In this document: piece after piece, positions 1 through 64,000 of the stretch
Layout of the letters: each line of letters opens with the position of its first letter
How positions within the stretch are numbered: position 1 is the first letter of the stretch
NCBI GenBank assembly: GCA_016742275.1
Contig: JACVCD010000012.1
Location: 62,001 to 126,000 of the forward strand
DNA: 64,000 nucleotides
DNA from: Gemmatimonadaceae bacterium
GTDB lineage: Bacteria > Gemmatimonadota > Gemmatimonadetes > Gemmatimonadales > Gemmatimonadaceae
Direction: 5' to 3'
Made by a program: the position numbers and the translations under genes
Notes under the pieces: generated by a model
What the model was told of the DNA's origin: nothing
The model's database searches: none
Seen by the model: only the letters and a program-made list of their open reading frames with translations

Positions 1-3
1 CCC

Positions 4-1353
4 ATGCTCGCGGCGCTGGATCTGGCCTCGTGGTTCCCGCGTGCCAATCCGCAGGTGGCGCCTGAAGCCATTGGCACGTTCGTAGCAGCCAGTGTCATCA
101 AGATTCTGGTGTTCTTCGGCGTGTATCTGTTGACGGTGGCCATGCTCACGCTGCTCGAGCGCAAGCTGGCGGCGTGGTTTCAGGATCGTCGCGGTCCCAA
201 TCGTGTCGGTCCATTCGGTTTGCTGCAGCCGGTGGCGGACGGTCTCAAGAATTTCATGAAGGAAGAGACCAACCCGCCGTTTGCCGACAAGTGGTTGTTC
301 ATCATCGCGCCGGCGTTGGCGTTCATTCCGGCACTGCTCACGTGGGCCGTGATTCCGTTTGCGTCGCCACTGCCGACACCTTGGGGCCTGGTGGACATGG
401 CCATTGCGCCGTTGCCCGTGGGTTTCCTGTTCACGCTCGCGATTTCGTCGCTTGGTGTGTACGGCATCGTGTTGGCTGGTTGGGCGTCCAACAACAAGTA
501 CGCGCTGCTCGGCGGTCTTCGCTCGAGCGCGCAAATGGTGTCGTACGAAATCGCGATGGGCATGTCCACCATTCCAGTGCTGCTGCTTGCCGGCAACGTG
601 TCGCTTACCGCGATCGTGCAGCAGCAGTCGTCGATGGGCTGGAACGTGCTGTCGCTGACCGTGGCGTGGTTCACGTTCCTCGTGGCTGCATTCGCCGAAA
701 CGAATCGTCTGCCGTTCGACTTGCCCGAAGCTGAGTCAGAACTCGTGGCAGGTTATCACACGGAATACAGCGGCATGAAGTTCTCGATGTTCTTCATCGC
801 CGAGTACGCCAACATGCTCACTGTAAGTGGTCTGACGGCGGCGCTGTTCTTTGGCGGATGGGACGTGCCCTTCACGCAGTGGGACAACGTGCCGCCGTTC
901 ACGGTGATCAAGACGTTGGTGACCCTGCTGTCGATGGCCGCTAAGATCGGCTTCTTCATCTTCCTGTTCATGTGGATTCGCTGGACGTTGCCGCGCTTCC
1001 GCTATGATCAGCTGATGTCCCTGGGGTGGAGCATCATGTTGCCGCTCGCGCTGGCGTACATCGTGATTATTGCCACTGCCACATTGGCGCTGGACATGAT
1101 GGGCGTGGCGCGCGGTCCGGTGTTCTCGCTTGCGTTGCTCGGCCTCAATGCCTTGATCATTGCGGTGCTGCTGTTCTGGCTGGACAAGGGCAAGCTGATC
1201 AGCCCCGCCAGTGCGCGTGTGGCGCCCACGGATCTCGAGCGCCTGCGTGCTCGTGGTCTCGATCTTTCCCGCCGTCAGTTGACGGCGCCGCAGACCACAG
1301 CTGGCACCGTGGCTGCGACTACTGCTGGTGCATTGACGGAGGGTCGCGACTGA
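4..1353 (+). CDS. nuoH: NADH-quinone oxidoreductase subunit H
   Basis: Membrane-arm subunit of respiratory complex I, lying at the junction with the peripheral arm and forming much of the quinone-binding site. The hallmark ERKLAAWFQDRRGPNRVGP is at residues 52-70 and PEAESELVAGYHTEYSG near residue 240, among several hydrophobic helices. At 449 residues it is longer than most NuoH; a polar, Ala/Thr-rich tail of about 50 residues follows the last membrane helix. The ATG lies three bases into the window, so an upstream in-frame start cannot be excluded. The stop overlaps the nuoI start (TGATG), and the operon continues through nuoN. Confidence 0.95.
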   Translation: MLAALDLASWFPRANPQVAPEAIGTFVAASVIKILVFFGVYLLTVAMLTLLERKLAAWFQDRRGPNRVGPFGLLQPVADGLKNFMKEETNPPFADKWLFIIAPALAFIPALLTWAVIPFASPLPTPWGLVDMAIAPLPVGFLFTLAISSLGVYGIVLAGWASNNKYALLGGLRSSAQMVSYEIAMGMSTIPVLLLAGNVSLTAIVQQQSSMGWNVLSLTVAWFTFLVAAFAETNRLPFDLPEAESELVAGYHTEYSGMKFSMFFIAEYANMLTVSGLTAALFFGGWDVPFTQWDNVPPFTVIKTLVTLLSMAAKIGFFIFLFMWIRWTLPRFRYDQLMSLGWSIMLPLALAYIVIIATATLALDMMGVARGPVFSLALLGLNALIIAVLLFWLDKGKLISPASARVAPTDLERLRARGLDLSRRQLTAPQTTAGTVAATTAGALTEGRD

Positions 1354-1850
1354 TGGCGATCGGTGTAAAGGTCATGGCGCGTCCGCTCGACCAGGTGAGC
1401 TACATTCGCGCCACGCTCAAGGGCATGGCGACGACGCTCAAGCACATGGTCGATCCGCACAAGGTCACCATGCAGTATCCGGAGACCAAGTGGGATTTGT
1501 CGCCGCGGTGGCGCGGTACGCATCGCATGCTCACCACGGAAGACGGCAAGGCCAAGTGCGTGGCGTGCGGTCTGTGCCCCACGGTGTGCCCGGCCAACTG
1601 CATCAAGCTCACGCCGGGTGAGGATGAGCAGGGCAACCGCTACCCACTGGTGTTCGAGATTGACGAATTCCGTTGCATCTTCTGTGGCTACTGCCAGGAA
1701 GTCTGCCCGGAAGAAGCCATTCATGTTGGACGTCACTACGAGAACGCCGAGTTCGATCGCGCGTCGTTCGTCTACGACCTCGAGCGTCTGACAGCGCAGA
1801 CGCATCCGGTCAGTGAGTTGTGGGATCCCGCAGACCCGAAGGGCGAATGA
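1353..1850 (+). CDS. nuoI: NADH-quinone oxidoreductase subunit I (2 x 4Fe-4S)
   Basis: Peripheral-arm subunit of complex I that carries the two 4Fe-4S clusters N6a and N6b, passing electrons toward cluster N2 and quinone. Two ferredoxin motifs are visible: CVACGLCPTVCP and CIFCGYCQEVCP. The product is 165 residues, a normal length. The reading frame is open further upstream inside nuoH, but the ATG overlapping the nuoH stop by one base gives the expected N-terminus. Its stop overlaps the nuoJ start (ATGA), indicating translational coupling. Confidence 0.95.
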   Translation: MAIGVKVMARPLDQVSYIRATLKGMATTLKHMVDPHKVTMQYPETKWDLSPRWRGTHRMLTTEDGKAKCVACGLCPTVCPANCIKLTPGEDEQGNRYPLVFEIDEFRCIFCGYCQEVCPEEAIHVGRHYENAEFDRASFVYDLERLTAQTHPVSELWDPADPKGE

Positions 1851-2353
1851 CCGGCTTCTTCGAGTTTCAGTTCTATCTCTTCGCGCTGCTGGCGATCGTG
1901 TCGGCACTGTTGTTCGTCACGCGAAAGAATCCGGTGCCGGCGGCACTCTGGCTGGTCAATGTGATGTTCGCATTGGCCGGACTCTACGTGATGCTCGATG
2001 CACCGTTCGTAGGCGTCATTCAGGTCCTGGTATACGCGGGCGCCATCATGGTGGTGTTCGTCTTCGTGGTCATGCTGCTCAACCTGGGTCGCAACGAGAT
2101 CGGTGACCTGCGATCACTGGGCGCGCGATTGGGCGCAGGTTTTGTCGCGCTGTCCTTGCTGGCCAATCTGCTGGTGGTGCAGCGTCAGCGCTTTCCACGT
2201 CTCGAATCGGCTCCTGCCAGCGACAATGTGGTGACGCCGGTCGCCGCGTCGCTCTTCACTGACTACCTCGTCGCCTTCGAACTCACCAGCATCGTGTTGC
2301 TGGTGGCCGTCGTTGGCGCTGTTCTGCTGGCCAAGAAGCGGGTGCAGTCATGA
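1847..2353 (+). CDS. nuoJ: NADH-quinone oxidoreductase subunit J
   Basis: Small hydrophobic complex I subunit of the membrane arm. It has 168 residues with about five membrane helices; the conserved stretch [20 protein letters not shown] corresponds to the helix that contains a pi-bulge in complex I structures. A GTG lies 27 bases upstream, but the ATG at 1847 overlaps the nuoI stop (ATGA) and gives an N-terminus typical of the family. It is followed by nuoK with another ATGA overlap. Confidence 0.94.
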
Positions 2354-2639
2354 TCACTGAAGCACTCATCGTTTCCGCGATCCTGTTCGCGATCGGCGTG
2401 GTCGGCGTCCTCACGCGACGCAACGCCATCATCCTGTTCATGTGCGCTGAGCTCATGCTCAACGCCGTGAACCTCAGCCTCGTGGCGTTCGCCAAGATGC
2501 ACAACGTGACTGGCCAGGTGTTTGTGGTCATGGTCATGACCGTTGCGGCGGCAGAGGCGGCCATTGGCCTCGCCATCATCATCTCGATCTTCCGGCACTT
2601 CGGTACGGTGGACCTCTCCAACCTCCGGACGCTCCGCGG

Positions 2640-2643
<4 letters not shown>
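2350..2643 (+). CDS. nuoK: NADH-quinone oxidoreductase subunit K
   Basis: Small membrane subunit of complex I (MrpC-like), taking part in proton translocation next to NuoJ and NuoN. It has 97 residues and three hydrophobic helices. The conserved motif [13 protein letters not shown] includes the membrane glutamate of helix 2 (CAE), and a second acidic residue sits in [11 protein letters not shown] of helix 3. Start and stop both overlap the neighbours by ATGA. Confidence 0.95.
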
Positions 2644-4670
<2,027 letters not shown>

Positions 4671-4674
4671 TGTG

Positions 4675-6261
4675 ATGCGCAACGTGATGCAAGACCTGTT
4701 GCTTTCGATGGGCGCGGACAGCTGGCTGCTCCCGGCACTGCTGGTATGGCCGGTGGTTGCGGCCGTTGTGGTGCGCCTCCTGGGACGTGATGTCTCGCGC
4801 GACGCACTTGGTGCGGAAGCGCCGAGTGGTGGACCTGACGCCCGTGCACTGACAGCTGGTGCGCTGCTCGTGGAGGCGCTGCTGTCCATCGCAGTGTGGG
4901 CCATTTTCGATCCGTCTCGTACTGGATGGCAGGCGCGATTCGATCTGCCGTGGCTCCCTGAGTTTGGTGCCACCATTTCGATGGGTGTCGACGGCTTGTC
5001 ACTGCCGCTCGTTGTCATGACGGGTGTGGTGCTACCGCTGGCCTTCCTCGGTTCGTGGAACAACGTTCGCGTGCGTACGCCGGCCTTTGGTGCACTGGCG
5101 CTGCTGCTCACCAGTGGCCTCATGGGCGTGTTCGTTTCGCTCGATCTGCTGCTGTTCTATCTCGCGTGGGAGTTGATGCTCATCCCCACGTATCTGCTCG
5201 TCGGCATCTGGAGTGCCGCTGGACAGACGCGAGCAAGCTTGCGCTATGTCTTGTTCACTCTCGTGGGCTCGTTGCTCATGCTGGTGGCGATCATCGCACT
5301 GTGGACGTTGGGTGACGGCGCCTCACTGCACATCGATTCGTTGGCGCAGTTGTCCATTTCACCAACCGCGCAGCTGTTGATGTTCGGTGCCTTCTTCGCG
5401 GCATTTGGCGTCAAGTCCGCACTGTTTCCGTTCCACAGCTGGCTTCCGGACGCTCAGCAGGCAGCACCCACATTTGCTGCAGTGACACTGGGCTTCAAGG
5501 TCGGTGCCTACGCCTTGCTGCGCTTCGCCATCCCGCTGTTTCCTGCCGCTGCGACCAATGACACGGTTCGCATGACCATTCTGGTGTTGTCGGTCGTGTC
5601 CATCGTGTACGGTGCGCTGGTGGCTATGTCGCAAAAGGATCTCAAGCGACTCATCTCATATAGCTCGGTCAGTCACCTCGGCTTCATCATGCTCGGCTGC
5701 TTCGCACTCACGCAGCAGAGTGTGGAAGGTGCGGTGATGAGCATCGTGAACAGCGGTTTGGCCACGACGGCCCTGTTCCTGGTCGCCGGCATGCTCGAAG
5801 ATCGTCATGGTTCGACGGCACTGATCGCATTCGGCGGTATCGCGCGGCGCGTTCCGTGGCTTGCGACAGCCCTGGTGCTGGCGATGCTGTCTACGGTGGC
5901 ACTGCCTGGCACCAGTGGATTCGTTGGTGAGTTCCTGGTGTTGATCGGCACGTATGCTGAACAGCCCGTGCTCGCTGTAGTTGCCACGAGTGGTGTAATC
6001 TTCGCTGCAGCCTACGGTCTCAAGGCGCTCCAACAGGTGTTGTTCAGCGAGTTCGATGCCACGCAGCATGCGACCCTCACCGATCTCAATGGTCGAGAGA
6101 AGTTGGTGATGGCCGCGTTTGCCGTTGGTATCATCTGGCTCGGTCTTGCGCCCGCTCCTGTGCTGCAACGCGTGCAACAACCCACGCAGACTCTCATCGA
6201 AACCGTGCGCTTCGGTCCAAATGCGCCGGCCGCGACTCCCCCTGTCTCGATGGGTCGATAA
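4675..6261 (+). CDS. nuoM: NADH-quinone oxidoreductase subunit M
   Basis: Second antiporter-like proton-pumping subunit of complex I. It is a polytopic protein of about 528 residues with the family segments LAWELMLIPTYLLVGIW and KSALFPFHSWLPDAQQAAPT; the latter holds the conserved lysine and the loop before the broken helix. Two starts fit equally well, GTG at 4672 and ATG at 4675; ATG is chosen because no Shine-Dalgarno separates them. It is followed three bases later by nuoN. Confidence 0.94.
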   Translation: MRNVMQDLLLSMGADSWLLPALLVWPVVAAVVVRLLGRDVSRDALGAEAPSGGPDARALTAGALLVEALLSIAVWAIFDPSRTGWQARFDLPWLPEFGATISMGVDGLSLPLVVMTGVVLPLAFLGSWNNVRVRTPAFGALALLLTSGLMGVFVSLDLLLFYLAWELMLIPTYLLVGIWSAAGQTRASLRYVLFTLVGSLLMLVAIIALWTLGDGASLHIDSLAQLSISPTAQLLMFGAFFAAFGVKSALFPFHSWLPDAQQAAPTFAAVTLGFKVGAYALLRFAIPLFPAAATNDTVRMTILVLSVVSIVYGALVAMSQKDLKRLISYSSVSHLGFIMLGCFALTQQSVEGAVMSIVNSGLATTALFLVAGMLEDRHGSTALIAFGGIARRVPWLATALVLAMLSTVALPGTSGFVGEFLVLIGTYAEQPVLAVVATSGVIFAAAYGLKALQQVLFSEFDATQHATLTDLNGREKLVMAAFAVGIIWLGLAPAPVLQRVQQPTQTLIETVRFGPNAPAATPPVSMGR

Positions 6262-6264
6262 CGG

Positions 6265-7827
6265 ATGAATGACGTCATGAACGCCGGCGCCTTGCTTCAG
6301 GCGCTTGCTCCGGAACTGTTGTTGTCTGCTGGAGCCATGGCCATGCTGTTGGCCTCGGTCTGGAGTCCGCAGGGCACGCGAGCCGGTGCGGCAGAAGGCG
6401 CCGAGCGCACGATCACATTGGCGCGCTTCGGTGCGGTGTTGTGTCTGCTGGTCGGGTTGGTGGTGGTGATCGCCTGGGGAGACGGTGCGACGGGTACACC
6501 CGACGGGCGTATTGCTGGTGACGGATTCCGTTGGGCCATTGATCTCGTGATCCTGCTCGGCACCATCCTCACACTTGGTCTGATCGAGTCCGATCACCTG
6601 CGAAGCGGTGCGTACAGCCCCGAAGTTCCGGTGCTTGTCTTGCTTGCCGCGGTCGGCATGATGATCCTCGCGGCTTCGCGCGACCTGATGTTCGTGTTCC
6701 TTGGCATCGAGCTGATGTCGCTCGCGGTGTACGTCCTGGCGGGTCTCAATCGCCGCAGTGCACGCGGTGCCGAATCGGCCATCAAGTATTTCCTGCTGGG
6801 CGCTGTATCGACCGGCTTCCTGTTGTATGGTGTGGCACTGATCTACGGCGCCACGGGGAGCACGCGTCTTGAGGACATCGGCAACTGGGTTGCCGCCCAG
6901 AGTGCGTTGTCACCGGTCTTCGTCGTCGGTATCGCGCTGTTGCTGGTTGGATTCGGTTTCAAGGTGGCGGCAGCACCGTTCCACCTGTGGACGCCCGATG
7001 TGTACGATGGAGCGCCGCTCCCGATCACCGCGTTCATGTCAGCCACCGTCAAGACGGCTGGCTTTGCTGTGTTCGCCCGCGTGTTGGTTGAAGCGCTCGC
7101 CGGCGCCGCCCCGCGCTGGCACAGCAGCCTCTGGTGGCTGGCGGTGGTCACGATGGTGGTGGGCAATGTGTTTGCGCTATCGCAGCGCAATCTCATTCGC
7201 ATGCTCGCGTATTCGAGCATTGCGCATGCAGGCTACCTGCTGGTTGCTCTCGTGGTAGCCACACCGGCATCGACTTCGGCGCTCGTGTTCTACATGGTGT
7301 CGTACACGCTGGCGACCATGGGCGCGTTTGCTGTGCTGATCGTCGTGAACAACGGCCGTGATCAGAGCCCTACGCTTGATGATATTTCAGGCCTGTGGCT
7401 TGCGCGGCCGTGGTTGGCGGTGGCGATGGCTGTATTCCTGCTCGCCTTCATGGGTATGCCGCTGGTGGGTGGCATGGGCTTCTTCGCCAAGTGGTACGTG
7501 CTGCAGTCCGCACTTCAGGCGGCCGCACCGCAGTCCATTCTTGCCGTAGTACTGGTGCTGACCAGCGCCGTTTCGGCGGCGTACTACCTGGGTGCTGTGG
7601 GGGCGATGTTCATGCGTCCACGTCCAGTTGATCAGCCGGTTCCAACGGCATCGGCGCTCGCGCAGGCCATTATTGTGGCGTCGGTGACGGCGCTGCTGGT
7701 GTTGGGCGTGTACCCGTCGCCGGTGACCCGACTGGCGCGCCTTGCCGTTACGACCGGCGCTCAACCGGCGGCGCCGGTACCGGAACGGGGGCCTGCCCGT
7801 GTTCAAGCGGCGAGCCTGACCCGCTGA
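6265..7827 (+). CDS. nuoN: NADH-quinone oxidoreductase subunit N
   Basis: Third antiporter-like proton-pumping subunit of complex I and the last gene of the nuo run in this window. It has 520 residues and is strongly hydrophobic. Recognisable segments are LMFVFLGIELMSLAVYVLAG (conserved membrane glutamate) and FKVAAAPFHLWTPDVYDGAP (conserved lysine and broken helix). The last ~30 residues are polar and Pro/Ala-rich. A hairpin 27 bases after the stop probably ends the operon. Confidence 0.95.
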   Translation: MNDVMNAGALLQALAPELLLSAGAMAMLLASVWSPQGTRAGAAEGAERTITLARFGAVLCLLVGLVVVIAWGDGATGTPDGRIAGDGFRWAIDLVILLGTILTLGLIESDHLRSGAYSPEVPVLVLLAAVGMMILAASRDLMFVFLGIELMSLAVYVLAGLNRRSARGAESAIKYFLLGAVSTGFLLYGVALIYGATGSTRLEDIGNWVAAQSALSPVFVVGIALLLVGFGFKVAAAPFHLWTPDVYDGAPLPITAFMSATVKTAGFAVFARVLVEALAGAAPRWHSSLWWLAVVTMVVGNVFALSQRNLIRMLAYSSIAHAGYLLVALVVATPASTSALVFYMVSYTLATMGAFAVLIVVNNGRDQSPTLDDISGLWLARPWLAVAMAVFLLAFMGMPLVGGMGFFAKWYVLQSALQAAAPQSILAVVLVLTSAVSAAYYLGAVGAMFMRPRPVDQPVPTASALAQAIIVASVTALLVLGVYPSPVTRLARLAVTTGAQPAAPVPERGPARVQAASLTR

Positions 7828-7853
7828 CTATTTTTCCGTTTGACGAGTTCAAG

Positions 7854-7875
7854 ACAGGGGCCCAGCGGCCCCTGT
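7854..7875 (+). terminator. hairpin after nuoN, probable terminator
   Basis: A perfect 9-bp stem (ACAGGGGCC / GGCCCCTGT) with a 4-base loop lies 27 bases after nuoN and before the next gene. There is no U-run after it, so termination efficiency is uncertain, but its place at the end of the complex I operon supports the call. Confidence 0.55.
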
Positions 7876-7937
7876 TGTGCAGTTACCAGCGCAGTCATCG
7901 TTGAGTTGGTTCCCACCTAATCACAACTGAGTCCTTC

Positions 7938-9332
7938 GTGAGCATCAGCCAGACCATCTTCCGACAGTACGATGTGCGCGGGATTGTCGGACAGGATCTG
8001 ACCGAAGAAGTGGCCTATGGCATTGGTCGTGGCTATGCCACCTTGCTCGAAGCGCGCGGAATTCGCGGCGCGGTAGCGGTGGGACGCGACAATCGCCCGA
8101 GCGGCACAGCTCTGCGTGACGCGCTGGTGCGTGGCCTTACCGAATGCGGAGTAGACGTGGTGGATGTCGGCGTCGTGCCCACGCCACTCCTGTACTGGTC
8201 CTTGCACCACGAGCCCGTGGTCGGCGGTATCCAGATCACCGGATCACACAACCCGCCCGAGTACAACGGCTTCAAGATGTGTCTCGGCACCGGTTCCTTG
8301 CACGGGGCAGACATCCAGACGCTGTATGGCTACATCGTGGCTGGTCAGCATCCCAGTGGTACGGGGCAGGTCCGTTCTGCAGAAGTCATTGATCGCTATG
8401 TCGCTGATATGGTGGCGCGCATTGGACCGCTGACGCACGCAGACGGTTCGCCGCTCAAGGTGGTCTATGACTGCGGCAATGGCGCGGGTGCTCTGGTGGC
8501 GCCGCAACTCATGAAGGCCCTTGGCGTGAACGGTATCGGGCTCTTCACGGAGAGCGACGGCACATTCCCCAATCATCACCCCGATCCCACGGTTCCCGAG
8601 AATCTCGCGGACTGCATCGCCGCCGTACGCGACAGCGGAGCAGAACTGGGCGTGGCGTTTGATGGCGATGCCGATCGTATCGGTGTCGTGGACGCCGATG
8701 GTCGTATCATCTGGGGCGACCACATTCTCATTCTCTACGCGCGCGATGTACTAGCACGGACGGGGAAGGGACAGCCCATCATCTTCGACGTGAAGTGTTC
8801 GCAGGCCCTTACCGACGAGATCGAGAAGGCCGAGGGGGTGCCGGTGATGTGGAAGACCGGCCACTCGCTCATCAAGGACAAGATGAAGGCCATGCATGCA
8901 CCGATTGCGGGTGAGATGTCGGGGCACATGTTCTTCACTGAAGGTTTCTACGGGCACGACGACGCGCTCTATGCGGCGGCGCGTCTGCTCCGCATCGTCG
9001 CTGATAGCGGCAAGCGTGTCGATGAGTTGCTCGCCGACGTACCGCCTTTTGTATCCACGCCGGAAATTCGCATCGATACCGACGAAGCAACCAAGTTCGC
9101 GATCATGTCGAAGGCGGTTCCGCATTTCACTGCCACGCACGATGTGATCGATGTGGATGGAGTGCGTGTGTTGTTTGGCGACGGCTGGGGATTGCTGCGT
9201 GCGTCGAATACGCAGCCGGTCATCGTGGCTCGTTACGAGGCGCGCACGCCGGAGCGTCTCGAAGAGATTCGCGGTGTGATGGAAGGATGGCTGCGGGAGC
9301 AGGGCGTTTCTCCGCAGCACACGTCCCACTGA
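7938..9332 (+). CDS. phosphomannomutase/phosphoglucomutase
   Basis: Alpha-D-phosphohexomutase that interconverts hexose 6- and 1-phosphates, supplying sugar nucleotides for envelope polysaccharide. It has 464 residues in the AlgC/ManB layout: active-site serine in TGSHNPPEYNG (S103), metal loop FDGDADRIG (D242, D244, D246), sugar-binding loop GEMSGHMFF and phosphate-binding loop RASNTQPVIVARYE. The start is GTG; the N-terminus MSISQTIFRQYDVRG is typical. It begins after the nuo terminator and is probably co-transcribed with the next gene, 21 bases on. The sequence does not distinguish mannose from glucose specificity. Confidence 0.88.
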   Translation: MSISQTIFRQYDVRGIVGQDLTEEVAYGIGRGYATLLEARGIRGAVAVGRDNRPSGTALRDALVRGLTECGVDVVDVGVVPTPLLYWSLHHEPVVGGIQITGSHNPPEYNGFKMCLGTGSLHGADIQTLYGYIVAGQHPSGTGQVRSAEVIDRYVADMVARIGPLTHADGSPLKVVYDCGNGAGALVAPQLMKALGVNGIGLFTESDGTFPNHHPDPTVPENLADCIAAVRDSGAELGVAFDGDADRIGVVDADGRIIWGDHILILYARDVLARTGKGQPIIFDVKCSQALTDEIEKAEGVPVMWKTGHSLIKDKMKAMHAPIAGEMSGHMFFTEGFYGHDDALYAAARLLRIVADSGKRVDELLADVPPFVSTPEIRIDTDEATKFAIMSKAVPHFTATHDVIDVDGVRVLFGDGWGLLRASNTQPVIVARYEARTPERLEEIRGVMEGWLREQGVSPQHTSH

Positions 9333-9353
9333 TCTCTTTCGCCAGACACTGAC

Positions 9354-11951
9354 ATGCGCACCCGCGGTGTGTTCCTGATGGTGCTCGCGGCGGCGGCGGC
9401 CCTCCTGCTGGTCGGCCGCACCGTCACGGCATTGTTGGTGGACCATGCGTGGTTCAGCGCGATGGGTGTCCCGGCGCTGTTCTGGGAGCAGGTGGTGAAT
9501 ACGGTGCTCCTGCAGGGAGGAGCCTGGATCGTTGGTTCGCTGTTCGCCTTCGCGAATCTGCATGCCGTGCGCAGTACGATTCTCGCTGTTGCCGTGCCAT
9601 CGCGCGTGGCGAACATTGAGCTCACGGCCATGGTACCGGGTCGTCGACTGTTGTCGGCTACGGTGGCTATTGCGTTAGTCGTTGGCGCGGTGCTCGCGTG
9701 GCCGCTCAACAACTGGGAAGATCTGCTGCTTGTTCGGCATGGTCTGCGGTTTGCCGAGATGGAAGGCATCTTCGATCGCGATCTCAGCCACTACATGTAT
9801 TGGCTGCCGTTCGAAGAGACCATGTATCTGTGGTCATTGGTGTCATTGGTTTCCATGACGGCCATGGTGCTGGTGCTCTACGCGCTTACGCGTTCCTTGC
9901 GACTCGAGGGACGTCGCATTGCTGCGAGCACGCATGTCCGGCGTCATCTCAGTGTGCTTGGTTCGCTCGTCCTCTTGCTGCTCGCGTGGAGCTATCGTCT
10001 CGACGCATTCGACCTGCTCATGCACGGCAGCGGGCCGGATGGCATGTTCCTGCGAGTTGACCATCGGATCACGCTGCGCATGGACACCATCCTGTCGTAT
10101 GGATGTGTGGTCGCGGCGCTGGTTGTGCTGCGGGCTGGATGGGTGGGGCAGCTACGCACCGCGTTCGTAGCGCTGACCGCCGTGTTGATTTCTGCTGTCG
10201 GTCTTCGGCACGTTGCGCCAGCCGTCGCAGCCCGTGCGCAGTCCACGCCGGAAACGCAGCGTCGTGACGCCGACTACGTGGCTTCACGTGCGCTCTTCAG
10301 TCGTCGTGCCTACAACGTCGACGCCATGCGTATCGTGGCCATCGACACCGCCACACTGCCAACGGCACGTGATCGTGCCGCTGCCAATCGCGTACTCACT
10401 CCTGTTGCGTCGATTGTTGGTCGTACCAGTCTATGGGATCGCGCGGCACTGTCACGTGGGTTGGGGGAGAGCGGAGAGGCCCCTGCTTCCAATTCGGCCT
10501 TGCCGCCAAACTCACCGACGTCTGCACCAACCGTAGCGGGCGCGGCGCCCCGCATGGTTGATGCGACGCCGGTCGGATGGCGGTACGCTGAAGGACGTGT
10601 GTTGGCGTTGCGGGTACGTCGTCCGGTGGCAGGATCGGATCGTTGGACACTCGCTTCCATCGACGTCACGCGTCCGATGGTGCAGGACAGTCTGATCGAT
10701 CTACCGAATGATCTGGATGTGCCTGGTGCATGGCCGCTCGTGGGTCCAGGGCTCACGGAGGCGCGTCAACTAGATGCCACCAGTTCGCCTGATGTGGTTG
10801 GTGTTCCCCTCAATTCCGTACGCGCGCGTGTCGCGCATGCCTGGGCGCTGCGTGATGTGTCCGTGTTGCCGTCGGACAGCCTGCGTCATCCGGCACCGAT
10901 CATTGTGACTCATCGCGATGTGCGCGAACGACTGCAAAAGCTCGCGCCCGTCTTTGTGCAGGGGCAGGAGCTACAGCCGCTGCTCGACGGCGGCCGCCTC
11001 TATTGGGCGCTCCATCTTTACAGCGCGTCCGATCGCTATCCGCTCAGTCAGCGGTGGCAGGTGGGCGGCGGTCAGTACTCGTATTTCAAGTTGGCAGCAA
11101 CGGCGCTCGTCGACGCCGCATCCGGCCGAACCCAACTGGTACCTGCCTCCACGCCGGATCCGCTGACCCGGACCTGGATGACACGGTTTCCGACGCTCTT
11201 TACGGCCGATAGTGCGCTTCCAGCGTCCCTGGCGGGGCAGTTGCCGCCGGCCAGCGAAGGTGCCGTGGTGCAGGTTCGTACCTTTGCTCGCTATGGATCG
11301 CGGCACGATGGGGGGCCCATGCGGCATTTGCCCGACAGCGCTCTAGTCGGTGGTATTCCGGCTCCGGTGGCCATGGGAATTGAAGGGGCGGGCTCCATTG
11401 GCTGGAGCCTCCCGCTTCTGGATGCCGGCGAGCAGGTGGACGGCACGGCGCTCGTGGTCGGTGGTTCTGATCGGGCGACCTACTGGTTGCCGGCCAAGGG
11501 AGACAAATTGCGGTGGCGTGCGCTCGAATCGGTTTTGCAGGCAGGGCTCGACAGCGCCCGCGCAGCTTTGCCGGAGGGTGCCCGTCGCGACTCGCGCCTG
11601 CGATCCGGTCGGATCGAGCCGTTGGCGACAAACGCCGGTGTCCTCTATCTGCAGTCGGTACAGTGGGTGCGCGGCGACGGCAGTGTGGTGGTGGCCCGTG
11701 TGGCTGTCACGAACGGCGCACAAGTTGGGGTGGGGGCCACGCTGTCTGAGGCCCTCGCGCGGATGGGCGTAACCGGTATGCTTGATGGTTCGGCCGTGCC
11801 GGCACCGGTGCAGCTCGTGCAGGAACCCACGGACGTGGCAGCCGCACGATGGTATGATTCCATGCGGCAAGCCATGCGACGTGGTGATTGGAGTGCGTTC
11901 GGGGCAGCGTTCGATAGCCTTGGGCGCGTATTAGGACGACCGCCGCAGTGA
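9354..11951 (+). CDS. UPF0182 family membrane protein
   Basis: Large membrane protein of 865 residues, family UPF0182 (COG1615), of unknown function. About seven hydrophobic helices fill the first ~300 residues; the rest is a long soluble, probably extracytoplasmic domain. The family transition segment is recognisable as DADYVASRALFSRRAYNVD, equivalent to the YV..NI..TR.AY motif of other members. A low-complexity Ser/Pro/Ala stretch (about residues 375-400) interrupts the soluble part. Spacing suggests co-transcription with the phosphohexomutase upstream. Confidence 0.8.
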   Translation: MRTRGVFLMVLAAAAALLLVGRTVTALLVDHAWFSAMGVPALFWEQVVNTVLLQGGAWIVGSLFAFANLHAVRSTILAVAVPSRVANIELTAMVPGRRLLSATVAIALVVGAVLAWPLNNWEDLLLVRHGLRFAEMEGIFDRDLSHYMYWLPFEETMYLWSLVSLVSMTAMVLVLYALTRSLRLEGRRIAASTHVRRHLSVLGSLVLLLLAWSYRLDAFDLLMHGSGPDGMFLRVDHRITLRMDTILSYGCVVAALVVLRAGWVGQLRTAFVALTAVLISAVGLRHVAPAVAARAQSTPETQRRDADYVASRALFSRRAYNVDAMRIVAIDTATLPTARDRAAANRVLTPVASIVGRTSLWDRAALSRGLGESGEAPASNSALPPNSPTSAPTVAGAAPRMVDATPVGWRYAEGRVLALRVRRPVAGSDRWTLASIDVTRPMVQDSLIDLPNDLDVPGAWPLVGPGLTEARQLDATSSPDVVGVPLNSVRARVAHAWALRDVSVLPSDSLRHPAPIIVTHRDVRERLQKLAPVFVQGQELQPLLDGGRLYWALHLYSASDRYPLSQRWQVGGGQYSYFKLAATALVDAASGRTQLVPASTPDPLTRTWMTRFPTLFTADSALPASLAGQLPPASEGAVVQVRTFARYGSRHDGGPMRHLPDSALVGGIPAPVAMGIEGAGSIGWSLPLLDAGEQVDGTALVVGGSDRATYWLPAKGDKLRWRALESVLQAGLDSARAALPEGARRDSRLRSGRIEPLATNAGVLYLQSVQWVRGDGSVVVARVAVTNGAQVGVGATLSEALARMGVTGMLDGSAVPAPVQLVQEPTDVAAARWYDSMRQAMRRGDWSAFGAAFDSLGRVLGRPPQ

Positions 11952-12079
11952 TTGCGGCCGGAGTCGTCGTCGCCGGTTCACGGCGATGGCTCCGACGGGA
12001 TGGGCTGTGGCGCGCTTCTGTGCGCAACGGTCCGACCACCTGGCAGTGAACCGCTGACATTCCCCAGTTCGGAGAACGC

Positions 12080-13225
12080 GTGAACCTACACGAGTATCAG
12101 GCGAAGGAGCTGCTGCGGGCGGCCGGTGTGCCGATCCCGCCCGGCGAAGTCGCCACGACGCCCGACCAGGCGGAAGCCATCGCAAAGAAGTATGGCACCG
12201 CAGTCATGGTGAAGGCGCAGGTCCATGCCGGTGGCCGTGGTAAGGCCGGCGGTGTGAAGTTCTGCCCCACGCCCGAGGCGGCGAAGGAAAAGGCGCAGGC
12301 GATCCTGGGCATGACGATCAAGGACCTCACGGTCGAGAAGGTGCTCGTCACGGTGGCTGCCGACATTGGTTCGGAAGCCTATGTGGGAATCATCGTGGAT
12401 CGCGCGACGAAGAAGCCGGTGTTCATGGTGTCCGCCGCCGGCGGCATCGACATCGAAGAAGTCGCAGCGACTACACCGGACAAGATCCTCTACCATCCGG
12501 TCGACACGCGTTACGGTCTGCTGCCGTTCGAAGCCAATCGCATGGGCTTCTTCCTGTACAAGGACGCCAAGCTCGCGCGTCAGGCCGGCAAGATCATGCA
12601 GCAGCTCTACACGGCGTTCATGAAGGCCGGCTGCTCGCTCGCGGAAATCAATCCGCTCGTGCTCACGCCGCAGAACGAACTCATCGCCGTCGACGGCAAG
12701 ATGGTCATCGACGACAATGAGCTTGATCGCCTTCCCGATATCGCCGCGCTGCGCGACGAGTCGTCGGAAGCGCCGAGCGAAGTCGATGCGCGCAACGCGA
12801 ACCTCACATTCATCAAGCTCGATGGCAACGTGGGCTGCGTCGTGAACGGCGCCGGTCTCGCGATGGCCACCATGGACCTCGTGAAGTACTACGGCGGCGA
12901 TCCGGCCAACTTCCTCGACATCGGTGGTTCGTCGAACCCGGAGAAGGTCGTGAATGCGCTCCGCATCATCACGGCGGATCCGAACGTGAAGTGTATTCTG
13001 TTCAACATCTTTGGCGGCATCACGCGCACCGATGACGTGGCCAATGGCATCGTCACGGCCACGAAGGCGAATCCGCTCAAGGTGCCCATCGTCATCCGTC
13101 TTACCGGCACCAACGAGGAACTCGCGTTGCAGATCCTGAAGGACAACGGATTCTCCGCCTCGGCCGACATGGATTCGGCGGTGCAGCGCGCGGTGGAACT
13201 CGCGACCAAGGGAGGTGCCGCGTGA
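12080..13225 (+). CDS. sucC: succinyl-CoA synthetase beta subunit (ADP-forming)
   Basis: Beta subunit of succinate-CoA ligase of the TCA cycle, making ATP or GTP from succinyl-CoA with SucD. It has 381 residues: an ATP-grasp domain with [16 protein letters not shown] near residues 43-58 and a C-terminal ligase domain with [16 protein letters not shown]. The N-terminus [12 protein letters not shown] is canonical and fixes GTG as the start. The stop overlaps the sucD start (GTGA), as usual for this pair. Confidence 0.96.
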
Positions 13226-14094
13226 GCATCTTCATCGACAACAGCACCAAGCTGGTGGTGCAGGGCATCACGGGCCGCGACGGCTCGTTCCATGCCAAGC
13301 AGATGATCGAATACGGCACGAAGGTCGTGGCCGGTGTAACGCCGGGCAAGGGTGGTCAGACCTTCGAAGGCACGGCGCCGATTTTTGACACCGTGTTTGA
13401 CGCCGTGCAGGCGACGGGCGCGAACACGTCGGTTATCTACGTGCCGCCCAATTTTGCCGCCGACGCGATCATGGAAGCAGCGGCAGCGGGCGTGAAGTTC
13501 ATCGTCTGCATCACCGAAGGTGTGCCGGTGCTCGACATGACCAAGGTGTACCCGTACGTGAAGGAGCATGGCGCACGCCTGCTCGGTCCGAACTGCCCGG
13601 GCCTCATCACGCCGGGCGAGAGCAAGGTCGGCATCATTCCGGGTCGTATCTGCACGCCGGGCCCGGTTGGTGTTGTCAGCCGCTCGGGTACGCTCACGTA
13701 TGAAGTCGTGAACGCGCTCACCAAGGCCGGCATCGGTCAGAGCTCGTGCGTCGGTATTGGTGGTGACCCGATCAACGGCACCAACTTCATCGACTGCCTC
13801 GCGGCGTTTGAAGCCGATCCGAACACGAAGGCCGTGGCGATGATGGGCGAAATCGGTGGCACGGACGAACAGGAAGCGGCCGATTTCGTGAAGAACCACA
13901 TGACCAAGCCGGTCGTGGGCTTCATCGCAGGTCAGACCGCTCCGCCGGGACGCCGTATGGGTCACGCGGGTGCGATCATCTCGGGTTCGGCCGGCACGGC
14001 CGCCGAGAAGATCGAGTCGTTCAAGGCGGCGGGCATGGGCGTGGCCCAGCGTCCGATCGACTTTGTCGAGCTCATCAAGGCGCGTCTGAACTGA
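13222..14094 (+). CDS. sucD: succinyl-CoA synthetase alpha subunit
   Basis: Alpha subunit of succinate-CoA ligase: binds CoA in an N-terminal Rossmann domain and is phosphorylated on histidine during catalysis. It has 290 residues. Visible features are the CoA-binding [16 protein letters not shown], the [13 protein letters not shown] loop and the active-site histidine H248 in [13 protein letters not shown]. The start is GTG, coupled to sucC. A strong terminator follows. Confidence 0.96.
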
Positions 14095-14130
14095 CCTGCC
14101 TGTCCTCATCGGACAGAATGGTTATCTTGT

Positions 14131-14170
14131 GCGCGGCGGGGACCTTCGGGTTCCCGCCGCGCCTGTTTTT
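14131..14170 (+). terminator. rho-independent terminator after sucCD
   Basis: A 14-bp GC-rich stem (one G-U pair) capped by a TTCG tetraloop spans 14131-14162 and is followed at once by a T-run (CTGTTTTT). It lies 37 bases after sucD and before ndk. Confidence 0.92.
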
Positions 14171-14214
14171 CTGCTTGTCGGCGCCCTGATTCTACCCTTT
14201 GACCTCATACGACC

Positions 14215-14637
14215 ATGGCTGGCCGTCGCACCCTTACGATTGTGAAGCCCGACGCCTTTGGCGCCGGCAATGCGGGCAACATCATTGCGCTGCTCGAGAA
14301 GCAGGGCTTCGCGGTGAAGGCCGCCCGCGTCATGCACCTGACCACGGCCCAGGCCGGCGCGTTCTACGAAGTGCACAAGGAACGCCCCTTCTATGGCGAG
14401 CTGGTGTCCTTCATGACCAGCGGCCCCTGCATGCCGATCATCCTCGAGAAGGATGATGCCGTGGCGGCTCTCCGCACGGCCATCGGTGCCACCGACCCGG
14501 CGGAAGCGGCGGAAGGCACGGTGCGCAAGCTGTACGCCGAGTCGAAGGGCAAGAACGCGATCCACGCCTCGGATTCCGATGAAAACGCGGCCCGTGAGGC
14601 CCGGTTTTTCTTTGCCGAGGCCGACGTCATCGCCTGA
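14215..14637 (+). CDS. ndk: nucleoside diphosphate kinase
   Basis: Transfers the gamma phosphate of ATP to nucleoside diphosphates through a phosphohistidine. It has 140 residues, the normal length. N-terminal [11 protein letters not shown] and the active-site motif NAIHASDS (H117) are both present, as is [15 protein letters not shown]. It is flanked by terminators on both sides, so it is probably a single-gene unit with its own promoter just after the sucD terminator; no clear promoter boxes were found. Confidence 0.96.
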
Positions 14638-14703
14638 GCAGATGGAGCCTTCCTAACTCGTGGCATGACTGCGACTTGGGGAAGTCCAATCTGAGCAGAA
14701 AAC

Positions 14704-14740
14704 AGACCGGCAGCCCTTGTGAAACGGGGGCTGCCGGTCT
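14704..14740 (+). terminator. hairpin after ndk, probable terminator
   Basis: A perfect 13-bp inverted repeat (AGACCGGCAGCCC / GGGCTGCCGGTCT) with an 11-base loop lies 66 bases after ndk and ends 13 bases before the next start codon. There is no strong U-run, so it could instead be a leader structure of the following gene. Confidence 0.55.
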
Positions 14741-14753
14741 ACGTTACACGGCT

Positions 14754-15263
14754 ATGCTGTACTTTGACATCCGCAGCCTGGAAGCGCATGCCGAGCAAGT
14801 CGATGGTTGGCTTGAGATGGCGGATCCAGTGTGGGAAGACGGCGATGCACGACCGGTTCAGGCCGGGGTGCACGTGACGGGCCGGCTTTCCAGTGCGGGG
14901 CAGGGACGCTTTTACTTCAGCGGCCTGCTTGAAGGTACGGCCGTGACGGAGTGCAGGCGTTGCCTGGGCGAAGCCACGGTGCAGGTAGCAGAAGATGTGC
15001 ATCTGATTTTTGCCGACTCGGGCACCGATGAGGCGGATGAAGATGACGTCGTGCTGATCCCCGCAGGTGAACGCGAACTGGATCTGCGTCCAGCGATACG
15101 TGAGGAGTGGCTGTTGGCCGTTCCTGCGTTCGCAGTGTGTCGGACGGAGTGCAAGGGGCTGTGTCCGACTTGCGGCGTCGATCGCAACACGGGGGATTGC
15201 ACGTGTTCCCCAACTCTCGATCCCCGTTGGGACGGGCTGCGCGAAGCGCGTCGCTCCGACTAA
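14754..15263 (+). CDS. YceD/DUF177 family protein
   Basis: DUF177 protein of 169 residues, usually encoded directly before rpmF; the E. coli homologue YceD is linked to 23S rRNA/ribosome biogenesis. A TECRRCLG motif sits near residue 65, and a C-terminal cysteine cluster (CRTECKGLCPTCG, with further CTC) suggests metal binding. The frame is open to 14676, but the ATG at 14754 gives the family N-terminus and avoids coding through the upstream hairpin. It is followed by rpmF and plsX, the classic order. Confidence 0.85.
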   Translation: MLYFDIRSLEAHAEQVDGWLEMADPVWEDGDARPVQAGVHVTGRLSSAGQGRFYFSGLLEGTAVTECRRCLGEATVQVAEDVHLIFADSGTDEADEDDVVLIPAGERELDLRPAIREEWLLAVPAFAVCRTECKGLCPTCGVDRNTGDCTCSPTLDPRWDGLREARRSD

Positions 15264-15300
15264 CGGTTCATTCTGTCTCGAACGTTCAGGTCAGCATCCC

Positions 15301-15483
15301 ATGGCCGTACCAAAGCGCCGCACATCCAAGCGGCGGAAGCGCGCCCGCAACACGCACAAGACCGCGCCCGCCATCGTGATTCAGTCGTGCCCGCAGTGTG
15401 GCTCGGCCAAGCGCCCGCACCGCGTGTGCGGTGAGTGCGGGTACTACGCGGGCGAGCAGCGGGTCACGGCGCAGGAAGCGTAA
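15301..15483 (+). CDS. rpmF: 50S ribosomal protein L32
   Basis: Large-subunit ribosomal protein of 60 residues. The N-terminus MAVPKRRTSKRRKRAR is diagnostic. Four cysteines in two CXXC pairs (CPQCG and CGECG) form a zinc ribbon, so this is the zinc-binding form. It sits between yceD and plsX. Its end also carries the Shine-Dalgarno sequence for plsX. Confidence 0.95.
   Translation: MAVPKRRTSKRRKRARNTHKTAPAIVIQSCPQCGSAKRPHRVCGECGYYAGEQRVTAQEA
15473..15478 (+). promoter_or_regulatory. ribosome binding site for plsX (TTG start)
   Basis: AGGAAG lies inside the last codons of rpmF, seven bases before the TTG at 15486. This spacing decides the TTG start in favour of the upstream in-frame GTG at 15435, which would lie within rpmF. 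Confidence 0.7.
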
Positions 15484-15485
15484 GC

Positions 15486-16541
15486 TTGGCGCGCATCGCT
15501 GTGGATGCCATGGGGGGCGATTTCGCCCCCCGGGCCCCCATTGCGGGCGCCCTCCATGCGCTTGGAGCGCTGCCCCAGGAGCATCACATCGAGTTGGTTG
15601 GCCAGACGGCCGTCATCGAGCGCGAACTTGACACGCTGTTGCGTGATGAGCTTGCGCCATTGGCGTATGTACGGTCCCGATTGTCGATTGTTGAGGCGCC
15701 TGACGTCATTGAAATGACCGACAGCCCGCGCGTCGCCATGCGCGCGAAGACCAACAGTTCGATGGTCGTAGGCATTCGTCGCGTCGCTGAAGGACAGGCC
15801 AACGGCTTCGTCTCCGCTGGCAACACCGGCGCGCAGATGGCGGCCTCGCTCATGCTGCTCAAGCTGCATGAGGGACTCAAGCGCCCGGCCATCGGAACGC
15901 TGTTTCCCACGGCCAAACAGCCTATCCTCGTGCTGGATGTCGGCGCCAACGTCGACTGTGCCGCCGATGAACTCGTGCAGTTCGCGCGCATTGGCACCGT
16001 TTACGCGCAGGCGTTGATGGGACGCACCAATCCGGCTGTTGGACTACTGTCCATCGGAGAAGAGGCCGAGAAGGGCAACGTCGCGGTGAAGGAAGCGCAT
16101 CAACGCCTGCTGACGGCGGGACTCAACTTCCTCGGCAATGTCGAGGGACGTGATCTCCCGCGCGGCGTATGCGATCGCGGCCCCATTGATGTGGTGGTCT
16201 GCGACGGCTTCACCGGTAACGTGCTGCTCAAGTTCTACGAAAGCATCGGCCCCATGCTGATCGGCATGGTATCCAAGGTCGCCAATCTGGATGCACGTCA
16301 GATTGCCGGCTCGCTCAAGGAACTCGATGTCGACGAATACGGCGGTGCACCGCTGCTTGGTGTGCGAGGCGTTTCGATCATCTCGCATGGCAAGAGTTCG
16401 CCGCGTGCCATCATGAATGCCATTCACGTCGCACTGCGCGCTGTGGAATCGGGGATGACCGAGGAGATCGGTCGCCAGCTGGCGTCGTCCGTGCCGGCTA
16501 CCCCGTCGCCGGAAGCTCAGGACTCCGAACGCACCTCATGA
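15486..16541 (+). CDS. plsX: phosphate acyltransferase PlsX
   Basis: Converts acyl-ACP to acyl-phosphate, the first step of the PlsX/PlsY route to phosphatidic acid. It has 351 residues from a TTG start. The family N-terminus ARIAVDAMGGDFAPRAPI and SAGNTGAQMA, VDVVVCDGFTGNVLLK and SPRAIMNAIHVA are present. The start is fixed by the AGGAAG site and by the AVDAMGGD motif following directly. The stop overlaps fabH (ATGA). The partner PlsY is also in this window, at 51701-52336, and also starts with TTG. Confidence 0.94.
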   Translation: MARIAVDAMGGDFAPRAPIAGALHALGALPQEHHIELVGQTAVIERELDTLLRDELAPLAYVRSRLSIVEAPDVIEMTDSPRVAMRAKTNSSMVVGIRRVAEGQANGFVSAGNTGAQMAASLMLLKLHEGLKRPAIGTLFPTAKQPILVLDVGANVDCAADELVQFARIGTVYAQALMGRTNPAVGLLSIGEEAEKGNVAVKEAHQRLLTAGLNFLGNVEGRDLPRGVCDRGPIDVVVCDGFTGNVLLKFYESIGPMLIGMVSKVANLDARQIAGSLKELDVDEYGGAPLLGVRGVSIISHGKSSPRAIMNAIHVALRAVESGMTEEIGRQLASSVPATPSPEAQDSERTS

Positions 16542-17530
16542 AGCGTCCCTACTCGTACATTGCCGGCACCGGCCACGCCGTGCCGGCCAAGGTCGTCACC
16601 AATGACGACATCGCGGCCATGGGTGTCGAGACCAACGACGCCTGGATTCAGGAACGTACGGGCATTCGTCAGCGACACATTGCTGAACCGGGTGAGTCGC
16701 TCACCTCGCTCTGCGCCAAGGCCGCGCAGCAGGCCATGGCCCGTGCCGGCGTACAGCCCGGCGAGATCGACACCATCATCGTCGGCACAGCGTCGCCCGA
16801 TCACCTCCTGCCGTCGCAGGCGGTTGAAGTGCAGACCGCACTCGGATGCTCGCGCGCTGCGGCGTTCGATGTCGCGTCGGCGTGTTCGGGTTGGCTCTAC
16901 GGTGCGGTTGTTGGTGATTCGATGATCGCGAGCGGTGCGGCGGATACGGTCCTTGTGATTGGCGCAGAAAAGCTGAGCGCCATTGTTGACTGGACTGATC
17001 GCAACACGTGCATCCTGTTTGCCGATGGTGCGGGCGCCACGGTGCTGCGTCGCGCACGCGGTGGACAGAAGGGCATCATGTCCACGTTCATGCGTTCAGA
17101 CGGCGCGCTCGCTGAATTGCTGTGGCGTCCGGCAGGTGGTGGTGCAGAACCATTTTCGCCGGAAGCACACGAGGGCAGGCGCCAGTACATCCAGATGGCT
17201 GGTCGCGAAGTGTTCAAGCATGCGGTGCGGTCGATGGCAGAAGCCACGGATCGTGCACTCGACATGGCGCGCATCACCGCTGCGGATATCGATTTGCTCA
17301 TTCCGCATCAGGCGAATGTGCGCATCATCGAAGCCACGGCCAAGCACGCCGGCATTCCGATGGAGAAGGTGTTCGTCAATGTCGATCGTTACGGCAACAC
17401 ATCGGCGGCATCGATTCCCATCGCACTCGATGACGCCATCGAACAGGGTGTGGTTCGCGAAGGAATGACGGTGTTGTTCGCGGCGTTTGGCGCCGGCTTT
17501 ACGTGGGGCTCGCTCGTCGTCCGTTTCTAG
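16538..17530 (+). CDS. fabH: 3-oxoacyl-ACP synthase III (FabH)
   Basis: Starts fatty acid synthesis by condensing an acyl-CoA with malonyl-ACP. It has 330 residues. The catalytic triad is visible: C116 in VASACSGWLYG, H257 in IPHQANVRI and N287 in DRYGNTSAASI. The start overlaps the plsX stop (ATGA). It heads the fab gene series, which continues with fabD, fabG, acpP and fabF. Confidence 0.95.
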   Translation: MKRPYSYIAGTGHAVPAKVVTNDDIAAMGVETNDAWIQERTGIRQRHIAEPGESLTSLCAKAAQQAMARAGVQPGEIDTIIVGTASPDHLLPSQAVEVQTALGCSRAAAFDVASACSGWLYGAVVGDSMIASGAADTVLVIGAEKLSAIVDWTDRNTCILFADGAGATVLRRARGGQKGIMSTFMRSDGALAELLWRPAGGGAEPFSPEAHEGRRQYIQMAGREVFKHAVRSMAEATDRALDMARITAADIDLLIPHQANVRIIEATAKHAGIPMEKVFVNVDRYGNTSAASIPIALDDAIEQGVVREGMTVLFAAFGAGFTWGSLVVRF

Positions 17531-17583
17531 TCCGCTCCCAGAGCGTGACGACGATGCTCTTTCACTCCAGATAGCGCAGACCG

Positions 17584-18531
17584 ATGGCCATGGAATACGT
17601 GGTACTGTTGCCCGGCCAGGGTTCACAGAAGGTGGGGATGGGAAAGGACCTCTACGAGGCTTTCCCAGCAGCGCGTGAAGCATTTCATGCGGTGGATGAC
17701 GCCGTGGGCGCCGCACTCTCCACGCTCGCCTTTGAAGGACCGGCAGACGAACTCACGCGCACGCTGAATGCGCAGCCCGCATTGCTGGCGCACAGTGCCG
17801 CCGTGTGGGCCGTGCTGCGCGAGACACTGGGTTCCAGCGTGAAGGCAACGGCGGGCCATTCGCTCGGCGAATTCTCAGCCTATCACGTGGCAGGTGCACT
17901 GAGCCTTGCCTCCGCTGCGCGCATCGTGCGTCGTCGCGGCACGTTGATGTTCGAACAGGGTGTGGCGCGTCCAGGTGCGATGGCAGCAATCCTTGGCGTG
18001 CTCTCCACACCCATCGATGCCATCTGCGAACAGGCAACAGCGGAGCGTGGTCTTGTTGTTCCGGCCAATTACAACAGCGAAGAACAGGTGGTCATTTCCG
18101 GTGAAGTGGCTGGCGTGGAACGCGCCATGGAACTCGCCAAGGATGCCGGCGCCAAGCGCTGCCTGCCGCTGCCGGTGAGTGGTGCGTTTCATTCACCACT
18201 GATGGCTCCGGCTGTTGAAGGATTGGCTGAAGCGATGCGTGCGGAAACGTGGGAAGCGCCGCATGTGCCCGTGTATGCCAACGTGAACGCGACACCGATT
18301 GTGGATGCGACCACGGCGCAGACGTTGCTCGAACAGCAGCTCACCGCGCCGGTGCAGTGGACGCAGGTGGTGCGCGCACTGGCCAAGCAATTTCCGAGCG
18401 CGACCTTCCTCGAGATCGGCACCGGTGCGGTGCTCACTGGCCTCGTGCGGCGCATCGCGCCCGAGGTTGCAACGGCATCGTGCGGCACAGTGGCGGAAGT
18501 GGAGAAACTGCTTGCGTCCGCGTCTGCTTGA
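17584..18531 (+). CDS. fabD: malonyl-CoA:ACP transacylase
   Basis: Loads malonyl groups onto ACP for fatty acid elongation. It has 315 residues. The N-terminal LLPGQGSQKVGMGKDL and the nucleophile motif GHSLGEFSAY (S93) are standard, and SGAFHSPLM holds the catalytic histidine. A second ATG two codons in could also be used. It lies 53 bases after fabH and 39 bases before fabG. Confidence 0.95.
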   Translation: MAMEYVVLLPGQGSQKVGMGKDLYEAFPAAREAFHAVDDAVGAALSTLAFEGPADELTRTLNAQPALLAHSAAVWAVLRETLGSSVKATAGHSLGEFSAYHVAGALSLASAARIVRRRGTLMFEQGVARPGAMAAILGVLSTPIDAICEQATAERGLVVPANYNSEEQVVISGEVAGVERAMELAKDAGAKRCLPLPVSGAFHSPLMAPAVEGLAEAMRAETWEAPHVPVYANVNATPIVDATTAQTLLEQQLTAPVQWTQVVRALAKQFPSATFLEIGTGAVLTGLVRRIAPEVATASCGTVAEVEKLLASASA

Positions 18532-18570
18532 TCGAACTCCTGATACACCGCTTGCGAACCAGGATTTACC

Positions 18571-19359
18571 ATGAGTGAAGCCACATCAGGTATCGGCGCT
18601 ACGGGCGGCCTCTCTATCTCTCTCAACGGGCGCGTGGCGCTCGTCACGGGATCGACGCGTGGTATCGGTCGCTCCATCGCTGCGGCGCTGGCTCGTGCCG
18701 GTGCGCGCGTCGCGGTCTCCGGCCGCGAACAGTCCAAGGCCGATGCGGTCGCCGCCGAACTTGCGCAGGAAACGGGCGCCGATGTGCGTGGATTTGCTGC
18801 GGACATCGGAGATGTGACGCAAGCGTCGGCATTGATCGAAGCGGTCGAGAAGTCGTTCGGGCAGCTGGATATTCTGGTCAACAACGCCGGACTGACGCGC
18901 GACAATCTGCTGATGCGCTTGAAGGACGATGACTGGGATGCCGTCATCGATGCCAATCTGCGCGGCGCGTTTGCGACCTGCCGTGCGGCGACGCGCGGCA
19001 TGATGAAGCGTCGCTTTGGCCGCATCATCAACGTGGCCAGCGTGGTCGGACTGACGGGCAACAAGGGGCAGGCCAACTATGCCGCCAGCAAGGCGGGTCT
19101 CATTGGCATGACCAAGTCCATCGCCAAGGAGCTGGCCTCCCGCAACATCCTGGCGAATGTCGTTGCCCCCGGATTTATCGAAACCGACATGACGGCCGCC
19201 ATGACGCCCGAAGCTCGGGCGACGCTGAGCGCCAATATTCCCCTCGAGCGTCTTGGCACACCCGAGGACATCGCGAGCATGGTAGTCGTGCTCGCCTCCG
19301 ATCTGACCAGTTATGTGACCGGTCAGGTCTTTGTCGTCGACGGCGGCATGGTCATGTAA
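18571..19359 (+). CDS. fabG: 3-oxoacyl-ACP reductase
   Basis: NADPH-dependent short-chain dehydrogenase that reduces 3-oxoacyl-ACP in fatty acid elongation. It has 262 residues: cofactor loop TGSTRGIG at 27-34, NNAG motif at 104-107, catalytic S157, Y170 and K174 (YAASK). The first ~18 residues are a polar extension before the Rossmann fold. It is followed by a bulged hairpin and acpP. Confidence 0.95.
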   Translation: MSEATSGIGATGGLSISLNGRVALVTGSTRGIGRSIAAALARAGARVAVSGREQSKADAVAAELAQETGADVRGFAADIGDVTQASALIEAVEKSFGQLDILVNNAGLTRDNLLMRLKDDDWDAVIDANLRGAFATCRAATRGMMKRRFGRIINVASVVGLTGNKGQANYAASKAGLIGMTKSIAKELASRNILANVVAPGFIETDMTAAMTPEARATLSANIPLERLGTPEDIASMVVVLASDLTSYVTGQVFVVDGGMVM

Positions 19360-19370
19360 TGCCGTCAGGC

Positions 19371-19402
19371 GGGTCCCTACGGTTTTTGTAGGGTGGGGAC
19401 CC
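19371..19402 (+). other. bulged RNA hairpin between fabG and acpP
   Basis: GGGTCC plus CTAC on the left arm pairs with GTAG plus GGACCC on the right, with a small bulge and a T-rich loop. No U-run follows, so it is more likely a processing or attenuation element than a full terminator. It sits where acpP expression would need to be raised relative to its neighbours; that role is inference. Confidence 0.35.
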
Positions 19403-19471
19403 TCCCTGTGACGACGTCAGCTGGCTAACTTCCGCATTCTCAACTCCAACAACCCCAGAGGAACCTGTCCC

Positions 19472-19711
19472 ATGTCGGATAACGCGTCGAAGATCAAGGA
19501 CATCATCGAGAAGGAACTCGGCGTGGAGCGCGAGAAGCTGACGCCTGAGGCGAGCTTCATCGAGGACCTCGGCGCCGATTCGCTGGACATCGTCGAACTG
19601 GTCATGGAGTTCGAGAAGGAATTCAACATCGACATCCCGGACGAGGATGCCGAGAAGCTGCGCACCGTGGGTGACGCTATTGCGTACCTTGAGGGGAAGG
19701 TCGCGGGCTGA
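19472..19711 (+). CDS. acpP: acyl carrier protein
   Basis: Carries growing acyl chains on a 4'-phosphopantetheine attached to serine. It has 79 residues and is strongly acidic. The attachment site is S37 in [15 protein letters not shown]. An AGAGGA Shine-Dalgarno precedes the ATG at good spacing. The last base of the TGA stop is the first base of the fabF start codon. Confidence 0.96.
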
Positions 19712-20952
19712 TGAAGCGTCGGGTCGTCGTCACGGGTCTTGGGGCGATCACGCCCGTCGGAAACGACGTGGCGACGACCTGGCAGGGTTTGCTGGGTGGT
19801 GTGTCCGGAGGCGCGCTGATCACCAAGTTTGACGCATCGGACTTCAAGGTGAAGTTCGCGTGCGAGGTGAAGGGCTTCGATGTGAGTCGCTACATGGACC
19901 GCAAGGAAGCCAAGCGCGCCGACCTGTACACGCAGTACGCCATGGGCGCTGCTGTGCAGGCCATGGAAGATGCCGGACTCGCGCAGGGCGGCTTCGTGCC
20001 TGAAGACTGCGGCGTGATCATCGGCAGCGGTATCGGTGGTCTGGCCACGATGGAAGAGCAGCATACGGCGTACATGACGGGCGGCAATCGCCGCATTTCG
20101 CCCTTCTTTGTGCCGATGTATATCGCCGACATTGCCGCTGGCGTGGTCTCCATGCGCTTCGGCGCCAAGGGGCCGAACTTCGCCACCATTTCTGCGTGCT
20201 CGACCAGCGCCCACGCCATTGGTGAGGCGTTCCGCACGATCGCGTACGGCGACGCCGATGTCATGCTTGCTGGTGGTTCCGAAGCCTCGGTGTTGCCGAT
20301 GGCCATCGGTGGCTTTGGCAACATGACGGCGCTGTCGGAGCGCAATGATTCGCCATCCACTGCGTCGCGTCCATTTGACGGCACGCGTGATGGTTTCGTG
20401 CTGGGTGAGGGCGCTGGTGTCGTCGTGCTTGAGGAACTCGAGCACGCGCTGCGCCGTGGTGCCCGCATCTACGGCGAAGTGGTGGGCTACGGCGCCACGG
20501 GCGACGCGTATCACCTCACGGGTCAGCCGGAAGCGCATGAAGGCCTCCAGCGCGCCATGCGCAAGGCGCTACGCGATGGCGGAATCAATCCGACCGAAGT
20601 GGACTACGTGAATGCGCATGGCACGTCTACACCGCTCAATGATCCCAACGAGATCAAGGCGATCAAGGCCGTGTTCGGCGACCATGCCCGTGCGTTGTCT
20701 GTGAGCTCGACCAAGTCGGCCACGGGCCATATGCTCGGTGCCGCTGGCGGCGTGGAGTTCATTGCCTGTGCGCTCGCTATGCGCGATGGCATGATTCCGC
20801 CCACCATCAACTACTCTACGCCCGATCCCGAGTGTGATCTCGACGTGACGCCCAACGTGCCCAAGGCGCGTGCGGTGAACGTGGCGATCTCCAACAGCTC
20901 AGGCTTCGGGGGTCACAACGTCTCGATCGCGCTCCGTCGCTGGCAAGCGTAA
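19711..20952 (+). CDS. fabF: 3-oxoacyl-ACP synthase II (FabF)
   Basis: Elongating condensing enzyme of type II fatty acid synthesis. It has 413 residues with the C-H-H triad: C163 in SACSTSAHAIG, then NAHGTSTPLND and KSATGHMLGAAG. The ATG overlaps the acpP stop by one base. It is the last gene of the lipid block; a 78-base gap leads to the menaquinone genes. Confidence 0.95.
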   Translation: MKRRVVVTGLGAITPVGNDVATTWQGLLGGVSGGALITKFDASDFKVKFACEVKGFDVSRYMDRKEAKRADLYTQYAMGAAVQAMEDAGLAQGGFVPEDCGVIIGSGIGGLATMEEQHTAYMTGGNRRISPFFVPMYIADIAAGVVSMRFGAKGPNFATISACSTSAHAIGEAFRTIAYGDADVMLAGGSEASVLPMAIGGFGNMTALSERNDSPSTASRPFDGTRDGFVLGEGAGVVVLEELEHALRRGARIYGEVVGYGATGDAYHLTGQPEAHEGLQRAMRKALRDGGINPTEVDYVNAHGTSTPLNDPNEIKAIKAVFGDHARALSVSSTKSATGHMLGAAGGVEFIACALAMRDGMIPPTINYSTPDPECDLDVTPNVPKARAVNVAISNSSGFGGHNVSIALRRWQA

Positions 20953-21030
20953 GCCGCCCGCCGGCGCGTTGTTGAGAGGAGGCGCGACACGCGGTCGTTC
21001 TGCGTCGTCGCGCCGCTTCCAAGGTGCGTC

Positions 21031-22224
21031 TTGATGCCGCGAGCAGTTCCGTTCGACCTCGATCGCCTGCGTGACGAAGCTCTGCGCCCAATCGGTGAAA
21101 AGCTGATTGCAGGCGAACGCCTGTCTTTTGCCGATGGCGTAACGCTCTTCACGAGCCCCGACCTCCTCGGCGTCGGAGCCATGGCCGATGCCGCCAACAG
21201 GGCGAAACACGGCGACCGCGTAACCTTCGCGTCCAACCAGCACATCAATCCCACCAACATCTGTGTGTTGCGGAAGACCTGTGTCTTCTGCGGCTATGCG
21301 CGCCTCCCCAAGGAAGAAGGCGCGTATCGCTACACGCTTGATCAGGTGCTGGCCGAGTCGGATCGCGCGGATGGCACGATCACCCGCGAATTTCACATCG
21401 TGGGCGGTCTCGATATGCAGACCGGGCTCGCGTACTACACCGAGATGTTTCGTGCGCTCAAGACGCGACATCCCCAGGTGCACATCAAGGCACTGACAGC
21501 AGTCGAGATTGCGCACATCGCGCGCATCGAGAAGATGTCGCGTGAGGATGTACTCATTGCGTTGCGTGAAGCGGGACTCGACACATTGCCTGGTGGCGGT
21601 GCAGAAACGTTCAGTGCTGCGGTGCGCGAACAGATTGCCGACAAGAAGCTCGGTGGCACTGACTACATCGATGTGCACCGCACGGCACACAAACTCGGCA
21701 TTCGCTCCAACTGCACCATGCTGTACGGGCATGTCGAGACCATCGAAGACCGCATGCAGCATCTCACCATGCTGCGTGATTTGCAGGACGAAACCGGTGG
21801 ATTCCTGGCCTACATTCCATTGGCGTATCACCCGGACGACAACGAGTTGGGCAAAACGCTTGGCCGCACAGGAACAAGCACTACCGGCTTCGATGATCTC
21901 CGCAATCTCGCAGTAGGCCGTCTCTTCCTCGACAACTTCGACCATATCAAGTCGCACTGGATCATGGTCACGTCGGCACTGACACAGATTGCGCTGCACT
22001 TCGGTGTCAACGACATCGAAGGCACGGTGGTTCGCGAGAAGATTTATCACGCAGTTGGTGCGCACACACCGCAGGGCATGACGTTGGCGCAGTTGCTTCA
22101 GCTCATTCGTGGAGCAGGGAAGCAGCCGGCAGAACGTGACTCGTTCTATCAAGTGATCCGCGAGTTCACTGATGCGGATAACGGCGAGGAAGCCGCCGAC
22201 ACCACCCAAGCGGCTGTGGCCTGA
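21031..22224 (+). CDS. mqnE: aminodeoxyfutalosine synthase (radical SAM)
   Basis: Radical-SAM enzyme of the futalosine menaquinone pathway; joins the MqnA product to SAM-derived adenosine to give aminofutalosine. It has 397 residues. NQHINPTNICVLRKTCVFCG holds the cluster cysteines C77, C83 and C86. Their spacing is CX5CX2C rather than the textbook CX3CX2C. LPGGGAETF and the C-terminal VNDIEGTVVREKIYHAVGA fit the MqnE/CofH group. Adjacency to mqnA and mqnC supports MqnE over CofH. Confidence 0.88.
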   Translation: MMPRAVPFDLDRLRDEALRPIGEKLIAGERLSFADGVTLFTSPDLLGVGAMADAANRAKHGDRVTFASNQHINPTNICVLRKTCVFCGYARLPKEEGAYRYTLDQVLAESDRADGTITREFHIVGGLDMQTGLAYYTEMFRALKTRHPQVHIKALTAVEIAHIARIEKMSREDVLIALREAGLDTLPGGGAETFSAAVREQIADKKLGGTDYIDVHRTAHKLGIRSNCTMLYGHVETIEDRMQHLTMLRDLQDETGGFLAYIPLAYHPDDNELGKTLGRTGTSTTGFDDLRNLAVGRLFLDNFDHIKSHWIMVTSALTQIALHFGVNDIEGTVVREKIYHAVGAHTPQGMTLAQLLQLIRGAGKQPAERDSFYQVIREFTDADNGEEAADTTQAAVA

Positions 22225-22227
22225 CCC

Positions 22228-23076
22228 ATGCTGCGTGTCGGCCGTATTCGCTACATCAACTGTTACCCGGTGTATGGAGCCATCGAGCGTGGTGTCGTTC
22301 CCCTCGCAGGTGAGTTGGTTGATGGGATTCCCACGCATCTCAATCGGCTCATGGCGGCCGGTGAACTCGATGTAAGTGTGGTGTCTGCGGTGGAGTACGC
22401 GCGCGATGCGCAGCGTTTACTGCTACTGCCTGAACTGGGTATCACCAGCGATGGTCCCGTGCGTAGCGTGATGCTCTTCAGTCGACGCGCACCACAGGAT
22501 CTGGGTGGTCGTCGTGTCGTCGTGAGCCGCAGCAGCATGACATCGGTTGCCCTGCTCGAGCTGCTCTTCGAGCATGTGTGGAAGTGCCGACCAGAGTTCG
22601 TGCCTGGTGATGCCGAGCTGGCCGACATCGACCGCTTTGCCGACGACGAGCATGATGCCCGGCTCGTGATTGGTGATGCCGCACTCAAGCTGTTCGATGC
22701 TGCGAACCGCGGTGGTCCATGGGCCGATCAGTATCCGTTTCGCGAAGATCTTGGTGCGGCGTGGAAGGCGTGGACCGGGCTGCCCTTTGTTTTTGCCGTG
22801 TGGGTGGCTCAGCGCCGCACGCCGGTCCATGAGGCGCTGTCCGCGCACGCCTCACTGATTGCGTCGCGCGATTGGGGACTGCAGCACCTCGATCAACTCT
22901 CTGCGCAGGCCTCGCTGGCCAGCGGAGTTCCCATTGAGACCTGCCGCGAATACTTCGACGGTCTCGACTATCGTTTGTCCTACCCGCACCTCGCGGGCCT
23001 CACGGAATTTTTCCGGCGACTCGTGCTGGCGGGCCGCGTTCCTGATGGAACGCTGGCGTTCCTGCCGGCCGCCTGA
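22228..23076 (+). CDS. mqnA: chorismate dehydratase
   Basis: Dehydrates chorismate to 3-enolpyruvoylbenzoate, the first step of the futalosine route. It has 282 residues with a periplasmic-binding-protein-like fold. RVGRIRYINCYPVYGAIE at the N-terminus, GIPTHLNRLMAAGELDVSVV and the SRSSMTSVALLELL segment are typical. It begins three bases after mqnE and is followed at once by mqnC. Confidence 0.92.
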   Translation: MLRVGRIRYINCYPVYGAIERGVVPLAGELVDGIPTHLNRLMAAGELDVSVVSAVEYARDAQRLLLLPELGITSDGPVRSVMLFSRRAPQDLGGRRVVVSRSSMTSVALLELLFEHVWKCRPEFVPGDAELADIDRFADDEHDARLVIGDAALKLFDAANRGGPWADQYPFREDLGAAWKAWTGLPFVFAVWVAQRRTPVHEALSAHASLIASRDWGLQHLDQLSAQASLASGVPIETCREYFDGLDYRLSYPHLAGLTEFFRRLVLAGRVPDGTLAFLPAA

Positions 23077-23100
23077 TCGCCCTTGTCCGGATTGCCGTCC

Positions 23101-24159
23101 ATGCGTGATCTCCTCGATTTCTACACCAACGCCCCGCTACTCGAACTCGGTCTCGAAGCCGATCGGGTGCGCGAGCAGAAGCACCCGCACGGTGTGGTGA
23201 CATACATCGTCGATCGCAACATCAACTACACGAATGTGTGTGTGGCTGACTGCGGTTTCTGCGCGTTCTATCGGCGGCCAAAGAACGGCGAAGGCTACAC
23301 GCTCTCGTTCGAGCAGATTGGCGAGAAGATCGAAGAGACGAAGGCGCTGGGTGGTGTACAGATCCTCATTCAGGGCGGACACAATCCGTACATCCCGTTC
23401 GAGTGGTATCTCGATCTGCTTCGCTACATCAAGACGTATCATCCCATCCACATTCACGGCTTCTCGCCGAGTGAGGTGGACTTCTTCTCGACGCGTTTTC
23501 GCATGGGCGCGCGGGATGTGATTCGTGAACTGCGCGCAGCTGGTCTGGATTCCATTCCCGGTGGCGGTGGCGAGATTCTGGTGCAACGTGTGCGCGATAT
23601 CGTGGCGCCAAAGAAGGCCGGTGCGGACCGCTGGCTCGAGATCATGGAGATGGCGCACAACGAGGGTATGAAGACCTCGGTCACCATGATGTATGGTATC
23701 GGGGAGACTCTGGCCGAACGTATCGAACACCTGCAGCGTGTGCGCGATCTTCAGGCCCGAACCAACGGGTTCACGGCATTCATCACGTGGCCGCTGCAGC
23801 CGGAGAACACGCCCACCATGTCGCACATGCCCAAGACCGATGCCACCACGTATCTGCGTACGGTGGCCATGTCGCGCATTGTGCTCGACAACGTGCCCAA
23901 TCTGCAGTCGAGCTGGGTGACCATGGGTATGAAGGTCGGACAGATGGCGCTGCGTTACGGATGCAATGACTTCGGGTCGCTGATGATTGAGGAGAACGTG
24001 GTGTCGGCCGCCAATACCACCTATCGCACCACGACCGACGAACTCGATCGCCTGATCACGGACGCCGGCTTTACGCCGGCACGTCGTCGTCAGGACTACT
24101 CGATCATTGCCGGCGGTGACGCGTCGACTTCTTCCACCACCGCGACGGTGGCTGCGTGA
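23101..24159 (+). CDS. mqnC: cyclic dehypoxanthinyl futalosine synthase (radical SAM)
   Basis: Radical-SAM enzyme that cyclises dehypoxanthinyl futalosine in menaquinone synthesis. It has 352 residues from the ATG; a TTG six codons upstream (23083) is possible. The cluster motif NVCVADCGFCAFYRRP (C47, C51, C54) has normal CX3CX2C spacing, in contrast to mqnE. IQGGHNPYIPFEWYLDLLRY and IPGGGGEILVQRVRD are family segments. The stop overlaps the next start (GTGA). Confidence 0.92.
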   Translation: MRDLLDFYTNAPLLELGLEADRVREQKHPHGVVTYIVDRNINYTNVCVADCGFCAFYRRPKNGEGYTLSFEQIGEKIEETKALGGVQILIQGGHNPYIPFEWYLDLLRYIKTYHPIHIHGFSPSEVDFFSTRFRMGARDVIRELRAAGLDSIPGGGGEILVQRVRDIVAPKKAGADRWLEIMEMAHNEGMKTSVTMMYGIGETLAERIEHLQRVRDLQARTNGFTAFITWPLQPENTPTMSHMPKTDATTYLRTVAMSRIVLDNVPNLQSSWVTMGMKVGQMALRYGCNDFGSLMIEENVVSAANTTYRTTTDELDRLITDAGFTPARRRQDYSIIAGGDASTSSTTATVAA

Positions 24160-24647
24160 CGGCATCAGCCATGCGCGTGGGTATTGGCTACGATTCGCAT
24201 CGGTTCGGCGAAGGTGGCCCCATGCGCCTCGGAGGCATTGATATCCCGGGCAATGTGCACTGTGCCGGTCACTCCGACGGCGATGCCATTTGCCACGCTA
24301 TCACCGACGCCATTCTTGGCGCGGCGGCGCTTGGTGACATCGGCCAATTGTTTCCGGATACCGATCCGGCCAACAAGGGTAAGGATTCCGTCGCTATGTT
24401 GCGTGCGGCCGTTGGCAAAGTGCACACGGCGGGCTTTCAGGTGTACAACGTGGACGTCACGGTTGTGGCGCAGCGACATCCCAAGATCGGCCCACATCGT
24501 GAGGCCATGCGCAGCGCGCTTGCCGCGGCACTCGAGGTTCCAGTCGATCGTGTCTTCGTGAAGGGGAAAACCAACGAAGGCATGGGATGGGTCGGTCGCG
24601 AGGAAGGACTCGCCGTGATGTGCACCGCCTCGTTGATCGCGATCTGA
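24156..24647 (+). CDS. ispF: 2-C-methyl-D-erythritol 2,4-cyclodiphosphate synthase
   Basis: Fifth enzyme of the MEP isoprenoid pathway. Motifs: GIGYDSHRFGEGG and CAGHSDGDAICHAITDAILG (metal-binding Asp/His), DIGQLFPDTDP, KGKTNEGMGWVGREEG. The GTG at 24156 overlaps the mqnC stop and gives 163 residues; an ATG at 24171 gives a 158-residue protein closer to the usual N-terminus. Placement after mqn genes is sensible because the isoprenoid pathway supplies the menaquinone side chain. Confidence 0.94.
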   Translation: MTASAMRVGIGYDSHRFGEGGPMRLGGIDIPGNVHCAGHSDGDAICHAITDAILGAAALGDIGQLFPDTDPANKGKDSVAMLRAAVGKVHTAGFQVYNVDVTVVAQRHPKIGPHREAMRSALAAALEVPVDRVFVKGKTNEGMGWVGREEGLAVMCTASLIAI

Positions 24648-24695
24648 TCGCAACCCGATCAGATACGCCATCGTACTCCGTTTGCCGGACTGGAC

Positions 24696-25304
24696 ATGAA
24701 CGACTTGTTGGTCTGGCTCACGGGACTGCCCGATCACCTGCTGTATGGGGCCATTGTTCTCGCGGCGTTCGCTGAGAACGTATTCCCGCCACTGCCTGCC
24801 GATACCGTCATCGCTCTCGGCGCATTTGTCGCGGCTCGAGGAAACGGTACGGAATTCGGTGTGTGGTCCGCTACCATGGTCGGCAACATCGGTGGCGCGA
24901 TGTTCATGTACTGGATTGGACATCGGTACGGATTGCCGCGTCTGCAGCAGCGATTTCCAACAGCCTTTCCTGCGGACCTGGCTGAACGCTTCTCCGAGAA
25001 GTTCGCTACGCAGGGCATTCTGGCGGTGGTGGTGAGCCGCTTTCTACCTGCCGTACGGGCCGTGGTGCCTCCCGTGGCGGGTGCGCTCGGCATTGGTGCA
25101 TGGCGTGCCCTTATTGCCATGTCATTGGCTTCAGGTGCGTGGTATGCGCTGGTCTGCGTACTGGCGTTTCGCGCCGGCAGCAATGCGGATGCGCTCCTGG
25201 CGCAGATTGCATCCCAGCAGCGCACCATCGGCATCGCTGCGGCGATCGTGCTGGCACTGGGCCTTGGCGTGTGGTGGTGGATGCGACGTCGCAGAGCGCA
25301 GTAG
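24696..25304 (+). CDS. DedA family membrane protein
   Basis: SNARE-associated/DedA (VTT-domain) membrane protein, 202 residues. This family includes undecaprenyl-phosphate and phospholipid flippases. Seen: the AFAENVFPPLPADTVIALGA segment (conserved acidic residue and paired prolines), GNIGGAMFMYWIGHRYG, and SRFLPAVRAVVPPVAGA, the family motif with a re-entrant-loop arginine. The C-terminal helix ends in an Arg-rich tail. Substrate cannot be told from sequence. It lies three bases from the recombinase start. Confidence 0.85.
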   Translation: MNDLLVWLTGLPDHLLYGAIVLAAFAENVFPPLPADTVIALGAFVAARGNGTEFGVWSATMVGNIGGAMFMYWIGHRYGLPRLQQRFPTAFPADLAERFSEKFATQGILAVVVSRFLPAVRAVVPPVAGALGIGAWRALIAMSLASGAWYALVCVLAFRAGSNADALLAQIASQQRTIGIAAAIVLALGLGVWWWMRRRRAQ

Positions 25305-25306
25305 AC

Positions 25307-26266
25307 ATGGCACGTCCTCGCGCCACACCGTCGGAAGACTCGACACCAGCACACTTTCCGCAGCTGCACGTGCAGCTCTTTCTCGACGTGTTCGCCATCG
25401 AACGCGGAGCATCACCGCGCACGATCGACGCCTATCGACGTGATGTGATCGACTGTGCGCGCTTTCTGCGCAGCCAGGGAGTCGAGCGCATTACGGACGT
25501 GCGCACCGCCCATTTACGTGAATATCTGTATTCCCTCAAGGATGCTGATCCTGAGCGGGGAATCGAGCCACGCGAGAACAGCACAGTGCGCCGTCGCTTG
25601 TCGGCGCTTCGGAGCTGGTTCCGTACGCTGATCGCTGAAGGCGTCATCACCGTCGATCCGACAGAACGCCTCGATGCTCCACAGCGCTGGCGGACACTGC
25701 CGGATGTTCTCTCTGTTGATGACGTCACGAAGCTGCTATCGGCACCAAGCCTCGATGAACGTTTGGCGTTTCGCGACCGCGCCATGCTCGAACTGGCCTA
25801 CGGGGCAGGGCTTCGGGTGTCGGAGTGGATTGGTCTCGCGCAGAAGGACGTGCTGCTCGAGGACGGCCTCGTGCGGGTGTTTGGTAAGGGCAGCAAGGAG
25901 CGGCTTGTGCCCATTGGGCGCTCAGCCATCGGTGCCGTGGCTGTGTATCTGCGCGAGCTCAGACCCGTGCTCGAGCGCGGTCATGGCAAGGGTTTGTTGT
26001 TCCTGAACGGTCAGGGAAAGCCGCTCACCCGTATGGGGGCCTGGAAAATCCTGCAGAAGTACGTGACCATGGCCGGTATCGAAAAGCACGTCTCGCCCCA
26101 CACGCTCCGGCACTCGTTTGCCACGCATTTGCTGGAAGGTGGGGCCGATCTGCGTGCGGTGCAGGAAATGCTGGGACATGCAGATATCGCCACGACGCAG
26201 ATCTACACGCACATCGATCGTGAGTATCTTCGAAGTGTGCACAAGCAGTTCCACCCACGCGGCTGA
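25307..26266 (+). CDS. Xer tyrosine recombinase (XerC/XerD)
   Basis: Tyrosine recombinase of 319 residues, the kind that resolves chromosome dimers at dif. An N-terminal SAM-like core-binding domain (about 18-115) is followed by the catalytic domain with R170, a lysine in the FGKGSKERLVP hairpin, H265-x-x-R268, H291 and nucleophile Y300. The C-terminal THIDREYLRSVHKQFHPR resembles XerD. The frame is open upstream within dedA, but the ATG at 25307 is the natural start. Its likely target, a dif site, lies about 19.5 kb downstream. Whether it is XerC or XerD cannot be fixed without the paralogue. Confidence 0.9.
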   Translation: MARPRATPSEDSTPAHFPQLHVQLFLDVFAIERGASPRTIDAYRRDVIDCARFLRSQGVERITDVRTAHLREYLYSLKDADPERGIEPRENSTVRRRLSALRSWFRTLIAEGVITVDPTERLDAPQRWRTLPDVLSVDDVTKLLSAPSLDERLAFRDRAMLELAYGAGLRVSEWIGLAQKDVLLEDGLVRVFGKGSKERLVPIGRSAIGAVAVYLRELRPVLERGHGKGLLFLNGQGKPLTRMGAWKILQKYVTMAGIEKHVSPHTLRHSFATHLLEGGADLRAVQEMLGHADIATTQIYTHIDREYLRSVHKQFHPRG

Positions 26267-26301
26267 CGCCGCACTTTGTCTCGCACGTCGCCCTGCAAGC
26301 C

Positions 26302-26931
<630 letters not shown>

Positions 26932-27886
26932 TCACGAGGGAAAGCAGCACACTACCAATCAGCACCGCCGCCACCACGCCCAGTGACCAGCCAATGGGAA
27001 TCGGGCGGATCTCACTGAGCAGCATCTTCACGCCAACAAAGGCCAGCACGATCGAGAGACCGTACTTGAGCAGGTGAAACTTGCCGATGATGTTGGCCAG
27101 TACGAAGTACAGAGAACGCAGTCCCAGAATGGCGAATACGTTGGACGTATAGACGAGAAACGGATTACGCGTGACACCGAAAATGGCCGGAATGGAATCG
27201 AGGGCGAACACCACGTCAGTGGTCTCCACGAGCGCCAGCACAATGAACAGCGGCGTCGCCACCAACCGCACCGCGCCCCCAGGCGTCAGCGGCTCCCGCA
27301 CAAAAAACTTTTCCCCGTGGAATCGGGTGGTGATGGGAATGAATCGCCGCACTAACCGAATGACGGGATTCTGCTCCGGTGCTACCTGACTTTCGCCACT
27401 GAAAGCCATCTTGAATCCGGTGTACACGAGAAATGCACCGAAGATGTAGATGATCCAGTGGTACTTGGCGAGCAACACGGCACCGGCGCCAATCATGGCG
27501 CCACGCATGAGCAACGCGCCCAGAATGCCCCAGAAGAGCACGCGATGCTGCAGCTCCGGCGGAATGCGGAAATAGCCGAAGATCAGAATGAAGACGAACA
27601 GGTTGTCGACCGACAGCGCCTGTTCGACAAGGTAGCCGGCGTAGAACTCGAGCATCGACTGACGCCCGAGCGTCTGACCTACCCAGACACCGAATCCGAT
27701 GGCCAGCGAGATCCAGAGGGCACTCCAGCCCAGGGCTTCACGGACGGAGACCGCGTGCGCCTTGCGATTGAAGACGCCGAGGTCGAGCGCCAGCAGAAAG
27801 AGCACCAGCGCGTTGAAGCCGATCCACCACGAGACGGGCATGCCGGACCACGAGAAAAGGATGAGTACGACGCGTTCGCCACGTGT

Positions 27887-27915
27887 TTGCCTTGGCGCGC
27901 CGAACCGGGTATCTT
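27887..27915 (+). promoter_or_regulatory. sigma-70-like promoter for the kdsB operon
   Basis: TTGCCT and TATCTT are separated by exactly 17 bases in the gap between the divergent terC and kdsB genes, with the -10 box 45 bases before the kdsB ATG. Start of a long + strand operon of Kdo and LPS-export genes is expected here. Confidence 0.5.
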
Positions 27916-27960
27916 AACTGGCGTGAATTTTGCTGCAACTCCGACCCGTCCGACGGGAAA

Positions 27961-31256
<3,296 letters not shown>

Positions 31257-31260
<4 letters not shown>

Positions 31261-31928
31261 GCGTGTCGAACACGCAGCCGGCCTCAGCACCGGATGTGCT
31301 GCCTCCTTTGTCGCGCGCACGCGATGTGTCGGACACGTTGCGTGCGAAGGCACGTCGTATCCGGCTGGTCTGTTTTGATGTCGACGGAGTGTTGACGGAC
31401 GGAGGCATTTACCTCGGCGCCACGCGCGACGGTCCCGCGGACCATGCTTTCGAACTCAAGCGCTACGACATTCAGGACGGGTTGGGCATGGTGTTGCTGC
31501 GCGAGTCCGGATTGACACTTGCCATCATCACGGGACGCGTATCAGCCAGTGTCGCGCTGCGTGCGCGCGAACTGCGCATCACGCACTGCATTCAGGATCC
31601 GGAAGCGCGAAAGCTGCCGGCACTGCGTACGCTGTGCGAAGAACTCGGCGTCTCATTCGACGAAGTGGCGTTTGTCGGTGACGATCTTCCCGACCTTGGT
31701 GTATTGCGTGAGGTCGGTCTGCCCGTAGCGGTTGGTAATGCGGTTCCTGAAGTCCGGCGCGTAGCCGCAGTGCAACTCAAGGCACGCGGTGGCCAGGGCG
31801 CCGTACGCGAGTTTGCCGAATGGCTGTTGTCGGCACGTGATGAGTGGGATGATGCCGTGGAGCGCTATGTACGCAGTCGCAGTGAAGTACGTCCAAGTAT
31901 GGCCTCGGAAGTCGGGGCGTCCGCATGA
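31257..31928 (+). CDS. kdsC: 3-deoxy-8-phosphooctulonate phosphatase (HAD)
   Basis: HAD-superfamily phosphatase that removes phosphate from Kdo 8-phosphate. It has 223 residues. The nucleophile motif CFDVDGVLTDGGIYLG (D41, D43) and the late motif FVGDDLPDLGVLREVG (metal-binding Asp) are clear; there is no cap domain, as in KdsC tetramers. The N-terminus carries about 30 extra residues before the HAD fold. Coupled by ATGA to both neighbours. Confidence 0.92.
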
Positions 31929-32914
31929 GTGAGCGAGCCGAAACCACTGCGGCACGCCGCGCGGAGATTGTGTTGCGAGGGCAGCGCGTGCTGGCGCTCG
32001 AGGCAGAAGCGCTGCGTGCGTCGGAACGTGACTTGGGCGAAGCCTTTGCTACCGCTGTCGAGCTGCTCACGGCCTGTCGTGGTCGCGTCATCATTGCTGG
32101 CGTCGGCAAGTCGGGCAACGTGGCGCGAAAGATGGCCGCCACGTTCACGTCAACCGGAACACCGGCGCTCTTTCTGCATCCGGTGGAGAGCGTGCATGGT
32201 GATCTCGGCATCGTTGGTGCAGACGATGTCGCCATCCTTATCTCGAAAAGCGGCGAAAGCGAAGAACTGCTCGGTCTGATCGAGGCATTGGCGCGTCTTG
32301 GTGTGCGCATGATCGCGATGACGGCCGGACCTGAATCGCGCCTGGCGCGTCATGCGGATGTGACGCTCGATCTGTTGGTCAAGGAAGAGGCGTGTCCGCA
32401 CGACCTCGCGCCTACCACCAGCACAACGGTTACCATGGCACTGGGTGATGCGTTGGCGGTGGCGGTGCTACTCGAAAAAGGCTTCCGACCCGAAGACTTC
32501 GCGCGACTGCACCCCGGCGGTGCGCTTGGTCGACGTCTGCTGACGCGTGTTGGGGATGTCATGGAGCGCGACCGTCTGCCGGTGCTGGCCCCGACGGCCA
32601 CTATGCGTGATGCGGTCGTGCAACTGGCCGAGCGTCGCGGGCTCGCGATCGTCGTGGAACAGGGCCGGGTATCAGGGGTGGTCACCGCTGGGGATCTCAC
32701 ACGCCTGCTTGAACGGCAGGACGACGTGCTGAGTGTGCCCGTGACGTCTGTGATGACTGTGGCGCCGCGCGTCGCACATGAACATGAACTGGGGAGTGCG
32801 GTAGTGCACCGGATGGAAACGCATGGCATCATGGCCATGCCGGTACTGGATGCGCAGGAACAACTCGTCGGAGTCGTGCACCTGCATGACCTCATGCGCG
32901 CAGGTGCCGCATGA
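31925..32914 (+). CDS. kdsD: D-arabinose 5-phosphate isomerase
   Basis: Converts ribulose 5-phosphate to arabinose 5-phosphate, the KdsA substrate. It has 329 residues: an N-terminal SIS domain (IIAGVGKSGNVARKMAATF, ISKSGESEELL, a histidine-containing ESVHGDLGIV loop) followed by two CBS repeats (about 205-329). This is the KdsD/GutQ layout. Coupled by ATGA to kdsC and to lptC, matching the gene order seen in enterobacteria. Confidence 0.94.
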   Translation: MSERAETTAARRAEIVLRGQRVLALEAEALRASERDLGEAFATAVELLTACRGRVIIAGVGKSGNVARKMAATFTSTGTPALFLHPVESVHGDLGIVGADDVAILISKSGESEELLGLIEALARLGVRMIAMTAGPESRLARHADVTLDLLVKEEACPHDLAPTTSTTVTMALGDALAVAVLLEKGFRPEDFARLHPGGALGRRLLTRVGDVMERDRLPVLAPTATMRDAVVQLAERRGLAIVVEQGRVSGVVTAGDLTRLLERQDDVLSVPVTSVMTVAPRVAHEHELGSAVVHRMETHGIMAMPVLDAQEQLVGVVHLHDLMRAGAA

Positions 32915-33489
32915 CATTGGTCTGGCAATCGCGCGTCCGTTGGTTGATGACACTCTCCGTGGCGGTGGTCACACTCTCTGCGGCGGCCTGCCCACAGAAG
33001 CCCAAGAGCAAGGTGGCTCGTACCGCAAAGGCTCTTCTGCCGGATTCGGCAGAGCAGATGGGATTTGGTGTCCGGACCTACCTCACGGACAAGGGTATCA
33101 ACAAGGGCGAGCTGCTTGGTGATACGGCCCTCTGGTACGACGATGGTACGCGACTCGAGCTGCGTCGCGTGAATCTCACCTTCTTCACGTCGATGGGTGA
33201 GAAGGATGGGGTCATGACCTCACGTACCGCGTCGTACACCTCTCGGCTTTCCCGTATCGAAGCACGCGGTGATGTGGTAGTTCTGCGCAACGATGGCAAG
33301 CGACTCACCACACAACAGTTGGTGTATGATCAGGTCCGCAATCAGTTCTTCACCGATTCGTCATTCGTGCTGAACGAACCCAACCGTCAATTGTCCGGCA
33401 TCGGATTCGAGTCTGATCCACAGCTGACGAATTTCCGTTGCTTGCGTGCGTGCAAGGGCGTCGCACCGGTCAAGGTCCCCGCGCAGTGA
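32911..33489 (+). CDS. lptC: LptC-like LPS export lipoprotein
   Basis: Probable LptC, the component linking the LptBFG transporter to the periplasmic LptA bridge. It has 192 residues. Unlike the membrane-helix-anchored E. coli LptC, it has a lipobox (LSAAAC, C27), so it is predicted to be a lipoprotein. A single beta-rich domain follows, with LLGDTALWYDDGTRLELRRVNLTFF and TSRTASYTSRLSRIEARGDV typical of LptC/YrbK. Identification rests partly on position between kdsD and lptA. Confidence 0.85.
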   Translation: MTLVWQSRVRWLMTLSVAVVTLSAAACPQKPKSKVARTAKALLPDSAEQMGFGVRTYLTDKGINKGELLGDTALWYDDGTRLELRRVNLTFFTSMGEKDGVMTSRTASYTSRLSRIEARGDVVVLRNDGKRLTTQQLVYDQVRNQFFTDSSFVLNEPNRQLSGIGFESDPQLTNFRCLRACKGVAPVKVPAQ

Positions 33490-35408
33490 GTGATTTGCAT
33501 ACCAACGAGCAGCCACTGAGCCATCTCACGAGGCGGGCCACCCGCCTCGCGGCGTGGCGTGTGGCCATCGTGCTCGTTGCTGCGGTGGTCGCGGGTTGCC
33601 GCGGAACGAGCCGCGCACGTCCTGGCGCGGCTGGCGCACCAGGTGCACCGGCTGCGCGTGGCGATACCACGATTGCGCGCCCAGGTGTCGTTCCCGGTGC
33701 GCGTCCGGACAGTGCGCAGCGCCCACCGGCAGTTCGCCCAGATAGCCTGATCGACTCCACAGCGCGCGATTCCGTGCAACGTGATTCGCTGGCTAAGGAT
33801 TCGCTGGCGCGCATCACCGCTCGCCGCGATTCAATCGTTCGCGATTCGGTCGTAAAGGATTCGGTGGCAAAGGCACGTCGACGCACGCCGGTTTCCCGCG
33901 ACTGTGTGTTGAACACATCCGAATCTCCCCCGGAAACTCGGATGCTTTATAGCCGGGTGGCGGAGAACGTGTCCAACACATTCATCGGCGGTGGTTTCAT
34001 CGGCCGATGCGAGGGGGAAAGCAATCGACTCCGTGCCGATAGTGCCGAGCAGTTCCAGGCCGCCGGCATCGTGAATCTTTATGGGAACGTGGTTTACGAA
34101 GAGATCGGCAAAATGCAGATGACGGCTGCTCACGCGACTTACTTCACGCGCGAAGGCCGCCTGTATGCCGACGGAAATGTGGTAGCGACTCAGCTGGCGA
34201 CCGGCAGCACGTTTTCAGGTCCCACCATGGAGTACTATCGTGCGACACCGGAGCGTCCAGTTTCCCGCTTGGTATCGCCACAGCGTTCGACCGCTCGTGT
34301 GGTGGAGAAGGACAGCACGGGACGGTTGCAGCCCCCCGTCGTCATTGTCGCCAATCGCTTTGAGGATGCGGGTGACTCGCTCCTCATGGCCTGGGGAGAC
34401 GTAACGATCGATCGCGAACGCATCAATGGCCGCAGCGATAGCGCAGCGTTCGACAAGGTCAGTCAAAAAGCGCGATTGGTTCGTGGCGCACGCATCACGA
34501 ACACGGACTCAGCCCAACGCTTTGTGCTGACCGGCGACACAATCGATCTCTACAGCACGGATCGTAAGCTTGATCGGGTATACGCCATGCATAAGTCCAC
34601 GGCGACCAATGATCAGCTGGTCCTCAATGCCGAACGTATCGACCTCCGCCTGAAGGATCAGGAGCTGTCAGAAGCCTTTGCCTTTGGCAAGGGGCGCGCA
34701 CGAGCGACCACACCACAGCAGGACGTGGAAGCGGATTCGATGCGCATTCGCATGGGGGACCGTTTGGTACGGGAAGTACGTGCTATCGGCGGCGCGATTG
34801 CCGTCGGCACGCCGGATACGGCACGTATTCGGACCGACGCAAAGGATGTGCTCCGCGGCGACAGTGTCTTTGCCTTTTTCGATACCACAGCCGTGGACTC
34901 TGCCGCAACTCGTGCCGCTCGTCCTGCTGGAGCAGGTGCTTCACAGAAATCGTCGAGTCAGACCAAACTGCAGGAAATTCGCGCGATGGGGAACGCCAGT
35001 TCGCTCTTCCACATTGCCAACAGTCGCGGGCCAAATGCTGCTCCCGGAATCAATTACGTGCGCGGTATCCGGATCTACGTGAACTTCGATACAGGTGCCG
35101 TCCGCGATGTGCGGGTCGATTCGGCGGCGAGCGGCGTGTATCTCGAACCGGCTCCCGATAGTCTGTCTGATACCACCCGTCGGGACACGACGGGACGCCG
35201 ACCGCGCCCCGACTCCGTACGGCCACGGCCGGATACCTTGCAGCACACGCCTTCCATTTCTTCGATTCCACCGGTAGCGTCGCTCTCATCACCCGGCTTC
35301 CTGGATAACGGGACCGGGAGACCCGGCTCCGCACCTGCGTTTCCGGGACGCGCACCAACCGTGCGCAGCACGTACTATTCGCCATACGCCCTTCGTCGCC
35401 GGATATGA
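33486..35408 (+). CDS. lptA: LptA/OstA-like LPS transport lipoprotein, enlarged
   Basis: LPS-binding periplasmic bridge protein of the OstA/LptA family, but 640 residues instead of the usual ~180. The GTG start overlaps the lptC stop. The signal sequence ends in a lipobox (VVAGC, C38), so it is a predicted lipoprotein. Residues ~40-135 are a low-complexity Pro/Ala/Arg region with (R/K)DS repeats. An OstA domain begins near residue 175 ([34 protein letters not shown]). Further beta-rich OstA-like units appear to continue to ~560, then a Pro/Arg/Asp-rich tail. An alternative is an LptD N-terminal-type protein without its barrel. Confidence 0.8.
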
Positions 35409-36613
35409 CCAACCAGCCGGATTCTCCCCCTGCGTCACCCCTCGCGGCCGTGCAAACGGCGGTAGAGCAGGCCGTACACGGGGATCGCAGTGTGGCGGTG
35501 GTACTTCGGGCGATGCTGGAAGAGAGCGACGCGACAGGAGTCGCACCTCTCAACCTCCTGGCGACGCGATTCATCGAGCGCACGCGTGATGGACAGTTCC
35601 GGTCGCCTGATGAAGTACGTGCGCATCTCGTGCACGCCATGTTGCCGCGACTGGCCGCCGCTGGGCTGCTCGAGCCCATTCCGGCCGGAAACGCACCGGA
35701 CCTCGCCGTCACACTGGGTTCCGTGCTACGGGAGCTGCCTCTCGAGGAACGCACCGCCCTGTATGACGTATTGCGCCACACGGGTGAGCATCGGCAGCCC
35801 ACTGCAACACCGATTGCGTCCAAGGCCGTAGCCGCCGGTCAGGGATCGGTGCTCGGTGCCGATGGTCTTGTGAAGGTGTATCGCGGCCGCCGCGTGGTGA
35901 ACGATGTGGCCGTGCAGGTGCAGCAGGGCGAGATCGTGGGCCTCCTGGGTCCCAATGGCGCTGGCAAAACCACGACGTTCTACATGCTCGTGGGACTCAT
36001 CGCTCCACAGGCCGGCAAGATCAAAATGGACGGCCGGGATATCACCAGCATGCCCATGTATCAGCGGGCACGCCAGGGAATCGGGTATCTGTCGCAGGAG
36101 CCCTCGATCTTCCGCAAGCTGACCGTCGAACAGAACATTCTGGCGATTCTCGAAACGCTGCCGCTCTCTGACTCCGAGCGCAGTGCCCGACTTGAATCGT
36201 TGCTCGATGAGCTCAAGATCAAGCACCTGCGCAAGAGCAAGGCGTTTCAATTGTCAGGTGGCGAACGACGCCGCCTCGAGATCACGCGCGCACTGGTCAC
36301 CGAGCCCAAGTTCATGATGCTCGATGAACCGTTCGCGGGCGTCGATCCCATTGCCGTGCACGATATCCAGTCCATCGTCGCAGATCTGCGCCATCGCGGG
36401 ATCGGCGTGCTCATCTCCGACCACAATGTCGAGCAGACCCTCGATATCGTGGATCGTGCGTACATCATGTTCGACGGTCAGGTCAAGGTTTCAGGCACTG
36501 TGCGAGAGCTGGTCTTCGACGACGAAGTCGCCCGCATTTATCTCGGCCCCACGCTCACCGCCCGCCTGCGGGAGCGATTTGCTGAGGACGAGGCTGAGGC
36601 GGTCATCGGATGA
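35405..36613 (+). CDS. lptB: LPS export ABC transporter ATPase LptB with N-terminal extension
   Basis: ATPase of the LptBFG LPS extractor. The ABC core (about residues 150-395) has Walker [16 protein letters not shown]-loop YLSQEPSIF, signature [15 protein letters not shown], Walker [13 protein letters not shown] and H-loop [11 protein letters not shown]. The protein has 402 residues against ~240 for typical LptB: an alpha-helical region of about 150 residues precedes the core. The ATG overlapping the lptA stop (ATGA) supports translation of this extension. The stop overlaps rpoN. Confidence 0.92.
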
Positions 36614-38103
36614 AGACTGGCCTCCAGCAGACGACCGGTCTCCGTCAGGAGCTCAAGGTCAATCCACGCCTGTATCAGGCGATGGATCTGCTGTACATGC
36701 CGCTGCTCGATTTGCAGCAGCACCTCAAGCAGGAATTGCTCACCAATCCGTTCCTCGAACTCGTTGAACCCGAGGACGAAGACGACGACAGTGGTGACGT
36801 CGAGGAAGTACCGGAGCCGCAGGATCTCGCGGAACCCGAGGCGTCATCGGAGCCTGAGCCCGAGAAGACCGGCGATGATGATGTCGACTGGGAAGCGGTG
36901 CTACTGGATGGCTTCGAAACCGGTGGGCAGCGCGAAGAGAACGAGCAGCGTGAGTACTACGAACCCGTCACCGTTGCTTCACGTGATCTGGCGGACCATC
37001 TCGGCGAACAGCTCTCGCTGCTCGACCTCACGCCGCGCCAGCAGTTTTTGGCTGAAGAGTTCGTCGGCAACATCAACGACGACGGGTATCTCGCGTGTCC
37101 GGTTGATGAGATCCGTGAGGCGGTGAACGAACTGCTGCATCGTGAAGCCGAAGAGCGCGACATTCACGGTGACATTCCGATCTTCACCGAAGACGACATG
37201 CTCAGCATGTTGCGCATCCTTCAGGATCTCGATCCGCCGGGTGTTGGTGCGCGCGATCTGCGTGAATGCCTGCTGCTGCAGTTGCGCGCGGCCGGCCAGC
37301 AGGATTCGCTCGCCTATCGCCTCGTGCATGAAGCATTCGAGGAACTGATCGCGCATCGCTGGAGCGAACTGGCCAAGCGCTTCGGGATCAGCGCGCAGGA
37401 TGTGCAGGGCGCCGCGGATGAAATTGCCAAACTCGATCCCAAGCCGGGACTTCGCTTCAGCTCGGGCAACGACAACTACATCATCCCGGATCTGGTTGTC
37501 GAGAAGATCGATGGGCATTACCACATCTTCCTGAACGACGGCAATCTGCCGCGCCTCAAGCTTTCGCGAACCTATCAGGATCTGGCGCGCGACAAGAAGC
37601 GCTTTGATACCGAGAGCAAGGATTTCATTGCGTCGAAGCTCAATTCGGCCAACTGGATGATCCAGGCCATCGAGCAGCGCCGGCAGACGATGCTCAAGGT
37701 CATGCACTACATCGTCGATCGGCAGAAGGACTTTTTTGAGAAGGGCGTGCAGGCGCTCCGCCCGCTCACGTTGCGTGAAGTCGCCGAAGCGGTGGGCATG
37801 CATGAATCCACCGTGAGCCGCGTGACGAACGAAAAGTTCGTGCAGACGCCGCGTGGTGTGCTGCCACTCAAGTTCTTCTTCTCGTCCGGCTTGTCTACGG
37901 CCGATGGCGACGATGTCTCGGCGCGCGGTATCAAGGATCAGATCGAGAAATTGGTTTCAGGTGAGGATCCCAAGAACCCACTCACCGATCAGGCCATCGT
38001 GGAAATCCTGCAGGAAACCGGCGTACAGATTGCCCGGCGCACCGTGGCCAAATATCGTGACCAGCTGGGCGTACTGCCCGCACGTATGCGTAAGCGCGTT
38101 TGA
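36610..38103 (+). CDS. rpoN: RNA polymerase sigma-54 factor
   Basis: Alternative sigma factor that needs AAA+ activators and recognises -24/-12 promoters. It has 497 residues. Region I is Gln/Leu-rich ([20 protein letters not shown]), region II very acidic (about 50-85), then the core-binding domain, a helix-turn-helix ([20 protein letters not shown]) and the C-terminal RpoN box [20 protein letters not shown]. The lptB-rpoN order is the same as in proteobacteria. No hpf or ptsN follows. Confidence 0.96.
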
Positions 38104-38154
38104 GCGCTCGCACACGGTAATTCAGCGCCGCTGTCCCTCCGCTCCTCGCCCCTC

Positions 38155-39162
38155 ATGGCCGTCAGTATTTCGTCTTCGCGTCCTTCGGCACGTCGTCCGC
38201 TCAATGCGTCCGTCGATGTCAGCGTGCTTGTTCCTGCCAAGGACGAAGCCGGCAATCTCGCGCTGTTCATGGAGCTGTGTGAGGCCATGATTCGCGAGCA
38301 GTCGGCGCGCTATGAAGTGGTGGTGGTGGACGATGGGTCTTCGGATGCGAGCTGGACGCTTCTACAGGAACTCGCAGAGCGGTACGCCTTCCTGCGCCCC
38401 GTGCGACATCGTGCCCAGCGCGGTATCGCCGAAGCGCTGCGTACGGGCTATCTGCATGCGCACGGTGACATCCTCGTGTTCTATCCGGCCGATCTGCAAT
38501 TCAAGCCGGAAGACATTCCGTCGCTGGTGGGGCCCATTCTCGCCGGTGAGTCAGACATGGTCACCGGATTCAAGCAGGGCAAATACGAGAAGGCCTTTGT
38601 TTCACGCATCTACAATGGATTGAGCCGCACACTGTTCCACATTCCTGTGCGCGATCTCAACAACGTGAAGGCCTATCGCCGTGAAGTCATGGCGTCATTG
38701 CCGATGCGGCCGGATTTTCATCGCTACATGATCGTGATGGCGGCTGCGCAGGGGTACACGGTCACCGAAGTACCCATTCCCCTCTATTCACGCCACTCCG
38801 GACGATCGAAGTTCGGCCTGTCGCGCATCCCGGTGGGTGTGATCGATATGGTGGCCGTCTGGTTTGAGCTCCGCTTCGGACAGAAGCCGCTACTCGCATT
38901 TGGTATGTTGGGCGCCGCACTCTTTGCCATTGGCGTACTTTCCGGATTGGGTGCATTGGTGTGGCTCGCCGTCACCGGCCAAGGTCAGCGCTGGGTGTGG
39001 ACCGTGATTCAGACATCCATGATCCTCGGCTCCGTCTTCTTTGCCACCGGCCTGCTCGGCGAACAGATCGCCCAGCAGCGTGCGGAAGTTCGCGAATTGC
39101 GCCGGGAACTCGATGATGTTGCTACCACTCAGCAAGAGACGCTCACCTCGAGCGATCGGTAG
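38155..39162 (+). CDS. GT2 glycosyltransferase with C-terminal membrane helices
   Basis: Family 2 glycosyltransferase, 335 residues. The GT-A part has VSVLVPAKDEAGNLA, VVVVDDGSSDAS and an altered DXD region (FYPADLQFKPED). Two membrane helices at about 243-300 and a charged, coiled C-terminal tail follow. This layout is shared with polyprenyl-phosphate sugar transferases such as GtrB/CsbB, which load a sugar onto undecaprenyl phosphate on the cytoplasmic face. First gene of a glycosylation block. Substrate unknown. Confidence 0.82.
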   Translation: MAVSISSSRPSARRPLNASVDVSVLVPAKDEAGNLALFMELCEAMIREQSARYEVVVVDDGSSDASWTLLQELAERYAFLRPVRHRAQRGIAEALRTGYLHAHGDILVFYPADLQFKPEDIPSLVGPILAGESDMVTGFKQGKYEKAFVSRIYNGLSRTLFHIPVRDLNNVKAYRREVMASLPMRPDFHRYMIVMAAAQGYTVTEVPIPLYSRHSGRSKFGLSRIPVGVIDMVAVWFELRFGQKPLLAFGMLGAALFAIGVLSGLGALVWLAVTGQGQRWVWTVIQTSMILGSVFFATGLLGEQIAQQRAEVRELRRELDDVATTQQETLTSSDR

Positions 39163-40374
39163 GTGAGTGGCGCGCCGCGCCTCCTTTTTGTCACACACAA
39201 CGTACCCCGGTTCACTGGGGACGCCGCGGGCTCGTTTGTCCTTCGCCTCGCCGTAGCGCTGCGTGATGCAGGAGCGCACGTCGACATTCTTGCACCGGGC
39301 GCACCTGGACTCGCTGCGCATGACGAGCTCGAAGGCATCGACATCGAGCGTGTGGCGTACGCCCGCGACGACCATATGACCCTCGCGTACACCGGCACAA
39401 TGGCCGAAGCCGTGAAGGGCTCGTGGAGCGGTCGCCTGGCATTCATGCAGTTACTGTGGGCGATGCGGCGCGCCACTGCCCGTGCCGTCTCACGGGCACG
39501 TCGAGCGGGTACGCCATACGACGTGGTACATGTGCATTGGTGGTTTCCGTCGGGCCTCGCGCTGCTTGGACTCAGTGGTGCCACACTGCCGCCACGTGTC
39601 ATCACCATGCACGGCTCCGATGTGCGATTGGGCGCCGGACTAGCTCCGGCACATCCGATCATGCGCGCGGTGCTCAAGGGCGCGGCAGTGCGCACCGCCG
39701 TGTCATCATGGCTTGCGGCTACTGCTTCACGCATTGCCGGAGTACCGGTCGATGTCTCACCGATGCCCGTCGACATCCGGCTGTTCGACGCGGCACATGC
39801 GCAGCCTGCCGCACGACGTGGCGTACTGTTCGTAGGTCGCCTGAATGCCCAGAAGGGCATCGGCGATCTACTCGAATCAATGGCCGCACCGCAATGTGCG
39901 CATCTTGCACTCGACATCGTTGGCGATGGCCCCGATGAACAGAGCCTTCGGGCGCGGGCCACCGCATTGGGTCTTGATAAGCGAATCACCTGGCACGGCC
40001 GATTGTCGCAGCAGGATCTGGCACCGCGCTATCGTCAGGCAGAAGTCGTGGTCATTCCATCACGCGGCGAAGGACTCGGCCTCGTGGCAGTCGAAGCGCA
40101 GCTGTGCGGAACACCGGTCATTGCCTATGCGGATGCGGGGTTGCTTGACGTGGTGCAACCGGCACACGGCGGCACGCTGGTGCCTCCAGGCGACATTGCC
40201 GCACTGAGTTCGGCCATCGCCGCCGTGGTCAGTTCACATGATGTTGCCAACACACGCGGCGAATCAGCGCGTCAGCACATGTTGACCACTTTCTCACCGG
40301 CCGCTGTCGCTGAGCGATATCTTTCGCACTATGCAGTTGCCATCGGCGGGTCGCGCGTGGAGCGAACTGCCTGA
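39163..40374 (+). CDS. GT4 family glycosyltransferase
   Basis: Retaining GT-B glycosyltransferase, 403 residues, start GTG directly after the stop of the previous gene. N-terminal domain: FVTHNVPRFTGDAAGSFVLR; middle: VHVHWWFPSGLALLG and TMHGSDVRLG. The C-terminal domain has VGRLNAQKGIGDLLES and PSRGEGLGLVAVEAQLCGTP, the E-x7-E nucleotide-sugar site of GT4. No signal or membrane segment is seen. It probably adds a sugar to a lipid-linked glycan made by this cluster; acceptor unknown. Confidence 0.85.
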   Translation: MSGAPRLLFVTHNVPRFTGDAAGSFVLRLAVALRDAGAHVDILAPGAPGLAAHDELEGIDIERVAYARDDHMTLAYTGTMAEAVKGSWSGRLAFMQLLWAMRRATARAVSRARRAGTPYDVVHVHWWFPSGLALLGLSGATLPPRVITMHGSDVRLGAGLAPAHPIMRAVLKGAAVRTAVSSWLAATASRIAGVPVDVSPMPVDIRLFDAAHAQPAARRGVLFVGRLNAQKGIGDLLESMAAPQCAHLALDIVGDGPDEQSLRARATALGLDKRITWHGRLSQQDLAPRYRQAEVVVIPSRGEGLGLVAVEAQLCGTPVIAYADAGLLDVVQPAHGGTLVPPGDIAALSSAIAAVVSSHDVANTRGESARQHMLTTFSPAAVAERYLSHYAVAIGGSRVERTA

Positions 40375-41360
40375 TGCTCTCCACCGTGCTCCGCGTGATG
40401 CAGCGCCCCATCGTTCGCCTGATTCTGTTGCTGGCGACATTTGCGTTCATCGTGCTGGCACTGCGTGATCAGTGGAGCGAAGTCGCCGACGCATGGGCCA
40501 CGCGCGAATTCGCGTGGGGCTGGATCACATTGTCGACGATCATCGTGTTATGCACATACGCCGCACTCATCCAGAGCTGGCGTATGCTTTTGTCTGGTTG
40601 GGGAGGACATCTCGGCTACTGGACCGCGACACGCATCTGGACCATTGCCAACCTGGGGCGATGGTTGCCTGGCAAGGTCTGGTCGATCGGTGCGCTCGGA
40701 CTGATGGCGTCCCAGGAAGGAGTTTCAGGGGTGGCTGCCGCTGGCGCCTCGATCCTGGGCACCCTGCTCAATCTTGGTGCCGGTCTGGCCGTCGCCGTCA
40801 TTTTCTCGGCCGACGGACTCGAAGCCATCGCTCCGGGCTTTCGTGTTGTGTCGATTCTGGCGGCCGTTGGGTTTGTTGCCGGTATCGTGGTCTTGCCGCG
40901 TCTGCTTCCTGTGCTACTCAACGCATTTGCGCGTTGGCGCGGTCTTCCGCTGCCCGCCCAGCACCTCACGGCACGTCAGATCTGGCTGGCGACATCGATC
41001 AATGTGTTCTCATGGCTCGCATACGGGATTGCCTTTGCGCTTTTTGCCAAAGGTGTGACCCCCCGTATCAGTAGCGATCCGCTGTTGTTCATCGCAGTTT
41101 TCTCGGCTTCCTACCTCGTGGGATTTTTGGCCCTCTTTTCTCCTGGAGGACTGGGATTTCGCGAGCTAGCGTTGGGAGGCATGCTGGTTGGACTCGGTAT
41201 GTCGGGGCAGGGTGATGCCGCCATTCTGAGTGCAACGTCCCGTATCTGGCTCACTGTGCTCGAAGTGGTCCCGGGTATCGTGGGATTGTTCACTTTGTCT
41301 CCATCGCAGCGAGCGGTTCTGAGCCGTTCGCACGCACCTTCGGAAAAAGTCGGCAGATAG
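40374..41360 (+). CDS. LPG-synthase-type (UPF0104/AglD) membrane protein
   Basis: Polytopic membrane protein of 328 residues from the lysylphosphatidylglycerol synthase TM-region family, without the catalytic transferase domain. Hydrophobic segments run through the whole length; ANLGRWLPGKVWSIGALGLM and LFSPGGLGFRELALGGMLVG are the conserved family signatures. Members act as or with lipid flippases and in archaeal glycosylation (AglD). Its location among glycosyltransferases suggests a part in moving or modifying lipid-linked sugars; this is inference. The ATG overlaps the previous stop by one base. Confidence 0.8.
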   Translation: MLSTVLRVMQRPIVRLILLLATFAFIVLALRDQWSEVADAWATREFAWGWITLSTIIVLCTYAALIQSWRMLLSGWGGHLGYWTATRIWTIANLGRWLPGKVWSIGALGLMASQEGVSGVAAAGASILGTLLNLGAGLAVAVIFSADGLEAIAPGFRVVSILAAVGFVAGIVVLPRLLPVLLNAFARWRGLPLPAQHLTARQIWLATSINVFSWLAYGIAFALFAKGVTPRISSDPLLFIAVFSASYLVGFLALFSPGGLGFRELALGGMLVGLGMSGQGDAAILSATSRIWLTVLEVVPGIVGLFTLSPSQRAVLSRSHAPSEKVGR

Positions 41361-41407
41361 AGCGCGATCGCCGCGCCGAGTCTGTCTTCACGCACTCCTC
41401 GAGATTC

Positions 41408-43867
41408 ATGGCCCGATCCGACGCGTCGCAAAACACGCCGCCGGCCCCGCGACTTCCGCTCCTCTGGGGCGCCGCGGTGTGTTTCTTTGCCACCCTGCTG
41501 CTGGCTTGGCCTGCGCTGGGCGGTGCGTTCCTGGTCAACCCCAATAGCGACCAGTACATCGCGGGCTATTCCTTTCGTGAGTTCGCCGCGCAGTCGTTGC
41601 GCGACGGGCAAGGGTTCCCTTTGTGGAATCCCTATCAGTTCGGAGGCATGCCGTACGTCGCGGCCATGCACGGCGACATTTTCTATCCGACCTTCCTGCT
41701 GCGCATGATTTTCCCCACCGACGTCGCCATGACGTGGGGGTTCATCATTCACACGGTGTTGGCCGGATTCTTTACGGTCGGCTTTCTGCGCGCGGCTGGG
41801 GTACGGTTTCAGGCCGCCATCGTTGGTGGCGTAGCCTATTTGCTGAGTGGCGCGATCGCGTCGTACCCGTCGCCTGGTCACGACGGCAAGCTGTTTGTAA
41901 GTGCACTGCTACCGGCCGCCCTATGGGCTCTCGTGCGCGGTATGCGTGATGGACGTCGTTCGGCCTGGGGGGCCTTGGCCGTCATTGTTGGTCTGGCGGT
42001 GTTGTCGCCTCACCCGCAGCTGCTGCAGTACATGCTGCTCACCACGGGTGCATTTGCGCTGTGGTTGGCGTTGGCGCCAAATGCATTGGCTCAGGACTCG
42101 AACGCTCCCGTTACGCCTGTTACTCCAGTAGCAACGCCGGCAGCTCCGTTTCAGTGGAAGCGTCTCGCCCTCGCACTCGGCGCCGTGATTATTGGCGGTG
42201 CCATGGGCGCCATTCAGTATCTGCCCGTGCGCGAATATGTACCGTGGTCACCACGCGCCGGTGGAAAGGGCTACGACTACGCCACGAGTTTTTCGTTTCC
42301 GCTCGAAGAAACGATCAACATGTACCTCCCGCAGTTCTCCGGTATCCTCAACAACTACTGGGGACGCAACGGCATCCATTTCCACAGTGAATACGTCGGT
42401 GCCAGCGTTCTGGTACTCGCGTTTTTTGCGTTCGGCGGTGGGCTGCTCAACCGCAATCGCAAGCATTCGTGGTTCTGGCTTGGTGCGTTGATTGTTTCGC
42501 TGCTGTGGGCGTGGGGCGGCAACACACCGTTCTATCAGTTGGTCTACGCTCTGGTGCCAGGCTCCAAGTTCTTCCGCGCGCCCAGCACCATTCTCTATGT
42601 CGTATCGTTCTCCATCGCAGTGCTTGCGGCGTTTGGCGCCGAGCGTGTACTGGCCGGGAAGGGGACCATTCGCTATGCGGCCATGTGGGGTGGCGTTGCC
42701 CTGATAATTGCGGCATTGGCGACCACCGGCGCGTTCACCAATCTCGCCTTCTCGATTCTGGGCGATCAGCGTGGCGACGCCATTCAGGCCAACGCCACCA
42801 ATATCGTAGTTGGTGCATGGCGCTCGACCCTTGCCGTCTTTGCCACATTGGCGCTGCTCGTCATGGCAGCGCGAGGATTGATCAAGCCGATTATCGCTGG
42901 CTGGGCCCTAACGGCGATAGTAGCACTCGACCTCTGGAGTGTATCTCGAAACTACTGGAGCTTCTCGGCACCGGCATCTGAGCTGTATGCCGAAGACGAC
43001 ATCATCCGGTTTCTCAAGAATGCTCCCGAGCCTTCGCGCGTGATCGCCATCCCGCTCGGTGACAATCTCGCCTCACACGACCCGTTTATTCTGGGTGATG
43101 CGCTCATGGCGCATGGCGTCCGTGGTGTGTTGGGTTATCACGGCAACGAGCTTGGTCGCTTCCAGGAGCTGTACGGGAAGGCCGAAGGATTTGCCTCGCT
43201 CGCCAATCCCAACTTCTGGTCGCTCACCAACAGCCGGTACTTCCTCACCAACGCTCCCGGTCTTCCGTTCCAGGGTGCCAAGCTCGTGGCGGGCCCGGTG
43301 CGCAATGCCGCGGGAACCATGACGTTCCTGTATGAACTGCCCGGTGATCACCCCGCAGCCTGGGTGGCACCTATGCGCGTCAAGCTCGACGACGCCACGG
43401 CTAAGGCCACGGTTCTGAATCCGCTGTTCGATGTGAAGCGCGTGGCAATCTTCGATACCAGCGCCACGATCGAAGCGCAGCCCGTCAATTCACCGCTGCC
43501 AGAGCCAGTGCCCTTCCGGGTGCAGATCTCACGTTATGCACCAGGTGCCATCGACCTCACCCTCGATGGACCGGCACCTGCCGGCAGCGCCCTTGTCGTC
43601 TCCGAGAACTACTACCCGGGCTGGACGGCTACTGTAGATGGGAAGCCTGCATCCACAGCACGCGCGGATTTCACGTTGATCGGAGTCGAGTTGCCAACTG
43701 GCGCCAAGTCGGTCCAACTGCGCTTCGACAGCGCTCCGTATCAGACAGGCAAACTCGTTACTTTGCTGGCACTTGGCGCGGCACTGCTCTGGTGGATTCT
43801 GGGGGCGGTGCTTGATCGTCGAAACTCGGCAAGTGGCGCAGCGGCAACTTCAGGGACGACGGCGTGA
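41408..43867 (+). CDS. YfhO-type polytopic membrane protein (GT-C-like)
   Basis: 819-residue membrane protein resembling the YfhO family: a GT-C-like array of about a dozen helices followed by a soluble extracytoplasmic domain of ~300 residues. The first loop NSDQYIAGYSFREFA, then FPLWNPYQFGGMPYVAAMHG, SHPQ-like SPHPQLLQYM and the C-terminal YYPGWTATVDGKPA are typical. In Firmicutes, YfhO uses a polyprenyl-phosphate sugar made by a GT2 enzyme to glycosylate cell-surface polymers. The same role is plausible here. The stop overlaps the next gene (GTGA). Confidence 0.82.
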   Translation: MARSDASQNTPPAPRLPLLWGAAVCFFATLLLAWPALGGAFLVNPNSDQYIAGYSFREFAAQSLRDGQGFPLWNPYQFGGMPYVAAMHGDIFYPTFLLRMIFPTDVAMTWGFIIHTVLAGFFTVGFLRAAGVRFQAAIVGGVAYLLSGAIASYPSPGHDGKLFVSALLPAALWALVRGMRDGRRSAWGALAVIVGLAVLSPHPQLLQYMLLTTGAFALWLALAPNALAQDSNAPVTPVTPVATPAAPFQWKRLALALGAVIIGGAMGAIQYLPVREYVPWSPRAGGKGYDYATSFSFPLEETINMYLPQFSGILNNYWGRNGIHFHSEYVGASVLVLAFFAFGGGLLNRNRKHSWFWLGALIVSLLWAWGGNTPFYQLVYALVPGSKFFRAPSTILYVVSFSIAVLAAFGAERVLAGKGTIRYAAMWGGVALIIAALATTGAFTNLAFSILGDQRGDAIQANATNIVVGAWRSTLAVFATLALLVMAARGLIKPIIAGWALTAIVALDLWSVSRNYWSFSAPASELYAEDDIIRFLKNAPEPSRVIAIPLGDNLASHDPFILGDALMAHGVRGVLGYHGNELGRFQELYGKAEGFASLANPNFWSLTNSRYFLTNAPGLPFQGAKLVAGPVRNAAGTMTFLYELPGDHPAAWVAPMRVKLDDATAKATVLNPLFDVKRVAIFDTSATIEAQPVNSPLPEPVPFRVQISRYAPGAIDLTLDGPAPAGSALVVSENYYPGWTATVDGKPASTARADFTLIGVELPTGAKSVQLRFDSAPYQTGKLVTLLALGAALLWWILGAVLDRRNSASGAAATSGTTA

Positions 43868-44625
43868 CACGAATGAAGACTCCAGCGCGTGGTGCGCTGG
43901 CGTTGGGTGAACGGGGCATTGTCATCGTGCCCACGTACAACGAGAGCGAGAACATCACGCGCATCGTGCCGCAGATCCTCGACCAGGATCCGCGGCTTGA
44001 GGTGTTGATCGTTGACGACAATTCGCCGGATGGCACGGGCCAGTTGGCCGACGCCCTGGCCGAAGATGATCAGCGCGTGCACGTGCTTCATCGTCCCGGC
44101 AAAGAAGGTCTTGGTCGCGCGTATCTCGCCGGCTTCAGATGGGCGCTTGAGCGCGACTATTCGTACGTGTTCGAAATGGACGCGGACTTCTCCCACGATC
44201 CGCGCCATCTACCGGAGTTTCTGGCCGCCGTACGAGACAAAGATCTCGTGCTTGGCTCGCGGTATCGCGATGGCAAGGTCACCGTGGTCAACTGGCCGAT
44301 CGCGCGCTTGATGCTTTCATACGGTGCCAATATCTACGCGCGTGCCGTGACTGGTATGCGATTGGGCGATGGAACCGGTGGCTTCAAGTGCTTCCGCCGC
44401 GAAGTGCTTGCCGCCATCCCGCTCGACCAGGTCCGCTCCAACGGCTACGCCTTTCAGATCGAGATGAGCTTCCGCGCATGGAAGAAGGGATTTCGCATCG
44501 CCGAGATTCCCATCGTTTTCCATGACCGCACCGAGGGTGAATCAAAGATGTCCAAGGGCATCGTTCGCGAAGCGATCTGGATGGTATGGCGTCTCCGTTG
44601 GTGGGCCATGACGGGGCAGGTATGA
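43864..44625 (+). CDS. polyprenol-phosphate mannosyltransferase-like GT2
   Basis: Family 2 glycosyltransferase of the DPM1 type, 253 residues, GTG start. Motifs: IVIVPTYNESENITRIV, VLIVDDNSPDGTGQLA, FEMDADFSHDPRHLPEF (DXD), GSRYRDGKV and VFHDRTEGESKMSKGI. There is no C-terminal membrane domain, so it is the soluble dolichol-phosphate-mannose-synthase form. It would supply polyprenyl-phosphate hexose for the neighbouring membrane enzymes. The stop overlaps dapF (ATGA). Confidence 0.87.
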   Translation: MTRMKTPARGALALGERGIVIVPTYNESENITRIVPQILDQDPRLEVLIVDDNSPDGTGQLADALAEDDQRVHVLHRPGKEGLGRAYLAGFRWALERDYSYVFEMDADFSHDPRHLPEFLAAVRDKDLVLGSRYRDGKVTVVNWPIARLMLSYGANIYARAVTGMRLGDGTGGFKCFRREVLAAIPLDQVRSNGYAFQIEMSFRAWKKGFRIAEIPIVFHDRTEGESKMSKGIVREAIWMVWRLRWWAMTGQV

Positions 44626-45473
44626 GCGCTTCTCTGAAGGGGCTGCCTTTCGCCAAGATGACGGGATCGGGCAATGATTTCGTCTTCTTCGATGGACGAG
44701 TGGTGCCGCTTCCATTGGTGACAACACCTGAAGCGATCACTCGTATCTGCAACAGGTACAACGGTATAGGCGCCGACGGTGTTGTCGTGCTCGAACCAAT
44801 CATGTCGGGCGCCGATGTTCAGATCCACTACTACAACAGTGATGGATCGCCGGCCGACCTCTGTGGTAACGCCACTCTATGTTCGACCGCGTTGTCGGCT
44901 GAGCTGGGCCTGGCGCAATCATCAGGTATGCAGTTGCTGACAGGAGCCGGACTCATCAATAGCCGAGTCGCTTCTCCTGTCGGTTTACCAGAGATCGATC
45001 TCCAGCCGGTTACAGACATTCGGGGGGCCATGCCCATCGAATTGGGCCCAGGTGAGGAGCGGGTGGGGTTCTCCATTGCCGGCATTCCGCACCTGGTTGT
45101 TCTGGCAGCCGACGCGGAAGTCATTGATCTGGCGGCTCGAGGACCGGGGCTTCGCTGGCATCCCAGCACCGGGGAAAGGGGCGCAAACGTGAATTGGGTG
45201 TCGCCACTTCCAGATGGTCGTTGGCGTTATCGCACGTTCGAGCGCGGTGTCGAAGGCGAAACCTTGGCTTGCGGAACTGGTGCAGTGGCTACGGCCATAT
45301 TGCTGGTGCACTGGGGACTGGCCTCACTGCCAACCGTGACCCTGCAGACCAGCAGCGGTCGGGACGTCCGAGTGAGCCTCTCGGAGGTGGGTAGTGGCAA
45401 CGCGGGATACGCGCCAACGCTGAGCGGAGAAGGTCGAATCGTATTCCGCGGTAACATCGGCGATCTCGGCTAA
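44622..45473 (+). CDS. dapF: diaminopimelate epimerase
   Basis: Interconverts LL- and meso-diaminopimelate for lysine and peptidoglycan. It has 283 residues. The two catalytic cysteines are C81 (NSDGSPADLCGN) and C217 (GETLACGTGAVAT); the N-terminal MTGSGNDFVFFD is typical. After C81 the sequence is CGNATLC, so leucine replaces the arginine of the usual CGN[GA]xR signature. The frame is open 36 bases upstream, but ATG 44622 overlaps the previous stop (ATGA). It is the last + strand gene before the terminus region. Confidence 0.92.
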   Translation: MSASLKGLPFAKMTGSGNDFVFFDGRVVPLPLVTTPEAITRICNRYNGIGADGVVVLEPIMSGADVQIHYYNSDGSPADLCGNATLCSTALSAELGLAQSSGMQLLTGAGLINSRVASPVGLPEIDLQPVTDIRGAMPIELGPGEERVGFSIAGIPHLVVLAADAEVIDLAARGPGLRWHPSTGERGANVNWVSPLPDGRWRYRTFERGVEGETLACGTGAVATAILLVHWGLASLPTVTLQTSSGRDVRVSLSEVGSGNAGYAPTLSGEGRIVFRGNIGDLG

Positions 45474-45521
45474 ACTGGCTCCACGTCGTTCTTTCCCGAA
45501 CTGACAATTTGTACTGCCCAC

Positions 45522-45556
45522 ATGGCGGCTCACACGTGAGTCGCCATTTCTTGTTT
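45522..45556 (+). terminator. rho-independent terminator after dapF
   Basis: ATGGCG-GCTCAC pairs with GTGAGT-CGCCAT (12 bp, one G-U) to form a hairpin at 45522-45547, followed by TTCTTGTTT. It lies about 50 bases after the dapF stop and ends the long + strand operon. Confidence 0.85.
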
Positions 45557-45562
45557 GTCAAT

Positions 45563-45578
45563 GTGGACAGGTGGACAG
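45563..45578 (+). repeat. tandem repeat of GTGGACAG
   Basis: Two perfect adjacent copies of GTGGACAG (45563-45570 and 45571-45578), 142 bases left of dif. Function unknown. Confidence 0.6.
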
Positions 45579-45640
45579 TCTGAGGATTTCGTGAGCGACC
45601 GGCAACGCCACACATCTCGAGACATGGTTTAAGTCTAACA

Positions 45641-45665
45641 CTGGCAATTGTTTACACCTTGCCAG
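45641..45665. repeat. inverted repeat with XerD-arm-like loop
   Basis: CTGGCAA and TTGCCAG form a perfect 7-bp inverted repeat around an 11-base loop. The loop contains TTGTTTACA, which is identical to 45719-45727 at the left edge of dif. It could be an accessory site or chance. Confidence 0.4.
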
Positions 45666-45719
45666 CTGAAACAGAGAAGATTTCCACGCGGGTTTTTCCC
45701 ACACTTATCCACCATGGTT

Positions 45720-45747
45720 TGTTTACATAACATGTATTATACGCACT
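45720..45747. other. dif site (XerCD chromosome dimer resolution site)
   Basis: A 28-bp site with two 11-bp recombinase arms around a 6-bp centre: TGTTTACATAA, CATGTA, TTATACGCACT. Read on the - strand, the arms are AGTGCGTATAA (9 of 11 match the E. coli XerC arm GGTGCGCATAA) and TTATGTAAACA (8 of 11 match the E. coli XerD arm TTATGTTAAAT; 10 of 11 match the B. subtilis TTATGTAAACT). The inner ATAA-N6-TTAT palindrome is intact. It lies in a gene-free AT-rich gap where gene orientation flips from + to -, as expected at the replication terminus. The comparison sequences are from memory. Confidence 0.85.
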
Positions 45748-45837
45748 AAAAGCAAAGAAACTAAGACAAGACTGCCCTTTATATGTCCGCTTACTGACCC
45801 ATTACTGCTGGACTGATTTCTGCAGCATTCAGCATAG

Positions 45838-45867
45838 AAAAACGGCCCGATCATCGACCGGGCCGTT
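45838..45867 (-). terminator. rho-independent terminator of the - strand TPR gene
   Basis: AACGGCCCG (45841-45849) and CGGGCCGTT (45859-45867) form a perfect 9-bp stem. On the - strand the stem is followed by a run of five T. It lies 38 bases after the stop of the - strand gene at 45906. Confidence 0.88.
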
Positions 45868-45905
45868 CGTCAATCAGATCAGACGAGCGATGAAAGACAA
45901 TCCGC

Positions 45906-46571
45906 TCAAGGCTGCTTACCAGCAAGCTCGCCAAGCCGCACCTGGGCTTCCTGCTGAGCCTGCGATCCTTCCAACTGGGCCAGCGCTTCCCAGATCGTCT
46001 TGGCTTCCGCGCCCTTTCCTGCAGCCATCAGACTGCGAGCCTGCGACGCCTGAAAGGTCTGCTTCTCGGTCGGAAAGCTCGTGGCATCGGCAGCCTTGCC
46101 GTATGCCTCGGCAGCCTTGGCGAAGTCACCCTTGAGCTCGTAGCCGCTGGCGATCATGGCGTTGATGCTCGGCTTGAAGTCGGCACTTGCCGATCCCAGG
46201 GCCTTTTCGAGTCCCTTGATCCCATCGTCGTACTTCTTCTGCTCGTACTGGACCTGGGCCAGCATCAGCACTGCCTGCTGCCCCGAGGCCGTACTGCCGA
46301 AGCGATCTACGACCTTCGAAAGCGCGCTCTCGGCTTCGGTGAACTTCCCCTCGACGAATGGCTGCTGCGCCGTATACAGCGCCGCTGAAGCCTTTTCGCG
46401 GGTCGACGCCGTCGTACTGCGATAGACGAAGATCGCGGCAGCGGCGATGGCGGCTCCACCGAGCACCATGGCGATCGGCTTGCTGTTCATCTGCAACCAG
46501 TTCGTGAACGACTCGATCGGATCGTCGCTCAGAGAGGCCGAAGAGCCTGCGGTACGGGGCGCCTGCGCCAT
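45906..46571 (-). CDS. YfgM-like tetratricopeptide membrane protein
   Basis: 221-residue protein with a cytoplasmic N-terminus, one membrane helix (about 32-50, KPIAMVLGGAAIAAAAIFV) and a periplasmic TPR region. The layout matches YfgM, a partner of the Sec translocon and periplasmic chaperones. TPR units include FVEGKFTEAESALSKVVDRF and YEQKKYDDGIKGLEKAL. The frame stays open upstream into the tRNA gene, but ATG 46571 is the credible start. It has its own terminator next to dif. Confidence 0.75.
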   Translation of the reverse strand: MAQAPRTAGSSASLSDDPIESFTNWLQMNSKPIAMVLGGAAIAAAAIFVYRSTTASTREKASAALYTAQQPFVEGKFTEAESALSKVVDRFGSTASGQQAVLMLAQVQYEQKKYDDGIKGLEKALGSASADFKPSINAMIASGYELKGDFAKAAEAYGKAADATSFPTEKQTFQASQARSLMAAGKGAEAKTIWEALAQLEGSQAQQEAQVRLGELAGKQP

Positions 46572-46707
46572 GCGAATTGCCAACGGTAAGGAGGAGGACA
46601 AAGGAAACGGCGGGCGCGCACGCAAGGTGCTCGCCCAGCCATTACCGGCCAGTCTTGAAACATAGCGAAGCCAGGGGCAAGTGGGCACCCGCTTCGCACC
46701 GCAAAAA

Positions 46708-46782
<75 letters not shown>

Positions 46783-46831
46783 AGCCCTCTGTGGCAATAA
46801 CTTATGAAACGTCGACCATTTGTGAAGCCGA

Positions 46832-47413
46832 TCAATACGCGGTGAGTGCGCGTACCGGATGCGATACGGCAGATCGCCCATTCAGAAATGTCAGCTCCAT
46901 CAGCACGCTGACCGCCACCACCTGGGCTCCGAGCCGCTCGACGAGCCGACATGCGGCCGCCGCAGTGCCACCGGTCGCGAGCACATCGTCAACAATTAAA
47001 ACCCGGGGAGTCCCACCAGCTGGCGAAGCGAATGCGTCGCGGTGGATCTCGATCACATCTTCCCGATACTCGAGTGCATAGGATTCGCGCTCAACCTGCC
47101 ACGGCAGCTTGCCCGGCTTGCGCACGGGGACAAATGCCGCGCCCAGCAGCAACGCGATGGGTGTACCGAAGAGAAATCCACGGCTCTCGATACCCACCAC
47201 ATGTGTGATGTCCTTGGCAGCGTACGGACGTGCCATCGCCGCCACCACGTGCCTGAGAAGCACGGGATCAGCCAATACCGGTGTGATGTCCTTGAAGAGA
47301 ATCCCCGGTGTCGGGAAGTCCGGCACATCACGCACGGCGGCACGAATTCTCGAATCGAGTGTTTCCGACGGCTCGCGGGATGACTCGTCGAATGGCGGCA
47401 TGGAATCGGTCAT
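46832..47413 (-). CDS. apt: adenine phosphoribosyltransferase
   Basis: Salvages adenine to AMP using PRPP. It has 193 residues. Motifs: PDFPTPGILFKDITPVL, VVGIESRGFLFGTPIA, RKPGKLPW and the PRPP-binding VLIVDDVLATGGTAAAA. About 20 polar residues precede the conserved start. Its gene lies 17 bases after the acylphosphatase stop, so it is probably the last protein gene of the - strand operon before the tRNA. Confidence 0.95.
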   Translation of the reverse strand: MTDSMPPFDESSREPSETLDSRIRAAVRDVPDFPTPGILFKDITPVLADPVLLRHVVAAMARPYAAKDITHVVGIESRGFLFGTPIALLLGAAFVPVRKPGKLPWQVERESYALEYREDVIEIHRDAFASPAGGTPRVLIVDDVLATGGTAAAACRLVERLGAQVVAVSVLMELTFLNGRSAVSHPVRALTAY

Positions 47414-47430
47414 GCCGAAGTATGGCGCGT

Positions 47431-47712
47431 CTATCGCATCACTGCGAAGGGGAGCGGCAAGTCTTCAAGCAATGAGGGCCCCGCTGGTTCCACACGCACC
47501 AGATCAACTCGCGATCCAGCGGGTCCTTCCTGCAGCACCGCCTCGAACTCGTCGAGGATTCCGGCCAGACCTGCGGCAACGGCGCGCACGGTACCATCCG
47601 GTTCATTTCGTACCCAACCACGCAGCCCACGCCGACGGGCCTGTTCGCGTGTAAACCAGCGAAAGCCGACCCCCTGCACCACGCCTTCCACCACGTAGCT
47701 GCGTATCAGCAT
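47431..47712 (-). CDS. acylphosphatase
   Basis: Small enzyme (93 residues) that hydrolyses acyl phosphates. The catalytic pair is visible: R18 in GVVQGVGFRWFTREQA and N36 in GWVRNEPDGTV. Both family signatures are intact. The rest is a normal ferredoxin-like fold. Next to apt and in the same operon. Confidence 0.92.
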   Translation of the reverse strand: MLIRSYVVEGVVQGVGFRWFTREQARRRGLRGWVRNEPDGTVRAVAAGLAGILDEFEAVLQEGPAGSRVDLVRVEPAGPSLLEDLPLPFAVMR

Positions 47713-47748
47713 CGGAAGGCTGCATCCATGTGCTGCGTGAGCTGACGG

Positions 47749-48789
47749 TTAGCGCAGCCGAACACCAAGCACGGCTGCCAGTGCAGCCACCAGCGCCGCC
47801 GGCTCTCCCATACGGGAGTCGAACTCTGGCACAGCCAATTCGCCAGCACGGACACGACGCGCCAACAACTCGAGCGCATCGGCCGCCTCGGTGGCGCGCC
47901 CAACGCCAGACACCGGCTCGGCATCACGCGCTGCCTGCGCCGCGCGGGCACGGTCGGCCCAGGTAATCGAATCGAGAGACGGCGAGGACAGCGGCGTGCG
48001 ATTCGAACGTCGGACCGGCATGATGTCCATGAAGTCGTCGTCGGTCCACGGAGCCAGGCCGTGTGAGCCGGCGGGAGGCGCATCGAAGAGTGACGCCGCC
48101 TCCGGACCATGCTCAGCATCGATGCGATGCGACAGATCTTCGAAATCAGCAGCCGCGTCCTCGAGCGGCCAATCGTCAGTGGCCTGGACGTTCTCGGCGA
48201 CCACTGTTTCGACCAACTCTTCCTCGATCGACTCTTCGGCAATTGGCGCGTCAGCAGCGTCAGCCGAGAGGATCGATTCGCCAATTGCGTCTTCGGCTGA
48301 AGGCCCATTGGCGACGATTTCTTGAGCAATCACCTCTTCAGCAATCACGTCCTCAATCATATCCTCAGTGATCGCCGCCATTGGCGTGGCGGGCGTAGAC
48401 GCGAGGAACGCGTCAATCCACGGCAACTCGTCCGTGGAGATTTCATCTGACACCTCATTGACCACAGGCTCGTTCGACAGCGGAGTAAGCGCCCGCACCG
48501 CGATCGGCGTGACACGCGTTGGCGTACGCATGACCGGAGCGAATCCCACGGATGGTGTCGGCACCCGCGCGGCAAACAGCGGCTCCGAAACCACCGGCGC
48601 ATCTGGCGCAATAACCTCAGGCTCGGGAGCGCGACGCCATGCCGCAGGGATATAGGGCGCGATGCGCGCCGCGGCCTCTGACACCGCGAGTCCGCCAGCC
48701 GGTCCAGCATATGGGCGAAGTGCACGCGCGGCGTCCGGGCGTGAGGACGTCGCAGCGTCTGGCGTCTGATGGTGAGCGGAAGCAGACAT
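47749..48789 (-). CDS. unrecognised acidic Ala-rich protein
   Basis: A 346-residue protein that I do not recognise. The start is ATG 48789; the frame is open 46 codons further upstream into pcm, but that stretch looks non-coding. The N-terminal third is Pro/Ala-rich, the middle (about 110-245) is very rich in Glu, Asp, Ala, Ile and Val with repeated EEV/EES/EDA patterns, and the C-terminus has a short helical segment (ALELLARRVRAGELAVPEF). The short motif LPWIDAFLAST is near residue 123. No signal peptide or membrane helix. It lies between pcm and acylphosphatase in a coupled operon. Confidence 0.7.
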   Translation of the reverse strand: MSASAHHQTPDAATSSRPDAARALRPYAGPAGGLAVSEAAARIAPYIPAAWRRAPEPEVIAPDAPVVSEPLFAARVPTPSVGFAPVMRTPTRVTPIAVRALTPLSNEPVVNEVSDEISTDELPWIDAFLASTPATPMAAITEDMIEDVIAEEVIAQEIVANGPSAEDAIGESILSADAADAPIAEESIEEELVETVVAENVQATDDWPLEDAAADFEDLSHRIDAEHGPEAASLFDAPPAGSHGLAPWTDDDFMDIMPVRRSNRTPLSSPSLDSITWADRARAAQAARDAEPVSGVGRATEAADALELLARRVRAGELAVPEFDSRMGEPAALVAALAAVLGVRLR

Positions 48790-48868
48790 GGGGAACCGGT
48801 AGGGATTCGCGAAAATGGGGCACGACCACGCAGGGCGCAAATCGGAACCATCTGCCGTCCACATACTG

Positions 48869-49528
48869 TCAGCTCGGCCAGCCCCCTGCCCCAATAAGGG
48901 GGACGAAGCGGACCGGCGTAATGTCACGGCGTTCCAGGCGTCCGCCGCGCTTGGTCAGCAGGGTCAGCATCTGCTCTTCCTTGTCTCCCAGAGGAATCAG
49001 CAGCCGCCCGCCCTCAGCCAACTGCTCGTCGAGTGCCGGCGGCACATGCGGCGCACCGGCCGATACCAAGATGGCATCATACGGTGCATACTCGCGCCAA
49101 CCCAGCGTCCCATCGCCCAGCGACAACGAAACGTTGCGCACATTGGCCTGCTGCAGCAGCGGACGCGCCTTGTCGAGCAACTCCCGAAAGCGCTCGACCG
49201 AAAACACCTGAGCCGCCAGTTCACTCAGCAGCGCCGTCTGATATCCAGAACCGGTGCCAATCTCAAGCACCTTTTCCTGTCCGGTCAGCCCAAGCTGCTC
49301 GATGGCGCGGGCATGAACGAATGGTTGGGAAATGGTCTGGCCACTGCCGATGGGAAGCGCCGAATCCTCGTAGGCGCGATGCCGAACGGTGGTGGGAACG
49401 AACAGGTGCCGTGGTACCATATCGACGGCACGCAGGACAGCGAGATCACGAATCCCCTTGTCCTGCAGTGTTTCCACAAGGCGCCGACGCGCGCCACGAA
49501 ACTCGGGTTCTACGGCGCCTGCCACCAT
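48869..49528 (-). CDS. pcm: protein-L-isoaspartate O-methyltransferase
   Basis: Repairs isoaspartyl residues in damaged proteins using SAM. It has 219 residues. Motifs: VPRHLFVPTTVRHRAYED, PIGSGQTISQPF and the SAM site VLEIGTGSGYQTALLSELA. Its start lies 19 bases inside surE; the surE-pcm pair is a widespread stress-survival arrangement. Confidence 0.94.
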   Translation of the reverse strand: MVAGAVEPEFRGARRRLVETLQDKGIRDLAVLRAVDMVPRHLFVPTTVRHRAYEDSALPIGSGQTISQPFVHARAIEQLGLTGQEKVLEIGTGSGYQTALLSELAAQVFSVERFRELLDKARPLLQQANVRNVSLSLGDGTLGWREYAPYDAILVSAGAPHVPPALDEQLAEGGRLLIPLGDKEEQMLTLLTKRGGRLERRDITPVRFVPLIGAGGWPS

Positions 49529-50268
49529 TCCGTCGCGGTATTGAGCACGTCACGGTGCGTGAGGTCGAGGTGCAACGGGGTGACTGAGATGTACCCATCG
49601 TGCACCGCGCGAAAATCCGAATCTTCGGCACCGCTCCACTCCACTGTGCCGCCGCCAATCCAGAGGATGTCGCGACCCCAGGGGTCCTTCATCTTCGTGA
49701 TCGAATCACTGAATACCCGTCGCCCCAAACGCGTGAGACGGACACCCTTGATGTCCGATCCCGCGACCGCGGGCAGGTTCACATTGAGTAACGTGTCGGC
49801 AGGAAAGTTCGGAAGCGACGTGAGATGATGCAGCAACGCGCGTATCTGCCCGACTTGCGTCTCGAGCACGGCGTCGGCCCGCAATACACTGCCAGCGAAC
49901 GACAACGCGATTGCCGGAATCCCGAGTGCCAACCCCTCCATCGCGGCCGCTACAGTACCGCTGTAAAGGACATCCTCACCCATGTTCGGGCCGTGATTGA
50001 TGCCACTGATCACGAAGTCCGGGCGCGCTTCAAGCAACATCTCACATGCCAACATCACACAGTCGGTGGGCGTACCGTCCACCTGCCACCGACGCTCGCC
50101 CAACCGCACGGGGCGCAACGGATGATGCAGCGTCAGGGAGTGACTCGTCGCACTCTGCTCACGGTCCGGTGCCACGACGTGCAGAGTACCCAGTGATTCG
50201 CTGGCCTGCTCGAGAACTGAGAGTCCCTTGGCAAGGATTCCGTCGTCGTTACTGAGAAGAATGTGCAT
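49510..50268 (-). CDS. surE: 5'/3'-nucleotidase SurE
   Basis: Metal-dependent nucleotidase acting on nucleoside monophosphates. It has 252 residues. The N-terminal MHILLSNDDGILAKGL carries the metal-binding Asp pair; PDREQSATSHSLTL and SGINHGPNMGEDVLYSGTV complete the active site. Overlaps pcm at its 3' end and lies 15 bases after the MerR gene. Confidence 0.95.
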   Translation of the reverse strand: MHILLSNDDGILAKGLSVLEQASESLGTLHVVAPDREQSATSHSLTLHHPLRPVRLGERRWQVDGTPTDCVMLACEMLLEARPDFVISGINHGPNMGEDVLYSGTVAAAMEGLALGIPAIALSFAGSVLRADAVLETQVGQIRALLHHLTSLPNFPADTLLNVNLPAVAGSDIKGVRLTRLGRRVFSDSITKMKDPWGRDILWIGGGTVEWSGAEDSDFRAVHDGYISVTPLHLDLTHRDVLNTATEWWQAP

Positions 50269-50283
50269 GAAGGATGTAAGAAT

Positions 50284-50658
50284 TCAGCTCTGATCAGTTG
50301 ATGTATCTGCAAGCAGTGCATGTAGTTCCGCGAGGTCACGTTCAAGACTTTCGAGAGCCTCGACCTCCAGCGCGGCACGAGCCGCCGTACGAAGTACTCC
50401 ACCTTTGCGGTGTTCGTCCAATTTCTGACGCGCCCCGTCGATCGTGTACTTCTCCGTGTACAGGAGGTGCTTCACCAACAGGATGAGCTCCACTTCGCGC
50501 CGCGAATACACCCGATTGCCGCTGCGATTCTTGGCCGGGTTGAGCAGCTTGAACTGACTCTCCCAGTAGCGCAGTACATGCGGCTTGAGCTCCGTCAGGG
50601 AACACACGTCCCCGATCGAGTAGAACTCCTGAACCAGTTCACCGCGTGGAGTAGCCAC
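50284..50658 (-). CDS. MerR family transcriptional regulator
   Basis: Small MerR-type regulator, 124 residues. The winged helix-turn-helix is YSIGDVCSLTELKPHVLRYW (about 13-32) followed by the wing with NRSGNRVYSRREVELI. A short coiled-coil C-terminus lacks effector or metal-binding cysteines, as in MlrA/YcgE-like forms that sense through other domains or not at all. It sits inside a housekeeping operon, two bases after gpsA; target unknown. Confidence 0.88.
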   Translation of the reverse strand: MATPRGELVQEFYSIGDVCSLTELKPHVLRYWESQFKLLNPAKNRSGNRVYSRREVELILLVKHLLYTEKYTIDGARQKLDEHRKGGVLRTAARAALEVEALESLERDLAELHALLADTSTDQS

Positions 50659-50660
50659 GA

Positions 50661-51704
50661 TCAGTCGCGCTCCGGACGCAGTTCGCGCGCCATCAGTTCG
50701 GCAATCGCATCACGCGGAGACTGGCCATCAAAGAGAATGCGCCAGGTCGCATCGACGATGGGCATCTCGACACCAACCTTGTCCGACAGCGCTTTTGCGC
50801 TCTGGGTATTGAGCACACCCTCAGCAACGCTGTCCTTGCCGGCGAGCGCTTCATCGAGTGTCTGCCCCTGCCCGATTGCCACACCGACGGCGCGATTGCG
50901 CGACAAGGCACCGGTGCACGTCAGTACCAGATCACCAAGCCCCGCGAGTCCGGCAAATGTGTCGGCTTTTGCCCCAAGGGCGACGCCGAGTCGCGTCATC
51001 TCGGCCAGGCCACGTGTCATGAGGGCAGCACGCGGATTGAAGCCCATGCCCAGCCCATCAAGAATACCCGCGGCAACCGCCATCACGTTTTTGAGTGCTC
51101 CACCAAGTTCCACACCTACGACATCGTCACTGGTGTAGACGCGAAATGCGGATGCACTCATGGCTGATTGCACGAGCACCGCTGCAGCATGTGAAGCGCC
51201 GGCAGCGACAATGGCCGTGGGTTGCCCGCGTGCTACTTCAGCAGCGAAGCTTGGTCCACTGACGGCCACCACATGATGATCAGGAGCTTCCTGCTCCACG
51301 ACATCGGTCATCAGCGCGAGGGTCTCGCGCTCAATGCCTTTGGTTGCCACACTGAGAACCGCACCCGCAGAAAGCGCCGAGCGTGTCGATGCAACGACCG
51401 GACGCAACACATGCGATGGGGCAGCATAAACGACCAACTGCGCACCACTTAGCGCAGCAGAGATCTCACCATGTGCAACCAGCGCTGGGCTCAGCGGAAT
51501 GTCCGCGAGGAAGCGCGTATTCTCGTGTCGCACATTGATACTCTCAACGACATCGGCCTCACGCGCCCACAGGCGTGTGACATGCCCGTTGCGCGCCAGT
51601 CGGTCGGCGATAGCCGTTCCCCACGCACCACCACCGATCACGGCACAAGTCATGGGAGCGCTGACAGAATCGCTCAACGCGCCATTCGACGAGAGCGGCG
51701 TCAT
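50661..51704 (-). CDS. gpsA: glycerol-3-phosphate dehydrogenase [NAD(P)+]
   Basis: Reduces dihydroxyacetone phosphate to sn-glycerol 3-phosphate for phospholipids. It has 347 residues with ~16 extra at the N-terminus. NAD motif CAVIGGGAWGTAIADRL, then SVATKGIE, VSGPSFAAEVARGQPT and the catalytic-domain ELGGALKNVMAVAAGI. The start overlaps the plsY stop; its product is the acceptor used by PlsY. Confidence 0.95.
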   Translation of the reverse strand: MTPLSSNGALSDSVSAPMTCAVIGGGAWGTAIADRLARNGHVTRLWAREADVVESINVRHENTRFLADIPLSPALVAHGEISAALSGAQLVVYAAPSHVLRPVVASTRSALSAGAVLSVATKGIERETLALMTDVVEQEAPDHHVVAVSGPSFAAEVARGQPTAIVAAGASHAAAVLVQSAMSASAFRVYTSDDVVGVELGGALKNVMAVAAGILDGLGMGFNPRAALMTRGLAEMTRLGVALGAKADTFAGLAGLGDLVLTCTGALSRNRAVGVAIGQGQTLDEALAGKDSVAEGVLNTQSAKALSDKVGVEMPIVDATWRILFDGQSPRDAIAELMARELRPERD

Positions 51705-52336
51705 GTAGTGCCCCCTGCCGAGCGCGACCCGCCGATACGACGTTCTTCACCGCGACGCAGACGTCCGATGTTTTCCCGGTGCGTCCAAATCACAAATGCA
51801 GCAATTCCACAGGCAACCAAAACCAATGGCGTAAAGCCACCGGACATGACGATAAGCGCGGTTGCCAGTGTAACGGCCGCGATCATCGAGCCGAGTGAGA
51901 CGTAGCGGGTGAATGCCACGACGGCGACGAAGACGCCGACGGCGATCAGCGTCGGTACCGCCGCCAACGCCATGAACACACCGCTTGCGGTCGCCACGCC
52001 CTTCCCGCCCCCGCGGCCAAGCAGAAAGACAGGCTTCACATGTCCTGCAATGGCGGCGATTCCGATCACCACCCCCCAGGGCCAGCCGGCAGTGACACCG
52101 GCGATTCCCGGAAGCAGCAGCGTAGGCAACCAACCCTTGAGGAAGTCCACCAGATAGACCAACCCACCCCAGCCCCAACCCAACGTGCGCTGCACGTTGG
52201 TGGCGCCGAGATTTCCTGAGCCGACCGTGCGGAGGTCCACGCCGTTGGCGCGTCCAACCAAGTACGCCGTGGGAAAGGAGCCAGCCGCATAGGCCAGCGC
52301 CACCGTGCCTGCCAACGTCGTCGGCGAAGGATTCAA
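51701..52336 (-). CDS. plsY: acyl-phosphate:glycerol-3-phosphate acyltransferase PlsY
   Basis: Membrane enzyme that acylates glycerol 3-phosphate with the acyl-phosphate made by PlsX. It has 211 residues from a TTG start that overlaps the der stop (TTGA) and is preceded by GGAGA at 8 bases. Motifs: GSFPTAYLVGR, GSGNLGATNVQRTLG, the GHVKPVFLLGRGGGKGVAT loop and FTRYVSLGS. A longer frame into der is open but lacks this support. Confidence 0.94.
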   Translation of the reverse strand: MNPSPTTLAGTVALAYAAGSFPTAYLVGRANGVDLRTVGSGNLGATNVQRTLGWGWGGLVYLVDFLKGWLPTLLLPGIAGVTAGWPWGVVIGIAAIAGHVKPVFLLGRGGGKGVATASGVFMALAAVPTLIAVGVFVAVVAFTRYVSLGSMIAAVTLATALIVMSGGFTPLVLVACGIAAFVIWTHRENIGRLRRGEERRIGGSRSAGGTT

Positions 52337-53643
52337 CTGTTCTTTCTCCGAAGTACGATGCGGAGCGGTGCACCCGTGAAGCCCCACTTCTCTCGGAATC
52401 CGTTGTGCAGGAATCGGATGTAGTGCTCGGGAATCAGATCAGGAGCGTTGCCGAACACCGCAATGGTCGGGGGCTCGACTTCCACCTGCGTGGCGTAGTT
52501 GAGCTTCACTTCACGGCCCGCAGCCTGAGGCGGCTGACGACGCGCAATCAACTCCTCGAGCGCGTCGTTCACCTGCGAGGTGCTGATGCGACGCGTGCGC
52601 TGCTCCTGCACCTCGAGCACCAGATCGAGCGCTTTCGTGACACGCTGACCCGTTACGGCAGACGTGAAGAGGAACGGCACAAATTTGAAGTACGGCACCT
52701 TTTCCACAGCATCCTTGCGGAATTTGTCGGCGCTCTTGTCCGTCTTGTCTTCGTACACGTCCCACTTGTTCACGACCATGATGAGACCGCGGCCCGCTTC
52801 CCACGCCATGGTGGCGATCTTGAGATCCTGATTCTGCATGCCTTCGGTGGCATCGATCATCAGGATGCAGACGTCGGCCGAATCGATGGCCTTCCGCGTC
52901 CGTAGCGAGGAGTAGAACTCCACACCATCATCGATTCGCGATTGGCGGCGCAGGCCGGCTGTATCGACGAAGATCAGTTCCTGCCCGTGGTAGGACATCG
53001 GCGCATCGATCGCGTCGCGCGTGGTACCCGACATGTCGCTCACCACCAAGCGGTCTTCGCCAAGCAATCGGTTCACGAAGCTCGACTTGCCCACATTCGG
53101 ACGCCCGATCACGGCGACACGAATGGCGTCCGACGGATCTTCCTCAATGACGGGAATGGCAGCGACCACGGCATCGAGCAGATCGCCCGATCCCTTGCCG
53201 TTCGACGCCGACACGGGATACACGTCGGTCACACCGAGCCGGTAGAACTCGTAGAAGTCCGTGCTGTCCGGATTGTCGACCTTGTTGGCAACGAGAAGCC
53301 ACGGCTTCTGCGAATTGCGCAGGATGTCCATGATGCGGGCATCGCTGGGATGCACACCGACCTTGGCATCGACCACGAACATCATGAGATCCGCTTCGTC
53401 GATCGCCTGCATCACCTGTCGGCGAATGGCCAGGTCCATGGGAAGATCGGAATCTTCCACGAGACCGCCGGTATCGACCAACCAGAAGTGGCGACCGGCC
53501 CATTCCGCACTGCCGAAATGACGATCGCGCGTGGTGCCCGCCTCTTCGCTCACAATGGCGGTGGCTTCGCCGATCACACGGTTGAACAAATGCGATTTGC
53601 CCACATTCGGGCGACCCACGATGGCAACAACAGGAAGACTCAT
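52333..53643 (-). CDS. der: ribosome-associated GTPase Der (EngA)
   Basis: Essential GTPase for 50S subunit assembly, 436 residues. Two G domains are present: GRPNVGKSHLFNRVIGEA with NKVD in the first, GRPNVGKSSFVNRLLGED with NKWD in the second. The KH-like C-terminal domain follows. The C-terminus PLRIVLRRKNS is typical. Followed directly by plsY. Confidence 0.96.
   Translation of the reverse strand: MSLPVVAIVGRPNVGKSHLFNRVIGEATAIVSEEAGTTRDRHFGSAEWAGRHFWLVDTGGLVEDSDLPMDLAIRRQVMQAIDEADLMMFVVDAKVGVHPSDARIMDILRNSQKPWLLVANKVDNPDSTDFYEFYRLGVTDVYPVSASNGKGSGDLLDAVVAAIPVIEEDPSDAIRVAVIGRPNVGKSSFVNRLLGEDRLVVSDMSGTTRDAIDAPMSYHGQELIFVDTAGLRRQSRIDDGVEFYSSLRTRKAIDSADVCILMIDATEGMQNQDLKIATMAWEAGRGLIMVVNKWDVYEDKTDKSADKFRKDAVEKVPYFKFVPFLFTSAVTGQRVTKALDLVLEVQEQRTRRISTSQVNDALEELIARRQPPQAAGREVKLNYATQVEVEPPTIAVFGNAPDLIPEHYIRFLHNGFREKWGFTGAPLRIVLRRKNS
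52345..52349 (-). promoter_or_regulatory. ribosome binding site for plsY (TTG start)
   Basis: On the - strand, GGAGA lies 8 bases before the TTG at 52336, inside the last codons of der. It supports the TTG start. Confidence 0.65.
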
Positions 53644-53651
53644 GAAATAGC

Positions 53652-54947
53652 TCAGGCGGCGGATCGAACCGCCGCGTCCCCTTCAGGGACGAGCGCATCG
53701 ATAAAATCGTAGGAAGGAAACACCGGCATCGGCAGTGATTCACGCACTGCCAGGAACTGCTCCTCATCGAGGAATAGGCCGTTGTCGTTGATGCACTCCG
53801 CGGGAATGAGCGCCAGATCGAGATCGTGACGGTCGTTCAGCACACGGCGGATATCGGCCCCAACCAGAAGGCCGGCCGTCGTCGTCGTCGGTCCAAACAA
53901 CGAGTTCTCGGCGGTAATGAGCTCGAAGCGAGCTCCGGTTGCTTCATGCAACTCGTCGAGTAGTTCGGGCATGAGCGGCGCCATGGACACGCCAGTAACT
54001 ACGCCAATGTGCTTGCCGTCGAGACGAGGCAATTGCGAAAGCCCATCGCGGACACGGGCGCGCAGCGATGTCACCGCGCCGACACCGTTTTCGATCTGGG
54101 CGAATTCGCCATAGTGCTCGATGTCCGGGAGATCGACACCCGCGAGCAGATACAACTCGTCGGAGCCAAACACCCAGCGGTCATCACGCTCGGCCAATCC
54201 ACGTGCTTCCCAGCGATGTACGGCGTCCAACAGGCGCTTCGAATTCTCGGCGTCCATTGGCTTGCCGGTGTACAGGTGAGAGAACTGCGTCACCCCTACC
54301 GGCACCAATGCCACAGAAAGAACGGCTTGCTCGAGATTCCAGAGATCGGTGAGCGACTGCTCAAGCACCTCACCATCGTTCAAACCCGGTACGATGACCA
54401 TCTGGCAGTGGAACTGAATGCCACCGTCAGCCAATCGCGTGAGTTGCTCAATGATGTTGGGTACCCGCGGGTTATTCAGCAGGACCTTGCGCGCTTCCCA
54501 CGGCGTGGCGTGCACCGACACGTACAGCGGTGACAGGCGATACTCGAGGATCCGCGCGATATCACGTTCTTTCACATTCGACAGCGTCGCGAAATTGCCG
54601 TACGCGAAGGAAAGGCGGTAATCGTCGTCGCGGATGTAGAGGCCCTTTCTGAGCCCTTTCGGCAGCCCCTCGATGAAGCAGAACTCGCAGCGGTTGGCAC
54701 ACCGGCGCACGGTGGGCGGGGCGAGCTCGATGCCTAAGGGAATGCCGACTTCACGATGCACGGTCCGATCCGCAGTCTCGCCATCCGGCTGACGCAGTGA
54801 CACGACAAACGACTCCTCCGCTGTGAGAAACTCCCAATCCAGGAAGTCCTCCAGCTGACGGTCATTGACCGACAGGAGTTCGGTGCCGGCGAGGATGCCA
54901 AGTGACTCGGCAACGCTCCCCGGTTCGACGTGCGTGACACGAACCAT
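53652..54947 (-). CDS. PDZ and radical-SAM DUF512 protein
   Basis: Predicted iron-sulfur oxidoreductase of 431 residues. Order: a PDZ-like domain (about 1-65, VEPGSVAESLGILAGTELLS), a radical-SAM-like core with C83, C87 and C90 (RRCANRCEFCFIEGLPKGLR), then DUF512. The start is ATG 54947; an open frame 11 codons longer is less likely. Members are often encoded next to der, as here (8 bases apart). Biochemical function is unknown; a link to translation or GTPase assembly is inference from context. Confidence 0.85.
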   Translation of the reverse strand: MVRVTHVEPGSVAESLGILAGTELLSVNDRQLEDFLDWEFLTAEESFVVSLRQPDGETADRTVHREVGIPLGIELAPPTVRRCANRCEFCFIEGLPKGLRKGLYIRDDDYRLSFAYGNFATLSNVKERDIARILEYRLSPLYVSVHATPWEARKVLLNNPRVPNIIEQLTRLADGGIQFHCQMVIVPGLNDGEVLEQSLTDLWNLEQAVLSVALVPVGVTQFSHLYTGKPMDAENSKRLLDAVHRWEARGLAERDDRWVFGSDELYLLAGVDLPDIEHYGEFAQIENGVGAVTSLRARVRDGLSQLPRLDGKHIGVVTGVSMAPLMPELLDELHEATGARFELITAENSLFGPTTTTAGLLVGADIRRVLNDRHDLDLALIPAECINDNGLFLDEEQFLAVRESLPMPVFPSYDFIDALVPEGDAAVRSAA

Positions 54948-54997
54948 GATACCCGGGACAAAAACGGGGGTCCGGCGCACTGGCCTTCCCCCGGATG

Positions 54998-55033
54998 CAA
55001 GCGGGCGGCAACCGCTGCGTTGCCGCCCACTTG
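54998..55033 (-). terminator. hairpin after the TPR gene, possible terminator
   Basis: CAAG plus GGGCGGCAA pairs with TTGCCGCCC plus CTTG, with one mismatch and an 8-base loop. It lies 90 bases after the stop of the TPR gene on the - strand. No U-run is seen. Confidence 0.45.
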
Positions 55034-55122
55034 AGAAAATCTAGGAACTGTGCGCACCGAAGTCAATCAATTTCATGCACTTCGGCGCGTTGGCCACAGG
55101 ATCTTTTTCGAATCGCGGACCC

Positions 55123-56604
55123 TTACTTGATCGGTGCGTATCGGAAAGCCACCGCTTTCGGCGCGTCGATCTTGACCGCGAATGTGGTGCCCGATCCCGC
55201 TTCAACCGGTCCGATTGCCACGTCCTTCGTGGCGACCACCGCACCGGTTTCGTCCAGCAGTTCCAGCTTCATCGTCCAGGAACCGGTTGCCTGCGACTCG
55301 TTGGTGACCGTACCGGAAACCTGATAGCTATTGCCCGACTTGGCCGCGAGCGTGACATCGATCTTCGGATTGGTCTTCGACTGCTTGTCCAGATAGAACA
55401 ACACCGAGTCGTTGAAAACCTTCTTCTTGGCCGCGTCCGGCTCTGCCTGGGCCTGACGCTGCCAATAACCAGCCATGAGGCGCCAACCGCGCTCATAGTT
55501 GGGATCGATCGACATGAGGCGCGTGATCGCCGGCCCCATACGCCCCGTGTCCTTGAGGTCGAAAAGCGTAGTGGCGTAGTTGTAGAGCGCAAAGCGGTGA
55601 TTGGGATTCTTGGCGAACCCCGCCTCGAAGAGCTTCACGGCATCCTGATCACGACCGCCCGCGGCTGCGTTGGAGCCTGCCTCAAACAACTGATCGGCCG
55701 TGAACTTGGCAGGCTCCTTGATCATGTCACCAAACATGTTGGCAACGGCCGCGGTGTCGCCCGACAGGCGCAACGCGCGACCCAATGCCTGCGAGGCATT
55801 GGCATCACCCGGCGTATCCTTGAGGAACGCCTCAAGCAGCCCACGCGCCTTCGTGATCTCCGCGTCCTTCTGCGCGCCGCTCGCCGTCTCGGCCTTCTGC
55901 AGATTGATGACCGCCAAATTGTAGCGGCTCTGCTGCTTGACCTTTGTGTAGAGGGTATCAGTCCCAGAGAGGTCGATGATCTTTTCCAGTGCCAGAATCG
56001 CGCTGTCTGTCTGATTCCGCTTCTGATACACCGCCGACAAAACATTCCACGGACGCGGATCGTTGCCTGCGACCAGCATGGCCATGTGCGCATAGTACGA
56101 AGCCGAATCTTCCTGATCGGCATTCAACGCAGCGATCGCCTTGTTGTTGATATCCGAGAAGAATCGCGTGCGATAGGGACGCACTTCCGCGACACATTCC
56201 GGCATCAGCCGTTCAACCGCCGAAGCAGACGAGTCAACCGCGAGCAGCAAGTTGTGTGTGCCCTCCTTGTTCGTGGTGAAGCCCATCTCACCACGCTTCA
56301 TCACGTACACACCCTCATTCTTGTCGAGGAATTGGCGATAGGTACGCAACAAAAGGAACTGGCGACCCGGTTCGTTCTTGATCTTTTCCGGAGCGTCGGT
56401 CAACACACGAATGGAGTTCGCGAGATGCTTGGGGATCTCGTCGTCCTTCCGGGAATTGGCCGCCGCCGACACGTACTGGCGCGCACTGGCCAGCTGGAAG
56501 GGACTCTTGTCGTTGATGTTGCACTCCTGCGCTGCCAACGGCATGGCGCCGAGTCCCAGGATCAGCGCGCCGACGCCGGCGCGGGTCCACATGCAAGCCT
56601 TCAT
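55123..56604 (-). CDS. secreted tetratricopeptide repeat protein
   Basis: 493-residue protein with a signal peptide (MKACMWTRAGVGALILGLGA then MPLAAQE; likely cleavage after AAQ or nearby) and a periplasmic body of TPR-like helices. Repeat units include HMAMLVAGNDPRPWNVLSAV and AGGRDQDAVKLFEAGFAKNP. The last ~100 residues are beta-rich (SYQVSGTVTNESQATGSWTM), like a FxLYD/CARDB-type domain. No enzyme motif. Starts 48 bases after threonine synthase ends; role unknown. Confidence 0.78.
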   Translation of the reverse strand: MKACMWTRAGVGALILGLGAMPLAAQECNINDKSPFQLASARQYVSAAANSRKDDEIPKHLANSIRVLTDAPEKIKNEPGRQFLLLRTYRQFLDKNEGVYVMKRGEMGFTTNKEGTHNLLLAVDSSASAVERLMPECVAEVRPYRTRFFSDINNKAIAALNADQEDSASYYAHMAMLVAGNDPRPWNVLSAVYQKRNQTDSAILALEKIIDLSGTDTLYTKVKQQSRYNLAVINLQKAETASGAQKDAEITKARGLLEAFLKDTPGDANASQALGRALRLSGDTAAVANMFGDMIKEPAKFTADQLFEAGSNAAAGGRDQDAVKLFEAGFAKNPNHRFALYNYATTLFDLKDTGRMGPAITRLMSIDPNYERGWRLMAGYWQRQAQAEPDAAKKKVFNDSVLFYLDKQSKTNPKIDVTLAAKSGNSYQVSGTVTNESQATGSWTMKLELLDETGAVVATKDVAIGPVEAGSGTTFAVKIDAPKAVAFRYAPIK

Positions 56605-56652
56605 CTCGTCTCCTCGAGTTCGTCGAAAAATCCGGTCGTCCCAATATAGCGT

Positions 56653-57819
56653 TCAGGCACGGTATGACGCGCCGCTACCCGTGTTGTACACCACCACCTC
56701 GGCATCGGATGCAATCTGTCCCGCCTGGACCGCATCCCGAAGCACGGAGAGCGCACAGCCTCCCTCCGGAGCTGCATCGATTCCGGTGGCGGATGCCAGG
56801 CGGAATGTCCATTCACGGATGGCGTCTTCGCTGGCTGTCCCAGCCACTCCGGCCGTTTCGCGCAGAATGCGAAGCAGAATCCGATCTCCCAGGGGAGACG
56901 GAACCCGAAGCCCGGCAGCATGCGTCACGGGATCGACCCACGGCTCGGCTTTCTCCTGTCCCGCCGCGAAGGCCCGTGCGATAGGTGCACACCCAGCAGC
57001 TTGTGCGACCACGTATTGCGGCTGAATACGCGGGCTGTCTGCACCGTCCAGCCATCCGCCAGCAGCCAATTCCTGGAGCGCCTTCCATATACCCACGGTC
57101 CCCTCGCCACCACCTGTGGGATAGACCACGACATCCGGCACACGCCAACCAAGCTGCTCCGCCATTTCGAAGCCCATGGTCTTCATGCCTTCCACACGAT
57201 ACGGCTCACGAAGGGTGGAGATGGCAAAAAATCCGGTCTCGCTCGCATGGGCCAATGCCAACTTGCCGGCATCGCCGATATGCCCATCGATACGCACCAG
57301 GTCAGCGCCCATGGCTTCGATGGTGTCCAGGATGGGGCGCGGCGTCGTGCGCGGCGCAAACACCTTGACCGGCATACCGGCGGCGGCTCCATAGGCGGCG
57401 AGTGCCGCACCCGCATTCCCCGCCGTCGGCACCACGAGTCCCGGATACCCTTCAGCGCGCGCACGAGTCACGGCAGCACTCATGCCGCGTGCCTTGAATG
57501 AGGCCGTGGGGTTCTGTGCTTCATCCTTGATCCAAAGCCGACGCACACCGACCGCAGCAGCCAGGGATTCTGATTCGATGAGCGGTGTCAGCCCTTCGCC
57601 GAGTGAAACCGGTGCCTCACCGGACGCGAGTGGAAGAAAGGGCGCATAGCGCCACATGTCCCATCGATCAGTCAGTGCGGTCCCGCGTGGCACGGCATCG
57701 TAGCGGGCAAACAGCGGCTGACCGCATGCGGTGCACAGGGAGGCTTTTTCAAGCGGTGCCGGCGTGTCACATGCGCTGCAGCGCAGTGCCCACGGCCGTG
57801 ACCACGAAGAAGAGGTCAT
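56653..57819 (-). CDS. thrC: threonine synthase
   Basis: PLP enzyme converting O-phosphohomoserine to threonine. It has 388 residues. An N-terminal zinc-ribbon-like element has C14, C17, C29 and C32 (CSAC, CTAC), as in the archaeal/plant-type ThrC. PLP lysine is K109 in NPTASFKARGMS; VVPTAGNAGAALAAYG and YPTGGGEGTVGIWK bind phosphate and PLP. Its start overlaps the uvrC stop (ATGA). Confidence 0.92.
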   Translation of the reverse strand: MTSSSWSRPWALRCSACDTPAPLEKASLCTACGQPLFARYDAVPRGTALTDRWDMWRYAPFLPLASGEAPVSLGEGLTPLIESESLAAAVGVRRLWIKDEAQNPTASFKARGMSAAVTRARAEGYPGLVVPTAGNAGAALAAYGAAAGMPVKVFAPRTTPRPILDTIEAMGADLVRIDGHIGDAGKLALAHASETGFFAISTLREPYRVEGMKTMGFEMAEQLGWRVPDVVVYPTGGGEGTVGIWKALQELAAGGWLDGADSPRIQPQYVVAQAAGCAPIARAFAAGQEKAEPWVDPVTHAAGLRVPSPLGDRILLRILRETAGVAGTASEDAIREWTFRLASATGIDAAPEGGCALSVLRDAVQAGQIASDAEVVVYNTGSGASYRA

Positions 57820-59783
57820 GCAGATTCGTTCGGTGGGGGAATGTCCGCAGAGGGTGCTGCGGGAGATGCGACGGAGGGATCGAGGGAGGGAGGAGCGTCG
57901 GAAAGTACTACGCCAAGCGCTTCAAGCACCTTCCGCGCCGACGTGTGCCCGAATCCGGGGACCTGGGCAATCTGATCGACTGTGGCCTCTTTGACGCCCT
58001 GCACACTGCCGAATACATGCAGGAGTGCGCGGCGCTTGGAGGGGCCAATGCCTGGGATCCGGAGCAGTTCCGACGTGATGGTACGCGCGGCTCGCTTCTG
58101 ACGCTGAAACGTGACAGCAAAGCGATGGGCTTCATCACGGGCCTGCTGCAGCATCCGAAGCGCCGGCGAACGCCGTGGCAATCGCACGGGGTCGGGGCGG
58201 CCCGGGAGAAAGATCTCCTCATCGCGTTTGGCCAGACTGATCAAACCAATCTGGGTGACTCCCAGTTCGTCGATGGCCGCCTTCGCCGCGCCCAACTGCC
58301 CCTTGCCTCCGTCGATCACCGCCAGATCCGGCAAGGGCTTCTCTTCGTCGAGGCGTCGCCGGAAGAATCGCGTGACGACTTCGTGCATTGAGCGGAAGTC
58401 ATCGTTGCCCTCGTGAATCTTGATCTTGAACTTGCGGTATTCGGCGCGCTTGGGCCGTGCGTTCTCGAACCACACCGCACTCGCCACCACGTCGGTGCCC
58501 TGCGCGTGCGAGATGTCGAAGCACACGAGCGAGCGCGGCAATCGCGGGAGGCCCAGCTCCCGCTGAAGTTCGTACACGGGATCCGCCGCGCGCTCTTCTG
58601 CCTCCAGGGCGGCCAGTTTGAACTCTTCGAGCAGGTGCTGCGCGTTTTTGTCGGCCAGATCCACCAGCGCGCGTCGTGGTCCGCGCTGCGGTACACGAAC
58701 CTGGGTGCCTTCGAGGGTGGCCTGCAGCATCTCGCGATCCTCGAAATCGAACGGCACGAGCAGGTCCCCTGCCCTTGCCTCGAGTGTGCGATACCACTGG
58801 GCAAGGCACGCACCCAGGACAGCCTGATCATCCTCTCCCTCAGCATTCTCGAGCAGACGATGATCACGTCCCATCAACTTTCCACTGCGGACACGAAGGA
58901 TGACCACACAAGCATCTTCACCATCGCGGGCATAACCTACGACGTCGCGATCACCACCTTCCACCTCAAGCACCACCGTCGGTTCTTCCATGCGCTCGAG
59001 ATGCATCAAGGCATCGCGCAGTTCTGCCGCCCGCTCGAAATCGAGACGTTCGGATGCTTCGAGCATACGTTCACGCACACGCTTGACGACGTCACTCGTA
59101 CGACCATCAAGGAACCACACGACTTCGTCGATCATCGCGCGATACTCAGCGGCATCCTGATATCCGACACAGGGTGCTTTGCATCGCTTGATGAAATAGT
59201 CGAGGCATGGTCGCTCGGGGGCTTCCTTGGGCAAGGCATAGTGGCAGGAGCGCACCGTGAAAATGCGTTTCACCACATTCAGCGCACGACGCATGGATCC
59301 CACGTCGGTGTAGGGCCCGAAATAACGAGCCCCATCATCCAGCAGCCGTCGCGTCACCAGTACCCGCGGAAACGGCTCCTGCACCGTGACCTTGATGTAC
59401 GGATACGACTTGTCATCGCGCAACGCGATGTTGAAACGCGGGTGGTACTCCTTAATGAGCGTGGCTTCAAGAACCAGCGCGTGGGCTTCAGACGGCACGA
59501 CAATCGTGTCGAGATCCCGGACCTTGCGCAGCAGTCCACGCGTCTTGGGGCTGGATTCGTGATCCTGCGCCCAATAGCTCCGCACACGTGCGCGCAAACG
59601 CTTGGCCTTACCTACATAGAGCACACTACCATCGGCGTCCTTCCACAGGTACACGCCAGGTGTGTCCGGCAGGTGCGGAATTTTCTGCGCAACAGACACC
59701 GGCATGCCACGCGCAATCGCGACACGGGTCCACTCATCCTCGGGAAGCGGCAGCGTACTTTCCCCGAAATCCTGCGTACTCAC
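57816..59783 (-). CDS. uvrC: excinuclease ABC subunit C
   Basis: Dual-incision nuclease of nucleotide excision repair, 655 residues. Order: GIY-YIG domain (PGVYLWKDADGSVLYVGKAK), UVR motif (LDFERAAELRDALMHLERM), RNase-H-like endonuclease (VCFDISHAQGTDVVAS) and tandem helix-hairpin-helix (IPGIGPSKRRALLHVFGS, VPGFGHTSARKVLEAL). The first ~28 residues are an extension. The start overlaps the murJ stop (ATGA). Confidence 0.96.
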   Translation of the reverse strand: MSTQDFGESTLPLPEDEWTRVAIARGMPVSVAQKIPHLPDTPGVYLWKDADGSVLYVGKAKRLRARVRSYWAQDHESSPKTRGLLRKVRDLDTIVVPSEAHALVLEATLIKEYHPRFNIALRDDKSYPYIKVTVQEPFPRVLVTRRLLDDGARYFGPYTDVGSMRRALNVVKRIFTVRSCHYALPKEAPERPCLDYFIKRCKAPCVGYQDAAEYRAMIDEVVWFLDGRTSDVVKRVRERMLEASERLDFERAAELRDALMHLERMEEPTVVLEVEGGDRDVVGYARDGEDACVVILRVRSGKLMGRDHRLLENAEGEDDQAVLGACLAQWYRTLEARAGDLLVPFDFEDREMLQATLEGTQVRVPQRGPRRALVDLADKNAQHLLEEFKLAALEAEERAADPVYELQRELGLPRLPRSLVCFDISHAQGTDVVASAVWFENARPKRAEYRKFKIKIHEGNDDFRSMHEVVTRFFRRRLDEEKPLPDLAVIDGGKGQLGAAKAAIDELGVTQIGLISLAKRDEEIFLPGRPDPVRLPRRSPALRMLQQARDEAHRFAVTFQRQKRAARTITSELLRIPGIGPSKRRALLHVFGSVQGVKEATVDQIAQVPGFGHTSARKVLEALGVVLSDAPPSLDPSVASPAAPSADIPPPNESA

Positions 59784-61408
59784 GCACTCGCTCCGTCACT
59801 CGCGCCTTGACCGACGCCGCTGCCAACACGTGGAGCAAGACGTAGCCACTTGGCAGCCTCTCGTGATCCGAGGCTCCAGGCGACCAATAAGTATGTCGCC
59901 CCGAAAGACAGCAGCACGGGGAATGCAGCGAGGCGATGATGCAATGAGGGGACGAACTGGTGATGAAGCAATCGAGCACCACTTCCCACCAGTCCCGCCA
60001 CAACTGCGGCGATCACGATGCGCCGCGTGCCTTGCCACATGGTCGGCGTATACAGTGAGCCAAGTACGCGACGCAGTCCACGCAATTGCACAGCCAGATT
60101 CACGTACGAACCAAGCGCCGAACCCAATGCAATCCCCGCCACAGCCAAGCCAGAAGACCGGAATGGCAATGCGATCGCCCCCGCGACAACAGCAGACACC
60201 AGGATGCTGGCAATGGACGCACGAAGCGGTGTGCGATAGTCCTTCAGCGCATAGTGCGCAGATCCCAGCAACTTGACGGAGCTGAAGCTCACCAGCCCCA
60301 CGGCGTACGCAGCCAGCGTGACATACACCACGTGTTGCTCAGAGGCACCGAATCGTCCGCTGCGATACAGCAACCCCACGCAGTAGTCGCCGAACACCAT
60401 GAAGACGACCGTGCTCGGGATGATATAGAACAGAATACGCTGCCATCCACCGCGCAGTCGCTCCCGCAGCGCATCGTACACCGGCGCTACGGAATCACGT
60501 GAGAACTCTGGTAGTGACGCGGCGGCCACGGAAACTCCGAACAGCGAAACCGGCAAGAGTGCCAGCACGTTCGCATAGCCAATGTTGGTTGCTGCACCTT
60601 CAGGCAAGAATGATGCGATCTGCAAATCAACGAACGACGAGATCTGCACCACACCAAGCGCCGTCACGACAGGCACGACATTGCGCAACACGGACACGGC
60701 GCCGTCAGCGGAGCGATCAAGTGTCGGCCGAATCGGACCAACCAGACGCAAGACTTCTGGCAACTGTGCTGCAACCTGCAATACCGCGCCAGCCAGTGTT
60801 GCCCACGCCAACCATGTAGCCAGTGTCGCAGCGTCTGCCGCTCGTGGTCCACCAATCACCAGCAGCACGATCTGGGCCAGTGACCACAGTGCAGCGCTGG
60901 CATAGCTCCAGAAGAACCGTCGGTGCGAATTCTGGACACCAAGACACCATCCGCTGATGACCATGAGCCCAGTCATCGGGAACAGAGCACGCGTCAGTCG
61001 TGTGGTGAGAGCCGCAGTCTCGCCGGTGAATCCAGGCGTCAATACACTGGTTAACAGCGGCGCGGCCGCAATACCGATCAGCGTGAGAATGGAAACTGCC
61101 AGCAGCAACAGACCGAGCACGGCATTCGACAGCGCGCGCGCGCCACGCTCATCGTTGGTGGCCAGCAATCGGCTATACACTGGCACAAATGCCGCTGAAA
61201 GTGTGCCTTCACCAAGCAGGTTGCGCATCGCGTTCGGAATCTTGAACGCTGCGCTGTATGCATCCGACGCCGATCCCGCACCGAGGAAGTGCGCGAAAGC
61301 CGTCTGCCGTAGTAGCCCGAAGAGGCGGCTGATCAGGATGCCCGCACCGACCACCATGGCATGCTTGCCACCTTTGTCCGCGCTGCGGGCTCCAGCCGAT
61401 TCAGTCAT
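59780..61408 (-). CDS. murJ: lipid II flippase MurJ (MviN)
   Basis: Polytopic MOP-superfamily protein of 542 residues that flips lipid II for peptidoglycan assembly. About 14 hydrophobic helices; FGLLRQTAFAHFLGAGSASDAYSAA and NLLGEGTLSAAFVPVY near the N-terminus are the family signature. Coupled to uvrC and six bases from bshC. Confidence 0.94.
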   Translation of the reverse strand: MTESAGARSADKGGKHAMVVGAGILISRLFGLLRQTAFAHFLGAGSASDAYSAAFKIPNAMRNLLGEGTLSAAFVPVYSRLLATNDERGARALSNAVLGLLLLAVSILTLIGIAAAPLLTSVLTPGFTGETAALTTRLTRALFPMTGLMVISGWCLGVQNSHRRFFWSYASAALWSLAQIVLLVIGGPRAADAATLATWLAWATLAGAVLQVAAQLPEVLRLVGPIRPTLDRSADGAVSVLRNVVPVVTALGVVQISSFVDLQIASFLPEGAATNIGYANVLALLPVSLFGVSVAAASLPEFSRDSVAPVYDALRERLRGGWQRILFYIIPSTVVFMVFGDYCVGLLYRSGRFGASEQHVVYVTLAAYAVGLVSFSSVKLLGSAHYALKDYRTPLRASIASILVSAVVAGAIALPFRSSGLAVAGIALGSALGSYVNLAVQLRGLRRVLGSLYTPTMWQGTRRIVIAAVVAGLVGSGARLLHHQFVPSLHHRLAAFPVLLSFGATYLLVAWSLGSREAAKWLRLAPRVGSGVGQGASDGASA

Positions 61409-61414
61409 GCGCGC

Positions 61415-63025
61415 TCACGTGATACCGAGTAGCTCCGCAGCGTGCGGTGCCGCCGCCTCACGCATCGCCGGCAACACGCGCACACCATAGCGCGCAAGAA
61501 TCGGGATGAGGTTGAGTACACGCTCCGACGGTTGACCCGCTGGGCGTAGCGCGGCGCGAACCACCGCCACCTCACGCATGACTTCCGATTCGCGACGCTT
61601 CACGCCGGCAAGCACGCGCCGTTCAAATCGATCAAGTCGATGTGTGAGGTCGCGGGAAAGACCTTCGACGACCTGGTCGGCAACCGGTGCGGAATCTCCA
61701 CGCATCGCGTCCTGTAATGTGCGCAACTGCGCATCCATCGTGATTCGCAATCGTTCCAGGGTATCTGCTACTTCCGCATCCACCCTCCCTCTCGCCACCA
61801 TCTGCTCAGCCGCGTGAGGATCCATGAGATCCTCGTCGCTAATACAGAGATGCTCCTGGAGTCGCAACACTTGATCTTCTACCAACGCACCGGCCCATCG
61901 CGGGGCCACCACCGGTTCGGCCAATCCAAGCGCTGTGGCAATTGGCCCAACCTGCGCGAAATAAGCCAGCTCACCAGGACCTGCCATGTAACACACCGTC
62001 GGCAGAATGGCACGCTCAATCACGGGACGCAGCAGCACATTGGCTCCCAACGATCCGGCGGTCGCTTCTCGGGCAACCTGCGCGGCATCAGCGATGGGCA
62101 CACGTTCGCGCACACGACGCACCTGACCATCGACGGATGCCGTCTGCGTATGGAATACGAGCGACAGTCCATCGACCACATCCACCTGCGGTGCATGTCC
62201 GGCCGCTTCAATTGCCTGTACGCGAGCCACAAGGGCCTCATGCGCCGCAGCACTCTGCTTGAGTGCCCTACGCAGATGCGGATCGGCAGCTTCCCGCACT
62301 GCAGCATGAGAAGCATCGAGCACGGCGATACCGAGGGGTTCGAGCAGCGCACGCAGCAACTGCACATACGCTCCACCGACCGTGGCATGCGGCACGTAGG
62401 CGCTATCAACCAGATCGACGATGGAGCGGTGTGGCACAGAACCAAGTGCCTGATCGAGCACGGCACGCGCTTCAGACAGATCGCCAAGCGGCACCTCAGC
62501 CATCGCTACACCATCGGTTGCTGGCCCCGCTAACTGCGCCGTCAACAAACCACGCGCAGTGGCAACGTGCGTTACGGCAGCTTCCATCCAATCAGCATCA
62601 TCGCTGGCAGCCCAGAATATCGGCGCCACGGGGATACCACTCGCTGCCTCCAATGCGTCAGCAAAAGCCAACGCACCAAGTGCCTTGCTGAACGTGTAGG
62701 TCGGACCACCAAAAAGACCTGGCTGCTGACCGGTCGTGACCACCACGCCACTCGCGATCGCACGCTGTAGTCGCACCGCTGCCGCGCCAGTTGCACTGAT
62801 CGCCGGCGCCAGGGATTGGTACCACGCGTCGCCGGCAAACCCAGCCCGTACCCGCTCCGCATGCGCGCGCCAGGCGGCCGCCCCAACTGGGCGCGGAGTG
62901 AGCCAATCGCGCCCCGCGAGACCTGTTTGCAGGGCACGGGAAAGGGCGCTCCCGCCCAAGGGGACCGTGCGAATCTGTAGCCCTTCTTGCTTCAACGTCT
63001 CAACCAACGCTTCAACGTCGCTCAC
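61415..63025 (-). CDS. bshC: bacillithiol biosynthesis cysteine-adding enzyme
   Basis: Last enzyme of bacillithiol synthesis, adding cysteine to glucosaminyl malate. It has 536 residues from GTG 63025; the long open frame upstream overlaps rlmH and is not coding. Signatures: VVTTGQQPGLFGGPTYTFSK, PVAPIFWAASDDADWMEA and RPVIERAILPTVCYMAGPGE. A coiled segment lies in the C-terminal third. Located between murJ and rlmH. Confidence 0.88.
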   Translation of the reverse strand: MSDVEALVETLKQEGLQIRTVPLGGSALSRALQTGLAGRDWLTPRPVGAAAWRAHAERVRAGFAGDAWYQSLAPAISATGAAAVRLQRAIASGVVVTTGQQPGLFGGPTYTFSKALGALAFADALEAASGIPVAPIFWAASDDADWMEAAVTHVATARGLLTAQLAGPATDGVAMAEVPLGDLSEARAVLDQALGSVPHRSIVDLVDSAYVPHATVGGAYVQLLRALLEPLGIAVLDASHAAVREAADPHLRRALKQSAAAHEALVARVQAIEAAGHAPQVDVVDGLSLVFHTQTASVDGQVRRVRERVPIADAAQVAREATAGSLGANVLLRPVIERAILPTVCYMAGPGELAYFAQVGPIATALGLAEPVVAPRWAGALVEDQVLRLQEHLCISDEDLMDPHAAEQMVARGRVDAEVADTLERLRITMDAQLRTLQDAMRGDSAPVADQVVEGLSRDLTHRLDRFERRVLAGVKRRESEVMREVAVVRAALRPAGQPSERVLNLIPILARYGVRVLPAMREAAAPHAAELLGIT

Positions 63026-63080
63026 GCGTTCGTGCTCTCGCTCGTGTCGTGAATTCGGAAACCCGTGCTCTACAAGTGCA

Positions 63081-63545
63081 TTACTTGTGGTACGGTTCAC
63101 CGCGCACAATGGTGCCTGCCCGGTACAACTGTTCTGCCAGGACCAGACGTGCAAGCTCGTGGGGAAGCGTCCACGGCGCCAGTGAAAGACGGCGCTGCGC
63201 CCGCGATCGAATGGCGGGAGATATACCGTGCGCCCCGCCAATGATGAAGGAGACATTCCGCGCCGCCTCGCGTTGCTGCTGCAACCACTCGGCAAAGGCC
63301 GCAGAGTCGGTATTCTGACCACCTGGATCGCAGGCGACTAGCAGAGTGTCGCCGGCCACACGTTCGAGCAGTCGCACGCCCTCCCGATCGCGCACCTGAT
63401 CCGCTGACAGGGCGCGGCCCGACTCTTCCTTCACCTCATGAATCTCCAGCGGCCAGTACCGCTGCGCGCGCGATTCGTAGTCCTGAATGGCATCGGCCAG
63501 CCCCGCATGGCGAGGCCGGCCGATGACACACACGGTGATTTTCAC
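63081..63545 (-). CDS. rlmH: 23S rRNA pseudouridine-1915 N3-methyltransferase
   Basis: SPOUT methyltransferase modifying 23S rRNA helix 69. It has 154 residues. The knot region FIIGGAHGISPAIRSRAQRR and the C-terminus YRAGTIVRGEPYHK are diagnostic. It lies upstream of bshC in the same direction. Confidence 0.94.
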   Translation of the reverse strand: MKITVCVIGRPRHAGLADAIQDYESRAQRYWPLEIHEVKEESGRALSADQVRDREGVRLLERVAGDTLLVACDPGGQNTDSAAFAEWLQQQREAARNVSFIIGGAHGISPAIRSRAQRRLSLAPWTLPHELARLVLAEQLYRAGTIVRGEPYHK

Positions 63546-63622
63546 CGCGGGATTCCGTCAGCGGGGAGACCGGCAGGAGCCGGCCTCCACACGCATTGCG
63601 CTATGGGAAGCGCTACATGGCA

Positions 63623-64000
63623 TCAGGCGTAAATGCCACGCAGACGATGCACCGTGGCCACGCGACTGATGGAAAGCATGTACGCGGCCGTACGCATGTT
63701 GACCCGGTGCTGCTTGGACAACTGCAGCACATCCTGGAAGCTGCGTGTCATGATGCCGCCGAGACGTGAATTCACGTCATCTTCGGACCAGAAGTAGCCC
63801 ATGCGATTCTGGACCCACTCGAAGTACGACACGGTCACACCACCAGCGTTGGCCAGAATATCCGGAATCACGAAGACACCCTTCTCGTCGAGAATCGGAT
63901 CAGCCGCAGCGGTGGTGGGGCCGTTGGCACCTTCGCAAATGACCTTGGCGCGAATCTTCGGCGCGTTCTTGGACGTGATGACGTTTTCAAGGGCCGCTGG
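63623..64000 (-). CDS. Glu/Leu/Phe/Val dehydrogenase, C-terminal part
   Basis: Only the last 125 residues are in the window; the gene continues past base 64000. [16 protein letters not shown] and [22 protein letters not shown] are the NAD(P)-domain signatures of glutamate dehydrogenase and related amino acid dehydrogenases. The short C-terminal helical end is normal. Substrate specificity cannot be judged without the N-terminal catalytic domain, though glutamate is most likely. Confidence 0.9.

Follow-up and report, generated by a model that had tools for sequence, protein, structure and literature searches.

The window analyzed here, a stretch of 64,000 nucleotides from a member of the Gemmatimonadaceae, contains a gene-free gap (45474-45905) that holds its most AT-rich 200-bp stretches, with a GC content of 0.41-0.45. 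Two genes converge on this gap, dapF on the plus strand and a TPR/BamD-like gene on the minus strand. The locus therefore has the setting that an earlier, sequence-only reading had described for a candidate dif site: an AT-rich gap without genes at the point where gene orientation flips. The features of the locus are collected in Table 1. A tRNA-Arg (CCT) gene at 46708-46782 (-) overlaps the 5' end of the listed ORF 45906-46739, and the TPR/BamD-like gene therefore probably starts further downstream.

Table 1. Features at and around the dif locus, with the xerD gene of the same window
Feature	Position	Strand	Basis or remark
xerD, tyrosine recombinase	25301-26266	+	over the NCBIfam XerD equivalog cut-off
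dapF, diaminopimelate epimerase	44586-45473	+	3' end faces dif on its XerD side, an arrangement conserved in f1-f3
Probable dapF terminator (inverted repeat, then T-rich stretch)	45522-45547	+	sequence read; separate from the boxes
Possible weaker third box, CGTGGAAAT	45680-45688	-	noticed by eye in several congeners, within part of the genus
Box 2, TGTGGGAAA (TTTCCCACA on +)	45695-45703	-	begins 16 bp past the XerD arm
Box 1, GGTGGATAA (TTATCCACC on +)	45705-45713	-	begins 6 bp past the XerD arm
XerD arm of dif	45720-45730	-	sequence comparison
Central 6 bp of dif (TACATG)	45731-45736	-	sequence
XerC arm of dif	45737-45747	-	sequence comparison
Probable terminator of the minus-strand gene (G+C-rich inverted repeat)	45841-45866	-	sequence read
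TPR/BamD-like gene	45906-46739	-	convergent, on the XerC side of dif

Read on the minus strand, positions 45720-45747 give AGTGCGTATAA-TACATG-TTATGTAAACA, an 11-6-11 layout lying exactly where the sequence-only reading had put it. We compared the arms with experimentally confirmed dif sites as given in PMC3025954. The XerC arm is identical to that of E. coli dif at 9/11 positions and the XerD arm to that of B. subtilis dif at 10/11, the same figures as had been given before. With up to three mismatches allowed, the dif pattern matched once in the window, in none of 100 shuffles, and once in the whole 4.57-Mb source genome. The search for a second genomic copy thus found none, and dif is single in this genome.

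Does the site lie at the replication terminus? Because the source genome is in 33 contigs, we read whole-chromosome skew from a closed congener, G020 (4,636,964 bp; genus-level relatives of the source genome are labelled Gemmatimonas), using 20 contiguous 20-kb tiles and 40 sampled tiles. With few exceptions, tiles ahead of dif had positive GC skew and tiles beyond it had negative skew. The cumulative maximum in the 400-kb tiling fell at 1,930,413, only 115 bp from dif at ~1,930,298, and in the window it fell at 45,433, ~300 bp from dif. The skew extremum that had been suggested as a check is therefore found beside the site in both. Measured in the direction of dnaA transcription, dif lies ~42% of the chromosome away from dnaA in G020, 45% in G028, and 44% in G029. 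Skew thus locates dif at the terminus, but the earlier phrase "defining the replication terminus" goes slightly too far: dif, where dimers are resolved, lies inside the terminus and need not be the point at which the forks meet. A replication origin at this locus was ruled out by the skew maximum, the converging genes, and the location of dnaA elsewhere. The GC-skew switch and the position of dif are known to correlate widely (PMC3025954).

The machinery that acts on dif is encoded as well. The Xer recombinase gene predicted 19.5 kb from the site was found as xerD; this window copy is the one of the two recombinases that we scored with the XerD equivalog model. The distance from xerD to dif is 18-22 kb in the closed congeners G020, G028, and G029 too. 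G000, G020, G028, and G029 each encode two strong Xer-type tyrosine recombinases (XerC and XerD) and one FtsK gamma domain. We also counted the strand bias of 8-mers over 1.18 Mb of G020 with no motif preselected. The most leading-strand-biased 8-mer was GGGCAGGG, at 67:8 overall and 26:1 in tiles within ~200 kb of dif, and GGGNAGGG was biased 125:26. GGGCAGGG and GGGNAGGG are the KOPS consensus known from E. coli, and in this congener KOPS are polarized towards dif. Together, the skew and KOPS results document a terminus for Gemmatimonas.

The site is also kept in related genomes, be they congeners, members of the family, or more distant members of the phylum. A tighter version of the pattern matched in 333/395 Gemmatimonadota genomes, usually once per genome, and dif was matched in 74/76 genomes of a second set, hand-chosen and consisting mostly of class and phylum relatives. 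A single dif per genome is the rule among congeners and family members. Two draft congeners, G010 (C159, C260) and G024 (C25, C202), have two dif copies near contig ends; the XerC flanks of the G010 copies differ slightly, which looks like a strain mixture or assembly breaks at dif. Several near-complete genomes of genus g23 (e.g., G051, G076, G208, and G211) and of g24 gave no match to the dif patterns used, and dif may have diverged or been lost there. One single-contig genome of family f9 (G226) carries two different dif-like sites, at C1:776995 (-) and C1:3732205 (+), which are separated by ~1.14 Mb along the shorter arc of the chromosome, should it be circular. A dif site was already predicted in one Gemmatimonadetes genome in a survey across 16 phyla (Kono et al. 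2011, PMC3025954), and the prediction of dif in Gemmatimonadota is therefore not new.

The identity of the site as dif is backed by the skew extremum, its uniqueness, its conservation in relatives, FtsK gamma, XerC, and the polarized KOPS, and the 28-mer is almost certainly the spot where daughter chromosomes separate in this Gemmatimonadota bacterium. By homology, XerC would bind 45737-45747 and XerD would bind 45720-45730. FtsK would be steered to dif by GGGNAGGG-type KOPS, which on both arms are oriented towards the site, and, once there, would be expected from homologous systems to switch on XerD, so that chromosome dimers could be resolved at division. We put a probability of about 93% on the overall explanation that a Gemmatimonadota bacterium has its chromosomal dif here, together with a second element, made up of boxes, that belongs to the site.

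This second element is the tandem GGTGGATAA-G-TGTGGGAAA at 45695-45713, outside the 28-mer of the sequence-only reading, which had overlooked it. A comparison of flanks across the genus showed that the XerD side reads GGTGGATAACTGTGGGAAA or close variants, beginning 6 bp past the arm; the XerC side is not conserved, and NGTGGRNAA matches there are scattered only. Ignoring kinship and using patterns drawn from the loci themselves, we found NGTGGRNAA starting at +15/+16 in 68/78 distinct dif loci (families f1-f4 and f6); within the first 120 bp of the 78 loci it occurs at no other offsets than +5 and +6. Among these 68 boxes, GTGG and AA are invariant (by virtue of the selecting pattern), position 7 varies freely, and 61 have T at position 1. 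Across the five families, conservation within the element is highest in box 2, and the conserved element as a whole spans ~20 bp. In genus g13 the second box follows the first after ~19 bp instead of 10. The second element of the site consists of one or two NGTGGRNAA 9-mers (TTNYCCACN on the opposite strand), which lie past the XerD arm at distances of 5-6 and 15-16 bp.

How far does the element extend? We found no other tandem copy within two mismatches in the source genome, where the best other match had three, and a 1.2-Mb sample of G020 likewise yielded no further tandem. The box is missing at dif in all 24 loci drawn from other families (f5, f8, f10, and similar ones), and among the rows listed for f7, f9, and f11 it was absent by eye. 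Since f5 and f7-f10 have dif and DnaA without the boxes, the boxes are not required for Xer recombination generally. A scan of other phyla covered a sample of genome contigs, and nearly all records among the matches listed were labelled Gemmatimonadota; of the others inspected among those matches, most look like chance in AT-rich DNA. Three of the matches listed (L190, L197, and L230) have a Gemmatimonadota-type dif and box with dapF adjoining and are therefore probably unlabelled or mis-binned. One of these, L230 (CALQGY020000030.1), is labelled Candidatus Kuenenia, carries a dif, boxes, and dapF of the Gemmatimonas type, and is probably a mis-binned contig; MAG contigs among the loci may in general be mis-binned. 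A viral record, L404 at 1087-1131 (IMGVR_UViG_3300033149_003577; G407:C1:19239-19309), has dif-like arms (AGTACCGATAA and TTATGTAAACT) around a central region that differs (CTGTTA); TGTGGATAA stands at +15, as in the host element. It is possibly a phage site that exploits host Xer recombination, or it could be a chance match. Five other viral matches look like chance.

What might bind the boxes? As words, box 1 of the window agrees with the DnaA box TTATCCACA at 8/9 positions and box 2 at 7/9, and exact TTATCCACA or TTNTCCACA stands at the boxes in many relatives. A box of the form TTWTCCACA lies upstream of dnaA: TT[ATG]TCCACA was found there in 29/31 evaluable genomes of box-bearing families versus 5/15 of other families, two of those five having it on the other strand. 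The DnaA of the source genome carries the domain IV signature GGRDHSTVIH. Based on the box word, the box upstream of dnaA, and this signature, DnaA is the leading candidate binder. A strict pattern detected no oriC cluster of DnaA boxes around the skew minimum near dnaA in G020, a minimum that is itself noisy (about +5 to +44 kb), and the local DnaA consensus is therefore not independently fixed by oriC. Judging from sequence, we give the binding of DnaA to the boxes slightly less than even odds. If it does bind, the boxes may be a dif-linked DnaA-binding element that times or shapes Xer recombination. The function we prefer, doubtful as it is, would have DnaA on the XerD side govern locally the architecture or timing of XerCD-FtsK recombination or of terminus handling; DnaA might also serve there as a mark of the terminus. 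A 597-aa protein with two DnaA-like AAA+ domains (L316 4613-6406 (-), G000:C2) did not match the portion of the DnaA model that binds DNA; comparable pairs of DnaA-like AAA+ matches occur in many relatives. This protein was set aside as a binder of the boxes for want of a domain IV match.

The boxes could instead be bound by a protein other than DnaA, a terminus or Xer accessory factor with a role like that of ArgR/PepA at plasmid cer. The fixed spacing from the XerD arm and the arm-like conservation suggest contact with the Xer complex, and the words in the window are imperfect DnaA boxes. However, the box upstream of dnaA shares the TTNTCCACA form and has a similar family distribution, and the accessory sequences of cer are far larger (~180 bp, PMC5357621). 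We consider another binder unlikely, if still worth serious attention. A second possibility is that the boxes serve initiation control through DnaA, as a small sink or inactivation site of the datA kind that sits at the terminus and is replicated last in each cycle. DnaA-box-like words in single copy per chromosome at the last-replicated locus would suit such a sink, but there are only one or two boxes and no larger cluster, and the near-fixed spacing from dif (within a base or two) across families is left unexplained. It seems improbable to us.

Could the boxes simply extend the Xer/FtsK site, through direct contact with XerD or FtsK gamma? They do lie at a fixed distance from dif and on the XerD side, where FtsK gamma acts. 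Yet +15/+16 falls beyond the 11-bp arm, the boxes are unlike GGGNAGGG, and the G-rich strand of the boxes points away from dif, the reverse of KOPS, all of which makes this extension a long shot. That the boxes are themselves KOPS was ruled out by the 8-mer result in G020 and by box orientation. We also regard as very improbable that the boxes are a Ter-like replication-fork barrier beside dif that explains the sharp skew switch. This switch is 115-300 bp from dif and is sharp even though in three closed congeners dif is 42-45% of the chromosome away from dnaA and not at the midpoint. However, sharp skew switches at dif correlate widely anyway (PMC3025954), and a single barrier would stop only one fork.

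Finally, the neighborhood of dapF has to be considered. Its 3' end faces the XerD side of dif in 68/71 loci of f1-f3, and in f4 and f6 dapF was not detected (tblastn, 1e-3), while the box at the same dif spacing is kept in most of 11 loci. Because the f4 and f6 boxes persist without detectable dapF, the box follows dif and not dapF. The idea that the boxes are part of the dapF 3' end or terminator, and are conserved as a by-product of dapF, draws on dapF adjoining dif in nearly all sampled f1-f3 loci, sometimes only 36 bp away, but is scarcely credible given these f4 and f6 boxes, a spacing that is constant relative to dif and not to dapF, and a window in which dapF ends 222 bp from box 2 with its own hairpin between. 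A function of the boxes as the dapF terminator was rejected on the f4 and f6 boxes without detectable dapF and on the comparison of the f1-f3 loci.

The site shares with the dif/XerCD systems of E. coli and B. subtilis its 28-bp length, the 11-6-11 layout, the arm sequences, and the single copy, as well as the position at the GC-skew switch, XerC, XerD, FtsK gamma, and the GGGNAGGG KOPS polarity. It differs from them in having a conserved DnaA-box-like tandem at a fixed spacing on the XerD side. If the boxes are accessory, they would resemble plasmid cer and psi (ArgR/ArcA with PepA) in placing a protein-binding sequence beside a Xer core. Plasmid Xer accessory sequences sit on the XerC side. 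Those of cer measure ~180 bp (PMC5357621), whereas the chromosomal dif here has two 9-mers on its XerD side; a long accessory sequence of the cer/psi type (~180 bp) was not found here, where the conserved element is ~20 bp. Like datA and DARS1/2 of E. coli, the boxes are DnaA-box-like sequences outside the origin, but datA and DARS1/2 lie away from dif in larger arrangements (PMC4585315), and the boxes here adjoin dif. The main text of Kono et al. 2011 (PMC3025954) makes no mention of DnaA or of flanking sequences, and at the level of titles, abstracts, and passages we found no dif-linked DnaA-box element in the literature. The conserved box pair adjoining dif is thus apparently undescribed so far. 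The new part looks to be this box element, dif itself being an already-known kind of site.

Why would a terminus carry an initiator-like box? The dif site is usually treated as a self-contained 28-mer controlled by FtsK. A conserved box of this kind at a fixed spacing from dif suggests a further layer of terminus control in one clade. We advance, tentatively and at somewhat worse than even odds, that across a large part of the Gemmatimonadota DnaA binds immediately next to dif, on its XerD side, and that the initiator joins in dimer resolution or terminus handling. The two 9-mers are a small and precise target for asking whether DnaA acts at the end of replication too. If this is true, one locus would, through DnaA beside dif, physically tie the beginning of the replication cycle to its end.
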